Source of the DNA: Ulva prolifera
Taxonomy: Eukaryota > Chlorophyta > Ulvophyceae > Ulvales > Ulvaceae
Assembly (NCBI GenBank): GCA_023078555.1
Contig: CM041198.1
Coordinates: 3,209,354-3,273,353 of the forward strand
Reading direction: 5' to 3'
Length of the DNA: 64,000 nucleotides
The notes below the pieces were generated by a model. That model was not told the origin of the DNA, did no database searches, and was given only the letters and a program-made list of their open reading frames with translations. Of the stretch, positions 1-64,000 are shown one piece after another. The translations under genes were made by a program, and so were the position numbers. Numbering within the stretch: the stretch's first letter is position 1; the number at the start of each line of letters is the position of its first letter.

Positions 1-503
1 GCATGTGGCAGAGGGTAACGGCAGGCTTACCACATGCATGTATACAGGCCCTGTACCGGGTGCTTCATGTGTCAGCATCATACAGCGAAACGATCCACTC
101 CTGCGAACTGTAAAGGCCATAGTGCCACCAGTCTCTCGTCAACTTTGTCTTTGACGACAGATTTCGTGACACAAAGTCACAATGTCATTGACTATCACCT
201 AGGTGGTGTTGATATTCTGTACAGTCGCGTTAACGTCCTTGTAGTGGACGTCCACATGGTCAGAGAGGCCTGGCAGCCGGTACCACGTGCCACCTCATGA
301 TCGATATCGCGCTGACTCGGAGTGGCAGCCTGCATGCAGCTGCAGCTACTAGTAGTGCACACGTGTGAGGTGCCCCATTGCAAGTGTATGGCAGATCTTC
401 AATTTGTGGCTGCAACACGGTGTGGCCTGCATCGCTTGAGCAATTGTCATGACAATTGCAACTGCAGTGAGCTCAAGGACCCGATCACGTGTACAGGCCT
501 GCA

Positions 504-551
504 TGCTGCATCCTGATCTACTAGTAGTGCACTGCACTAGATCAGGATGCA
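504..551. repeat. Short hairpin repeat
   Basis: The arms TGCATCCTGATCTA and TAGATCAGGATGCA are perfectly complementary and enclose a 20-base loop that is itself palindromic. Part of the arm recurs at about 715-730. Confidence 0.6.
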
Positions 552-553
552 CT

Positions 554-715
554 GGTTACAAAAGAGTGAACGGGGGAATACAAACACCTGAAGGGGGTTT
601 CCAGGTGGTTTACCCCTTCGGCATATGTGGTCCCGTTCACTCGGAGTTGCCAATGTCCAATAGGATACGGCTCGGTAAATTTAGATTTACTTTACACCAA
701 AACCAAATCTCATGC
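554..715 (+). repeat. Dispersed repeat R2 interrupted by a nested R1 copy
   Basis: R2 elsewhere reads GTTACAAAAGAGTGAACGGG then AAAACAAACACCAAAACCGA and ATCTCATCCG. Here the first part runs to about 589. It is then interrupted by a full R1 copy (about 590-697) and resumes with ACCAAAACCAAATCTCAT. This is the clearest nesting in the window and defines the ends of R1. Confidence 0.65.
590..697 (+). repeat. Dispersed repeat family R1, full-length copy
   Basis: The copy starts TGAAGGGGGTTTCCAGG and carries the hallmark TCCAATAGGATACGGCTC. It ends with a near GTAAATTTAGATTTACTTTAC tail, about 108 bp in all. It has no coding capacity and no obvious terminal inverted repeat. Confidence 0.7.
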
Positions 716-2033
716 ACTAGATCAGGATGGGCTGACAGGATGTAGCTGCTAGCAGGCTCAGGCCGCCTTGACGTCAACGCCACCCCCTCTAGATCTGCAC
801 AGCTGTAGCTGCAGCACCGTGTGACATGCATGCCACTGACCCAACAGGGGGCTCACTGATGCATGTTGTTGTAACACGGTACCGTGTTACAGGGCAAAGT
901 ATAAGTGCAAGACAGGAACCGCGCGCGTGTGTACGCACCTGAGTGTTTGATCTAGATGTGCAGCTGCCTGCTGCCAGTGGGCTTTGGCGTGTTTCCATCT
1001 ACATGTTCAATTTTATATATATTTAAACAACAGTCGCTCAAGTCACACATGGATCCATCGATGTCAATGGTTTGACAAGCATGATTCAGAGACAAGAGTA
1101 TACTGTACTACAGTAGAGGGTAGCCTGCGCTACAGCCACTGGCAGCTGGCTGCTGGCAAACGTGTAGCAGCAGCTTGTGCCAGTGCACCACATTGTGCAT
1201 ACACACAGCATTGTTTTACAAGGATAATGGCTTGAGTCGGGCAGCACCACAAAACAAGCATTGTGTGACAGTGCGCCACAGTATAGCCTGGGTCTGCTCG
1301 TTGCTAGCAGCTGCCCGCCTCTCCGGATCCGCCTTCAAGTTCAGCTTGTTCCTGGCATAACGCAGGATGCCAGCTTTGGGTTGTTGGGCCCGCTCACATA
1401 CGTAGCTTAACTGCGAATATTTGGGTCGTATTGCAGCATTGCAGCGTTGAAAATTCTGCAAGGCAACTTGGGACTGCAGTACATACAGAGTACAGGTAGT
1501 TCACAGTGCACAACTGCTCTGCACATGCACGTTCAAGATGTGTACACCTAGCTGAAGCTGCACCTAGGTAGCAGCTGCCTAAAAAAAAAGATGGTAGTCC
1601 TGCAGCTGCATTAATATAAATATTTGCAGTGCTGATGCACTGTTGGTAGCGCGTGTTTGGCACACTACAAAAAAAAAACACTACTCTAGCTTACTCTTCT
1701 GTCACAACCGTGAGCAGTCTGTCTGGCACAACCGTGAGCAGATGATCAGCCCAAGGCCCCAGCTAGCACAGGCTGCAGCTGCAACCTTCTGCGTCTAGAG
1801 AACGGTGGCTGCAGAACACGGTGGTGGCAACAGATCAGTCATTTGCCACCCTAGGCGCCTAGGCCGGCCTATTGCTACATCAACAATGCTACGTATGCTT
1901 CCTGAGGAGGCTCCAATTCGCACATGGATGGAACCTGCTTCTCATGCATGTGCAGCTGCAACCTTCTGTGCCGACATTGCCTGACAGGATAGCCAATCAA
2001 TCCTCTTGCATCATCAGGAAGTACGTATTTTTG

Positions 2034-2085
2034 TGGCAGTCCAGTGATAAGACCGCTCTACCACTGGACACTTGCACGTCGCAGC
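2034..2085 (+). repeat. CAATCCAGTG palindrome family, diverged copy
   Basis: TGTGGCAGTCCAGTG is followed by a CCACTGGAC partner around an ACCGCT centre. One arm has decayed. Confidence 0.5.
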
Positions 2086-2103
2086 CAGCTGGTGTGTTGC
2101 AAG

Positions 2104-2205
2104 CAGTGTTGGGTCGCTTTGCAGCATCGTCAGGGCTGCCACCCAAAACATAGACCTGGACATCCAGAATTGTTCTATGTGATCGGGCCCAACGACCCAA
2201 CACTG
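2104..2205. mobile_element. hAT-like miniature element (MITE), intact ends
   Basis: The element is 102 bp with terminal inverted repeats CAGTGTTGGGTCG and CGACCCAACACTG. It is flanked by the 8-base near-duplication GTTGCAAG (left) and GTTGCAAT (right). An 8-bp duplication with CAGTGTTGGG ends is typical of the hAT superfamily. It is non-autonomous and encodes nothing. A second 102-bp copy lies at 28827-28928. Confidence 0.8.
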
Positions 2206-2969
2206 GTTGCAATTGCAATTGCATGCAAGGACAAAGCAAGCAAGGCAGGTATACGCTATATACCGGTATATGCTATAGCACCGCAAGCACTGCATTGGCA
2301 ATAACCAGGGGAATCTCGCACACCCACGCAACGAGCCAGCCACACGCAGCACACACCAACACACCCACCAACACACCCACTGGTGTGTGATACGTATACT
2401 ATGTTGCTACATGTACATGCTGTCCGCCCCGCTGAGAGCTCCCAGCGGGGAGCTGCCCCGCACTTGACCATGGCAGTATTGAGTTACAGCCTGATCTCAT
2501 ATAATTCTCAATAAACTATGTAATCCGTGCACCATCTAAGCCATGTAATCACGAGTACACACGCTACTGTGGCAGTGGCTGCAGCTCTGCCGCCTGTGGC
2601 CATGGCTGCGAGCTGCACTGCAGCGTCTAAATGCATGCATTTGGTGCAAATGCAGTGACTGGCCGTGCGCTCGTTCATGCACGGGCGCGATATAATACTG
2701 ATAGCGCTGCGTGTGCGCTGCAGCCAGACACGTCACTTTGTGAGAAGCATTGCATTTGCGGCCTGTCGCGCATGTGCGACATGAGGCGCGGTGCATCTCT
2801 AGAGATACGGCGGCCGCCCGACGTGTTGACCCCGGTGTCCCGTCTGTGCACAGTGGATGACGCGTCGTCCAAACTTGGTTTACTGCATGTATGAACTTCA
2901 CAGCGTATGACGCACGCGCGCGCTCGACCGATCCAGGTACCGCCCGCAAATCTGCTGTGCACGTTGTGT

Positions 2970-3015
2970 CTTCGGTGCTGCCCGCCTCGCCGCCTTAGGC
3001 CTTGTGTCACACGTC
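2970..3015 (-). repeat. GGCGAGGCGGGCAGCACCG family (R4) copy
   Basis: The reverse complement of the R4 core is present (GGTGCTGCCCGCCTCGCCGC followed by CTTGTGTCACAC). This is one of about ten copies in the window. Confidence 0.55.
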
Positions 3016-3310
3016 TGCCTGGCTCGCAGACCTGCATCTGACCACCAGCGCATGCATTGCCGTTCATCTTCTTTGGTCGAGGGAGAGACGCGGCCTGCGC
3101 GCGCAGCTATACAGACATTATGATCCAGCCTTTGATATTTCAAAGCCTTTGATTAATATTCAAGGGTCATGACTCACGAGGCATGCGGGGAGCGCCACCA
3201 CAGTCGATCCTGCATGTTGCCTGTGAATGCGCACTGCCAGTGCATGGCATATGCGCATATGTTTGCATAGGGGCGACAACAAAAGCTTCACTCTAGAGTG
3301 AATTCACCCG

Positions 3311-3531
3311 TTAACGGGAGAAAACAAACACCAAAACCGAATCTCATCCGAGGGGCAGTCCCACCCAGGCGCCCACGATCCTGGTATTGCCCTGCGTATA
3401 CGTGTACACCGCGGAAACAGTCCTTCTATGAGATTGTATATACAGGACCAAATGTTGTAGAGCAAGACACCAGATGGTACTTACAAAAGAGTGAACGGGA
3501 GAAAACAAACACTGAAACCGAATCTCATCCG
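3311..3531 (+). repeat. Two R2 copies
   Basis: One partial copy (about 3311-3350) and one fuller copy (about 3480-3531) carry the R2 string GAACGGGAGAAAACAAACAC followed by CCGAATCTCATCCG. They are 170 bp apart in the same orientation. Confidence 0.6.
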
Positions 3532-3840
3532 AATCAACTCCCCCTCGACCTCCACACCGATCTGGAAGTGATTTGGATCTGGCAGCAGTTGCAACGCACG
3601 TGGCATGCGCATATGTGTTACAAGGACAAAGTAAGGTAGCACCGCGAGCAACGTGGCATGCGTGCGTGCTGCCGTGGCTGCCACATGCAGTGCTGGCTAG
3701 CTATAGTATACTTGTGGTACAAGGTCGAGCTGTCGCTACCGCTGGAGCTCGCGAACCGTCGATCGACGTGCCGACCATGGCGCTGCTGACATGTGCACAG
3801 ACGGCACGGACTCGCTCGCAGGGCGCGCCGACTTTTGCAT

Positions 3841-3911
3841 GTAAAGTCAATCTGAGTTTACTGAGCCGTATCCTATTGGACATTGACAACTCCGAGTTAA
3901 CGGGACCACAT
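3841..3911 (-). repeat. R1 copy, reverse orientation
   Basis: Begins GTAAAGTCAATCTGAG and contains GAGCCGTATCCTATTGGACA followed by the reverse of GGTCCCGTTAACTCGGAG. Confidence 0.7.
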
Positions 3912-4770
3912 TTGCCGATGTTGTCACAGAAAAGTAAACGGATACAGGCTGAGGTTCACACCACTAGTACTTTTCCTAAACAGCTCCCACACACTGACTC
4001 ATGCATCGATGTCTGTTCATGGACCGGCATCAATGCATGACCTTAGCTGCAGCTTTAATTTTCACAGAATTCTGTACCTTAAGCTTCAGGTAAACGGGCG
4101 CATGCAGACAAGTACAACCAGACAAATACAACGATAAAAAACACCTCTTCCAAACCAGTGGCTGCAGCTTTGATCGACTGCGCATGCAGTCGACTAAAGC
4201 TGGGCAAGCTGGCTCTATACGACGAGCTGCGGCTATAGCTATGCATGCCCACCTGGCAGCCAGTGGATGTTCATGAACTTCCATGATCAAGGAATGAAGT
4301 CATGCCTGATCAGGCATGAACTCATTCATTGATCATCAAGAGCTCTACTACTAGCTAAAGTACTAGTAGAGCATTGTCCACTGCCCACCCGCGGGGACAG
4401 GGGATCGATCCTGTCCGGACAGGTGCGCCTGGGCATGCATGTGTACATGTGGGGGGGGGGGGGACCGCATGCTGGATCCGAGAATTACTGCATGCAGGAT
4501 GACTGTGCGAACAACGGCGAGACACCGGTTTATACCGGAATGCAGACCATACTAAAGAAACCTTCTCTGCTTGCAAGAGCGCCCAGTCCGTTCAGGGCTG
4601 GAATCATAGTTTGACTTTGGCATCTCGCACTCCGACGCCTCGTGGCCCCCTGCTGGTTGCGGCTGGCTGGCAAACATTCTCGAGATCCATTTCAATCGCT
4701 TTGAATGTGCTGCCCCAGTGTGCTGCCCTGTGCTGTGTGCTGCCCTGTGTGCTGCCCTGCGGAGGTGATC

Positions 4771-4823
4771 CTGTGGCAATCCAGTGATGTAGCCGCTACA
4801 CCACTAGTACTGGATTGCCACAG
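4771..4823. repeat. CAATCCAGTG palindrome, near-intact copy
   Basis: CTGTGGCAATCCAGT at the left pairs exactly with ACTGGATTGCCACAG at the right. About 23 bases lie between, including GTAGCCGCTACACCAC, which is itself palindromic. The whole forms a hairpin of about 53 bases and looks like a minimal foldback or MITE unit. Confidence 0.7.
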
Positions 4824-5300
4824 ATCCGCATGCAGACGAAGCATGTGCTCCCGGTCTTGTGCAAGCACATGGCGCGCCCCCTCCTCCCACCCAGGAGGCC
4901 CAGGCACATGCATACAGAGGATGCAAAGATGTCTCCCGCGAGCACGGTTCCGGGTTCGAATTCCGTGCACCGTCCACACCGACGCGTGTGGATCGGCTAC
5001 CGCCGGCAGTCACGACCAATCAGTCGACGTGCACGGCCTCCCCGAGGTCGCTCTTGGTGGAGAAACCTACGTGTGCGCGCTCGATGCGAGGTCTCCGCGC
5101 GTGCGATCCAAGGTCTCCGATGTATGGGCGCCTGGCAAAAGCGTATGCTGGTCCTATGCAGGAACAGCTGCAGCGTGAGGGGACGGAAGAGTGCCGCTGG
5201 GGGCGCCGGTCCTGCCCGAGAGCAGCTTCATCACTCCGCTCTCTGTTGATGACTGGCACTGGTCCAATTGGTCGACTGGTACATCCTCCAAAGCCCGATC

Positions 5301-7000
5301 AAATACGAAAGGCTGTGAGTTAAAAGTGCGAACTCGGAGCTCCTGCATGAATCAGCGAGTCTGATGCCGATACTGGGAATGCAAGGGGCCCCAGTAGCAC
5401 TGTGGGCAGCTGTACAGGACTACAGTGCGTATGAAGCACCCGAGCGAGTTATCAGAAAGGGTGTGCCAGCCCAGCCAAGTTGGCACACCCATTCCGCTGG
5501 CTGCAGGTTGAGCCACTGACCAGAGTAAGTGTAGTGTGTAGAGCTGCTCGAGTGATGGCAAGCTCATATGATCTGTCAGCACACCAATCAGATGTGTTGC
5601 GCGGCTGCTCTGCAACATGTAACGATACCTTGGGGAGGTCTGTTTGGGGATGAGCCAATGGAACTGGTGAGCGATGCGATCATTCCGCTACACCGCTAAA
5701 TCTGGCCGTTGATATTTCCAGTATGAGCTGCTATGTTTATGTTCTTCTGTATGAACGATAGGCGGAGACAGTATGCGACGCGGGCTTGGTGGTCGCTAGC
5801 TATAGTACATCTGCTTGGATGAGCCGGATCGGCTGGATCTCGTATACGGGCAAGTTGTCTCTTCGATCTATTAGATTGACATCATGATACACCACGGGGA
5901 CGCACATGGCCTTGATCTTCCATCGTTCACTGAAAACCGCATTCGGATGCTTGGGCAATTGCACGCAAGGGCATGCGGTCGTTGCTGCTCTCCGTGCAAC
6001 GGTGTCGCTGGCGTAGCTCACTCCACCACTCCTATTAACGGGCATCTATCTTAAAGCGAACCTCTCCCAGCGGGGCGTTGCACCAGCGGTGCTCACCGGT
6101 TTGAAAGCCTGCGACTGATGGAGGCCCGCGACCCCTTGTTGCCACTCATGATCAAACGACTGCACAGAGGATGCGCGCAGCTGTCAATTGTGCCGTGCAT
6201 GCCGAATATACAGGGGTGCTTGTTTGTCGAGGACTTCTCGCTCGGACAGGTTGCATGGACAGCTAACGAACCAGATTGCCATGCTCGTTCGTTTCCGTCC
6301 TCCGTCGCTTGCGCTTGTTGCGTAGTCGCTTGCAGCCAGCCGTAGCTTGCGTACCTGATTCGTGAACTAAGGCACCTACAAGCCTCTGACTCTGAAATAA
6401 AATGTTTTCACGTCCAATAGGTGCACGTCGCGGCCGTAGCTCCCCGCGCTATGCAACAACATGTTCCGCATCCAGTGCTCTCGCACCTGATTCGCAAGTA
6501 TGGACGACATCTGCTGCCAAACATAGTTTCATATGATCTGTGCTGAAGCACACTGTTTACGAGCTCGAGTTGTTTACAAGCTGCACTAGCAGGCCCTGGG
6601 CGTTGCGATGACTGGGGCATGAGTTCTCATGTACGAACGGCTGACGTGCAGATTCGGCTGAACGTGGAAATCTGCCGTTGCGCTTCGCTTTTGTTTGCTT
6701 GTCGAACAGTCTGAGCACAGACATGGCATTGAGTTGCCTGTGGACTCTACTTGGCTGCTCTGCTCGGCGGCTATGAAAGTGCGATCGCGCCTCAGACGAT
6801 GTAAACTGAGTGATGCGTGTGTATGGCGGATCAATTGCGATGGCTGTGCGCGAATTGAAGCATTCACTGTGCGTGTCGCACAGCCATGATCGTCAGGATC
6901 AGGCACAATCACCAGAAATGCAAGCGATTGATTGGTTGATTTAAACCTTACTTTGGTACGTGCCATGCTGAAACGTTGTTGCTGGTGTGCTCAACTGCTG
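5301..7000. other. Repeat-poor island with protein-like open frames, unresolved
   Basis: None of the short repeat families appear here. Minus-strand open frames at 6966-6586, 6045-5800 and 5658-5452 read like protein; for example the middle one has HPNAVFSERWKIKAMCVPVV and ends LPVYEIQPIRLIQADVL. A plus frame also lies at 6118-6345. I found no donor/acceptor set joining them and no known family. The stretch could be a decayed gene, a fragment of a larger transposon, or chance. Confidence 0.25.
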
Positions 7001-8725
7001 AACTAGCTGCCAAATCTCGAGTTCTCAACACTTCACGTCCATGCAGGTCCGTCTTACAGCCTGCAGGCATGATATCATATGCTTCATGACAGCCACAGTC
7101 CAGTGATGACCAAGCCATGATCATCGTTCCTTGAGCTGGTGTGACTCTGGCCCCCTGTTATTGATGTGCCGCAATGTACACATGAAACATCAGGACATAG
7201 CTGGGATGCCTCTTTCTGTCCCAGATTCCGGAGTTGTCAATGTCCATGCATACATACGTTACGGGAACGGCCTGGTACCCGGCATCTCTTCTTTGTAACT
7301 ACATACGTTATGCCAATCTGTAGCCCCTGGTCTCGGGCACCATGGTCCCCACACCGAGTCATCTGAAGGGGGCCCAGCTGGAAGGGGGCCAGCCCCATGG
7401 CATCGCCACATATGCACCCACGGCGCCATCCACCAGTTTACAGGTAGCCGCCATCTGTGGACTCGCAGATGCGCTCCCGGGAGAGAGACAACGCTCAGTT
7501 GCATACGTGTCTTACGGCATCGTGGGTGCACAGCTTAAGGCGGACTGGCAGTAGATGAGGTTGCCAGGATCCTCCAGGTGCCACATGTAGCCACTGGCAG
7601 GCCAAGCTGTCCACCAGCTGCCAACTGCTGGGCAAGACAGTCGCCTCGAACTTGTTCAAGAAAAGTCACGCATCTTGCCTCACCCATACTTCACCCAGAC
7701 AAGCTTCAGCCTCTACTGAGAACCTCTTAAGAATTCGGGCACACAGGACACACAGCTTACTCGGGCACTCACACACACACCCCCCACCTGTTGACTGGCT
7801 GCTGCGTCAGGCTTCATCTGGCGGGTGCTCCTGCTCTCGTGGCAGGCACATGGGCCTGCGGTGCTACCTCCGCGCCTCCCGGGATTTGGGATTTGGGATT
7901 TGGGATTTGTCTTCGTGAAAGTCCGACTGTGTGGCAGCACACAATGCATCGAGCGGCTGTCACTGCATGACCACGTTGTCCTCAGTAAATTCTCAGTAAA
8001 TTCAGATTTACTTTAAAGCTCAGTAAAGCTCAGTAAATGCAGATTTACTTTACTTGACGTTAGGGCATCACAGGATGCACCGTTTCGTTTCGAGTCCTGT
8101 GGACCTGCTGTCGTTTCGATGCAGGTCCTGATGCAGTTCCGGTTGGGACTTAAAGTCCATGACAGCACCGTATAAATGTATAAATGCGGCACTATGTATA
8201 CTACTGTGTGTGCTACAGGACAGCGCAAGGGATCCGTACCATGCATGTGCAGCCGATGCCATTGCAAAACTTGTTGACACAGTATGCTGTTTCGCCGCCT
8301 GTGTTCTTGTAACACAGTATGCTGCAGCAGCCAAGGGGTGGTAGGCAGCAAGAGTAGTTGGGGATCGAGAGGGGGGATGATGGCAATGCATTTGTGCCAT
8401 GCATAGCTGAGTGAGCCTTGTGGTCGTGGTGGGTGGTTGCTCACGTATACTATAGGCGTCTGGTGAGGCCCTTTGGCAATCCCGAAACATGTTATGCCGG
8501 TCCGTGATGTTCATGTAATACAGCATCAACCAGTGAACTTTCTACCTCAGTGCATGGCACTGAGGGATCCACCTGACGAGCTCATGCACTGTGACTCAGT
8601 CTGCGACTGAGACGCAAACATGCCCGGTTGGTTTGTCAAGTTTCGTCCCCAGCCATATGCATGCCCGGGTACCGAAGCACTAGTGCTGCCTGCCCTGCCT
8701 GGACTGTGGAAGTTGCTGCTGCTTT

Positions 8726-8777
8726 GGATGAGATCCTTTTGTTGTGTTTGTCTTCTCCCGTTTACTCTTCTGTAACA
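8726..8777 (-). repeat. R2 copy, reverse orientation
   Basis: GGATGAGATCC through TCTTCTCCCGTTTACTCTTC is the reverse complement of R2. Confidence 0.6.
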
Positions 8778-9007
8778 GTGCTGCCTGCGGTGCCTGGACT
8801 GACGCTGGCTCGCGCTTGTCGCAAGCTTGAGCCTGCGCCAACCCTGTGCTGCATGCCCGTCGCCGCGAGTTCGCGTATCCACGGATGAAAGAACTTGCAA
8901 GTTTTCCCCGTATCCAAAGGAACATCGTCCCGTCCGCTCCGTAATCGCCGAGACTCAGCTGGGCCCGTCGAGGCCGCTGCTGCAGTGTGCGCCGTGACGG
9001 CATGTTG

Positions 9008-9098
9008 TCGCGGCGCTGCCCGCCTCGCGGCGTCGTCCTTGCAGTTGTTACAAAAGAGTGAACGGAAGAAGACAACACCAAAACCGAATCTCATCCGC
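9008..9098. repeat. R4 copy joined directly to an R2 copy
   Basis: The reverse R4 core (CGCTGCCCGCCTCGCGGCGT) runs into GTCCTTGCAGTTGTTACAAA, and R2 then continues to ATCTCATCCG at 9098. The abutment suggests repeated insertion into the same hot spot. Confidence 0.55.
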
Positions 9099-9912
9099 AT
9101 CAAAACACTTGCAGTTGTAACACTGTGCACGCCTGGTCCAGGCGGCATCATGATGCGCGCTGGACGCTGCGCGCGCGTGCGGCGTGATCCCTTTAGTAGT
9201 AACATTTCCCGCGCTGCATTTCCCGCGCTGCATTGCAACATGCGGTGTATACACTACACGTATATTATAACTGTACAGAAGAGTGGCCGGGTCTGAGCAC
9301 ACAACCCTGTGGCATCTACATCTCCCGAATGCCGACAGGTCATTCGACGTCCGACCGAATTCCGAGAGATCGCGTTCCTGCAGCTGCATGTAGCGACTCG
9401 CTACTAGCGAGGCCTTAGCGTAGGCGCCGGCGATCGAGCTGCAGTCGCGATTTGCGCCTATGGATTCATTTGGGGGTCGACCCGTCGGAGGTTTTATGTG
9501 ACCATGGGGGATGGTCAACATGAATGGTCAATCGCGGGTCGACCTGGTTTTTTGGGGGATTGAATTCTTGAATTCATCGCGTGCTCAGGTCAAAGATATC
9601 TCGAGATATGTACATCTGTGCGTCACAGTGTGAACTGTAGGACATATGTCCTGCTAGCGCTGGTGGGCTCGTGTCAACCACGTTCATGTTCGAACATGAA
9701 TTCCCTGAATTCCCTGGTTGGTGTCCCCTGTTCCAGGACTGCGAGGAGTCGTAGATTGGAGTAGGCCCTCCCATTCACTCTTTTGTAGATTGGACTCGGC
9801 CCTGAACTTCGCGTGCGGAGTCACTGTAGACCAGCGCGGCTAGCCGACCGGAAAGCGACGATCCCATATGCATCGCGAGTCATGACCGCATCATCGCTTT
9901 CTCGACTAGTCG

Positions 9913-9950
9913 ATGCTGTCCTACGAACAGTACTGTTCATAGGACAGCAT
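9913..9950. repeat. Perfect short hairpin
   Basis: ATGCTGTCCTACGAACAG meets TACTGTTCATAGGACAGCAT. The arms pair along about 18 bases with one mismatch. Confidence 0.6.
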
Positions 9951-10397
9951 GCGCATGATGCTGTTAAGATTCTGATGCTGTAGCATCTATCAGCCGGACA
10001 TGTCCGGACGTATTCAGCTGTCGCCTGTCGTACCCATCACATACGAGTCCTGGCCAGCCCGCAGGAAACCAACAGCCTGTGCATCGTTGCAATTGGCAGA
10101 AGTTTTGCCTTCGCGGGCCGGACTGGTGCATTCGCGCCGTGATCACAGTCGCAAGCTATGCTGATCTCGGCACGTATGGATGTGAGGCTAGAGGGGTACT
10201 AATGTTCAAAGTGACAAGACATTTTGCTGCGCAGGCCCAAACCACCCATGCCCACCCAGCTGCGCCAGATGTCAGCCCTAGCTGTCCATGACTGCATGAC
10301 GCATGACCTGCTGATGACCTAATCTTCCGGCATGCTTGCTGAGGGAAACTTTAAATCCTGCAGTGCTGGCTGAACATTCCATGCTGCAATATTAATG

Positions 10398-10444
10398 TTG
10401 TGGCAATCCAGTGGTATAGCGGCCATATCACTGGATTGCCACAA
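10398..10444. repeat. CAATCCAGTG palindrome, near-perfect copy
   Basis: TTGTGGCAATCCAGTG pairs exactly with CACTGGATTGCCACAA around a GTATAGCGGCCATAT centre. At 47 bases this is the cleanest copy of the family. Confidence 0.75.
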
Positions 10445-10499
10445 ATGTAGTGACAAAGGACAGAGGCCGGGCATCGAGCCATTGCTAGGACCATTGCTA

Positions 10500-11600
10500 G
10501 GAATTCACACCCTGCAATGTATGCATGTTTGGATAGCCATGACGGCAATTTTGCCACAAACTTTGGTACAAAAGAGTGCACAGTCCGCAAAAAGAAGAAC
10601 CTCAACAACGATGTGGATTCAGCTCAAATGTCTCTGTTGCGAAACAGCGTCTGTGTCTGTGTGACGGTGAGAGCGGATTTTGTGAAGGGGGAGGATGTTG
10701 TTGTGCACCCACCTGTGCAATTTATACCATATGAATCATATGATATGATGTTTGTGCAATGGCACATAGCTGGAGGGACCCTCCAGTTTCTGCCTAGCAA
10801 TTTGAAAGAGGTCTGCATGCCTGCTTGCAATTCAAGCATAGCACAGACTTTCTGGTCGATGCTGTAGCATGCACCCAGTCCTGTCCTGTGCGGGCCCCCA
10901 TCTTTCCCTTCAGCATGATGCAGTGTCGCGATCGAGGACCTGCTGGGGAGACCTGTCGGGGTCTGATGTAGGGACGTCTGATGTAGGGATGTCTGCGTAT
11001 GATGTAGCAGTGTGATCATACTGCGTACATACAGGAAAGTGCTCTCCACCCATGGCAGTTGCAGATGATGCCAAGCTTAGGCTTGGACTGCTCATCAATT
11101 CACACAAGTTCGCCATTTTTCTTTTCAGAGCGTAACCACAACCCTCGGGTCAGGGTGTCAAAGGCAGTTTTGAGTGCAGATCGGTATCAAACTTGGTGGA
11201 TGGGGGTGTGAGCAGACCTGGCACTGGCTGTTGTGGGGTCATATGTGCAGGATCCCATAGAGGTTCGCAAATGCTCTCTGGCTGGCACCATGTCATGTGG
11301 ATGCCTGGCAGGGCTTGAACTTCTCAGCGGATCAATGATAAATGATAATACCGTGCACACACTTGTAGCCTGTGTCAAGTTTTCTGCTGGAGTTCACATA
11401 GTTGTAATCTCTCCACAGTGCCCCAGCTGCCTGGTGAAGTATGTACCTCTGCAGATACCGGCCCCGATGCCCATGCAAGCTGCAATCTATTGCAACTGCC
11501 CCCGTGCAGGATCTATGAGCAGGGTCACAGTGCACACTGTAACCCTCCAGTAGCATGCTAGATGCTAGCCCTGCCAGGCCTGCTAGGCTCCAGTAGCATG
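10500..11600. other. Unresolved open frames on both strands
   Basis: A plus frame at 10517-10867 (116 aa, with VQFIPYESYDMMFVQWHIAG), a minus frame at 11049-10624 (141 aa, with LLGRNWRVPPAMCHC) and a plus frame at 11233-11553 (106 aa) are longer than expected by chance here. No family is recognised and no exon chain could be built. Confidence 0.2.
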
Positions 11601-11832
11601 CTAGATGCTAGCCCTGCTAGATGACGTTCTTATTCTCCCAGCCTGATTGCTGAGGCTGATTCCTGGGATGGGCTGCCAATCGCTCAGGCCCGAGGTCAAA
11701 TCAGAGGTTGTTCTGCAAGAGAGTCTCGAAGGACGTGAGGCCTGACACCACATCTGGTTTGCTTGTGTTCTCATCAAGTGTCCCCTGAGGCCAGCAACAG
11801 GGTTGGTTTGCCAGCCAAACATCATGGCATCA

Positions 11833-11915
11833 CTGTGGCAATCCAGTGGTACAACTGCTTCACCACCGGACGTTTGCACATCATATCACTGGACTGTCAT
11901 ATCACTACAAAGCCA
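11833..11915. repeat. CAATCCAGTG palindrome family, diverged copy
   Basis: CTGTGGCAATCCAGTGGTAC starts it, and the partner CACTGGACTGTCATATCACT is displaced by an insertion of about 30 bases. Confidence 0.5.
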
Positions 11916-12397
11916 CTGGAGGTGCCACAGAGGCCCGGGTGGCACAGTTTTGTGTTCAGCACAGGTTTGTGTTCGCCACAGGTTTGTGTTCGGCACAGTT
12001 TTGTGTTCTACCGGCAATGCTCATGCATACATCATGTGTGATACTACGGGCAATGCTGGGAGAGAGGACAGCCCAGCCACGGCTTGCTTGCTGTCCGTGT
12101 GGCAGAACGTCAGTCACTGTCATGGCACCATCACTGCACAATTGCTGCAACTTTCGCACGTGCTGAAGGTTGTGATCTGCCCTGGTGATGTACATGTGCT
12201 TCCGGTGCTTCTGCTTGATATTTAGTTTTTCACCAGCGCAGATCACAATCTGCCACAGCTCAATCCACAGGTACCTACACCAGATCCCACAACATGCCTA
12301 GAGCCCACTATAGAGCCCACTGTAATAATGTAGCTACATTACTAGATCCCACTACATCAAGCATGAGCATGATCAGGTAACAGATCCCACTACATCA

Positions 12398-12440
12398 ATG
12401 TCCAACAGGATACGGCTCAGTAGATTCAGATTTACTTTGC
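12398..12440 (+). repeat. R1 partial copy
   Basis: ATGTCCAACAGGATACGGCT followed by CAGATTTACTTTGC. Confidence 0.6.
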
Positions 12441-13088
12441 ATGTGCATCCCCCCCCCCGCCCCCCCCTTTCCCCTAGACTCTGGATGAGCGCTCGAGCAC
12501 CCGCCCCTGCCTGCCAGAAAAGCTACAGCAGGTGGGGCAACCCGGTGGTTTGACTGCTACATCACCTGATTCTCCACACTCAAACCGAACATCGGCATAG
12601 GGACCACGTCGCTGGCCTGCCCGCCACACTGCGGCTGAGCAGCGGTGGCAATGCTGCCCCTCCCGACGTGCCTGCATGCCCTCTGGCGTTTGGTGCTGCC
12701 TGTAGGCCTCGGGGGCCGGGGCTGCAGCACATGCAACGGTGTGCTTCTGTCCTGGCCATTACCTGCGGCGTGCGTGGGACCAGTGGCGATCACGTCACTG
12801 GCGCGCTGCAGGTAGCAACGGCGTCCGCCATGAGACCGCCGTACCAACACATCCAGCGGCTTGGTGTTGAGTACAACGTGGTGTGACCTCGGGTGGGCAC
12901 TGAGTGGTGTTGACCCACAGCACGCACAGCACGCCCAGCACGGTTGCGGGCACCAGCCCATATATAGCAGTTGCGCGGCACTGCCACCGTGTGTATGTGC
13001 GGACATATGGATAAGTCAGAGAGGCAGGTACACAGGCAGTATAGAATATTCCAGCATAGTATATACGCTCACCAGTGGTGAGGGTGAA

Positions 13089-13127
13089 GTAAAGTAAATC
13101 TGAATTTACTGAGCCGTATCCTATAGG
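13089..13127 (-). repeat. R1 partial copy
   Basis: GTAAAGTAAATCTGAATTTA followed by CTGAGCCGTATCCTATAGG. Confidence 0.6.
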
Positions 13128-13204
13128 GTGCTGACAGCGGCCGTGCTGTTGCCTTGCTGGGCTGTTTTCTGCTGCACTGCGGTGTCGCTTCGCCGGGCGC
13201 AAAT

Positions 13205-13285
13205 ACTTAATGCAGCCCTGAATATTCGGGTCTCATTTCTGGATGGCAGCCCCGACAACGCCGCAAGGCGGCCCAACACTGCTGC
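13205..13285. mobile_element. hAT-like MITE, diverged copy
   Basis: It shares TTTCTGGATGGCAGCCCC and a CGGCCCAACACTG end with the copies at 26520-26625 and 2104-2205. The left end is degraded. Confidence 0.4.
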
Positions 13286-13659
13286 ACAGCACTCGGTCGA
13301 TCACGACCGGCTCCGCACCGCAGCCCTCTCAGACCTCAGACCAGCACTCCCACATGAGCATGCTGGGAACACCTAGCTCTGCACAATTGATTAATTAACA
13401 GCATGGCAGGCGGGCACGGGCCTCCAGGCGGGACTTCGGCCGGCGCCGTTGTCATGCCAGAACACCCACAGACACCCAGATCAGCACCAGCAGTTGCACT
13501 ATTTGCTAGATTCGAGGTGGTGCCCGCCTCCATCCTTGAAACACACCCCCAGGTTAGTACGTATACAAGCCCCAGCTCCCACCAGCGCCTGCTACACCCA
13601 GATTCGTGGCCGCCACCTGCAGCCTATAGCCTCGGCTGTGCAGCAGGACGCGCAGGTGC

Positions 13660-13790
13660 TAGTCCGTCTCCGTGCATACTATGCACGGAGGCGGATGGCG
13701 TGGGGGCTATAGCCCACTACTATATATCCTACTATATATCCTACTATATATCCTACTATATATCCTTCTATAGTAGCCCCCACGCCATGC
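13660..13790. repeat. Hairpin cluster around a tandem TATATATCCTAC array
   Basis: CGTCTCCGTGCATA pairs with TATGCACGGAGGCG (one mismatch). Immediately after, GCGTGGGGGCTATA pairs with a partner ending TAGCCCCCACGC. The second loop contains about four copies of a 12-base TATATATCCTAC unit. Confidence 0.6.
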
Positions 13791-14032
13791 AACGAGACGC
13801 CAACACACCGACGCAGTGGTGAATGTAGATTTACTTTGCTGTGCAACCTCCACCAAAGTGACATGTACAACATGCTGCACACAACATGCTGCTTGCTGGT
13901 GTCGTTGCCCACCTCGCCGCCTTCATCCTTGTAATACACATGGCCTCAAGTTGGCCCACAACCACAATAAAGTTAATGGCATGGGTGCAATGTCATTGTG
14001 CACAGTGGCGATGCGCGGAATCGTCAGTGTGT

Positions 14033-14088
14033 GGAAGTCCAGCGGTTGAGCGGTCTTATAACTGTATAACTGAACTTCCACACAGTGT
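14033..14088. repeat. CAATCCAGTG palindrome family, diverged copy
   Basis: GTGTGGAAGTCCAG is matched by a right end CTGAACTTCCACAC around GAGCGGTC. The outer arms pair well even though the core sequence has drifted, so pairing rather than sequence has been kept. Confidence 0.55.
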
Positions 14089-14168
14089 CATCTTGAGGAT
14101 ACAGCTAAACGGATCCATGTTAATATGAATTATACACATCAGTGGTGGCCATTGTGTTTGTGAGGAGG

Positions 14169-14285
14169 GTGTGGCAATCCAGTGATATGGCCGGCCGCTA
14201 TACCACTGGACCCTTGTGGACCCCGTCGCGACTCTTAAGGGTCCAGTGATATAGCGGCCGGCAATACCACTGGGTTGCCACAGAG
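14169..14285. repeat. Double CAATCCAGTG palindrome
   Basis: Two family units sit back to back. The outer ends GTGTGGCAATCCAGTG and CACTGGGTTGCCACAG pair. The inner halves GGCCGGCCGCTATACCACTG and CAGTGATATAGCGGCCGGC also pair, about a central CTTGTGG...TTAAGGGTCC. The whole can fold into one long hairpin of about 117 bases. Confidence 0.65.
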
Positions 14286-15722
14286 GGACAGTGGCCACAG
14301 GGGCGGCAGCCGCATGTAGCAGCTGCGCCTCTGAAAGTCCTGTGTGCAAGTCCCGTAAGCTGGGAGGGGAGGCTGCATGCACCCTGGGCAGCTCCGGGTC
14401 CATGCACAGCATTTGCCTCATGGATGCTTTGTACTGGAGTGGCTTATGAAGCTAAAAATTACAGTAGCTTGCTGTGTCGGTGCATTGCAGTAGCTTGCTG
14501 GCAACCCAGGCTGGGCCAGTTGTAGAGCATCTGGGGTGGCAGTGCGGACGGTTCGGAGTCTGTGCACAGTTTGTCATTCAGCAGACAGGTGAGAAAGTTT
14601 GGGGTCTGCATAGCATGGCAGCATGCAGAGCCTGTCGGCAGTCAACTGTAGATCTGTATACTTGCAGCCTGAGCAACAACTGCCCCAGCCTTGCCTGATG
14701 ATTTTTCCGTTGCAAGGGCAACAGAAACCAGCAAGCAGCGCAAGATCTGGTCCACTCACCCACGCCTTACCGATATAGATATAGTTGGTGTTTCCAGCAG
14801 AAATTTTATCCTACAAGAATGTAAAATATCAATGCCCCACTGCCAATGATACCCATCATGATGCCCCACCCATAGCCCACTACAGCAGTGCCTAAGGCAG
14901 CCCAATGCAGCTGCCACCAATGGGTTCTGGTGCCTGCAGGTGTGTTGTGGCGGCCAGCCAGCCATGCAGTGCCCTGGAGCTGCTTCTGGCTATGACTCAT
15001 CTCCAAGTACATGAGCCATGTGCCAAGTACATGAGCCATCTTGAAAGGTTAGCCAACCTCATTGCAGCACACCAAAGTCACGTACAAGGCCTCCTCACCA
15101 CAATAAACAACGAAGATTCGCCTGACTGAAACAACGAAGATCCATGCTCAATCCAAGTGGTCTGTCATGCACACGGTCGCAGTGCAGTGCTGACTTGATG
15201 CATGTTGCTTTATGGGTGGTGCAAAGCACATTCAGGGAGGTTCGTGTGCCAGGGCAGCCCTGGAGAGCATGGCATTGACGAGGAGCCTGGAAGCCTTCAT
15301 TCTGTGCACGTGCCTGGCCTGGACTTGCCTGGCGTTGATTTGTTTTTAAACCAACAAATTCACAAATTTCAAAGCAACAAAAGTTGCCTGGCCTAGCCTG
15401 GACCTGCCTGGAGCCTGTTCATGTCAGGTCACCGCCGATGGCCGGTGCAGTTGCCTAGGCAGTAGTACGACAACCTGAATGCCAACGGAACAAACCTGGC
15501 CTCGATGAGATGTCCGATCTAATTCTTCATCTCAACCTGAAGATAAGCTACTGCTAGCTAGTCTGCTCCCTGGGGCCACAGCAGTGTGCTGGTCTCTCGT
15601 TGATTGTCCATTTCCAGTCTCAGTTGATTAATCTTTGCTCTGCAGGTGCAGAGATCTCGTGTGTATGCATGTCGGATCAAGCAAGTAAAACTGATACATC
15701 GTAGGCAATAAATATGCAAGGG

Positions 15723-16271
15723 TGTGAAAGAACACAGCTGCTGTGAGTGTATCTCCCTCTAGAGTACTCACTGATTCATGCAGCCTGTGTTTAACTCCAA
15801 TAGACAAGATTACAGAGGTATACACTAAGTAGAAGTATACCTGTGAAAGAACACAGCTGCTGTGAGTGTCTCCCTCTAGAGTACTCACAGATTCATGCAG
15901 CCTGCATTCAACATGCTGAGTTATACCAACTCAGCAGACTATGTGTCCACAAGCACAAACCAACCACATATCCATGCATGTCAGCTAGAGGACACCATAC
16001 CTGTGTTTAACTCCAATAGACAAGATGTCCTACTGGAGTCAACACAAGGCTTATATGCAAACAAGCACACAGACACATAATGTCTACCTATGTGCAAAAC
16101 AACAAACGCTCCCGCTTTCTGAGTCCCTTTATCTCAGGGATCGCGTCGAGCACGTGTACAGCAACCATGCGTACAACCACCTCTTGATATGCTAGCTTCT
16201 AGCTCCCTCACACAGCAGTCTCCTATTGAGCCATGCTTATGATTCTCCTGAAAACTCCTGGTTTCACCACA
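15723..16271 (-). repeat. 3' LTR of the copia element
   Basis: 549 bp, nearly identical to 19407-19955. The LTR contains an internal duplication of about 120 bp in which the GAACACAGCTGCTGTGAGTG segment and its flank occur twice. Confidence 0.9.
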
Positions 16272-16285
16272 GCCCCCCTGAATCA

Positions 16286-19200
16286 TCAGACTGATTCAAT
16301 CTGAGAGATCTGCATTCCCAGCGCCTTTGCTCCAGCCTCCTGCTTCGGGCCTGGAAGCGCCTTGGTGAGGATGTCAGCCTTCATCTCCTCTGTCTTGACA
16401 AACACTGCTTCAATGTCTCCTTGCATCACACGGTGGCGGACAAAATGAAACGCAATGTCTATGTGCTTTGTCCTACCAGCTGCTCCTGGAGTATGCTGCT
16501 TCATCAAAACAAGGGCGGACTGGTTGTCCCCATACAGTCGAATACGCTGCATCTGCCCACTCAGCTCAGCCATGAGCTTGCGAACCCACAACACCTCCTT
16601 CACCGCTGCAGCTGCTGCCACATACTCAGCCTCACATGTTGAGCAAGCTACCACAGTCTGCAACTTGGATTTCCAGACCACAGGACCACCATGCATGAGT
16701 ACAACTGCACCTGAGGTGCTCTTTCTAGAGTCAGGCTCACCAGCGTAATCAGCATCTGTGTATGCCTCTACAGCGGGCATACCACGCTGATACACAATGC
16801 CCCTATCAAGCGTACTAGCAATGTACCGCAGCACACGCTTGGCAGCTTTCCAATGCACATCAGTTGCAGTTGCCACAAAACGACTCAGTACACCACATGC
16901 ATATGCAAGATCAGGCCGAGTGTTCACAGTCAGATACAGCAAGGACCCAACAAGCTCAGCGTATGGAGTCTCATCACCGAGAGGAGTGCCTTCATGTCGC
17001 CCCAGATGTGTGTTTGCCTCCAGCGGTGTGGTGACCGCTTTGCTGTCAGACATGCCGAAACGCTCCAGCACATCACGGGCATACTTCGGCTGACCCAACC
17101 AGATCTGCCCTAGCTCACGGTCCCTCCGAAGCTGCAGACCCAGGAAGTAGGTGACCTTCCCGATGTCCTTGATCTCAAAGGCGCCGGCGATTGCCGCCAA
17201 GGCTGCCTGAACCATCTGCTTCCTGCCGATGATTATACCGTCGTCCACGTAGATCAGAATGTAGACTCGCCGCTGCCCTTCACCTTTGTAGAACATGCAT
17301 GGGTCCGACTCCGATGCAGTGAATCCGAGACGGGTGAGCTCGCTCAGCAGCTTGGCGTGCCAGGCACGCGCAGCCTGCTTCAGCCCATACAGAGCTTTCC
17401 GCAGTCTGTATGTGCGGCCGCCGAATGCCTCCGGCATCCGAACGTACACCTCGTCGGTCGGGTCAAACTCCCCATTCAGGAAAGCTGTTGCCACATCAAA
17501 CTGATGCAGCTCAAAATCATGCTCCGCAGCGTGTGCGAGCATGACTCGAAATGTCGCTTGCTGAGCAGTGGGAGCAAAAACTTCTTCGAAGTCCATGCCC
17601 TTGCGCTGCAAGCACCCCAGCACTACCAGCCGGGTCTTGTACTTGTCAACTGCTCCAAACGCATCGCGCTTGATTTTGTAGACTGGTTTCATCGGCAGAA
17701 CCCTCTTTCCCATTGGTACTTCAGTCACGAGGTCCAGAACCCCCTTCTCAATGATGGATGTCCACTCTGCGTCCATGGATGCACGCCAGAGCTCCGCATC
17801 AGGTCGGCCAAGCGCCTCCGCAGTCGTCTTCGGTTCATCTGTCAGCCCGTCCGCAGCGTACGCATACGCATGGGGTTGAAATGCATCAGGTGCACGCCGC
17901 TCCCGTCTGGGGTACCTGTGTGCTGGTATCTCTTCTACGGGTGGCGCGCCCGCATCACCGTCATTGTCGGGGTCTTCACCACCATCGGCGTTGCCGTCAT
18001 CACCAGCATCACCACCACCATCGTCGCCAGCATCTTCATTGCCGTCATCACCAGCATCGTCGTCGGAGTCTTCACCGTCCGAGTCCTCGGCATCACTGGC
18101 AGCTTCCAGTGGTGGCATGTCCGCATACATGTCTGGCTCTCCAAGATTAGGAGCCATCAGGTCTTCACCGGTCTCTGAGCCCACCGGCTCTGCATCTGCG
18201 GGCATCATCTCGCAGTTCATTTCATACACACGCCCACGCTTCTGTCCTGTGAGGATGATGCCTCCTTTAGCGTCCATGATCTCACATCTGTCACCCTTCT
18301 GGGTGCACTCATGAGCTGCTTCAGTTGCCAGGAACCCTGATAGAAGGTTCACTGTCATGCTCGGTACCCATAGCACCGAACGCAGCAGCACCAGGCCCGC
18401 TGGGCCTCCATCCAGCCACACTTCTCCTTCTCCCATGACATCGTGGCACTCACCACCTCCCAGAACCACTCGCTTGGTGCTGCTAGGTCTCATGTCACGA
18501 ATCACATTGCGATTGTGTACAATGTGGTGAGAAGATCCGCTGTCGTAGAGCAGAGCATCAGTGCTTGCCCCGGCGGCCATTGCCATCCCCTCGGATGGAT
18601 GTGCAGCTTGTGCAACCATTGCTGCTGCCGGCCGCGGGCGATCCTCAGGCTTCACCTTCGGTTGCCGACAGTCCTTCTGGATGTGGCCTACCTTCCCGCA
18701 GTTGAAACATTTCCGCGTCTCTTTCCGCTTCTTCTGGCCCTCGGCGTTCATCGCCTTGCCATCTCTGTTCCCAGCACTCTGCTGAGAACTCTCCACGAGT
18801 CTGACGGCAGCCTTCAGCTCCTTCATGACCTGGTTGAAGCCTGCGCTCACATGCTGTGTAAGCATCATGACCAGGGACCCCCTCTCTGGAGCCTCCTTTA
18901 GTCCACGCACGAGCGCATTCGCGGCCAGCTGATCCGCTGCCGCGAAGTCGGTGTCTTGAAGCTTCTCAAGAACCTCAAGCACCCTCTCTGCATACCGCGT
19001 GTATGCCTCCGATGAGCCTTGCCGAATGTCATTCAGCTCGCTCACCAAGAGCGGTTGCCGAAGCTCCTGCTCGAGCTCCTGCTCGAGGCGGATCCGCCTC
19101 GTATTCAGCACGCACTTGCTGCCACGCCGCCATGGTGGTGGCTGCACGGTCAATGATGCGCGCCAGACCTCTGTCTTCAACGCAGAGCAGCATCCTGCTC

Positions 19201-19391
19201 CGGACCTTCGCGTCCGCCATCACTTCCTGTTGTGCAGCCATGTCTGGCTCCTCTGTGAGCCAGCCCTCCACTCCCATAGTAGTCAAGGATGCCCGGAACT
19301 GTGCAGCCCACAGCCGGTAGTCCCCACCCCGCTTCAGCTTGCGGACGGCATGGAGAGTGCTGCTTCGTTGATCTTCCATTACGCTTAACAC
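16286..19391 (-). pseudogene. Copia gag-pol remnant
   Basis: In transcript order it shows a gag-like region, the zinc knuckle CFNCGKVGHIQKDC, an aspartic protease motif LLYDSGSSHH, an unusually long Asp/Gly-rich linker, a reverse transcriptase with copia signatures (LYGLKQAARAWH and YVDDGIIIG), and an RNase H-like end (YADYAGEPDSRKSTSG-type and KHIDIAFHFVR). It is a fossil; the plus-strand open frames in this interval are its shadows. Confidence 0.85.
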
Positions 19392-19406
19392 AATGAGCCC
19401 ATAACC

Positions 19407-19955
19407 TGTGAAAGAACACAGCTGCTGTGAGTGTATCTCCCTCTAGAGTACTCACTGATTCATGCAGCCTGTGTTTAACTCCAATAGACAAGATTACAGA
19501 GGTATACACTAAGTAGAAGTATACCTGTGAAAGATCACAGCTGCTGTGAGTGTCTCCCTCTAGAGTACTCACAGATTCATGCAGCCTGCATTCAACATGC
19601 TGAGTTATACCAACTCAGCAGACTATGTGTCCACAAGCACAAACCAACCACATATCCATGCATGTCAGCTAGAGGACACCATACCTGTGTTTAACTCCAA
19701 TAGACAAGATGTCCTACTGGAGTCAACACAAGGCTTATATGCAAACAAGCACACAGACACATAATGTCTACCTATGTGCAAAACAACAAACGCTCCCGCT
19801 TTCTGAGTCCCTTTATCTCAGGGATCGCGTCGAGCACGTGTACAGCAACCATGCGTACAACCACCTCTTGATATGCTAGCTTCTAGCTCCCTCACACAGC
19901 AGTCTCCTATTGAGCCATGCTTATGATTCTCCTGAAAACTCCTGGTTTCACCACA
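19407..19955 (-). repeat. 5' LTR of the copia element
   Basis: 549 bp, nearly identical to the left LTR. On the minus strand it is followed at once by the primer-binding site. Confidence 0.9.
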
Positions 19956-20207
19956 AAGGGCCCACCCGGGCGCACGTACATGATGCACAGGCCCAGCTCA
20001 ACTGGACAGCGAGACGTTGCATCATGATTGCAGTGAGACCTAAACCGGGCAGAGTGCATGTGAAGCACCCGCGATCGGTGGCCTGCGCCGGGCGCAGCCC
20101 CTCCAGCTTCTGCGAGGGCGTAAGCGGCCTGAGCTGTCCTGGCGAGCGGCGGACTGCGCAACCAGCTCTACTTGTGAGCGCCTTGTAGTGGTGCAAGCAC
20201 AAATGCG

Positions 20208-20435
<228 letters not shown>

Positions 20436-21268
20436 CTCACCACGCGCCCGGAAAAAGACGGCGCACACAGAACCTCTGACTGCTACACACCCATGGGTGT
20501 GCATGCGCATGCACACCCACAGACACACACCGCCCCGCACACACCCACACAGCTACTTGTGAGCCTTGTAGTGTGACTTGCAGCGACAGCACACACACGA
20601 AGCACTGGTACACGTGCAACAACGGCATGTACGAGGCTATGGGAAGGCCAGGACGACACGTGCGCGGGCCCAGCCAGCACCTGCCATGCCACACTGCAGC
20701 TCCACTCGGCCTTTTGTAGAGAGCTTCTCACACTGCAGCCGCTCTGTGGTTTGTGTGTGCTCGCTGCGAATGCGGCGTGGGCGCCATGGACCAGGAGGGG
20801 GGTCTACACACGCCCAACAGGACAGCGAGCATCTCAGACATCGCCCAGGGCCGGGGGTGGTGTCTATAGACTCACAAAACCCTGAATGCTACTGTAAGGG
20901 TCCTGGGCGAAACGTGGAAAGGTGCCCAGGGAGAAGCCCGTTTTTGGCCAAAAGGCCGATTTTGACCATAGAGGAACGAAATCCGGACCAGGTCGGTGCC
21001 AGTGGGCGTGTTCTTGCGCTGCTCGCTGGGCTCGCGGTGCTCCGTACCGGCCCTGCATTGCCGCCTCTGTCCTTGCACCCCACCCTGCAGCCCCACTCGG
21101 CCATGTTTCAAAACAGCCCTGCGCTGGCAGGCGTCAATTGCTTAAGCAGCCCCATTAGAAACACAGACCCGTTCCCCCTCTGGACATGGCTACGCAGACA
21201 TGCGCACAGGTATGCCAACCAAACCATGGAGCGGCCCAGCACAAAGCAAGACACAGCTCCAGCACAAT

Positions 21269-21339
21269 ATGTGGTCCCGTTAACTCGGAGTTGTCCATTT
21301 GCAATAGGATACGGCTCAGTAAATTCAGATTTACTTTAC
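21269..21339 (+). repeat. R1 copy
   Basis: ATGTGGTCCCGTTAACTCGG through AATAGGATACGGCTCAG to the TTTACTTTAC tail. Confidence 0.7.
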
Positions 21340-22164
21340 TTTGCTTTACAAAGCAAGACACAGCTGCTGGACCCAGCAGCTAGCCCAATGTGCAGTGCAG
21401 CTCGTGGTATCGATATCGTGATTTTGTTTCGATGTGTCACTACATGACGCCTGCTACCTGGCGGCAATGCATTGGTATACGGTGGGGGGCACAACATCTG
21501 ACTGCAGCGACCTGCGCCTCTGGCACGGTCCTTGTAGCATTGCATCGATGGGATATCCCATCATGACCCCGGACATCATGACCCCGGACATCAGCCCAAT
21601 TGCTTAAGTAGACACGCCCCGACGCACCAGTCTTGACACTTGGTCAGCGATGCGTGTGACCTGCATGCAACCCGCATGGTGTCTGGACGGATGCATGCCG
21701 CAAGCAGCCTCGGCCGCAGCACCGCATCATGCGATGATCACTCACCAAACAAACTCCCGGGCGCAGCTGGCCGGGGGGAATCACTCAACACCTGCCAGTG
21801 GGAATCACTCAACACCCCTCAGGCTCATCCAGGCTGCTGAGGCCGATTCCCTGAGTTCTTGAAGACTTGCCGTGGGGCATGATCGGTCCCGGGGCTGGGG
21901 GGGGAAAGGCCCATCCGGCTGCGTTTAAAATTTTGAGGTTGGGTGGTGCCACTGGAGGGAGCACACTCACTGCACAACGAAACTGTATTGGCTGGGGTGT
22001 CTCGAGATTAATCAATTGAACCACAGCCTGTGCTTCTGAGTCTGGGCCAGTCTTGGTGTGCATGTGTTGCGCTGTACACCTGTGCCCTGCCGGCGTTGCT
22101 ACAGCATAGGTTTGCCTATAGAAGGCCGCGACCAGGTTCTTGTAGAACACTCACAGCTGGTGGT

Positions 22165-22232
22165 TGTGGTCTTGCGCTACTTGCTGCTTTCGCGGTGCGG
22201 CCCGCCTCGCCGCCTTCATCCTTGCACCCCAC
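22165..22232 (-). repeat. R4 copy
   Basis: TTCGCGGTGCGGCCCGCCTC is followed by GCCGCCTTCATCCTTGCA, the reverse complement of the R4 core. Confidence 0.6.
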
Positions 22233-22508
22233 ACTCACATGTGTACGGTGCCGTGGCGCAATCTACAGCAGTGCACGCTCGATCCACACGGTACTAGCTC
22301 GTGTCTGTAATATTAATGCACAGCTTCCATATGGCATGCGGCACAGTGCCACATGCAGCAGAAGGTGCGCGTGCGCTGTCCGCTGTCTACTGCATTGGTG
22401 TTGCGGTTCAGTGTTATGACCGCACTACCACATATGTGGTATACAGGGCCCACATATGTGGTATACAGGGCCCCTGCACGTCGCATCGCGGTGTATACGT
22501 AGCGTCAT

Positions 22509-22551
22509 GCAAGGGTCCAGTGATGTAGCGGTCTCATCACTGGACTGCAAC
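22509..22551. repeat. CAATCCAGTG palindrome family, short copy
   Basis: GTCCAGTGATGTAGCG and CATCACTGGAC pair around GGTCT. Confidence 0.55.
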
Positions 22552-22624
22552 GATTGGTGGTGGTCATGGCTGAGCCTGTGAAGAGCCTGTGAAGTGGCAA
22601 AGCACACAGCTGCAGGGGTGTTGT

Positions 22625-22658
22625 GTAAAGTACAGTAAATCCGAACCGAGCCGCATCC
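22625..22658 (-). repeat. R1 fragment
   Basis: GTAAAGTACAGTAAATCCG followed by GAGCCGCATCC. Confidence 0.5.
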
Positions 22659-23738
22659 GTGTGCTGAAGAAGTAAAGGCGGGCGAGGTAGGCAGGACCGC
22701 AACACCGGTACCAGCAACTTGAAGCAGCGCAAGAGCATGACTCAGTTGGAGGTCGGACCTCCAACCACCACCCCGGTCCAAGGCACCACAGGTGTGTTGT
22801 GTTACAGGGATCAAGCCGGCGCCGGCTCCGGAGCGGCCGGTAGCACCGCCAGGGCAACGGACAAGCACGCCGACTCCCCGATGCACGCACGGCAGGAGAT
22901 GCGCACCCACGGCGAACCCAAACACGGTGCCGAATCACCGCATGACAGACACCCACCGAACATGCAAGTGCACACACTAACGCACACACCCGCGCACCCT
23001 CCCGGTCGCCAGCCCCAGACACCCGCAGCCCCGGGCCCTCACGCAAAACGACCCCGCCGCCCGCGGAGACGCGGCAGCCGCAGCTGGCTGCGCAGCCCGG
23101 CCGACGCGGGCCCAACGCGCCAGTCGCTGCGGCCCCCCCCCCCAGACCCAAGACCCCAACGTTAATATTCACCCACTCCCCCTTCTGCAGCTGTCCCCAC
23201 CTCGAGGAGCTCCACCCCCTCGGCTGATCAGATGAGCCCCGAGCGGCAGAGCAACGCAGCAGCGCCGTCATCCGCCAGCTTGCCTGGGCCCAAGCACGCC
23301 CAAGCCACGGCACTCATTAGATGTGTATGGGCGCTGGATCATGCAGAAGAGGCGGCGCACGGCGGTCAGCAAAGCACCACCCCTGCAATTGTTACCCGAC
23401 AGACGGTGAGCGAGGGAGGGTCGGGGATGCGGCAGGCGGCTCGCCGCTCAGGCCGGATGGTCAGCTGATCAACTGCAGTGAGCGGCGAGCGGTCATTGCA
23501 TGCATGGGACCGCACATCCCGTCAACAGGTGTGTTGGTGTGGCAACTTGTGTCCGCAACACGAAGGGCAGACGCAACACACTCGCACAGCAAGAGAAACA
23601 CCGATCCTGCCGTGGCAATCGTCCTTAAGGACAACGCAGCTTACGTGTGACAAGCAGAAGGGCAGGCAGCATGGCAGCGGGTAGATTACAAGCACAACAT
23701 GTTGAAGAGGTGGGTGCAGCATAGCATGCATCAAACAC

Positions 23739-23814
23739 GGCATATGTGGTCCCACTAACTTGGAGTTGTCAATGTCCAATAGGATACGGCTCAGTAAATT
23801 CAGAATTGCTTTAC
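23739..23814 (+). repeat. R1 copy
   Basis: GGCATATGTGGTCCCACTAA through GTCCAATAGGATACGGCTCA to GCTTTAC. Confidence 0.7.
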
Positions 23815-25488
23815 TATAGTGTAGATGAACTGACTCCTGACTCGTACATCACTCACACAGCACATTGTGTGAGGCACCGCTAGCCACTGAGCTGCAGAGG
23901 AGTCAGCTGGATGGACACACCCACTCACATGGGGTACGATTGCAACTGGTTGGTAGTTGGTGCTGCCTGCCTCATCCTCACACACAGGGCGTTCAGCATG
24001 CATGCCAGCACTGTCCATCAAGCCCAGGCAATTTCCGATAGCCCTGGTGTGCTGAAACCTGGGCTTGGCTCAAGTTTGAGCAAGGTGGGCCATGGGCTGC
24101 AACCACAGGACCTGGAGTTGGTAACTGCAGCTTGGCCTTGGGTTTGTGAAGCTGGTGGTTCACAAACCCACCTACCTTGCAGTGAGGCCCGTGCAATGAC
24201 TCAGCCCCAGGCTGTGAACCTCTTTTGCCTCATATAGGCAAACCATATCCATTGCTCAATAAACCAGGCGGACATGAGTCGGAAGATTGCATCCTCTGCC
24301 AGAATATCCTATCAGATGTCTCAGGCCACAATCTGAAACAACATCTACTGTGCAGATGTGAAAAATGTTGTATATACACATGATGCCGCATGGTGTAGGT
24401 GGAGCTGTGCCATGCAGCTGTGAAAAGTGAGGCAGATGACAGACTCGCAGTGACAGCCATCCTGCATGTGCATCACGCAGTTGCTGAAGTACTGTGGTTG
24501 CTGACCGCCTGCCTCAGCAGCAGTCACGGGGTGCCTGTCGCTGTCTTGTTATTACTCAAACACTGCGGGGCGGCAAACTACTTTGGTCCAGCCCAAAGTG
24601 CAGGTCACAGTGGCTGAATGGGGACAGCCGAGGCACTCACACTCTACTCGAGCTGCTTGCACAGCTGCAGCCACCGCCAACGTCGGAGGTCAACGTCCGG
24701 ATAACTGGATGCAGTAACCGCGTGATCCGTTGCTCTGTTTCGAGCGCTCAGCGAGCAATCAACCTCGACGGGACTGATCGTGCAACAAGGCTCAGCTGAA
24801 GTACTCGAGGGCAAGGCAAATGATAGCTTCATTCAAAGTTCAGAGCGTCGTCAAGCGGATGTTTGACCTGCCTGGGGCAGTCTGCATATCTCCGATTGCG
24901 TGTCTGTCTGTCGTTGGCCCGGTTGAGCTCTGCAGAATTCCAGACACACGCGTACGAGATCCACTCGGAATGCATACAGTGCCTATCCATTGCGAACGTA
25001 TCACTGACGTCAATCCAACGTGTGGATGAAGCATGGAAGCTTAACAGGCATCCAGCGTACGTATACGGGACCGCGATTGTACAGCTTCAGCGTGATCCGG
25101 TGAGGCTTGATGTACTCCGCAGCGCCGGGGTTAAATACCACGCTCAGCGCACATCGGCACGCCCACCAGCTCTGTGCTTCATCCAGGGATCACAGATTTC
25201 GTGAGCAAGGTGCGGGTGTGCAGGCGATGCATTGGACTGACGTGCTAGCTTTGCCGGTGGGGCCCGGGGGCAGACTGGCGGTTCGTGATGCCCACAGAGC
25301 TCCCAACCGCGTAAGCCGTGCCCATCGCACAGTCGTGGGCATATCAGAGCATGTATGTAAGTACCTGTAAGAGCATTTACCCGCAACAGGTCTGGGGGGG
25401 AGGGGAGCGGGGGGACGCAGACACCGGCGCGGTGCGCTGCTGCCAGCAGTGCGCGACATGCATGAACACGTGAACATCAAGCTGCTCC

Positions 25489-25514
25489 GGGGGGGGGGGG
25501 GGGGGGGGGGGGGG
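25489..25514. repeat. Poly-G run (26)
   Basis: 26 consecutive G. The length of such runs is easily misjudged by sequencing. Confidence 0.9.
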
Positions 25515-25949
25515 CTCCCCTGACACCACGAACTAGTAAAATTCGCGGCATCGCCGGCGATCGCCCCCGGGCCGGCAGTGTATACGTAGACGGCGGGGCT
25601 CTCAGAACAGACAAGGACACTGGCGATGTCACTATCAACACATCTGACAGTCTGCATGAATTTCCAGTGATACGTGGTGATTCAGGCGAGCATGCAGCAG
25701 ACGTCGACGCTCGGCGGCAATGCACTCCAGTATGGCCATCCCCGGCAGCTAAAACGTGTTGGAACATGCACCCGCCGATGCCGGCGTCACATGCAGGTAT
25801 CCCCAGGAACATTCGCTGCCAGTTCTGCCGCTAGCAACCGACGGCGACGATTCTGGGCTGCAGTTGACCAGCGGTTGTGGAGCAGGGCTGCCAGGATGAG
25901 CTACGTTTATGCATGCATCATGAGAACGAGTCGTGTGTGTTCAGCTGGG

Positions 25950-26030
25950 GTAAAGTAAAGTAAAGCCCTGAATTTACTGAGCCGTATCCTGAAGAGGGCA
26001 TTGACAACTCCGAATTTTCGGGACCACATA
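25950..26030 (-). repeat. R1 copy
   Basis: GTAAAGTAAAGTAAAGCCCT through GAGCCGTATCCTGAAGAGG to GGGACCACATA. Confidence 0.7.
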
Positions 26031-26289
26031 CGCCGCCGCACATATGCTGCGGTGGCGCTGCAGCCTGTGGACGGCACCACGTCTGCGGAGGAGGGCGCCC
26101 CAGGTGGCCATGGTGGAGCTATGCATATGCATGCACGCCTGGCGGTGTTGGGAGCCAAACCCTAGGCAGCACTAGCAATTGCATCGTGTGGGATCTCCAT
26201 GAACGTACCCTTCAAGTTCATATCAAAGGCGTGGGCCCATGGCTGTCGACAGATCTGGGCATGTGTTCGCTGAGCTGCTGCGCTGCTGC

Positions 26290-26385
26290 CAGTGTTAGGT
26301 CGCCTTGCCGCATAATGTGAGGCTGGCATCCAGATATTAGACTCGAATATGCAAAACTGTGTTGATGCGTGACGACCCAATGCTG
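26290..26385. mobile_element. hAT-like MITE copy
   Basis: CAGTGTTAGGTCG at the left pairs with CGACCCAATGCTG at the right, 96 bp. The flanks GCTGCTGC and GCTGCAGT agree at their first five bases, consistent with a worn 8-bp duplication. Confidence 0.6.
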
Positions 26386-26519
26386 GCTGCAGTGTAGGTC
26401 CTGGGTGTTATGCCTACATGTCGAAATTGCAGTCAACGGTAGAACAACGTTGTTCTACTGGAGCCACCCGCACGGCTGCCGGCGCCGATGAAGCAGGCGC
26501 ATCGTGCGTCCGCACCGGG

Positions 26520-26625
26520 GGTGGGTCGACCTCTTCGGGCCCGATCACATACAACAATTCCGAATATGTAAGCCTAGTTTCTGAATGGCAGCCCCAGACA
26601 TATGCTGGGAGGCGACCCAACGCGG
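26520..26625. mobile_element. hAT-like MITE, diverged copy
   Basis: GGGCCCGATCACATACAACA and CTGAATGGCAGCCCCAGACA are shared with the copies at 28827 and 13205. The right end is CGACCCAACGC. Confidence 0.5.
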
Positions 26626-26762
26626 AACCACATGTGCACCAGAGCCATCTTCTTTTGTAAACACATGTGCACCAGAGCCACCGACTGGAGGGGCTCATGG
26701 GCTGGAGATCTGTGGAACAGGCGGAGCGGACGCGACCTCCCAGCTCATCATAATACTCCAGG

Positions 26763-26842
26763 GGCATATATGTGGTCCTCTTAATTCGGAGTGGTCAATG
26801 TCATCTTCAGGTTACGGCGCAGTGAATTCAGATTTACTTCAC
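26763..26842 (+). repeat. R1 copy, diverged
   Basis: GGCATATATGTGGTCCTCTT then TTCGGAGTGGTCAATGTC and the tail GAATTCAGATTTACTTCAC. Confidence 0.6.
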
Positions 26843-27030
26843 TCCACCTTCGCACGTTCTCCGATGTTGATAGGGCGCCTACGAAGCTGGTGCGTACGGC
26901 GCGGCATGCCATAGAGCAGCTGCGGGGACGGCTGCCTTCGAGTCCCACGCTGTGGATGGCCCTGTGGAATGGCGCACATGCATACACCGGCGGGGGTTGC
27001 GGCGGCAGTGGTGCATGCATGGCAAGTGCA

Positions 27031-27098
27031 GCAAATCTGGATCTACTGAGCCGTATCCTGTAGAGGACGTTGACAACTCCAAATGCACGTGATCCCGC
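27031..27098 (-). repeat. R1 copy
   Basis: GCAAATCTGGATCTACTGAG then CCGTATCCTGTAGAGGACGT and GACAACTCC. Confidence 0.6.
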
Positions 27099-27122
27099 AT
27101 GCATGTGAGAGGGCATGTAGGA

Positions 27123-27172
27123 TAAAGTCCAATGACAGGACCGCTGGGTAGACCACTGGACTTCCACAGATC
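27123..27172. repeat. CAATCCAGTG palindrome family, diverged copy
   Basis: AAAGTCCAATGACAGGACCG is paired with CCACTGGACTTCCACA. Confidence 0.45.
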
Positions 27173-28499
27173 TAGAGCACACAGCAGCTACCTGCCGGGG
27201 GGGGGGGGGGGGGCTTGCAGTGGCTTGCAGCTGTGACTGGAGAGAGCGCTTCCATGCATGCACCAGCTGCGCAGCATGAGGGAACCCGTCACCAGGTGCT
27301 ATAGTTATGAATTATAGTAGCTAGCTATAGTATACAGTTAGTACGTAACTGATCACGTTTAAGTTATTTCACCCTACAAGGGGCTGGACCCTTGAGATCG
27401 GGGGCCATGCCGGCACGGCAGCGCAAACACAGCGGATTCACGCCGAAGGGACTTGGCGGGGTCGTCACGCTCGGCAGCGCTGGGGAGCTTGGAAGCGTGC
27501 AGAGCACCAACTCGTCGATGGGCTGGTCCCGAGACTGCCAAACGAGGGCTGCACCGTCTGTGTTTATCGAGGTGTCACAGAGAATGTGTTGGTCGGTGTT
27601 GCGTGTTGATGGTTGCGTGGGTGTGAGGTGGCGCTGTGTGTCGCCAGCGGTGCTGCCTAGGCTGCCCCGCTGGCTTTAAAGCCAATTGTCCTTGCGGCAC
27701 AGAGGATGTGGTGGGATGCACAAGATCGGCGCCACACACGGTCGTTCTAATGCATGAGCCGGATTGACTTCCTGCTCCTCGTGGCATCTGCAGCTATCGC
27801 GATTGACGATTATGCATGCATGCATGGTTCTGCAGCCGACAGAGGCACCATGTGACAGCCTCGGCCTCAGAGGGCCCACCTCTTGTGAACAGCCGGTGGA
27901 GTTACCGCTACACCACTCACACTCATATCAATTCCTCGAGGTGCCCGTACAGGCACAATTCTGATGATCAATGACTACGTCACTGACTCATATGATATCA
28001 TGATGGCGCTAGTCAAGGAGAGGAGAAGCGGCTGGCAAGACGTACGACAGCGGAGGCCCGTGGGTCGAGGATGTCTGAAGCTGTGATCAATTGAGTGTCT
28101 CTGCAGGGAGTTGTGCTCGGGGGCCTGGCTCACAGTCTGTGCGGGCACCTGATCCTCAGTGCTGCATGTGCGGCCTCTGGCTGTTGTCCGGCTCGTCGGC
28201 TGGAGTGAGCGTTGGCAGCTGCCCCTCGCGTGGATGCCGGTCTTTGCTGCACGCTGGTTGATTCGAGTAGTTGCCCGGCCATCCAATGGCCCGAGATGCT
28301 GTGCATTGCAATTGATTGCATATGTGCGTCTAGGCTCGGTAGCATGTGCCTGTCGCTGAAACACAACACAACTGCGTTCTGTGGAAGCGTTCTGTGGAAG
28401 CGTGGTAATCCAGGAAGGATGCTGGAAGGGTGGGGGCAGTAGTGGGCCATGTGTGACTTGACATGGTGACTGTTGTGAGTTGAATGAGCGGGACTGTGT

Positions 28500-28580
28500 T
28501 ACAAGGATAAAAGTGGCAAGGCGGGCAGTACCGCGAAAGAAGCAAGCAGAGCATGCACACACCCAGATACCCACGCACGC
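28500..28580 (+). repeat. R4 copy with unexpanded CA-like tail
   Basis: TTACAAGGATAAAAGTGGCA then AGGCGGGCAGTACCGCGAAA, GAAGCAAGCAGAGCATG, and a tail of CACACACCCAGATACCCACG ending CAGCACACAC. Confidence 0.65.
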
Positions 28581-28826
28581 AGCACACACAAGTGAGTTGA
28601 ATGAATGGGACTGTGTGGGTGATCGGATCCCCGCTTTTGGGTGCGAAGCTTGGGTGTATGCTTTGGTGCTCCGGCATGGCTCGAGCCGTTGCATTGTAAT
28701 TATGTACTACAATTACATTGTAATTGTAGTACGCCTTGCGGTGGGCCACATGTGACGGGAGGTGCATGCACGTGAGGACCTGCGGGCGACACTGTGGAGC
28801 TGAGTTGATGCGTCATGTGTTACCAG

Positions 28827-28928
28827 CAGTGTTGGGTGGTCGGGCCCGATCATATGTAACAATTCCAGATATTCATGTCTAATTCCTGGGGGGCAGACCT
28901 GGAAATGCTGCACAGTGACCCAACACTG
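28827..28928. mobile_element. hAT-like MITE, intact ends
   Basis: 102 bp, the same length as the copy at 2104. The ends are CAGTGTTGGG and CCCAACACTG. The 8-base flanks GTTACCAG and GATACCAG match at seven positions, a target-site duplication. The interiors of the two copies share ATTCCAGATATT-type segments. Confidence 0.8.
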
Positions 28929-29100
28929 GATACCAGATACCTGAGGTCGAGCCCAGGGCATTCTGTACTGGTGACTGGCAGTCAAGGACTGTTCTGATGG
29001 TGCGTGCGTTTGGAATTGTTCACTCGGTGCGTCGAATGGGGAGCAGTGTGAGGCTGCAGCAGCAGCCACATGTGTGAGACTTGAAACACCACAGTAAGCT

Positions 29101-30432
29101 GACACTCACGATGGCTTGTCTTGCAATGGCGACAGCAAACAACGGAGGCAGGAAACTCTTAGTGGGTGCATAAGAGTACACAGAGGCCAGGTTGTGATGC
29201 GCGCTGCGGTGCATGTTGAGCACTGTGACCTTCTTCAGCAGTCAAGAGGCCTGTAGAAGTGGCATCATGTTCTGTCTGGGGAGCGGACTCTGACCATTGT
29301 GCCCGAGACAACACCATCAAAGGGCTGGGTCCTATAAAGTTGGGACTCTGAAAGTCTAAAGGTTTGGCAGCGGAGATGTCGGCTGATTGGGTGGGTTCCC
29401 AGGTTGTCGCTGCGATTGGTGCTTTGCTCAATTGTGTGACCAAGGGCACCGACACTTCCCAGCTACTGTGATGGCCTATGGCGCAGCTTGTTGTAATGCC
29501 ATGTAGTGTCTTGCCGTGCATCTTGTGTGGTTGTGCAGGACCGAGCGCAATTGTGAGCTGTGGGTGCGGGCAAGGACATTGTGTGCATCAGCTACATCAA
29601 TCGATATCAGCCACATGTACATTCACTCCCATTACTCCAGTCAATATTTAGGTGCTACATCCGTCTTAGTACTGAACATGAGCTGTGAGGGTGCAGCAGC
29701 TCGAACGTGCTGTTGTAAGTGCACGCAGCCCGGTCTCTGAACATGCCTTCTCTGCATTGTTGTAAGGAGGATCATGATCACGCTTGAACTTTGTTCCTGG
29801 AACGGATGCAAGTGCCCCATTCCGTGGCTTCTGTCCGTCTCTTTCTGAGCGCAAGGACCAGGCCTTCCAGTGTAAGCACCGCGCCGCTGCGACGTATCGA
29901 CAATGTACTAAGGACACATTAACGTCAATGAATTCCTTGTCTACGCTTAATGACGCAACAGCGCGAGGTGAGCCTCGAGGACATATTGGAGTGGATAGGA
30001 AACGGCCGAAAGTCCGACTCTCCAAATCTCAGGCCCGGAGGTATTGCAAGTTCGGTTCCCGCGCGCAGCTTTGTTTACCATGTGGCTGGAAAAGGTTGTG
30101 CCACGAAAGCTGGCAGCCGTTTCTAGATCGTGGCGTAAGCAACACGCTCGTCATGGCCACTCATCTTCTCCGGAAATCAATTAAACAAAAGGAAGCCTTC
30201 CTTTATCCGCATTAAACACTGCAGTGCTCATAACTCGATCGCAACCGTAGTACATGCTGTGGTATTCTGCTTTTCGACTTTGTTGCAGCTAATCCGTTTC
30301 CCCGCGAGAGCCGACTACATGAACAGGCAGTCGGTCGCTCTTGACATCAACAGTGCATCGTATACGCTAAGTATTATTGATTTCTGTTGTCCTACTTTCA
30401 CCCTGCTACAGCCGCCGACTTATTCCTTCTAG
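29101..30432. other. 5' flank of the coiled-coil gene, upstream exons unresolved
   Basis: Two segments look like upstream exons of the next gene. One is a frame starting ATG at about 30080 (MWLEKVVPRKLAAVSRSW) that ends at a strong GTAAGC donor. The other is a frame after a TTGCAG acceptor near 30288 (LIRFPARADYMNRQSVALDI). I could not join them in phase to the confirmed exon at 30433. Minus-strand frames at 30773-30576, 30025-29666 and 29521-29159 are also open; I cannot tell whether they are genes. Confidence 0.3.
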
Positions 30433-33400
30433 CTGGCACCCAATGGCACCATCGCTCTTTTAAAGGCTAACGGTACTTCACGTATGCCAGCTCATCATAA
30501 CAGATTCCATGCACCTTTTGCTACTTTGAGCCTTTGCAGGCGAGCCATTGTCGGATCCCGTTGGTCTGTGCAGCTTTATCCCTGTCGGTGCAGTGTCCCG
30601 TGCAGCTCGTGGAAAGCTCTCATCGTCAGAAAGTTTTTCATCATCCCCGCCTGAATCAGTATATGTATCAGATTGAGCATGTCTGCCAGAATGTGTGGAT
30701 CCTGCTGCGTTATGTCAGCATGGCTCCCCTTGTCCGCGGAAATTTCAAGCGGCATGCGGTCGCGTTTTGCCACGGTTGTAGTTTTTCAAAAGGACTTTCT
30801 GGTATTTGTAGGAGTTGGAGTGCGACATGGGGGATTTCCGCCGAAGGGCACAAAGCCCTCGCCAGCAAGGCCAATTTGGAAGCAAGGTCATGAACGTGAT
30901 GACGACAAGAAGGGGAAGGGAAGATTGGGACGCAGGCAGACGTGACATTGCCGTCGCAAGAAGCGTGCCAAGCGTTCGCAGGGGTCGCACTGGATGGGAC
31001 TCGGGTGCAGGGCGCACAAAAAGCCCAGCTGCTAAGGATAGGCAACAGGATGGTGCTGAATCTGATGACGACATCGCGGCCAAGCCGCGTTCCCACCAGC
31101 CAGCACAGCCATCGCTGGGCAGTGTTGCTGGTCCAGCCCGTCCTGCTCTCGCGCAGCCTGGTTCCCATATAGGAAATAGCTCTACATTTTTCAAGTCGGG
31201 AGCAGGAGCCCCTCCTCCCGATCTCGTTCGGAAGGGATACGACTCTGAAGTCGACATCCCCGCACCACCACCGGGACCGCAGGCAAAGCCGAGTGGGTTC
31301 GACATATACTCGGTGAGGCACAACGCTCAGGAAAATATCAGCAGCCGTCTCGGTGGTGCAACAGCTCCGCCTCGAACGCGCGCGCCAGCCCTGGATACCC
31401 AACTGTCACCATCCGTGCAGTCACTGCCTCAGCACCGACCTGCCACCCCGCCCGCTCCACCACCAGCAAACGCAGCGCCCACCAAAGATCAGCCACCAGA
31501 TTTTATGAGGGACTCGCCTAGTGGCACTGCCTTGGAGATGCCGCTGTCAGTCTCCAGCTTGTCTGACAAAATCAACACAGTGCAGTCTTCGGTCGCAGCA
31601 TACTCGAAGGATGTGGAGGCTCTGCAGACCACCACATCCACTCATTCCTCGCTGATCTCAGCTCTGCAAAAGCGGATCGCCTCAGTTGTGCAGCAGGCTG
31701 AAGGCACCGGTGAGAAACTCATGCAGCTGGAAGCTGCACATGGCGAGCGGTTGTCTGCAGTGGAAGCAGCCAGGGTCACCATGGAGGTGAGTTACCACCA
31801 TGTACCTGTGGTGTCACCACACCAGTAGCCCATTCCCTACCCAACTCTGCTCCTGCGTAGCCGCATGCAGATTGTGTGTTCCTTCACAGCGGTCATGTGC
31901 CTGTTCATGCTACTCTGGCAAATATAGTATGCCCAAACACCTGTCTCAGCATCATGTGTGCGTTGGGGGGGGCACTGCGGGGTTCACGAAACGCTGGCAC
32001 CCTCTTCGCTCAAATAGTGCTCCGTCATCCATATGCATCTGCGTTTGTAGGCCGAGCTGCGCACGCGTCCGGGGCCTGCCGCCGTGGCTGCGGCGCCAGC
32101 GGTGGGCATGGAGGATCGGGAGACTGTCGGAGACACCCAAGTGCCGGGGCTGCCCGCCGACACATACATCAAGTCCGAGAGAAACGGTGCGCTCCATACA
32201 GCTCCCTGCATCTCCCCGCATGGTGACAGGTGGCCCATGCTGTCTCGATCTGCCGCAAAGAGGATGCCGTGCATAGCGCCGCCGGCCACCGAGGGACGGC
32301 TCGTCTTCGCATTCGGCTTGAGCCAAGCATTCAGAGACTGCCACCGCCATGTCAGATGGACGCTTCGTCCCGTGCCGGTGCTGTGGAGATGGCCGTGTTG
32401 GATGGACCCTGGCTTCTGTCTCCGTTGGCGTCATGCCTGGAACTGCAAACAGACTGCAGTCTCCGTCGGCTTGTAGCAAAAGCGGCTGAACGAACGATTT
32501 CCGTTGGATCATGGGCGCACCGGCGAGCGCTGCACGGCGCCGATGGACACGTCTCGCATCTCCACAGGACTCTGCAGAGCCACTGCATATTCTTCAAGTG
32601 CAGGGCTGTCGAAGTAGATGCGCTGCCCTGATGTTGCCGCGTCACGGGGGGGCGGCCGCTGCCTTCATCCCCCCAGTTTCCTCAGACGCAGCTCTAGCCG
32701 GTCGTACATGCGCATGTGTTCCCCGTTATATTCCATATTCCATGCATGAAGCGCACAGCGAGCTGTGGTCGACAGTGCTGCACACACTCTGCCAAGGCGA
32801 TCGGCCTGGAACCGGACACAGCCAGCAGGGTCGCACGGAGAGGTCGTGCGCTGGTTTCCAGTGCTAGGCATGGCTGTGGGAATCCTTTCTGCTGTGCACG
32901 GTGCAGGCGACGGGGAGGAGGGGTGGATGCATGCTTGGTATCATCATGGCTGCCGTATGCCGTATGATTGTCTCTGCATGCGTGATCGTGGCGGTTAGAG
33001 TGCTGTCGGACGACGCGCACCCCTGACTGCTGGGTTTTCCTTTAGCAGTTGGCATTGGAACTGTCTGCCGCTCAGAGAGGCTTCCGTACTGTCGTCATTT
33101 GCGGATCATGCATGTCAGCATCGGCGAGCGTTGCCGCGTCTGACGTGGAGGCGAGTGGGAAACTAGACGTTTACAGTGAAAAGTCCAGGCTGCACCGCTG
33201 TGATGTTGTGGTGTGTGGTGGTAGCCTCGTTCGTGCTTGGAGTGCTTTCCGACGGCGACGACGGCTGGTCGGATGTGCACACGATCGAGCCCTCCCGCCG
33301 CTGGTCCATGCACTTCTTTCAGCGCTTGGGCTGGGGCCCTGCATCTGCACAGGTACCCTGTCTGACCGGAGTGCTGTGGAGTGTGTGTGGGTGCAGCACA

Positions 33401-36400
33401 TCCAATGGGTTGTCCAATGGGTTGAGGATGGATTACAAGCTACCCCCTCCGTTTCAGGAGGTCGTGGGTTCGATTCTGCGTGCGCTTTGGGGAATCGAAA
33501 TGGCCGTACGTGACCACCTCGCTTAGCACAGGAGGAGGCCCTGTGAGTTGCGTACGGTCGTCTGAGGGGGGTTTCCAGGTGGTTTACCCCTTCGGCATAT
33601 GTGGTCCTGTTAATTCGGAGTTGTCAATGTCCAATACGATACGGCTCAGTAAATTCAGATTTACTTTTACTTGACATCCCTGTTGATGCATGCACACACC
33701 GCAGCACATGCCGACACAAGCGCAGCCGCGCCCCCACACGCACACCTGTATAAGCACAGCACAGCCGTGTGTCCCCATGCCATCACACATTCCAGCGTAC
33801 TGCCTCGCCCACACTCCTCTTTCGCTGGCCGGCACACTCTACCTCTGCTTTCTGGAACCTTGTGTGGGCGAAGACGGACCGCACATACATGCACCAACGC
33901 TCTCCGCTATCTCTGCTGTGCATACATCTTAATGGAGGAACTGGTCGTCGAGCAGCCGCCTGTGTAACCTGTTCACCCAGCTGTGCCTCATCGCCGCCAG
34001 CACACATGCAGGAAAGTCCGAGACTGCGCCACGAGGCGGCGACAGGTCGGGTATGCGGGATTCGCGGGCGGACGACGCCGCCCCAGCCGCAATGATCGAC
34101 GTCACACCCACCTCACCAACGCTGCAGACCCATCCGGGCGACCTGAAGCCGACCCTCGGTGGGCTCAACGGAGCGCACGTAGGCGCCGCCGCCATGGACT
34201 TTTACGCCCGGCGGCTGCCCGCAGAGGCCCCAAAGCGCTCCGCAATCCTGGCCTCCGACTCGGAGGCATCCGCCGGCATCGTGCGCATCTTGCGCGCGTT
34301 CCAGGACAAGCTGCTCGATGTGGAGCAGCGCTGCGCGCAGCTCGTCGAGGCGGCGCCGCCTCTGCCGCCAGCAGACGCGGCGCCGCCGGCGACCGACGCG
34401 AGCGTGCTCGACGCCGCTGCAGCGGCGGTGCAGACGGCGCGGGAGGCGCTCGCGGAGCAGAAGGACGCGCAGGGCAGCTACGAGCGGCGGATGAAGCGGT
34501 TTGTGGTGGACGTCGAGCGGATGATGAAGACGCTGCAGGACCAGCTGATGGGGATCGACCACTACATGCAGCTGCAGACGGCGCGGGTGGACCAGGTCAT
34601 GGGGGACTGCATGTACCACCGGGAGCTGCTGCAGACGCTGGACAATGCCCGCGGCGCCACGCAGGAGCAGCAGGTTCATTCCCCCTTGCCTTCCCCCCAC
34701 CTTCCCTCCCCCCCCCCCCCCAAATTCCATCCTCTCCCTGCTCCCCGGCGTGAAGCAACGCCGATCCCTGGAGCCGCGCTCGGGCGCGTAAGCTGGTTCT
34801 GTGCATGGCCATGCAGGCTTGGTTCTCGGCGCTGTTGATTGTCACTGGAGCGCTGGAGCCTCGCACTGTGGCTGTCGCGTTGTGGCGTGTTGCTCTTGAA
34901 TCGGTGCATCGGCTCTATAGAACTTACAGTTGATGCATAGTCACACTTATATGCGTGAGCGAGCTGTTCTCGGCGTCATGGTCGCCGGGGTGTGCGGTGG
35001 GTGTGCGGTGGGTGTGGGCTTCTCCTATGCCTGCGGGACGTGTGGCACTGTGTCGAGCTGGCCAAGCCCCCGTCAGAGGTTGCAGGGGAAGCGTGCTCTG
35101 TTGCAGGATCACTGAGGATGCAAGGGGACTCCCTACGTCTCTCTCGACTGCTGGCGCGGGTGCAGCATTGGCGCGTGTTCGTTGGGAGGATGGGCACCGT
35201 GATATGCACACCCGCTGCTTTCAGTTGGGCAGGTGGCAGGCCGGCGGGGTTGCGTACGTGCATGGGTGTCGGTGCGGAACACGTGGAGGTTGGGTGTGCT
35301 CATTGCAGTGCCGATGTATCACGGCTGCTCCTATGGACTTGTGCCGAAGCGTGCCATAGCACACCACAGCACGCATCTGCATGCCGCGGCCCGATGGACG
35401 GTACTCGCAGCGTGGGAAGCGAGGCTGACGAGTGCGCGTCTGTGCAGGACGATCTCGGGAAGCGCATGTCGGAGCTCACCGCGGCCGTCACCAAGCTGCA
35501 GCAGCAGCAGCAGGCGCTCACGATCCAGGTGCAGAAGGCGGAGGCTGAGCGGCTGAAGGAGGCGCGCCGCGCGCAGGAGGCGGCCCGCGCGGCCCCCGCC
35601 CTGCAGCCGCCGCAGCCCGCCGCGCCGTCGGCGGCGGAGCGCGCGGCCGATGTGGCTGCGGTGAAGGCGCTACAGGATGAGAACGCGGCGCTGCGAGGCC
35701 GCATTGCGGCGCTGGAGAGCGGCAACGCGGCGCTGGAGGCGCGTGTGGCGCCGGAGGCGCTTGCAGAGCTTGTGCGGGGGATGTTGGCGGCAGAGGTGCT
35801 GGCGAAGCCTGGTGCGGTGCTCCCGGGGCTGCTGTGGTGGTGGGCAGGAGGGGCCCGCGCTGCTTCCCCCCCCTTCACGTGACCTGATGCTGTTTTGTGG
35901 CGTCACTGTTTGGCATGGTCCGACCTGTGTATCTGTCGCCGCGTCTGTCGAAGCTCTTGGCCTCGATCTACGCATCTCTGTAGGTTTGCCGCAGGTGCGG
36001 CTGCGTGCAGCTGCGGCGCTGCGACTCTGTGTTCGCGCAGTGCGACACCCACTCCGCACGTGATGGAAGCATGCATCCGATGCAACGCTCTGGGGTCCCA
36101 GCTTGAGCCTGCTGCAGTTGCAGCAGCCGTCTACATGTGGCTGGGTGGTGCCAGGTGTCCGTGTGCTTGCAGCGTGCCCCTGGCTTGCCGTTGCAGGCGT
36201 TCAATTTCTGAGTGTGGCCCCGCACCGTGCGCTCGCTGCCGCAGCTGCGTATGTCGGCGGCGGCTGCATGCATGCCGAGCTGCGAATGCGGTGTTTTGTT
36301 ACTCTGACCAGTCCCTAGCGTGCGGTGATCATACTGTCCCTGGTGGCTGCACGCATGTGGAGGCATGGAGTAACCACCCGGCGGCTGAATGGAAGGACTG

Positions 36401-37015
36401 AGAGCGCAACAGGTGTGTGTTTTTGCAGAGGGCCGCGCGAAGTCGGCTGGCAAGGGTGGCAAGTCGTCGGCGGAGGAGGGCTCAGAGGCTGCATCTGAGA
36501 GCGGTGACAACGGCAGCGATGACGGCTCCGGTGCCGATGCCTCTGCAGATGAGGTGGAGGCGCTCCGTAAGACCGCAGCAAAGCAGGCACCGGGCAAGAA
36601 GAAACGCAAGCGCAGCGCTGATGCGGACGTTGCGGTGCGTCGCCCCCACAGAGCTGCTGTGCAGCCATGGCATTGCCAACACTGTTTCCTGTTCTGCGGA
36701 TGGTCGGTGTGCTGTGAGTGGCAGACACCGCGCTGGTCATGTGGGGTTCTGGAGGCTTGCATACGAGTCGTCTACTGATGGCAGAGCATGTGCAGCTGCG
36801 CGACTGGGGGCGTTTCCAGATGCGCCTGGCGCGTGATGCTGGGTGCATGCAACGCTGAAAAGCGTCTGTACCGTTCGGATCTGCCGTCATCGCAGTTGGT
36901 GTGCCTGTCTTGCAGTGTGGCATCTCGCGTGCAGGAAAGTCAAGAAGCAGTGGCAGCGGAGAAGAAGGCCAAGCCAGGGAAACGGACGCGACGGGGAACC
37001 CGTGGGACAAAATGA
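30433..37015 (+). CDS. Large coiled-coil protein of unknown function (5' end incomplete)
   Basis: Eight exons join with GT-AG borders and unbroken phase: 30433-30472, 30540-30658, 30812-31786, 32051-32186, 34012-34673, 35448-35811, 36429-36634, 36935-37015 (stop). They encode about 860 aa. The first third is Pro/Ser/Arg-rich and probably disordered. Coiled-coil stretches follow around DKINTVQSSVAAYSKDVEAL in exon 3, YERRMKRFVVDVERMMKTLQ in exon 5, and MSELTAAVTKLQQQQQ and ALRGRIAALESGNAALEARV in exon 6. Exon 7 is acidic and Ser-rich and ends GKKKRKR, a likely nuclear localisation signal. The C-terminus is strongly basic (GKRTRRGTRGTK). Further exons probably lie upstream near 30080-30330. I recognise no family; the layout suggests a structural or scaffold protein, perhaps nuclear or centrosomal, which is inference. 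The 1825-bp intron 4 carries an R1 copy. Confidence 0.7.
33405..33480 (+). other. tRNA-like A/B box segment in an intron
   Basis: TGTCCAATGGGTTGAGG resembles a pol III A box, and GTGGGTTCGATTC about 55 bases on resembles a B box. The T stem does not pair and no acceptor stem forms. At best this is a tRNA-derived SINE fragment or a decayed tRNA. Confidence 0.2.
33566..33670 (+). repeat. R1 full-length copy in an intron of the coiled-coil gene
   Basis: It runs from GGGGGGTTTCCAGGTGG to ATTCAGATTTACTTTTAC and is the second complete copy, alongside 590-697. Confidence 0.7.
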
Positions 37016-38137
37016 GTAGAAGTTCAAGCACGAATTTTGGACAATCGTTTACTAGAATTACTTGACGCGGGTCGAAGACGACGTGCAGGTGGGCAGCTGT
37101 CACAACACAGAGGCACCGCTGCGCGGTCTTCAGACCGGGGACTGTGCTATTTTCCTGGAACCAGCGGCATTCCGGCGACGGAGATTTCAATTTTGGTAGC
37201 GATGATCCGGATCGGACCGCAGGCAGGGACGCCATGCCGATGCTCCACGCCGGTCGCCAACGGAACACCCCCTTCCAACATTCACACGCATCTCTCACGG
37301 CGTTCACAGATCTGTATTGTACCTTGCAGAGTCAGATTGCTCAGGCAGCGTATGTGCTTATGAATACAGATGGGGCTACAGGACGCCCATCTTACAGATG
37401 TGCAACACTGTTGTGTACATTGCGAGTGTAAAGCTGCTATCATCGATTTGCGACCACATGATGCATCTCCTGACCGGATGGTCCTTCTGCTACGCTCACG
37501 TCACTGCAGAGCCTTTTCAAATGGCGAAACCCTTGTTTTCAACTGCAAGTACCGCGGCCAATACGTCACCCGCGAATGTTCCGAAGGTCTATCGCCACAA
37601 CTGGCCACCCAGCACCTACAACGGGAGCGCTTGCTGCGTCCGACAGAGCCAAGGAAAGAAAGTGCGCGATTACAGCTACAACGTGCTCGAGCGGCGCAGC
37701 TGCAGCATGTGGCTGCCCAGCAATCAGCGGTGTCCTCCTGTTTGCCGTGGCACAACGATGCAGGCTGCACGGTCCTGATGATACCTTAACAAGCGTCTGT
37801 CAGGACCACGTTTCGCAGCGCTTCCGCGTGGACGATGCGGAAATGGCATTTCCGATTCGCGCGCTGCAGATTTTTGGAAGCCAATGTGTATGGTTCATGA
37901 ACGATATACTTGCAATCTATCCTCTGGACTGTGTGAAGCTTCGCACTGCAGCTGGGGCCTTGTGTTGTTCACCCATGCATGGCCAGAGGGGAGCCCAACG
38001 TCGCGATGATCAAGCCTGAGAACAGGCTACTCTAGCAGCCGCGAAAGTTTGCGGTCTCAGATTGATTTATAAAGTGCCCGGGAGGTGACGTATGCCTGCA
38101 TTTTCAAGTTGAGCTGTCTTCAATACTTGCTCGTCAC
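37016..38137. other. Gene-like stretch, reading frame unresolved
   Basis: Plus-strand segments such as VEDDVQVGSCHNTEAPLRG (about 37070-37195) and DHVSQRFRVDDAEMAFPIRA (about 37800-37915, after a GTCAG acceptor) look coding. The middle (37320-37790) is open in two plus frames at once. A short plus-strand gene may lie between the coiled-coil gene and the 114-aa gene, but I could not build one in-phase model. Confidence 0.3.
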
Positions 38138-38591
38138 TCAGTCTAGACCACACCGCTTCCCGCTTAAGACAGAACACTTCTCCACCAGGCTTTCGATTTC
38201 TGTTATCTCGTCGTATTTGATAATGTCCATGCTTTCGTACCAAGCTGAGGGTGTCCGGGCCTTTTCCGGCGCTGTCCAGTCTCGCTCTGCTGCGCCCAGC
38301 CGCGCCAGCGTGTTCTGCAAGGTAAAACTCGAACATAACAAATTATGTATGCTCAAGCTGAGTCTAATGGTCTGCGATTTACTTGGTGTTTGCGGTGCTT
38401 CCTCCGCGTCCGTATTGCCCGCAGGCATTTGCTTGTGTGGCAGTGGAGAGCCTCGTCAAATCAAACGCCAGCAGCTAGTCGCGATTCTCCACTGAAAGCC
38501 GCAAATCTAATTTCTTGTGTGCGTCGTCTTTGTTGCGAAGGCGGGAGAATCGTATCAAAGCAGTGCTCGGATGTTCTGACCTGTCGGACAT
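38138..38591 (-). CDS. Small 114-aa protein, unknown family
   Basis: Three exons (38591-38493, 38451-38383, 38314-38138) joined by introns of 41 and 68 nt give one open frame from ATG to TGA, all in phase 0. The N-terminus is MSDRSEHPSTALIRFSRLRN. The middle is very basic (CLRAIRTRRKHRKHQ). The C-terminal exon reads ERDWTAPEKARTPSAWYES followed by an acidic helix DEITEIESLVEKC, ending SGKRCGLD. The composition and the defined Trp/Pro-rich turn suggest a small conserved nuclear or ribosome-associated factor, but I do not recognise it. It starts 135 bp from the ELIP-like start and is divergent from it, so the two probably share a promoter region. Confidence 0.6.
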
Positions 38592-38726
38592 CTGTCACGA
38601 GTTCAAAAGTCAACGCTGACGTGCGGCGCTGTACCGCGCCATCTAACTTGCTGGTCCAGTCATTTACGCTCTAATTGATATACGGAAATTTTCAGCTATG
38701 ATTGCAGAGTGTAAGCGGAGCCCAAG
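38592..38726. promoter_or_regulatory. Shared divergent promoter region
   Basis: Only 135 bp separate the start codons of the 114-aa gene (minus) and the ELIP-like gene (plus). No clear TATA box is seen. Regulation by light is expected for ELIPs but is not visible here. Confidence 0.35.
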
Positions 38727-40330
38727 ATGGCACCCAGGCCTCGGGCGCAGAGAAGCTATCAACGCCAGAATGGTACGTGAGGCTCAAGCTGCACCGATGT
38801 CTACTCCGTGCCACAGGTCGCAGATTCGCGCCAGAATGTTTCGATATGCTACACTCCAAACATCAGATGTGCTGCAGGGTGCCTGAGCAAGCTAACCCAG
38901 TGTTCGACTTTTTGAACTCGACCAGCTTCGACGTGAAGCAATGGTGCGCGGTTGACTAGCCGCACACGTCTGACGGAGCCGCTGAGGCGTCTTTGTTCCT
39001 GTCCTGGTACCACTCGTATGCATGCACGTGCGGTGGCAAACATGCTCACATGCCCACTCGATCGTCTCGAGCCCTCTCAACTTCAGAGGCGCTTGTCAAT
39101 GCAGGAACCTGTACCAACAGTATGCCGCCAAGTACGTTGAAGACCCGGCTTACCAACAACTTGTGGGCTGGAAGACCATCCCTGAGCAGATCAATGGGCG
39201 CCTGTGCATGCTGGGTGCGGGTCCCTCCTGTATCCCCATTCTTCAGCATCATAGCCACCTTGTTGACGCCAGCGTCAATGAATGCCACGCCGGCCTGCAG
39301 TCCAGCATGTCACTGCCTCCTGCTCGTCTGTGACATGTGGCAGATCAACCCGCTGTAGAATGAATGTGCGCTGCATGATGGGGCGCCTGTGGATGCATCT
39401 CTCCACTGTGCCCCTCACGCCTGCCTGCTTCTATCCGCCCAGCTGACTCACCCATGCCGTGATCCCATTATCTTACATCAGCTTTGTGCATGCAATTGTC
39501 ATCCCGTTTGGCCTGGACGCAAACACACACTACGCCGCAGTATGTGGCTTAGACGCCCCTCTTTGACTCAATTTCTGGACTTGTCCCCTGTCCCCAAGGA
39601 TGTGAGCAAACCTTGCAGATACACTGGTACATGTGTACACATGTATCGGCACATGCTAGCATTGGATGCCATGCCGTTGCAAACCACAGGCCAGCGTCTC
39701 GTGTGTGCCTGCTCCCAGCCAGTATGATCCGATTTCAACCGCAGCCGCCTCCATGTATGGAAGCGCCAGATTGAGCTCGCTTGTGTGCTCTATCTCACAG
39801 CGGTCCCCCCCCGATGTGCAGGCTTCACCGGCGCCCTGTTTGCGGAGGTCCTCGGTGGCAAGCCCGTGCTGACTCAGCTTGCGGCTGGCCCCCAGGCAGT
39901 GTTCTTCGCATCACTGCTCGTCGTCGTCGGCTCCTGCGTCCCGGCTGTCAAGGTCCGCCCCGACACCACCACCACACCCGGCTTCGCCTGGTCCTCAACA
40001 AAGTTGGCACTTGCAATTGCGGCAATCCCAGAGTGGTCAACCAGCGAATTGAAGGATATTGTTACACAACACATTCAATCCAAATCATGTGGGACATTTC
40101 ACACCATTTGGCGTTGTGTGAAACTGGCCATGTGATCCCAGCCGAATGCCACACATATGCATGCCGCGCAGGGTGTGAAGGGCGACTACATCGAGGCCCT
40201 GAAGGACAACTACACCCTGCCAAAGGGTGTCTTCACAGAGGCGATGGAGCGCGTGCACGGCCGCCTCGCGATGGTGGCCATGTTCTCGATGATCCTCTTC
40301 GAGACTGTCTCTGGCCGCGCACTGCTGTAG
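38727..40330 (+). CDS. ELIP-like light-harvesting-family protein
   Basis: Five exons (38727-38772, 38817-38943, 39105-39214, 39822-39952, 40172-40330) join in phase to give 190 aa. The first 55 or so residues are basic and polar and may be a plastid transit peptide. The mature part has the three-helix ELIP plan. Helix 1 carries the chlorophyll-binding motif EQINGRLCMLG (about residues 85-95). Helix 2 is a hydrophobic span near 119-137 (AVFFASLLVVVGSCVPAV). Helix 3 carries ERVHGRLAMVAM (about 164-175), with His where Asn is more common. In this family Glu/Arg pairs bridge helices 1 and 3 and Asn/His bind chlorophyll. ELIPs sit in thylakoids and protect against excess light. The first intron is only 44 nt. 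The N-terminal exon choice is less certain than exons 3-5. Confidence 0.85.
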
Positions 40331-42301
40331 GCTGGCATGGCGGCGCCTCACATGATCGCACGGCCGCGCCTGCAGTGTCAGGGCAGCGCCTGTGGTGTCA
40401 AAGTTGCGCCTGCGGCAGTGTCCATGATGTTATCGGTTTCCCCAGCGCCGCCCTCTCGGCGGGCAGGGGTGCTGGGACCCGGTATCGGCAGGTCGCAGCG
40501 GTGCGCTGCATCGCTGCGACGGTAGATGTATGCACCTGAGCGGGTGTGGGAGTTGTGGCACTGACGGCGGAGGCAACGGTTGAAGTTCTGGCACAACAGG
40601 GTGGCAAGGTGTCAGCACTCGTCCAGCTGGCTTGATCCCTGGCAGGAGCATCAAAGCTGCAGCTGCAACTGGTATCACGACGTGGCTGTAGCTGTCCGCC
40701 AGCTTGTCCGCCCCAGCACCCACAGAGACTCAATTCCGACGTGCAACTACACTGTCACACATTTATACTCAGACTGATCCAGTTCGACATCACGTACGTT
40801 ACAGTACTCGACTTTTTCGGAGTCAAATGAACACACAAGGATCACAACCATCGTCCTGCAGGAACATGTTCTGAACAGAAACGATCTGCAGTTGAGCTCT
40901 CTGTCGGCTGAAGTGGTTTGCCCATCCCGCAAAGGCACTGCCCTTCAATGCTGAGCATTGACACCACTTCCCATCACCAGTGCCCATTTATACTGAGTAA
41001 AGCAAGCAACTCTCAAGTGCGCCGACGCCACCGCTGGCACATGTACATGGCCAGTGGTCCCTAGCTGAGCATTCTGTCGCTGTATGTGTCATCAACCTGA
41101 CACATGCACTTGGCCATAGCACATGTCCAATCTATGGGGGATCTTTGCACACAGAAACCTGTTGCAGACACAAAGACCCTCACATGCACTACGATGCCCT
41201 GCACACCGTCGCATTGCCTTGCATGCAGCATCCTCAAGCATCCAATTGCTCCAATAAACCAGCGCAAGTTCTCCCGATTCACCATGGTTGCAGCCGAACT
41301 CACTGACAACGAAGCTGAATCATCTCAGTCTCGATCTCCTTTCTGTCTAGGTCTCATGTAATGAAAACAGCCGTACGAAAAACTTCCCAGCTGACCTTCA
41401 TGCCATCACCCTCACGCTCCACAGTGCCACAACACTGATTTGCCCCAAGTGTATGCTCGCGCCGCGCGCCTCCAGCAAACGTACAGTGTGTGGCCCGCAC
41501 ATGGTATGTGGCCTGGACGCCCCACTGTGTCCCGATCTCCGAAGCTGCAAACGGCCTTGTAGGTACGGCTGCATGAACATGCAAGCGTACATACATGCAG
41601 ACTCACCGGACCCCAAACACGAGCCCACACCCACAGCCTCCGCAACCCTGCAGCTGCGGTGAGTTTTAAGGGCCACCCAGATCAGAACCGATTCGGAGAC
41701 CCCCTGATTGCGGCTGACCACACCACCACACCACCACATGCTCCTGCATGCTCCTGCATGCAATGCTCCAGCCTGCGTGGCCAGGGGCGACTGCACCAGC
41801 TGCAATGCACGAGGCTCGCTCCGCTGCATTCCAAATACATAGAGGCCGATCTCAACAGCATCAGTTGCCGAGTGCCATCACTCCCTGGCCTTGCGTCAGT
41901 CTGGGATCCCGAGGCTGCAGCTATGCATGTCTCTTAGGATGTCACGCATCCTCGCCGGCAAGCTTCAAAAAGTTTGTTTCCAGACAACTGAGGCAGAGCG
42001 AGAGGGCCTTCTCGTCACATATGTCCTCTCGCGCCTCTGCGCAGGCGGTCAGAAAATCGCTAATGGGGCCATTCGCTGTAGACGACACTGTAAGTAGCAT
42101 CCAAGGTCAGTTATGTTTCGCGTTAAAAGGGGCCCAGCAGCATGCCCGCAGCCCCCTATCGCACCCAGACCACCACGCTGCCAGCCTGCCAAGTCCGGTG
42201 GCCAAACTCAGGCCTAAAACTCGCGTGTGCCATCATGCACCACACAGCCTCAAATTTGACACAAGAACCACTCTATGTCTCAATATTGTTACTGCATAGT
42301 T
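40331..42301. other. Unresolved stretch with possible small minus-strand genes
   Basis: Minus-strand frames look coding in places: DKLADSYSHVVIPVAAAALM (about 40720-40640, one hydrophobic helix), MVNRENLRWFIGAIG (about 41285-41240), and three simultaneously open frames at 41596-41354. I could not link them in phase. A recurring motif lies at 42048-42142 (see findings). Confidence 0.25.
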
Positions 42302-42660
42302 TTAGCCGCATCGAGCGTCTATGAGTGATCTCGCCACTGGTAGCTGTAGGCCCCGCTCGCCAGCGTGGGGGTGCCCGTGCAACCTGTCTCTCCACAAGCT
42401 TGTGCTGGTGATGACACAGCATAGATTAGTTTGATTCGCTGGTACACCTGATGCTTTTTGTACGCGACGTAAATGGTCGATGGTGTGGTGATCGCCAGGC
42501 AACACCGTTGCTGCACCGCTGCCGCTCACTGAACGTCCCAAGGACACCAGTATGTACAAAAGTTCCTGTGTATGGCTAATATGGTCCTGCAAGTGGCATC
42601 GCTGCATCTGTACTTCAGCACATAGATTCCATCGTTCATATGTGGATTATGCAGTTCCAG
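42302..42660 (-). CDS. Two-exon fragment of an unknown gene (3' end)
   Basis: Exon 42660-42558 (with GIYVLKYRCSDATCRTILA and a Cys pair) joins exon 42510-42302 in phase across a 47-nt GT-AG intron. The product ends ARSLIDARCG. A competing frame in the second exon (TIYVAYKKHQVYQRIKLIY) is also open, so the join is uncertain. Upstream exons were not found. No family recognised. Confidence 0.35.
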
Positions 42661-42942
42661 CTGAGTGCAGAGCAAAAGGAATGCAGTTGCCTCCGATCTG
42701 CATTCGGTGAGAAAATCTCTAGCTTATCCTATCATGCAATAGAAATTCACGATATCCTCCAGTGGTGGAGGTCCATCCAGAACTGTTTCTGCCTGATCGG
42801 TGTCCAGCCTATCATTGCGGGCTGCAGTTTGTATATTAGTGTACAGAATATACTTACATTTGCGTAGACTTCTTTGGCTTGATGCAATGGATGTGCTGCG
42901 ACGACTGTTTCAAGAAGAACTCAGCAGAACTCAGCAACCCGC

Positions 42943-43869
42943 TTGCACACACCAGCTGACATGCACCGTCTACAAAGCTACAGGAGCAGCTGTTGTATAA
43001 TTTCGAATGGACAAAGAGAGCAGCTGCTGTCCTTCAGCCGGATCAGGAGGCACTGGTCTGAGCAATGCAGTTCAGCTCTAGAGAGCCCAGAATCATGTAC
43101 CGCCTGTCCATTCTTGCTTCCATCAATAGAGGCCCAAGCTTTTCTGCACATGACAAGGACTGTGACGACTAACCTGCAGCTTCAGCTGCACATTGAGTGC
43201 AGTATGTTGGTATATGCCTGTGCCGGCACACAGATCGGCACATCTGCGGCACTCGTACAGCACACCCAAGGTCACCGTTCTAGAACTGGAGATCACACAG
43301 CTCTGAAATCTGAATATGTGGATGCACCTATCTCAAGGACTATGGATGCCAATATTCAGTTACAGCTGCTGCACATTGCGTGCATGGAGATGGTCTGCGC
43401 TTGTGCTGGCACACAATACGGCAAATTTACGGCACTCGCACAGCACACCCCAGCTCACCACTGTGGAATTGGAGGTCGCACAGCTCTGAAATTTGAATAT
43501 GTTGATGCATCTGTGTCGAGGAGTATGGCTACCAATATTCAGCTGCAGCTGCTGCACATTGCGTGCATGTTGATGGGCCGTGCTTGTGCTGTGCGCATCA
43601 GACTCTCGCACAGCACACCCGTGTTGACATGTACTCATTCCATTGCAGAGGTTACATACTCCGGTACCTATGCATGTACATTAAGACCCCGCTCAAGTAT
43701 CAATGGTGGGCGTGTTGCACTTGCTCTGCTGATGACTGCCAGTTTGTTGCAGAGGCATGTTCTTGCTCTGCAACGATGTCTGAGCGATGATCGAATTGGA
43801 CCTCTTGTTTTGGTGGATTGTGTCGAGCTATGTGTAGCGAGGTGCAGCTGTATGCAGCGAGGTGGATAG
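42943..43869 (+). CDS. Open frame built on a 180-bp tandem repeat
   Basis: A 308-codon frame is open through two full and one partial tandem units. The units start at 43171, 43351 and 43534, spaced 180 and 183 bp, both multiples of three. The repeat peptide includes QLQLLHIACM, ACAGTQ, ALAQHT and a TALKFEYVDA-type segment. The units differ at many sites, yet the frame stays open. It may be a repeat protein or an exon of one; an untranslated tandem repeat with a chance open frame cannot be excluded. Confidence 0.35.
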   Translation: MHTPADMHRLQSYRSSCCIISNGQREQLLSFSRIRRHWSEQCSSALESPESCTACPFLLPSIEAQAFLHMTRTVTTNLQLQLHIECSMLVYACAGTQIGTSAALVQHTQGHRSRTGDHTALKSEYVDAPISRTMDANIQLQLLHIACMEMVCACAGTQYGKFTALAQHTPAHHCGIGGRTALKFEYVDASVSRSMATNIQLQLLHIACMLMGRACAVRIRLSHSTPVLTCTHSIAEVTYSGTYACTLRPRSSINGGRVALALLMTASLLQRHVLALQRCLSDDRIGPLVLVDCVELCVARCSCMQRGG

Positions 43870-43921
43870 GCATCCATGTTTGCAATGTTTCTGCAGATCT
43901 GCAGCCCTTGATGTGGAGCAG

Positions 43922-44407
43922 TTATGTTGAGACAGCGTGCTGGCACGGTCTTTCGCGATCAGTACATTGATTCCCGCAACGAGGCAGCGATGAATCCATT
44001 GAAACAAGTGCAATCAAGCGTGGGGACCAATGCTGCTGCAGCAGTTGGGCTGTAAGGCACACACCGCCTGTACGGCAACTGTGGTGGTGTTCCGTCTGGC
44101 AACAAGATATCCCGTGTTCCTGATCCACGCTTACAGCTACAGTTTCGGACAGACATCGGCTGCAGCCTCCTTCGCATGTGTGTTCAAAGACGGGCTGCGA
44201 TCCTTCACCCATACGACATGCACGTTTTTGTAGGACCTGTGTGCGCACGCAGCGCGGCATTGACATGGCATCCATGAGCACCGCTGTAAGGCACCTGTTG
44301 GAAGCTTTCATGTAGCCGGCAATGCGACGGTACGGTTTCTTGCGCGTTACTTGCGCTCTGAAGAAGCCGTATTCGACACGAGGATACAGGTGCTGTACGT
44401 CAGACAC
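43922..44407 (-). CDS. Possible 161-aa Cys-rich protein
   Basis: A single open frame starts MSDVQHLYPRVEYGFFRAQV, continues TRKKPYRRIAGYMKASNR, and has a Cys/His-rich second half (EHTCEGGCSRCLSET, CCQTEHHHSCRTG). No family recognised and no introns needed. The length and amino-terminal composition favour coding, but the opposite strand is also partly open. Confidence 0.35.
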   Translation of the reverse strand: MSDVQHLYPRVEYGFFRAQVTRKKPYRRIAGYMKASNRCLTAVLMDAMSMPRCVRTQVLQKRACRMGEGSQPVFEHTCEGGCSRCLSETVAVSVDQEHGISCCQTEHHHSCRTGGVCLTAQLLQQHWSPRLIALVSMDSSLPRCGNQCTDRERPCQHAVST

Positions 44408-45254
44408 AGCACGTTGCTATGATATAATTCGTATGGTACAGCAGCTAGTCAAATGAAGCCATACTGTGTCATCACAGGCACAGAATTTGCGAGAGAACGG
44501 TGGCACGGACACAATCACGCTGGGCCGACAGCTACAAGAGCCGAGGTCACGCAGAGGTGTTCGATGCAGCTGAAAATGAGTAGACATGATCTACAGATAT
44601 AGAGTGGTACTTGTGTCAAGTTTGAGGCTGTGTGGTGCATGATGGCACATGCGAGTTTCAGGCTGGAGTTTGGCCACCGGAGTTGGCAGGCTGGCAGCCT
44701 GGTGGTTTGGGTGCGATTGGGGGCTGCTGGCAGGCTGCTGGGGGTCTTGAGTACCCGGTCCTCAAGTCTCGACTGGTCTCATGGCTCACGTCGTCAGCAC
44801 CGCGCCATTCATCATGCATGGAGCCTATGCAGCCAGACTGGTGCCACCACCGGATTGGCGCGCTACTTGCCCCCGACAGTGCTAATAGGTTCGAGGGCGT
44901 GAAGTTTTAGCATCAGTTAGGTTTTAGCGTAAACAACCTGGCTAACGATGCTGCGTGCACGCTGAGAGCTGCCTTCATGCCGCTCGATTGTTACGGCCGT
45001 AACGCTGCGCGCCGGAGGCAGCACGCATCTGCAACTGTGAGAACTCAATGTAGATACAATCTCTATCTGTATAGTAGCGTGAAGAAGTTGCTATTGCAGC
45101 GGTTCTGTAGCCTTCTGTAGCCTTGGCGATGGGGGAATCGCCAAGGCACGTCTGTCTATAGCAAGCCCGACCGTTGCCACAGCCCTGCCGAATTTGTCAA
45201 GCAGATACAATGTCAACGTTATTATCACTTTGCGGGAGCATGCTGTATGGGTAA

Positions 45255-45830
45255 ATGCATTGCGTTGCGAGTGCTGTCTGTCATCTCCCGATGCCAGGGC
45301 ACATACGGTCACGCATAACGCGACGCCATTTGCTTCAATGTGAGCCACTTGGTGTGATTTTACTGCCGTGCTGTAGCGAGCTTCGGTATTGTTGTGAGGA
45401 TATCACTGCGTTAACAATGCTGCAGAGTGCGCCTGACGCTGCAACGCTCACGCGGTCTCAATCACGTATTCTTTACAAAGCTCTAGCATTTATTGATGGT
45501 AGAGTGTCCAGTTGCGAACGCAGAGACGGTCATCTGCTCAGAGCTGGAGTCGTCGGCGACAACAGGTTGGTGACCAAAGCCGGCGCAGTTGCAAACAGAC
45601 GTTCCGCTCGTTTCAGCCTTCGCCATGTAGCTTTGACGCAAGCAAGTAATAGCTTTTGTCATGTTAGTTCAAAAAGTGTTCAAAGCTCCGAGGTATCACA
45701 GTTGCACGCACGGCGCGCTTCAACCGGTGCCTACGTTGAAGTCGGCAGTGACAGACGCACAAGCGACGGATCGAAAACTGAGGACCAGATTGAAATGACC
45801 CTGCTGGGCCCCTTTCGACGCGAAACATAA
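45255..45830 (+). CDS. Possible 191-aa protein, unknown
   Basis: This is the longest unbroken frame of the 44.5-46.7 kb stretch. It includes LTRSQSRILYKALAFIDGR and a basic Ser-rich C-terminal half. Its last 30 bases coincide with a motif repeated at 42.1 kb, which argues against the 3' end being coding. A minus frame at 45348-45091 overlaps it. Confidence 0.25.
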   Translation: MHCVASAVCHLPMPGHIRSRITRRHLLQCEPLGVILLPCCSELRYCCEDITALTMLQSAPDAATLTRSQSRILYKALAFIDGRVSSCERRDGHLLRAGVVGDNRLVTKAGAVANRRSARFSLRHVALTQASNSFCHVSSKSVQSSEVSQLHARRASTGAYVEVGSDRRTSDGSKTEDQIEMTLLGPFRRET

Positions 45831-46729
45831 CTGCCAAGGTGGGCTAAGCTTGCACAAGCGGCGCACCAGCACGCACGATGTGCATGTGCACGTATGCATG
45901 GGAGAGCGACGCCAGAATGACAGGCATCTGTAGTGCACGAGAGCAGGCGTGGATGGCATAGTTTAGTAGAGGGCGTTTTTGTGAGTCTCATGATGCTCGC
46001 ACAGGTCATATGGTGCACTGTGCGGGCCGGCATGGCGGGTTGACTGCCCTGAGAACAACCATTATCGCGCAGCCTGTGGTGGGTTCGCTGGCCAGATCTC
46101 GGATCCATGATAGCAAGATGGTGCTGGATTAGTTTTCGAACGCCGCTGTGGACCGGGCGACTGTAGAGAGTCTGATATGCCACCGGGCTGTTACGGAGTC
46201 TTGTACCGGCGAGAGTTTGTGGAGACATAAGGCAGAGGGTGATCTGTTGTCTGCAAAACTTTCAGAGATAAATCAGGCGATCTGTGTGGTTGGGCCTGAT
46301 TGCGCTCTCAGTAGGCTTGGCTGCCACCCGGGGGTGCAGCACAGCACCCATACACCGCTCTGACACCCCCGCCGCACGGGCCACAGCTGCGCAACAATCC
46401 TGTCCTTTGGATGCAAACAGCACAGTTTGCTTTAGATTCTACAGGGCTTGACTGCTGTGCATTCCGCCAGGCAGTCTGCGGGTGGGGCCTGATGATTCAC
46501 AGAGTTGAATGGCCCCATTAGCATTTTCCTGACCGCAGGAACCTGCCCCGCCGCTCGCCTCGCTAGCCGGCAGCAGCATATGCATGCACCAGCAGGCCGT
46601 GCCACGTGGCACGTGGCACGCGAGCATATGCATGCTCGCACACGAGGGTCGTCCTCTGCACCTGCGTGGCCCTCTAGCGCATCTGCCGCCACTGGCGTCA
46701 GCGGACGAGAGGCTGCGCACAGCCCCGTG
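45831..46729. other. Intergenic, nothing recognised
   Basis: Downstream flank of the membrane-protein gene. A GCTAATGGGGCCATTC motif (reverse orientation) near 46500-46526 recurs at 42.05 kb. CATATGCATG-type palindromes are frequent. Confidence 0.4.
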
Positions 46730-49350
46730 TCAAGCTTCCGCCTCCGGCGCGACATCCACAATGGCGGGCGCCTCCGGCGCGATGGCGGGGACGGTGCTAG
46801 TGCTCCGGAGCGGCTCATCGCCAGTAGAGGTCGGCAGCGTCTCTGCAGGAGAGTTTGGGAACGCCGCAGAGCCGCGGCTGACGGCCATGGCCGCCGAGGC
46901 TGCTGTGGCGATGGGCGGGCGCGTGAAGCCGGAGGGGGGTGCCGAGGTCGGCACGTCGCACAGGTATGCCGGCGACCCGGAGCCGGCGCTGCTGACCCTC
47001 GGTCTGTGCAGGCTCGGCGCAGCCTGTATGCAACGCCAACACTCAAAGCGAGAGGTCTCCAGAAGACGGGTTTACAAATGCTGGGCATCAGCACAGTGCA
47101 GCCACGAACACGTCGCAAGCAAGCAGTTCACGTTGCATATGGTGCGGTCCCCACACAGCATCAGACAAGCCAGAGCCACGAAGGACACGCAACAGAAGCA
47201 AGCGCTGCTACCCCCATTCTCGGACGCATCCGCCCCAGAAGCATCCGCTGTACAAGTTTTATTGGTACAATTGCCATTGCATATGTTTCTGTATTTCAGC
47301 AAGCGCGCAAGGAGGCAGCACCGGTGCGGGGGCGGCCAGCGACACCGGGTGCACTTGCGCTGGGCCGGTGAAGCTGCGCGGCCCGAGGCGGCGCAGATAG
47401 GAACGCTGTGTGCGGCTCGCCGTCGCGCGGTACATCTGCTGCACAAGCTGCAGGCCGCCCGCGAGCGAGAGCGCGAACATCGCGGTCGAGAGCGCGAACG
47501 AGAGCACGGTGACCGCGACGCGCTGCCGCACACGCTGGCTGCTGAGGCTGCGGCTGTTTGACGCCGAGAAGATGTGGAGCAGCGCAAGGATGGTGATGCC
47601 GCACTCGCACGCGAGGTTCAGCACATATCCCCCAAGGATCACCCTGCACCAGTGTTGGGTAAAGCAACTTTGATAGCAACGCTTTCGAGTTACAAATGCT
47701 GACCCTAGAGGGTTGATTGTCAACTGATGAGGATGGGATGCATATAGAGTGCTGCTCGAACGGCAGCCAACACTATTCTCTAAGAAGTAAGTGTGGACCA
47801 GCTTTTCCGTGGGCAGGTCGTCGGGTACAACCAGTATTAAATCTCGAGGTGTTGGTGTTCTGGACGGCAGCCTCCAGAAACTTTAGACCCAGATCGCGGA
47901 AACAGGTGGGCTCGGGGGGAGGCGCACCAGCGGCCCGAGCGGCTGTCTCGAGACACGCGGCTGCCGAGAAAGTGCAGCAGCGAGTGCCGCAGCAGCTTGG
48001 CGACGGCCAGGGAGGCGCCGATGGCGGACAGCAGGCGCAGCGTGCCGCAGCGGCCGCCAACGCCGAACCAGACGCAGCCGTCCTGCACCTGCACCCGGCC
48101 ACAGACAGCATTCTGTACCACGTTAGCGTCAGCGTTGCGGCGAGGTCATTTCCAGGCGGATTCCACTAGCATGTCCCAGGCTTGCGGGACTATCGCGGCC
48201 GCCATCCGGAAATTCGCCGTAGATACCTGGAATTGTCCTGTGTTTGCCCAACGGCCCGACACTGCAAGCCTAGCCCAATCAATCGGTGAAATCCACTTTC
48301 TTGAGCGCATAGGTACCTAGCGAGAGGGTGATGGCATGGGAGGGGCCGCCAGTGTGAGAGTGGCTCCGAACTGGCGGCACAATTTTACCACTGATGGGAG
48401 GCCATGTCCACGGCATTGAAAACGGCTACATCAGCCCAAAGCGTCAGCTCTGGATTGCTGGTGAAGACCTTATACTGCCACTCGCAATTTCAGAATGGTG
48501 TTGCTCGATGCCTGCTGGTCCAAGCAATCCGCGGACGCAAGGAGCCACAAGTGTGGTGCTGCCGGGAAGCTGCAACAAGGAGGAAGGGAGGTGCAGGGCG
48601 CTGGTACAGCAGCAGACTGTGTGGAAGGAGATGGGCTGTGTCTCTGTTTCACATCAACGCGACCGTGTGCTTTCCACGGTGTGCCCAGCTGTTGATCCAG
48701 TCGTGGCTGCTCACCTGATCAAGGAATATCCGAGCGAGTGTTAGATCCGTCAAGCTGTCTATGGCACGAGCGGCGTCAACGCCAGAGGTCCACAACGGCT
48801 TTCGCAGGTTTGGGTGAGGAGAGTCTGGGTGATGGGTAGACACCGCTCCACAAGCTGAGGTGAGATTGATACAGTAGATGGCCCAAGCCAGAATCAGCAC
48901 ACTGATGAGACGGTTGGAATACGGTACCCAGCTCACAGGTCCAACACTGGCCCCGATGGACAAGAAGCAGGTGGTCAATACGAGGAGCAGAATCAAAGTT
49001 CCTGACACGCTGGTGCCAGAGAAGTCAGGCCCACTATGCCACATCCCTGCAGCGTGCAGTGTGCCAGCCACCAGGAGTACAGACTGTGTGATGAGAATGG
49101 GCCAGGTAAGGAAAGGATAGCCTCCGAAGAAGAGGACAGAGAAGGCAATGAGGTATGATGCTGCTGCAGCAAAGTAGCAAGAGCAGATGGCAAACGGGTG
49201 ATCACAGAGTTTACACCATGCCGCAGTAGCTGCAGGGCGCATGATGAGCCCGACCAGCCACTGTTGTGAGGTCTTTTGCCACTTTGACACTGGCTCTGTT
49301 GATGGATGAGACGCCGAACCCTCCCTGGGTGCTTCATCCTCCGACATCAC
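46730..49350 (-). CDS. Multi-pass membrane protein, unknown family
   Basis: Exon 1 (49350-48715, 212 aa) ends at GTGAGC. Exon 2 (48088-47928) and exon 3 (from 47643, end unresolved near 47260) follow in phase. The last exon is 46988-46730 with a TGA stop. Exon 1 has an acidic N-terminus and about four hydrophobic spans near residues 56-76, 80-100, 117-137 and 147-165. Exon 3 adds VTVLSFALSTAMFALSLAGG. The tail is Ala/Pro/Ser-rich and probably soluble. I do not recognise the family; an organelle or plasma membrane channel or transporter-like role is only a guess. Introns 1 and 2 each contain a diverged hAT-like element, and one end of the second lies at the exon 3 acceptor. The donor of exon 3 is undetermined, so the full protein sequence is incomplete. 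Confidence 0.65.
47652..47785. mobile_element. hAT-like element in an intron, one end at the splice acceptor
   Basis: CCAGTGTTGGGTAAAGCAAC at the left and GCAGCCAACACTA at the right resemble the MITE ends. On the minus strand the first end reads ACCCAACACTGGTGCAG, and exon 3 starts directly after it. Confidence 0.4.
48185..48265. mobile_element. Diverged hAT-like element in intron 1 of the membrane-protein gene
   Basis: TGGAATTGTCCTGTGTTTGC then CCAACGGCCCGACACTGC resemble the right half of the 102-bp element. The left end is lost. Confidence 0.35.
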
Positions 49351-51230
49351 TTCTGATCGGCCCTGTACAGCTTATTCATTGAAAGTCGTGATGATGGGCA
49401 GCAGGTGCAAGGACGCACAGGACGGCCGAACCTCCGCGTCACTCACGACCACGAGGACACGATACACAGCGTTTGCGAGTACAAGCACGGCCACACCATC
49501 TCCACGCCGCTTGAGTATAAATCGACACTTTCAGCTACTTCGTATTTCGAAATGATGCGAATCGAAGCATTTCACATTCTACCGGCTTGCTCTACAGCCT
49601 GCGCACAGCGACTCCGAAGGCAAGTCAGCATGGCTGTGTCAACGCGGCTGTATCTCAGCTGTCTTATAATTGTTGGATGTGTTAAGCTGGTGCTACTGCC
49701 GGCTGCACACTAGCAGCGTTGACCCGCTGGTCGCATGCAGGTTTGAAACGGGGGATAGTAAACAACCATGCAGACATCAATGTAAATATTATAGGATGGA
49801 ATATATCGGCACCGCAGAGCTGCTTCGTTTCGCGCGTTCTGTTGACGGTTGTGTGACGACTCATCACTGATGTGTGGCAGATTGTCCCTGACGTGTCCAA
49901 GCGCCTGGCAGCCGACAGGACGGCATAGCATTGCTCGGCTGCCCCATTGCCATCAAAACAAGCATGTGAGTCTACGTGCTGGTGTATGTGATGTTCTAGG
50001 CGCCTTTCATTTTTTCTAATTCGCAATCCTGTGTCCATGGCCGGTGCCAATCTGTAGTACACATTGAGCAGCATGTCCTCAACGTAAGCTAATGTGTTGC
50101 ACGCATATCTCAGCCAGATTGCAGGAAGTGCAACACATTTTGCGGTCAGCAGATGCAGGAGGCCACTTCACAAGTCTATACACCTTGCAGGCATTCAACT
50201 TCACACGAAAACATGACAGGAATAGCTGCTCGCAACCAGTACGGTGCCAACCTGCATTGCCTGTAAATGGCTAAACTGCTTCATGAGACAGGAATCCCGT
50301 GACTCCATGCTGCTGTTAGCTTTGTCACCTCATACGATCCGTCCTCGACGAGGCTGCACAATGGCACATGCAGAATCAAAAGCAGAATCGAAGACTACTC
50401 AGTCCACCCTTGCATCCCGGCTGCGACGAACTGCGGCTGCAGTGGGACCTGGCAGACCCTGTCGCCTGACAGCCCTCCCGCCGGGTGGTGCCGATCGTAG
50501 CAGCTCAGTGTTGATGGGCAAAGCGGTTGGGGGCAGAAGACAGGGCGAGTACCGGTGCGCTGATCACCATGGCACACACAGACCTGTGCAGGCATGCATA
50601 CAAGCATGGAGCGCCTCCTAGGCAGCTGCCATGGAGCGGCAGAGGGAGTGCGCCCGCCCTTCGCCCCACAGCCGGCTACCACCAGTCCTTGCAGCTGTCT
50701 TTAGCCGCACTCAGCGCTATGCCGAAGAAACAGCCGACACACACAAGGCTCACATCTGCGTTCAACAGATCCGCACCAGCCGCCCCCAGCGCCACTGCAG
50801 CGCCCAGGTACAGAAGTATCCGTGCACGGGGTCTGGGGAAGCAGCGCGGAGCCTGCCTGCTGGAATCACCTCTTCCGCGGACGAGGCACCGCGGCAGACA
50901 CCTCCTGCACGCCAGGGCAATTATTTCTTTCTCTGTAAAGTAAACTTAGAGTTACTGAGCCGTATCCTGAACAGGACATTCTCTGTTGACATTATGATGT
51001 TAAAATTACAACAGCTCGGGCCATTGTATGTCGGAGCACCAGCACAAACTACAACACACTGCCACCAGGCAGCAACAGGGACAGGGATGATGTCCGCCTG
51101 TCATGACAACACACTGCTCCGGGACGAGTCTGATCACAATCTTGTTTTCCTTCTTCTTCTTTTTTCCTGGACAACCAGCCTGGGTGGATGCAAGGGTCAA
51201 GGGCAATGGATGTTGACTTTCACATACTCT
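49351..51230. other. Intergenic stretch with one possible minus-strand gene
   Basis: A minus frame at 50074-49682 (130 aa, MLLNVYYRLAPAMDTGLRIR, then ERRLEHHIHQHVDSHACFDG) looks protein-like but matches no family I know. An R1 copy lies at 50935-50991. Nothing else is recognised. Confidence 0.3.
50935..50991 (-). repeat. R1 copy in the gene-rich half
   Basis: GTAAAGTAAACTTAGAGTTA then CTGAGCCGTATCCTGAACAG. Confidence 0.6.
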
Positions 51231-51241
51231 GAACTGTGCTA

Positions 51242-51325
51242 GTCGGGCAAGCACAGCAGCCTGGTGCGTGTCGGGCAAGCACAGCAGCCTGGTGCTTGTC
51301 GGGCAAGCACAGCAGCCCGCTCATC
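51242..51325 (+). repeat. Three tandem 28-bp repeats
   Basis: GTCGGGCAAGCACAGCAGCC begins at 51242, 51270 and 51298, exactly 28 bp apart. The third unit diverges after the shared 20 bases. Confidence 0.85.
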
Positions 51326-51363
51326 GGGGCATGTTGCTCACCGGGGCAGGCTGCACGTTGCAT

Positions 51364-51457
51364 GGGCTCATCGGGGCATGTTGCGAGAAACGGTGCTGTG
51401 CTTGCCAGGCTACTGGCAAGCACAGCACCGCTGCTCGCAACATGCCCCGATGAGCCC
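51364..51457. repeat. 94-base near-perfect hairpin
   Basis: The 44-base arms match at 42 positions around a 6-base loop. The left arm begins GGGCTCATCGGGGCATGTTG and ends GGTGCTGTGCTTGCCA; the right arm is its complement. The arm sequence GGCAAGCACAGCA is the same as the core of the adjacent 28-bp repeats. It could be a foldback element or a source of small RNAs. Confidence 0.8.
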
Positions 51458-51989
51458 GTAAAACATGCAGCCTCAGAAACGACCATCTCACGCAGGAGTC
51501 ACAGTGGTCTGGCCGGACGCTTCTGAAGCGTGCAAGGCAAGCGTACAAGGCAAGCCTGTTGGCCCCTTGGAACGCGCACGACGAGGCTCACTGCAGGGCT
51601 CAACATTCACTCACCCGGTTCGACACATGCACGCGTGTCTGCAGTCACAGGCAGCAGGTCCTCGGGCGAGTGCACACGGTGTTCATCCACATGCACGTGT
51701 GACACCACAGAGCCAAGGCGTGATGCTGACAAGGCCGTGCTGACTCACTCGCACTGAAGTGGTGTGGCCGGGCGGTGTGGCCGTTCCTCACGTTCTGCAT
51801 GAGGACGCACTGACTTGTACAAGTGATAAGGAAACACTGGAAAGGCCTGGTGAGGGGCTCACCGTCACTGTGCTGTCTCGCCCGGACCGGAGTGCCCCTC
51901 GCCCCGCGGATCGACCGTGAGCGTCCTCAGCCCCGTGCGGGACGAGCGCCACTGCAGCGCTCCACTGCAGCGCAGCCCATGTGTCGCTC

Positions 51990-54900
51990 TCACGCTCCCG
52001 CCTCGCCGTTTAGCTGGAACAGCAGCAGCCCATGCATGTGGCCCGGCCGCACGGCGGCGCGCTCCTGCGGCACCGCCGCCGGCCTCGCGGCCGCCGCGGA
52101 CCGTGCGAGCGCGGCCCACGTGTCCGCCGGCCCCTCCGCCGCGACAGAGGCCGCACGCGCCTCCGCACGCGCCTCCGCGCGCGCGCACAGCGCGTCCGCG
52201 CTGCCCGTCGTGGCAGCGCTGCAGAACCCTGACGTGATGAAGCCGCCGCAGGGGCCGCCCGGCAGCGGGAAGACGGCCTGGGTCGCGCTGATGTCGCCGG
52301 CGACGATGCCGAGGGGCTGAGGGTGCGTCCACTGGCCGGGCTCTGCATCGCTCGAGCTGCGGTGCTGTAGCCAGCAGCCTTCCCGGCAGTCGGGGCCGCG
52401 GCGGGCGGCGCCGAGCGGCGGCAGGCGCGTGCGGCGAGCCGTCGACGCCCACCCCAGCATCGCAGACAGGTCAAAGTGCCACATCATACCTGCACTCAGC
52501 GCAGCGTCTTGGGGCTCTGACATGCAGCGCTGCCGCAGATCTGACACGCTGCGCCTGGCGAGGCTGCGCTGCCGCCAGCTCCAGATGCGTGGCGTCATTT
52601 GAAGCGGCAGGGAAGCAGTGCCTCTCGATTGGCTGCCCGTGAGAGCAGCCGCCGCGGTGCCGACCCGCGGCCTCCACATTCAGGACGTGCGCGAGCCTAT
52701 GTCGTGAATGCGGTGTGGTGCCGCAACAGCTGCTTCACCGCAGTAGCAAACCACACCCACGCTCGAGGCTCGCACACACTTGAGTATGCAGCCTTCGTCA
52801 GCTACACATTCATAGTGAGCGCTGAGTCAGCACCCGGGCCGCCGCTCCCGCAACCATCCGACGGTGTGCAGTGCAACTGAGACACAGTAGCGCGCCAGAG
52901 CGATGCAGCGGCCAGGAGAGAGCTGAAGGATGCGGTGCATGGGTCGCATGCGTGCGCGTTGCCGCGACCGACAGCGGCGGCTTACGGGCGCACGCCCGCG
53001 GCACACATGCATGCTCGGTCTCCTCTGTCCCGCCAACAACAGTGCGGTCGCAGTGCAGCAGGAGTGAGGCAGAGTGCGACTGCGGCGCGGCAGTGGACTG
53101 CGGCAACGAGTGCGGCAAATCTGCGGCACAGGAGGGCACCAGTGCGGCAGCCAAGTGCTGTTCACAGACGAGCAGATCAGGCCGGGGCAGCGTTGGTACA
53201 AATGGGGGAAATCCTGAAAATTTTGAACAATTTGGGTGGAGGGGGGCCGCGCACCGTTGGCGGCGTGGCCGAGCAGGTAGTCATCATGGGCGCTGAGGAA
53301 GAGGGCCTTGGAGTTGGTGTGCCAGACCGCCTGCGGCAGGCCGGTGGTCGGCAGCGGCAGCGCGGAGTGGTCGAGGCGGCCCTGGTGCACAGGGTACGAC
53401 ATGTTGCGCAGGTCCCACGCACACACTGGCGTCGACTGGTGGCTGCACGCGGCACATGCGTCTCTCACTTGTTGTTCATGCATCTCTGTTGTACTCCCGG
53501 GACGAATCACTCGCACGTGTGGCAACGTGGTGGCACGATCGCACGTATGACAGTTCACGCGCTCGCGTGCGAAGATCGTGCACAGCTCCGAGCTGACTTG
53601 CTGATGTGGTTGAGTTGGTTGGACGGTTCAGCGGATGAGATGCGGGGTGCGGCAGAACACGAGGGAGGGGGGCACCTCGTGAACACAAAGTGCTCGCGCG
53701 CGGGGCTCGTCGCGACGCGGTGGAAGACGGAGGGGCGCTGCAGGGTGCAGCGGTCGACGGCGGCGGGCGCGCGCATGTCCATGAGCGTCAGGGTGGCCTC
53801 GGAGGTGCGGTGCTCGCACATCGCGGCGGGGCTCCACGGCCGCGCGGGGTTGTCTGCATCGAGGCAAGGCCGGCAGGTGCCGCCACTGTGCACGCCGACG
53901 ACCACCGCCACCTGCACGCCGCGCCGCACTCAAGTTGTCCCATATCGTATCTCGATGGTAAGTACACACGCTAATGGGGAGCCGCACGTCGGCGGGGGTG
54001 TTGATGTGGTGAGCGCGTCCTCATTTTATGAAGCATTATGCCGCAGGGGGTGGGGTGTTGTGGATGTGTGAACGGCTGCCGTGGCAAAAGATTGTCATGC
54101 TCAACCACACCTGAGGCGAGGCGGGGTGCTGGCACAGGCCGCAGTACTGGTAGTCTTCCATGAAGTCCCGCGCCCGTGCCGCCCGTCCCGCGGCGACGTC
54201 CACCGCCACAACCCAGCCCTGGTGCCGGTTGCCGCGGGAGCGCGCCAGGCCCCACACCTGCGTCGCCGAAGGCGCGAACAGCCCCGCGGCCTCCACCAGG
54301 CTGCCGTCGTCTGACATGCCGATGGTGGACGGCGGGGGGCCTGAGGGGGGGCCTGCGCCTGCGCTCGCTGGGCCTGCACCACGTTTGTGTGTCCATGCAT
54401 GCGCACTCGAGTCCACATGCAGACAACAGTCACACGGGGTGGGGGGCAGACCACAGCCGCCGGACCACAGCGACCTGGTGTGGCCATCTTGCCAAGGGGC
54501 TGGTGCGAGTCTACCCAAGGATGTCAACAGCTCCAACGCGCCGATGCATGTCAATAGCGCCAAAAGCGCCGGTGCGGCGATGAGCGCTGGCCCATGCATG
54601 TTGGCAGTGGCGCCAGTGTGCCGATACGCGGCGGCGGCGTCATCACAACGGGCGCGCATGAAAACCACGCACGAGGTGTGGCGTGTGCAGGTCACGCACC
54701 ACGCTGCCTCTTGGAGCCGACCCCGCCTTCATCCCTCGCCGAGTCCGGCGCCGAGTCCGCCCCCTCCAGAGTGCTCTCCGCGGGGGAGTCCAGCCGGTGG
54801 ATGGTGATAGCGGCGCGGTCGTCTGCGGCCGCGAGGAGCGTCGGCGAGAGAGTGCAGCAGGAGCGGAGGAGGCGCGGCTGCGTGCCGTGGACGGTCCCGC

Positions 54901-55002
54901 ACGGCGCCCAGCTGGCGGGGTCGTGCGGCTGCGCCGACGCGTGCACGTGGACCTGCCGCTCCGTCCACTGCAGCACGACTCCAGCTACACGGCACGATGC
55001 TG
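51990..55002 (-). CDS. WD40-repeat (beta-propeller) protein, possibly NUP43-like (5' end incomplete)
   Basis: Five exons (55002-54700, 54340-54111, 53911-53676, 53442-53255, 52489-51990) join in phase and end in a stop; about 485 aa are covered and the first exon is missing. WD-type strands are visible: VLQWTERQVHVHA and LLAAADDRAAITIHRLD (exon 1), ATLTLMDMRAP (exon 3), TPVCAWDLRNMSYPVHQ then QAVWHTNSKALFLSAHDD (exon 4), and NGMMWHFDLSAML spanning the last join. The order of motifs, the MWHFDLS blade and the following LGIVAGD segment resemble the end of the nucleoporin NUP43 from memory. This is a weak match and another WD40 family is possible. A 30-base poly-C (minus strand) is the pyrimidine tract of the intron before 55002. 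The C-terminal tail is Ala/Arg-rich. Confidence 0.65.
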
Positions 55003-55014
55003 CTGTGAAGAAGG

Positions 55015-55015
<1 letters not shown>

Positions 55016-55045
<30 letters not shown>
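55016..55045. repeat. Poly-G run (30)
   Basis: 30 consecutive G; on the minus strand this is a poly-C tract 8 bases before a splice acceptor (TTCTTCACAG). Confidence 0.9.
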
Positions 55046-55047
<2 letters not shown>

Positions 55048-55519
55048 TGGCAAACATGTGGCGTGCTAGGCGTGCTGTGCTGTGATGTGCGTTGTGGGCT
55101 CATCAGGATGGTCATGCGCGGTGTGTCTCAGGGGGCAACGGCGGCGGGGCGGGCAGCACCGCGAGGGCAGCGAGCGTGAGGGCGGTGTGTAGCATCGCGG
55201 CGGCGGTGCCGCTCGGCACGGGATGTGGTGTGGTCGGGTGACAGGAGTGGGAGGGGCGCGGATCGCGTCGGCACACGGGTGAGAAGATGTCTGCGCGCAT
55301 GGGCGGCAAACATCGATGCCGCACCAGATGCCACTGCACTTGAATGGGAGGATACTACATCATCATCATGGCAACGCAGTGGAGGTTGAACCAGTCTAGG
55401 ATGGTCTAGTCTAGGTCAGTCTAGGTCAGTCTACGTCAAGTCTAGGATGGAATCATGTTGGCGTGCTTGAGGCTGAGATGCAGGTCAGCCCAGGCCTGCG
55501 TGGACAGAGCTGTACAGGG

Positions 55520-55566
55520 CGATGGCGCGGCGATGGCGCGGCGATGGCGCGGCGATGGCGCGGCGA
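55520..55566 (+). repeat. Tandem 10-bp repeat GCGATGGCGC-type
   Basis: GGCGATGGCGC recurs about five times in a row (unit GCGCGGCGAT, 10 bp). Confidence 0.8.
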
Positions 55567-55847
55567 AGGGCGCAGTTCAGGCGGGCGGCAGACACACCAC
55601 GAGGTGTGACCAGCATCGAAACAGGGCAGTGAGTTGCCCCAGTTTGTCCCGGAACTGTGTGTGCGGGGATGGCGTGTGTACGCACTGCTGTGCGGTGAGT
55701 GGATCCACACACGGCCGTGCAAGACCAGGCAAGGCTGCCGCCCCACTAGCCCAGGCTTGTTATCTGGAAAGACATGGGCGAGGTAGGCAGGAACCACACG
55801 GTGGATGATTGTGTACTGAGAATGCGGGGACGACGTCCAAGCACAAA

Positions 55848-56382
55848 TTACTTTTGCTTAGCACCAGCCTTTGCAGTGAGTGCGCCTCGTGCAACCCAGC
55901 TGCCCCATGGAGCACTTTGCTGAAGCCACTGATCGCCATATGGCATGGCGCGGTGGATTTGACAAGCTATTTCAGATGCGACCCTTCCGTGTGAGTAGGG
56001 AAGGCGGGCATCGGTTGTCATGGTTGCCAGCTGCAGGCGTAAGGAGCAGCAGCGCACTGCTCGCAGATGGATGCCATTCAAAGGCCCACCGAGCGCCCAC
56101 GGGCAGGTCCGTCGACGCTATATGGGTGCCCTGTAAGGCATAACGTTTCCAGCCATTATCGGAGCGGTACGTGTCAGTCCAGGCCTGCCGAGGCACAGCG
56201 TGGGGATTGAACCACCTGTCCCTACAGAACTGTTCCCAGACGACCTCGTCCCGCCCGGCTTGCCTGAGTGATCTACATACTTCGCTGAGATTGATTACAT
56301 CTGTTGGATCGAGTTGAGCATATACGTGCCTGCGCTCGTCGGTTGGCAAACCCGCCAAGGTGCACTGGTCTTGGGACGACAT
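55848..56382 (-). CDS. Small F-box protein
   Basis: Two exons (56382-56101 and 56030-55848) joined by a 70-nt intron give 154 aa. An F-box occupies about residues 8-52: LAGLPTDERRHVYAQLDPTD then VINLSEVCRSLRQA and VVWEQFCRDRWF. F-boxes bind Skp1 in SCF ubiquitin ligases. The remaining 100 residues (with DTYRSDNGWKRYALQGTH) lack leucine-rich, kelch or WD repeats. The short length suggests an F-box-only protein or an adaptor with an unrecognised substrate domain. The start ATG is the first in frame, and the frame upstream is not extended. Confidence 0.8.
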
Positions 56383-56983
56383 GCGTCAGCACAGACGCAG
56401 CGACAACAACGGTGACAATCTGAGCACAATCAGTTGATCATAACATCATGATACAACGCAACATAGTCGATGTGGACCAGCGATGTGACTGGGCTGCGGT
56501 CAAGTGCCTCCAGCGCTCACTGAAAACGAGCTGGCATGTCAGCTACATACAGCAACATCGCTCCAGCAGACAGGTGAACGTAGCAATAGACACGATTCAC
56601 CAACTTCATGACCCAGTACGATCACTGCACGACACGATTTTCCTGTGCTCAGTTCCACATGTGTCTACAAGCGGCTCGGCTTGCTTCCACCGCGGCGGTG
56701 AGCTCAGCTCACTGAGACAAACGCCGCCGCGAGCAGGAAACATGCCACATTAAGCCAACGCGTACGCCGTTTGAGAAACTCGAATATTCTTTCAGGTAGC
56801 TCTACGGCCGAATCTGCGCTCAAATGATCAACCGGGCAATCGAGCGAGCCCGCAGCAAGCAGCCCAACTCGTCAGTTCATCTATGTCAGAGATCCATCAC
56901 TGACTACAAGAAGTTGCCGCAAATAATCGGATAAATAGCTGCCTGCTGTAATTGACAAAGTTGAGGCATAGTACTGGGCAAGG
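56383..56983. promoter_or_regulatory. Divergent intergenic region between F-box and NIP7 genes
   Basis: About 600 bp with one plus frame (56448-56753, 101 aa, MIQRNIVDVDQRCDWAAVKC) that I regard as more likely chance than gene. No TATA box or other element recognised. Confidence 0.35.
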
Positions 56984-58182
56984 ATGCGTCCGTTGACAGA
57001 GGAGGTGTGCGGCGTGCTGCACCATCCTGGCTGCACAGAACAAGCATCAACTTAGCAATCTCAACGCCTAGTGCATGCAGGAGCTGAAAACTGTTTTAGA
57101 AAAGCTTGTCAAGTTTATAGGGAAGAATGTGAAAACCTTGGTTGAGAGAGAGGACGAAGCGTATTGCTTTCGATTACACAAGAACCGAGTTTACTACGTC
57201 AGCGAACGGTTAATGAAGAAGGCAACAAATGTATGGCGTCAAGTGTGCGCAGGAATTTCACCTCTGTGCTGCCCAAGCGCCACTAACTCAAGGCGGCAAC
57301 GCTGCATGCAGGTGAGCCGTGAGAAGTTGGCATCTCTTGGTGTTCAAATAGGACGCTGGACGCACTCCGGCAAATTTAGATTAGGAATTGGTGCTCTAGA
57401 TATTCTGGCGCAGCATGCAAAGTACAAGGTACGCTTTTCGACCTGTGGTGGGCGTCAGGCATCTTGTGGCAACGCTGCCCATCTGCTAGCATAACCCAAA
57501 GCGTCCGCCCAGCTGCACCACTGCGTATCCTCAAAGGCTATTTGGGAGCCTCAGCTGTGCCTCACCGTCGGCCTGATGATGCGACTTTACTCTACCCAGA
57601 CTTCGTGATGGGATACTTTTCATCTTTCCACTGAGGGCCGACCTCACCTCGGTTGCATACAACAACCCATCAGCGCTTCACACCATCGTCTGATTACACC
57701 ACTGCGCTATGGCAAAAGCACAAACTAGGTTCCGCTGCTTGTAAGGCCATCGTTGCGTGCGTTGCAGCCAGTGCATTGCTATGTTGTGTTTTTGTTTGTG
57801 ACAGTCCGGATTTGTTGAGTTGGTGCTGTGTGTTACTTGTATACTGTGCCTGGTCCTCATAAATGGTGTCTGCGGAGCAGAACGCTCAGTGGGATGGTCT
57901 GGTATGTTACCGAGGCATCGTGGCATACAGGTCTGGCTGAAGTCCTCAGCCGAGATGTCCTTTCTGTATGGAAATCATGTTCTGAAGTCCGGGCTGGCAA
58001 AGATCACAGAGAACACGCCCACGAACGCAGGAGTGGTCATGTTCTCGATGTCGGACATCCCTCTGGGCTTTGGGGTCGCTGCAAAGAGCACAGCTGAGTG
58101 CCGAACTGCTGACCCCGGGATCATCGTCACTCTGCATCAAGGGGACATCGGAGAGTTCCTGAGGTCAGAAGAAGACTTGTAG
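56984..58182 (+). CDS. NIP7: 60S ribosome biogenesis factor NIP7
   Basis: Four exons (56984-57004, 57081-57230, 57312-57428, 57931-58182) join in phase to 179 aa, the family's usual 180. It starts MRPLTEE, continues with [20 protein letters not shown] (N-terminal domain) and [18 protein letters not shown], then the C-terminal PUA domain with [19 protein letters not shown] and [17 protein letters not shown]7 is conserved from yeast to human, binds pre-rRNA through its PUA domain, and acts in the nucleolus in 27S processing and 60S assembly. Three introns are 76, 81 and 502 nt. The 21-nt first exon is unusually small. The last 18 coding bases overlap the end of the opposite gene. Confidence 0.95.
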
Positions 58183-58918
58183 ATCGCCCGTGCGGGAAGG
58201 TGTCAGCTCGACCTCGGGTGCACTGCTCGAGGACATGTTTTTCAAGCATCCGATGCTTTCAGTCGAGTTGTTGAAGTGTGTCAGATTCGCCGCAGGAATT
58301 TGAAGGACCGTCAGTCGTCTATACCTGAACGAATACGGTGCACTGTATTTGTATGGAGATCGTGCACTTTTCGTTCGTGTGTAAGCCTTGTATGCGTACC
58401 AGTGCTGCATGTGGGCTTCAGAATCAACACCCAGCTCCAGAAAGGCCTGGCAAAGCACAGTCTCGGAGCCAAATCACCAGAACATTATGCAGAAGCAAGT
58501 GGAATATGAACTCTTTGCGGTAGGTCTTGCGCCAGTGTTCGGCCTGTGCAAAATGCATGAACAATGCAGCCTGAGGCGTGCTGCCTATAAGCACTGCATG
58601 CAGCAATGCCATGCTGGTGTGCATGCTGCCTTGCGTGCCTCAGGATGACAACCTTCGCAGTCCTGCAAGGATAATTTATTTGGACTCAATCGGAGCATGA
58701 GGTCAAAGGCAGTACAGCCTGTACACATTCTGGGTTAAACTGCGAAGGTGGCTTCAGGTGTGCACTTCAGTCCGCACAGTAGTCGGTGGATTTTACCAGG
58801 AAATGGCAGCGTTGCATAGATGCCGGCAATTCAGCCTCACAAAGCTGGCTCACGCTTCATCGGACAGGCGTACGGCCACGTGCCATGGTGGTGCAATGGC
58901 ATGTTGAAAATGGTCCAT
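58165..58918 (-). CDS. Unknown 165-aa protein
   Basis: Three exons (58918-58854, 58662-58512, 58446-58165) join in phase across introns of 191 and 65 nt. The N-terminus is [20 protein letters not shown]. Exon 2 is His/Arg/Ala-rich ([15 protein letters not shown]). Exon 3 reads [20 protein letters not shown], then a Tyr-rich stretch ([20 protein letters not shown]), and ends [13 protein letters not shown] recognise no family. It starts 74 bp from LSm11, divergent from it, and its stop lies inside the NIP7 coding end. The exon 2 frame is less sure than exons 1 and 3. Confidence 0.5.
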
Positions 58919-58992
58919 GCTGCGCCTCGACATGAGGTCTAGCAGCTGTGATCATGGACGCGCCTTGAGCTTGACTATACAGAAGTTCTGTA
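58919..58992. promoter_or_regulatory. Very short divergent promoter between the 165-aa gene and LSm11
   Basis: 74 bp between the two start codons must hold both promoters and both 5' leaders, or transcription starts inside the opposite gene. No TATA box is seen. Confidence 0.4.
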
Positions 58993-59874
58993 ATGGGTGA
59001 CAAGAGGCTCGATGTAGCGTCGGATAAATTTGATGCAGACGCATGTCTGTCCGTATCGGACCCGTCCACAGTCAGATTGCCGTTCCCTGAAGCCAAACAG
59101 CTACCCAATCTCTTTGCTACACAGACTCTCGTTCCCCCATCTGTAAGACAAGAAGTTGAAGCTTCCTTCGGGAAAACAGTACGCTGCGGTTCATCTGAGA
59201 CTCCATGCCATGAACACGTTACAAGGGCAACAGCAGTCTTGAACCAGTGTCACCGACTGACACATGATGTAAACCCACGCTGAGGGAGTTATGTCAGAGG
59301 ATGTATCCAGGAAAAAACTGAGGAGCAGAAACGGCAAGACAAGCAGAAGAAGGAGTTTGTGATCAAAAGAGCTGCAGAGTATATGCGAGATGTGCAGAAG
59401 GCGGCGACCGAGGATCCTGTCGAGACACTCGTCAAACGTGTCCGCAAAGGACCGCTCATGCTGCTGAAGCGATCATACGTTGCGAAATGTGAGATAGACA
59501 TTGTCACTAGACATGGCAGGGGCATCAGAGGGGTCATCAGGGCAACTCTGCATGGCTTCGATAAGTTCATGAATATGCTACTCGCCGATGCTCAAGAGCT
59601 ATTCGTAGTGAGGGTGAAAGTAGAGCGTATCCTGCATGATGCGCCGGAGGATGGCGGTGGGGTCAGAATGAGGACAGTGCATGACAAAGGCACACCGGTG
59701 GACGTTCCCAAAACCCGTACGGGCTGGAAGCAAGTCTTCCGACAGCGGAAACTGTCTCGCATCTTGCTGAGAGGAGACCAGGTGGTGACTGTGACATTTG
59801 CTGATGGCCCCCTGCGACTCCCTTCGTGCTTGAGCCATGTCCTGGTCCCAGAGCAGACAAAAGAGGCCCAGTGA
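58993..59874 (+). CDS. LSM11: U7 snRNP-specific Sm-like protein LSm11
   Basis: Two exons (58993-59178 and 59311-59874) join in phase 0 to 249 aa. The N-terminal KRLDVASDKFDADACL followed by LPFPEA parallels the human LSM11 RLDVSSDSFDPLLALY region, which in animals contacts FLASH. A basic, helical stretch follows. Sm1 lies at about 121-155: CEIDIVTRHGRGIRGVIRAT then HGFDKFMNMLLADAQE (human FDKFWNMALTDVDE). A spacer of about 50 residues separates it from a C-terminal Sm2, WKQVFRQRKLSRILLRGDQV (human YQQVFTRHINQIFIRGENV). The long gap between Sm1 and Sm2 and the N-terminal motif are specific to LSm11. LSm10/LSm11 replace SmD1/SmD2 in the U7 snRNP, which cleaves histone pre-mRNA 3' ends. It is shorter than human LSM11 (about 360 aa). 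Confidence 0.85.
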
Positions 59875-62314
59875 GTGTACTAGCCTCACGTTTATTCATT
59901 CATGAGAAGCTTCGTCGCAGCTTACATCTACCATTCGAGATTTTCCGTAAGCGCAGTTGTCATTCACATAGGAACCTGTACTTGGTTGTTTGAAGTGCAA
60001 CCGATGAAAGCCACCCGCCCTGGACAGCACATGTCATTTGATGTACTAGCTACAAAGTGAAGATACGTCATTTGCAATGCTGCATCACCACGGCATCCAT
60101 CAACCTAGATATACGTAGCCTATGACGGGAGTGCTGTCAGTCATGGCACTTCCTAGCCTACTCTGACAGCCAGCCGGGTGTTCTGTACCCGGCTCTGAGA
60201 TTGACGGCAGCCTCCCTGTAGGAAGCGCCAATCTGCCCCACAACAGTGTCGAGGCTTGAATGTATCAGCGCCATAATGGGATGTCATCCTCTCTTCAAAG
60301 GCTGCTGCACTTGGTCAGCAGTGCTGCCTGACGTCACAAGGACAGTTCTGGTATGAAACATGGTGAAGAGAAGCATCACATCAGCAACTGGAAGTGATAT
60401 CTCCGTGGTGAAGGATGTGGTACAAAAACTTCAACGCAAGGACGAGCGCGGGGTCTAGCTCTTGCTACAGCATCCAAGCAGCACGCTCTAACTTCACGCG
60501 AGCCTTGGTGCAATTAGGATTGACCATACACATACCAACCTCGCCAATAGACAGGCCTTGGTGGGCAGAGCATGCGGTGTCAATTATTGTTGGTGGAGCT
60601 CGGACAAGAGTGTCTGTGATGGACAATGACATAGGGCAGCCCCAGGCCCGCGTGCATCACAGTGGCACAAACGAAACCGCCAGGATCTGAGAACACCGAA
60701 AACAGACCTATCCCACACACAAGCAGACGCAAATGGTCGCTGCAAGGACTGAATCTCGAGGACAAATGTCAACAGCGAGTGATGGCTGTCAATGTCTGCA
60801 CTGACACAGCCCGCATGATATCCAGTCAGCAACGGGAATCATCGCGGGGAAAGGGCACCCACACAGGACACGCCTTCTGTCTGGAGACTCAAAACGTAGA
60901 ACTCACACAATCGAAGGTGGCATGGCCACGCCAGGCAGCGGTCCTGCCTTGGTAAGACTCGAGGAACACACCCATTTTGAGAGATGTCCGTGTGCCAGCT
61001 GAGCAGTTTCTGAACCAGGATGTCTGTGTAATAGCAGTAGCTCAGCAGACATAATGTCATCCTTCGCCACAAGTCCAGGGGGCTGCACTGTAGCACGCGA
61101 CAACGCCATGATTCCAACAAAGCAACACGATGCCTACGAATAAGGATATGCAGAATTCAACTCGAGATACAGCAGCGGGTATCTTGAGTGGGCCTTCATG
61201 TACATGTCGCGATTGCATCAGACATACGGCACAGCAACAACATCAAGCCATTGGCCATGTTCGAAAGCAACCTGAGCCATTTTCCCATGAGAGACCCGGA
61301 TAGGAACCGCCAACCTGGGCAATCTGCCCACACAAGAACCACACTCTCAGAGCACAGTCACAAGGCCATAGACGCTGGGGCTCTGGCAACCAGCATCGCT
61401 TGATGTAACTCACTTCGCCACGATCATGACCTCATCAGCTTCTTTTTACACCCACAGTATCAGCATGCCATCTGAAAGGCAGCATTTACAAGGCAGCAAA
61501 CTGTACCGTTGAACAAATCAAAGCAACACATAAATCATACAGGAACAATCGCAGCGGCGCTTCACCAAGGACTCGTGAACGCGGCAGCTCAACACTTTGA
61601 GCGCAGTGGTCAGCCAGCTCAGAGCAACAACCAGCCGTGGGGAAACCACACGCCCACCCAGACGAATCCTCTGCAGTGGCCGCGCCAGCAACACCGCTAG
61701 AGCTTCCTGTCGCAACACAGAGGGGCTTCCTGGCACAAGGGCCGTGCGCTAGGTGCACAAGAAGCAGCGGGAGCCTGTCCGTTGCGACGAAAGATGCAAC
61801 ATCATGCATGCTCACAGCGCCACAGAGCGTGTCTCCATGGCTGCACACGCCAAGCCTTTGGGAAAAACCCTCTGCATGACCGAGGGGGCCTACCCGTTGC
61901 ACTTCTCCACTTCTCCAATTGTGACGCAGCGTCGCGCCCACGCCACTCCGCAGCCGCACAGCGTCGGCAGATGACCGCTGATGCATGGCAGCGCCGCATG
62001 TCCCTCCCCCAACCTTCCCCCCAGAGCCACCGCAGCATGCATGTGTTCGACGCAACACGATTACCGTGTGGACGCGGTGGGAATTGTGGCCACACTCGTG
62101 GTGGCGGCCGCCGCCGCCGCACCAGGCGCGAACGCATGCTCGGCCTCTGCTTCGAAACCATGCATGGCCACGCATACGGCGAGGGTGGCGCAGCGGACGG
62201 GGCAGCCGCTTGCAGCTGTAGCCACACGCTGCCACGCCCCGGCCGGCGGGCGTCTTGCACCCAGGGGCGCGCGCGGCAGGCAGGCAAAGCCAGCACCTGA
62301 CCGCCGTCGGCGCG
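59875..62314. other. Stretch without a confirmed gene
   Basis: One plus frame at 60415-60690 (91 aa, with FTRALVQLGLTIHIPTSPID and WWAEHAVSIIVGGARTRVSV) looks like a possible small single-exon gene. The frame at 60360 (MVKRSITSATGSDISVVKDV) also reads like an exon. Neither could be extended. Minus frames at 62235-61486 are long but GC-biased. Confidence 0.25.
60415..60690 (+). CDS. Possible 91-aa protein, unknown
   Basis: A single open frame from ATG to TGA with no introns. Its composition is balanced, with a hydrophobic strand VSIIVGGARTRVSVMD. No family recognised and no support from neighbours. Confidence 0.25.
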   Translation: MWYKNFNARTSAGSSSCYSIQAARSNFTRALVQLGLTIHIPTSPIDRPWWAEHAVSIIVGGARTRVSVMDNDIGQPQARVHHSGTNETARI

Positions 62315-64000
62315 TCAGTTCATGGCGGAGCGGCTGCCGTGAGCGGCGCGCTTGTCAGCCTCATCGTATTCGTCCCACGGGATCTCGAGGTCCTCCCCCC
62401 CATGCGTTAGGTCCAGGAGGGCGTCCTCGAAGCTGCTGAAGGGCGCCTCTGCACACCACCGCCGCCGCACTCCGAGCTCGCCCAGCATAATATACCAAAA
62501 CATATGTTAGCAACGACGTTGTTGATAAATGATTAATGCAATCCTTTTTAGCTGGTCCATGCAGGCGCATTGCATTGCAGTATGCAACACGCACTAGTTC
62601 TGTTGTTGTTCATTGAATCAATACAGCGAAAGAATACAGGTTCTAGAGCACTGGAAGGTCGGCTGCTGTGGTGCTGCACAGATACTGGGCATGGGTCGAG
62701 CAGCCACTAGGTGCGCGAGGCGTGCGCGCGTGGGGCGACTTGCTACAGCAGCACGCATGGGGAGGCATTGAGGCGTGGCCGGAGGGCCGCCGGACAGTGC
62801 ATACAGCTGTAAGGTATGCGAATGATCGGAGAACGTGAGGCAGCACTCCAAGAGCAGGAGTGCGAGGAGGTGGGGGAATGAATTGCATGAATTTGAGCCA
62901 TTGTGTGGCAGCGAGCTCAGATAGGCTACACAGCATTGCAATAGATCGCAATCGATGCGATCGCAGGCACACACGAGAAAGAGGTAAGGAGGGAAGGGGG
63001 GTGGGGGGGGGGCACCATTGCCAATGTGAACATCTTCGCTGGTTGCGTTGCTCGGCGGCGGCTGGAATGGCCCCGGCAGGTTGTCAGCAGTGCCGCTGTA
63101 CGCGGACGCGAAGAATGCGTCGCTGACGACCCGCGACAATTGATTCGTCAGGGTGCCGGAATGCGGGGAGCCACCTGCACAGCACGGGTCTCCCTCTCGA
63201 GCCGCAGCGCTTTGCGATGAGAGGCTCAATACGAGGGCAAAACGGTGCTGTAAGACCAGGGTCATTTCTCATGAAGCACCCCACACTCAGCCAAGAATGG
63301 AAAGAGGCAGGGTGAATTGGTTGTATGTGCGTACGGGTGGGGTTCTTTGTGTCTGCGGGCGTGGTTGTGAGTGCGTGTTGGAGTCTGGCGTGCACAGGGG
63401 GGGGGGCTTGGGTGGACAGGGTGTGTGTGTGTGGTGGTGCATGTAGTGCCGGTGTTGGCTCACGTGTGCGATATTCCTGTTCTAGGCACGTGCTGGGTGC
63501 TGGAGGCAACCTGCCTCTCCGAGTCTGTCCTTGCAACACACTCTGCCAAGGGTAAGAACTTCTGTCTAAGAAGCAAGAGGTTGCGCACCGATGGAATTCC
63601 GCGCGTGGTCGCTCCAGCCATCGTGCCCCTGTTCTCCACTCGCCCTCCCATCCGTCGCAACAGACGGTTCGGTCAGGCCGACCCGCCGCGCTGCAGCCGC
63701 TGACGGCCCCACTGGCGGCCGCCGCTCCGCCGAAGTTCGCGGCGCAAGCGGCCCCGCGTCAGCCGCCGCCGCGGCCGCCGCGTCCCCGGTATGCGCGGAG
63801 TCCGCGGTATCACGCCCCCAGCGGCTGCGCCCATCCGCCGCCGACGCCGCCGCAACCCACGAGCGCTGCCTGCGGGACTTCTGCTTGCGCGGTGCGCGCT
63901 CCGCGTCCGGTAGCGTCGGCACCAGCTCCGAATCGATGAACCCCATGCTGCCGTGACTGCTGCTATCCGTGCCGTCCTCAGCCGCCGCCGCCACCCCCGC
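62315..64000 (-). CDS. Unknown protein, 3' part (runs off the right edge)
   Basis: The last exon (62448-62315) is joined in phase to exon 63174-63016. A large upstream exon is open from the window edge (64000) to about 63650. That exon has GSMGFIDSELVPTLPDAERA and a basic Ser/Arg patch (PRKQKSRRQRSW), then Ala/Gly-rich sequence. The middle exon reads TNQLSRVVSDAFFASAYSGT then FQPPPSNATSEDVHIG. The C-terminus is acidic: SSFEDALLDLTHGGEDLEIP then WDEYDEADKRAAHGS. The protein looks largely disordered and may be a regulatory or scaffold factor. The join between the edge exon and the middle exon is not settled. No family recognised. Confidence 0.6.

Follow-up and report, generated by a model that had tools for sequence, protein, structure and literature searches.

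A probable LSm11 orthologue, histone hairpins and an SLBP domain encoded in the genome of the green alga Ulva prolifera

A 249-amino acid protein with an Sm fold is encoded by a two-exon gene (positions 58993-59874, + strand) in the 64,000-nucleotide stretch of Ulva prolifera DNA analysed here (the window; C3:3209354-3273353 of an 88.9-Mb genome in 44 contigs). Judged by its sequence, this protein is very probably an orthologue of LSm11. In the same genome, a GGTGTT-loop-AACACC hairpin is found behind all four core histone genes, which are located outside the window, and the RNA-binding domain of SLBP is encoded as well. The combination of LSm11, the hairpins and SLBP suggests a histone-trimming machine that is older than animals, and the LSm11 orthologue is probably at work in a U7-type particle.

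Table 1. Positions of the LSm11 gene parts and protein motifs in the window, and of the second hairpins predicted behind the core histone genes
Feature	Position	Strand	Remarks
LSm11 exon 1	58993..59178	+	residues 1-62, begins MGDKRLDV; both ends match P0003
Predicted intron	59179..59310	+	132 bases, GT..AG; P0003 gapless across the junction
LSm11 exon 2	59311..59874	+	residues 63-249 and stop; model pLDDT 82.7
N-terminal motif RLDVASDKFD	59005..59034	+	residues 5-14; human LSm11 counterpart RLDVSSDSFD
Long helix predicted ahead of the Sm fold	59320..59412	+	residues 66-96; structure model
Sm1 half, GPLMLLKR...GFDKFMNMLLADAQELFV	59449..59607	+	Pfam, structure-match alignments, relatives
Sm2 half, WKQVFRQRKLSRILLRGDQVVTVTFA	59725..59802	+	Pfam, structure-match alignments
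Predicted second hairpin, H3	L023, from ~3290
Predicted second hairpin, H2B	L026, from ~2872	reverse
Predicted second hairpin, H4	L053, from ~2074
Predicted second hairpin, H2A	in L029

The exon model is supported, because the related protein P0003 (jgi/Ulvmu1/8753, the code being read as Ulva mutabilis) aligns across the exon junction without a gap. P0003 shows 72% identity over 100% of the length (E=1.7e-111) and is the sole named close relative, in line with an algal and not an animal host, as was presumed in the initial annotation. A further sequence, P0004, is a fragment with 98% identity to the LSm11 of the window. The three LSm11 traits previously ascribed to the two-exon model, the N-terminal motif, FDKF.NM in Sm1 and a distant Sm2, were all seen. 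Upstream of the gene, an ORF with a UPF0113 PUA domain is located (window 57931-58167, + strand, 2e-22), which we take to resemble most closely the C-terminal end of NIP7. Elsewhere in the window, a copia-type retrotransposon polyprotein is encoded on the - strand (16286-19219, a 977-amino acid ORF with RVT_2, Pol_BBD and a zinc knuckle). No Rfam family matched the 64-kb window at gathering scores.

The LSM domain was recognized by Pfam with 38.9 bits (cut-off 23.4), and no NCBIfam model scored above its cut-off, the top one being an archaeal snRNP model at a sub-cut-off score. In a single-sequence search of solved structures, human LSm11 was the best match (E=7.6e-6), followed by SmD2 (0.018). 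With a family profile built from 22 sequences, LSm11 (1e-9) was ahead of SmE (2.6e-6) and SmD2 (2.7e-5). The reverse search, in which a human LSm11 segment was compared with the 15 LSM frames of the genome, placed the window gene first at 3e-4, ahead of a runner-up at 32, these E-values being scaled to the PDB set and the frames being single ORFs, in which split genes (e.g. SmD2) are only partly represented. No other Sm/LSm protein thus matched better than LSm11, whichever way the search was run, which supports the assignment made in the initial annotation. The predicted structure is an Sm fold; among the 50 Foldseek matches listed, three chains of human LSm11 have the top TM-score to the query (0.42), while in the order of Foldseek E-values LSm11 appears first at rank 16, after spliceosomal Sm chains. 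From their labelling by eye, the 15 LSM matches of the genome are presumably LSm1 to LSm8, SmD1, SmD2, SmE, SmF, SmG, one unlabelled match (L038) and the window gene.

A diverged SmD2 or another Sm/LSm paralogue with an unrelated role might resemble LSm11 by chance. The algal protein shares with SmD2 the Sm fold, a GP[LM] stretch ahead of Sm1 and FD...NM (yeast chain), but its Sm domain is split by a long spacer, and the RLDV extension is absent from SmD2. Such a paralogue is highly improbable in view of the alignment with human LSm11, which comprises the N-terminus, Sm1 and Sm2 in the same order, the reciprocal best match, the lower rank of SmD2 in the profile search and the presence of a separate SmD2 frame in the genome (C4:6119381). 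Contamination of the algal assembly with animal DNA, or the recent acquisition of the gene from an animal, would be in accordance with the description of the U7 snRNP as confined to animals in a passage of PMC10578488. The gene, however, is located within a 12.4-Mb contig, 3.27 Mb from its start, and it is the Ulva mutabilis protein that matches at full length, whereas human LSm11 aligns only in three short stretches; the chance of an animal origin of this kind is negligible.

The N-terminal motif was compared without gaps with 43 residues of human LSm11; when exon 1 was shuffled 20,000 times, 15 of the shuffled sequences scored as high. In animals, the consensus of this part of LSm11 is RLDV.S..FD. 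Among 27 LSM-bearing relatives (P0024, an apparent chimera, and P0031, a fragment without LSM, were left out), the motif is present in the six whose sequence covers the N-terminus. Five of them (P0003, P0009, P0010, P0011 and P0025) contain the close form [KR]LD[VL]xxExFD and P0030 the looser LDFRSPAFD; the other 21 are without it, most of them starting at or after exon 2. Two of the relatives, P0009 and P0030, carry a precomputed Pfam entry (PF28412) that was not reported by the Pfam copy used here and may describe the LSm11 N-terminus. The human motif occupies positions 23-32 of the 360-residue chain 8g1u_D and, with this numbering, forms the start of the segment 23-130, which binds a FLASH dimer according to a passage of PMC5636114. 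The conservation of FLASH as a partner, suggested in the initial annotation, goes further than this evidence. A helix of human LSm11 (residues 107-118) is described in part of PMC12774660 as contacting CPSF73, and the long helix predicted for the algal protein (residues 66-96) may be its counterpart.

In the Sm domain, FDKFMNM of Sm1 corresponds to residues 145-151 and WKQVFRQRKLSRILLRGDQVV of Sm2 to residues 201-221. W201, Q203, R208, G217 and D218 of Sm2 are invariant across 22 aligned sequences. The long spacer is evident from the match of residues 137-223 to 45 LSM profile positions, and it is much longer in some relatives, e.g. in P0025. No relatives were found in viral contigs. P0024, annotated as UvrD helicase in a MAG of the Akkermansiaceae, has the Sm2 half of an algal LSm11 at its end and is probably an assembly chimera. 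Compared to animal LSm11 (human PDB chains 6v4x_D, 9n96_D and 8g1u_D), the algal protein has the same N-terminal RLDVxSDxFD, GxRGV...FDKFxNM in Sm1, QVF and I..RG..V in Sm2, and a spacer separating the Sm halves. In contrast to the human protein, it is shorter, its spacer between the Sm halves comprising about 40 residues instead of more than 100 in 8g1u_D, and as judged by eye it is without an RG cluster such as RGGGRGRGRARG, given for human LSm11 in a passage of PMC10578488.

The histone hairpins are located 51 (H3), 53 (H2A), 34 (H2B) and 31 (H4) bases behind the stop codon. In the 3' flanks of H3, H2A and H2B, the hairpin is followed by ACCC[AT]CC, and the pattern GGTGTTN{4,6}AACACCACCC was found at three sites in 88.9 Mb, namely at these three genes, with 0.14 sites expected from base composition and one site for the reversed pattern. 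H4 (C4:6109893) has the variant hairpin GGTGTTTGTTCAACACCGCC. A relaxed pattern without ACCC, TGGTGTTN{4,6}AACACC, is non-specific, with 14 matches, in which some sites are counted on both strands, versus 18 for the reversed control. Neither the strict nor the relaxed pattern matched at the second H3, the H2A.Z and the CENH3 loci; animal replacement histones are similarly without a hairpin. The two H3 genes (L023 and L024) encode an identical first-exon protein, from the start codon to DTNL, and the hairpin pattern is present in one only. The Rfam family Histone3 (RF00032) had no match in the genome; its interpretation as a lack of hairpins was rejected after the 3' flanks had been read.

The algal hairpin resembles that of animal histone genes in its 6-bp stem starting with GG and ending with CC, its position soon past the stop codon and the ACCC[AT]CC behind it in three of the four genes. 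It differs in the stem sequence GGTGTT/AACACC, a loop of 5-6 bases, which has 4 bases in animals, and in the failure of RF00032 to match. Unlike animal replication-dependent histone genes, the hairpin-bearing genes of the alga appear to contain introns, their frames being interrupted between conserved parts. As in the animal system, SLBP is encoded. A search for it, suggested in the initial annotation, located the RNA-binding domain at C3:4215513-4215872 in two exons (E=4.4e-13 and 2.1e-6), with DPHRIAQRMKQVEFGKNSAGYKAYVLAVPR in one ORF and DPQTPDVRTKCSKRCFDGLLRSWRRRLHRYDPP in the next. Histone hairpins together with SLBP were reportedly traced to protists and algae in a 2008 paper. Volvox and Chlamydomonas are cited in a passage of PMC6827988 as exceptions among plants with hairpins in histone mRNAs.

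Six-frame searches of the genome for LSm10, with human and coelacanth (P0115) queries, yielded only LSm4, SmD1 and LSm2, and one further match at chance level (E=9.6, two stops). In phmmer, the human query matched 6v4x_C end to end with one residue different. Among the 15 LSM matches, as labelled by eye, LSm10, SmB and SmD3 are absent, and the sensitivity for LSm10 is weak, given that SmB and SmD3 are required for the spliceosome and were missed by the LSM scan as well. Among the 15 frames, a vertebrate LSm10 profile placed LSm4 first. In a protein search with human LSm10, the species-named sequences among the best 120 of 449 matches were vertebrate, as read.

For the U7 RNA, the best match of RF00066 in the genome reached 23.7 bits, below 34. 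This single sub-threshold match, at C1:10974529-10974594, was rejected; it lies opposite a kinase-like frame (translation read by eye), and at E <= 10 sub-threshold U7 matches were likewise obtained for 12 of the 14 controls from prokaryotes. A search for the Sm site of vertebrate U7, AATTTGTCTAG, gave five sites, none of them convincing, compared to ten for the reversed pattern. One of the candidates, L058, has CACGTG 129 bases upstream but only a weak hairpin downstream, and was not retained. The 28-mers upstream of the five Sm sites paired with the histone flanks to an ordinary extent (rank fractions 0.31-0.92 among at most 3,000 random 28-mers). In having CACGTG upstream, L058 resembles three U2 snRNA genes (L054, L055 and L056), in which CACGTGGC is located at -85 to -87; two of these U2 snRNA genes have TTCATATCG immediately before the start. 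These upstream elements are probably an snRNA promoter element of the alga. In the four histone 3' flanks, no shared downstream element was detected, the best 5-mer being common to three of them; the element paired with U7 is loose in animals, too.

Within 45 bases past the histone hairpin, a second hairpin was predicted (200 shuffles each) with z-scores of -2.46 for H3, -5.09 for H2B, -2.42 for H4 and a non-significant -1.09 for H2A, and no sequence is common to all four. This second hairpin may have a role in processing or termination, may be a stand-in for the U7-paired element, or may be partly due to chance. An LSm11 orthologue might function without a U7 RNA, LSm11 and SLBP directing cleavage and the second hairpin replacing the U7-paired element. 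The second hairpins behind H3, H2B and H4 are in favour of this arrangement, as is the failure to find a U7 candidate or LSm10. However, these searches are weak, SmB and SmD3 were missed by the LSM scan too, the H2A hairpin is not significant, and the known Sm rings of eukaryotes are built around an RNA, all of which makes processing without U7 rather unlikely. For the ancient U7 snRNP outside animals that the initial annotation had put forward, LSm11, the histone hairpins and SLBP are in support, while LSm10 and the U7 RNA were not found in the genome by searches of this low sensitivity.

In the preferred reading, that of an LSm11 in a U7-type particle, the algal protein would most likely fill the place of SmD2 in an Sm ring of seven members, assembled on a U7-like RNA. 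The cleavage module with CPSF73 would be recruited to histone pre-mRNAs with the aid of the N-terminal extension of LSm11, and the hairpin would be held by SLBP. Cleavage immediately past the hairpin would then lead to histone mRNA without poly(A).

Algae with histone hairpins and SLBP are of an already known kind; the LSm11 would be the surprising part, if unreported. In a passage of a 2023 paper, the U7 snRNP is placed in animal cells and described as absent from plants and lower eukaryotes (PMC10578488). No report of LSm11 in algae was found in titles and the opening parts of abstracts, mainly of the open literature, and in passages of PMC12898128, PMC6827988 and PMC3695525. On balance, we slightly favour the view that an LSm11-U7 snRNP works in green algae and that U7-guided cleavage predates the split between the lineages of animals and green plants. 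The hairpin would be altered in this case, and a second hairpin would perhaps replace the U7-paired element or act beside it. With LSm11 encoded alongside SLBP and with hairpins at the ends of four core histone genes, the question of how algal histone pre-mRNAs are cleaved has a named protein, and the age of U7 processing becomes directly testable in a culturable seaweed.
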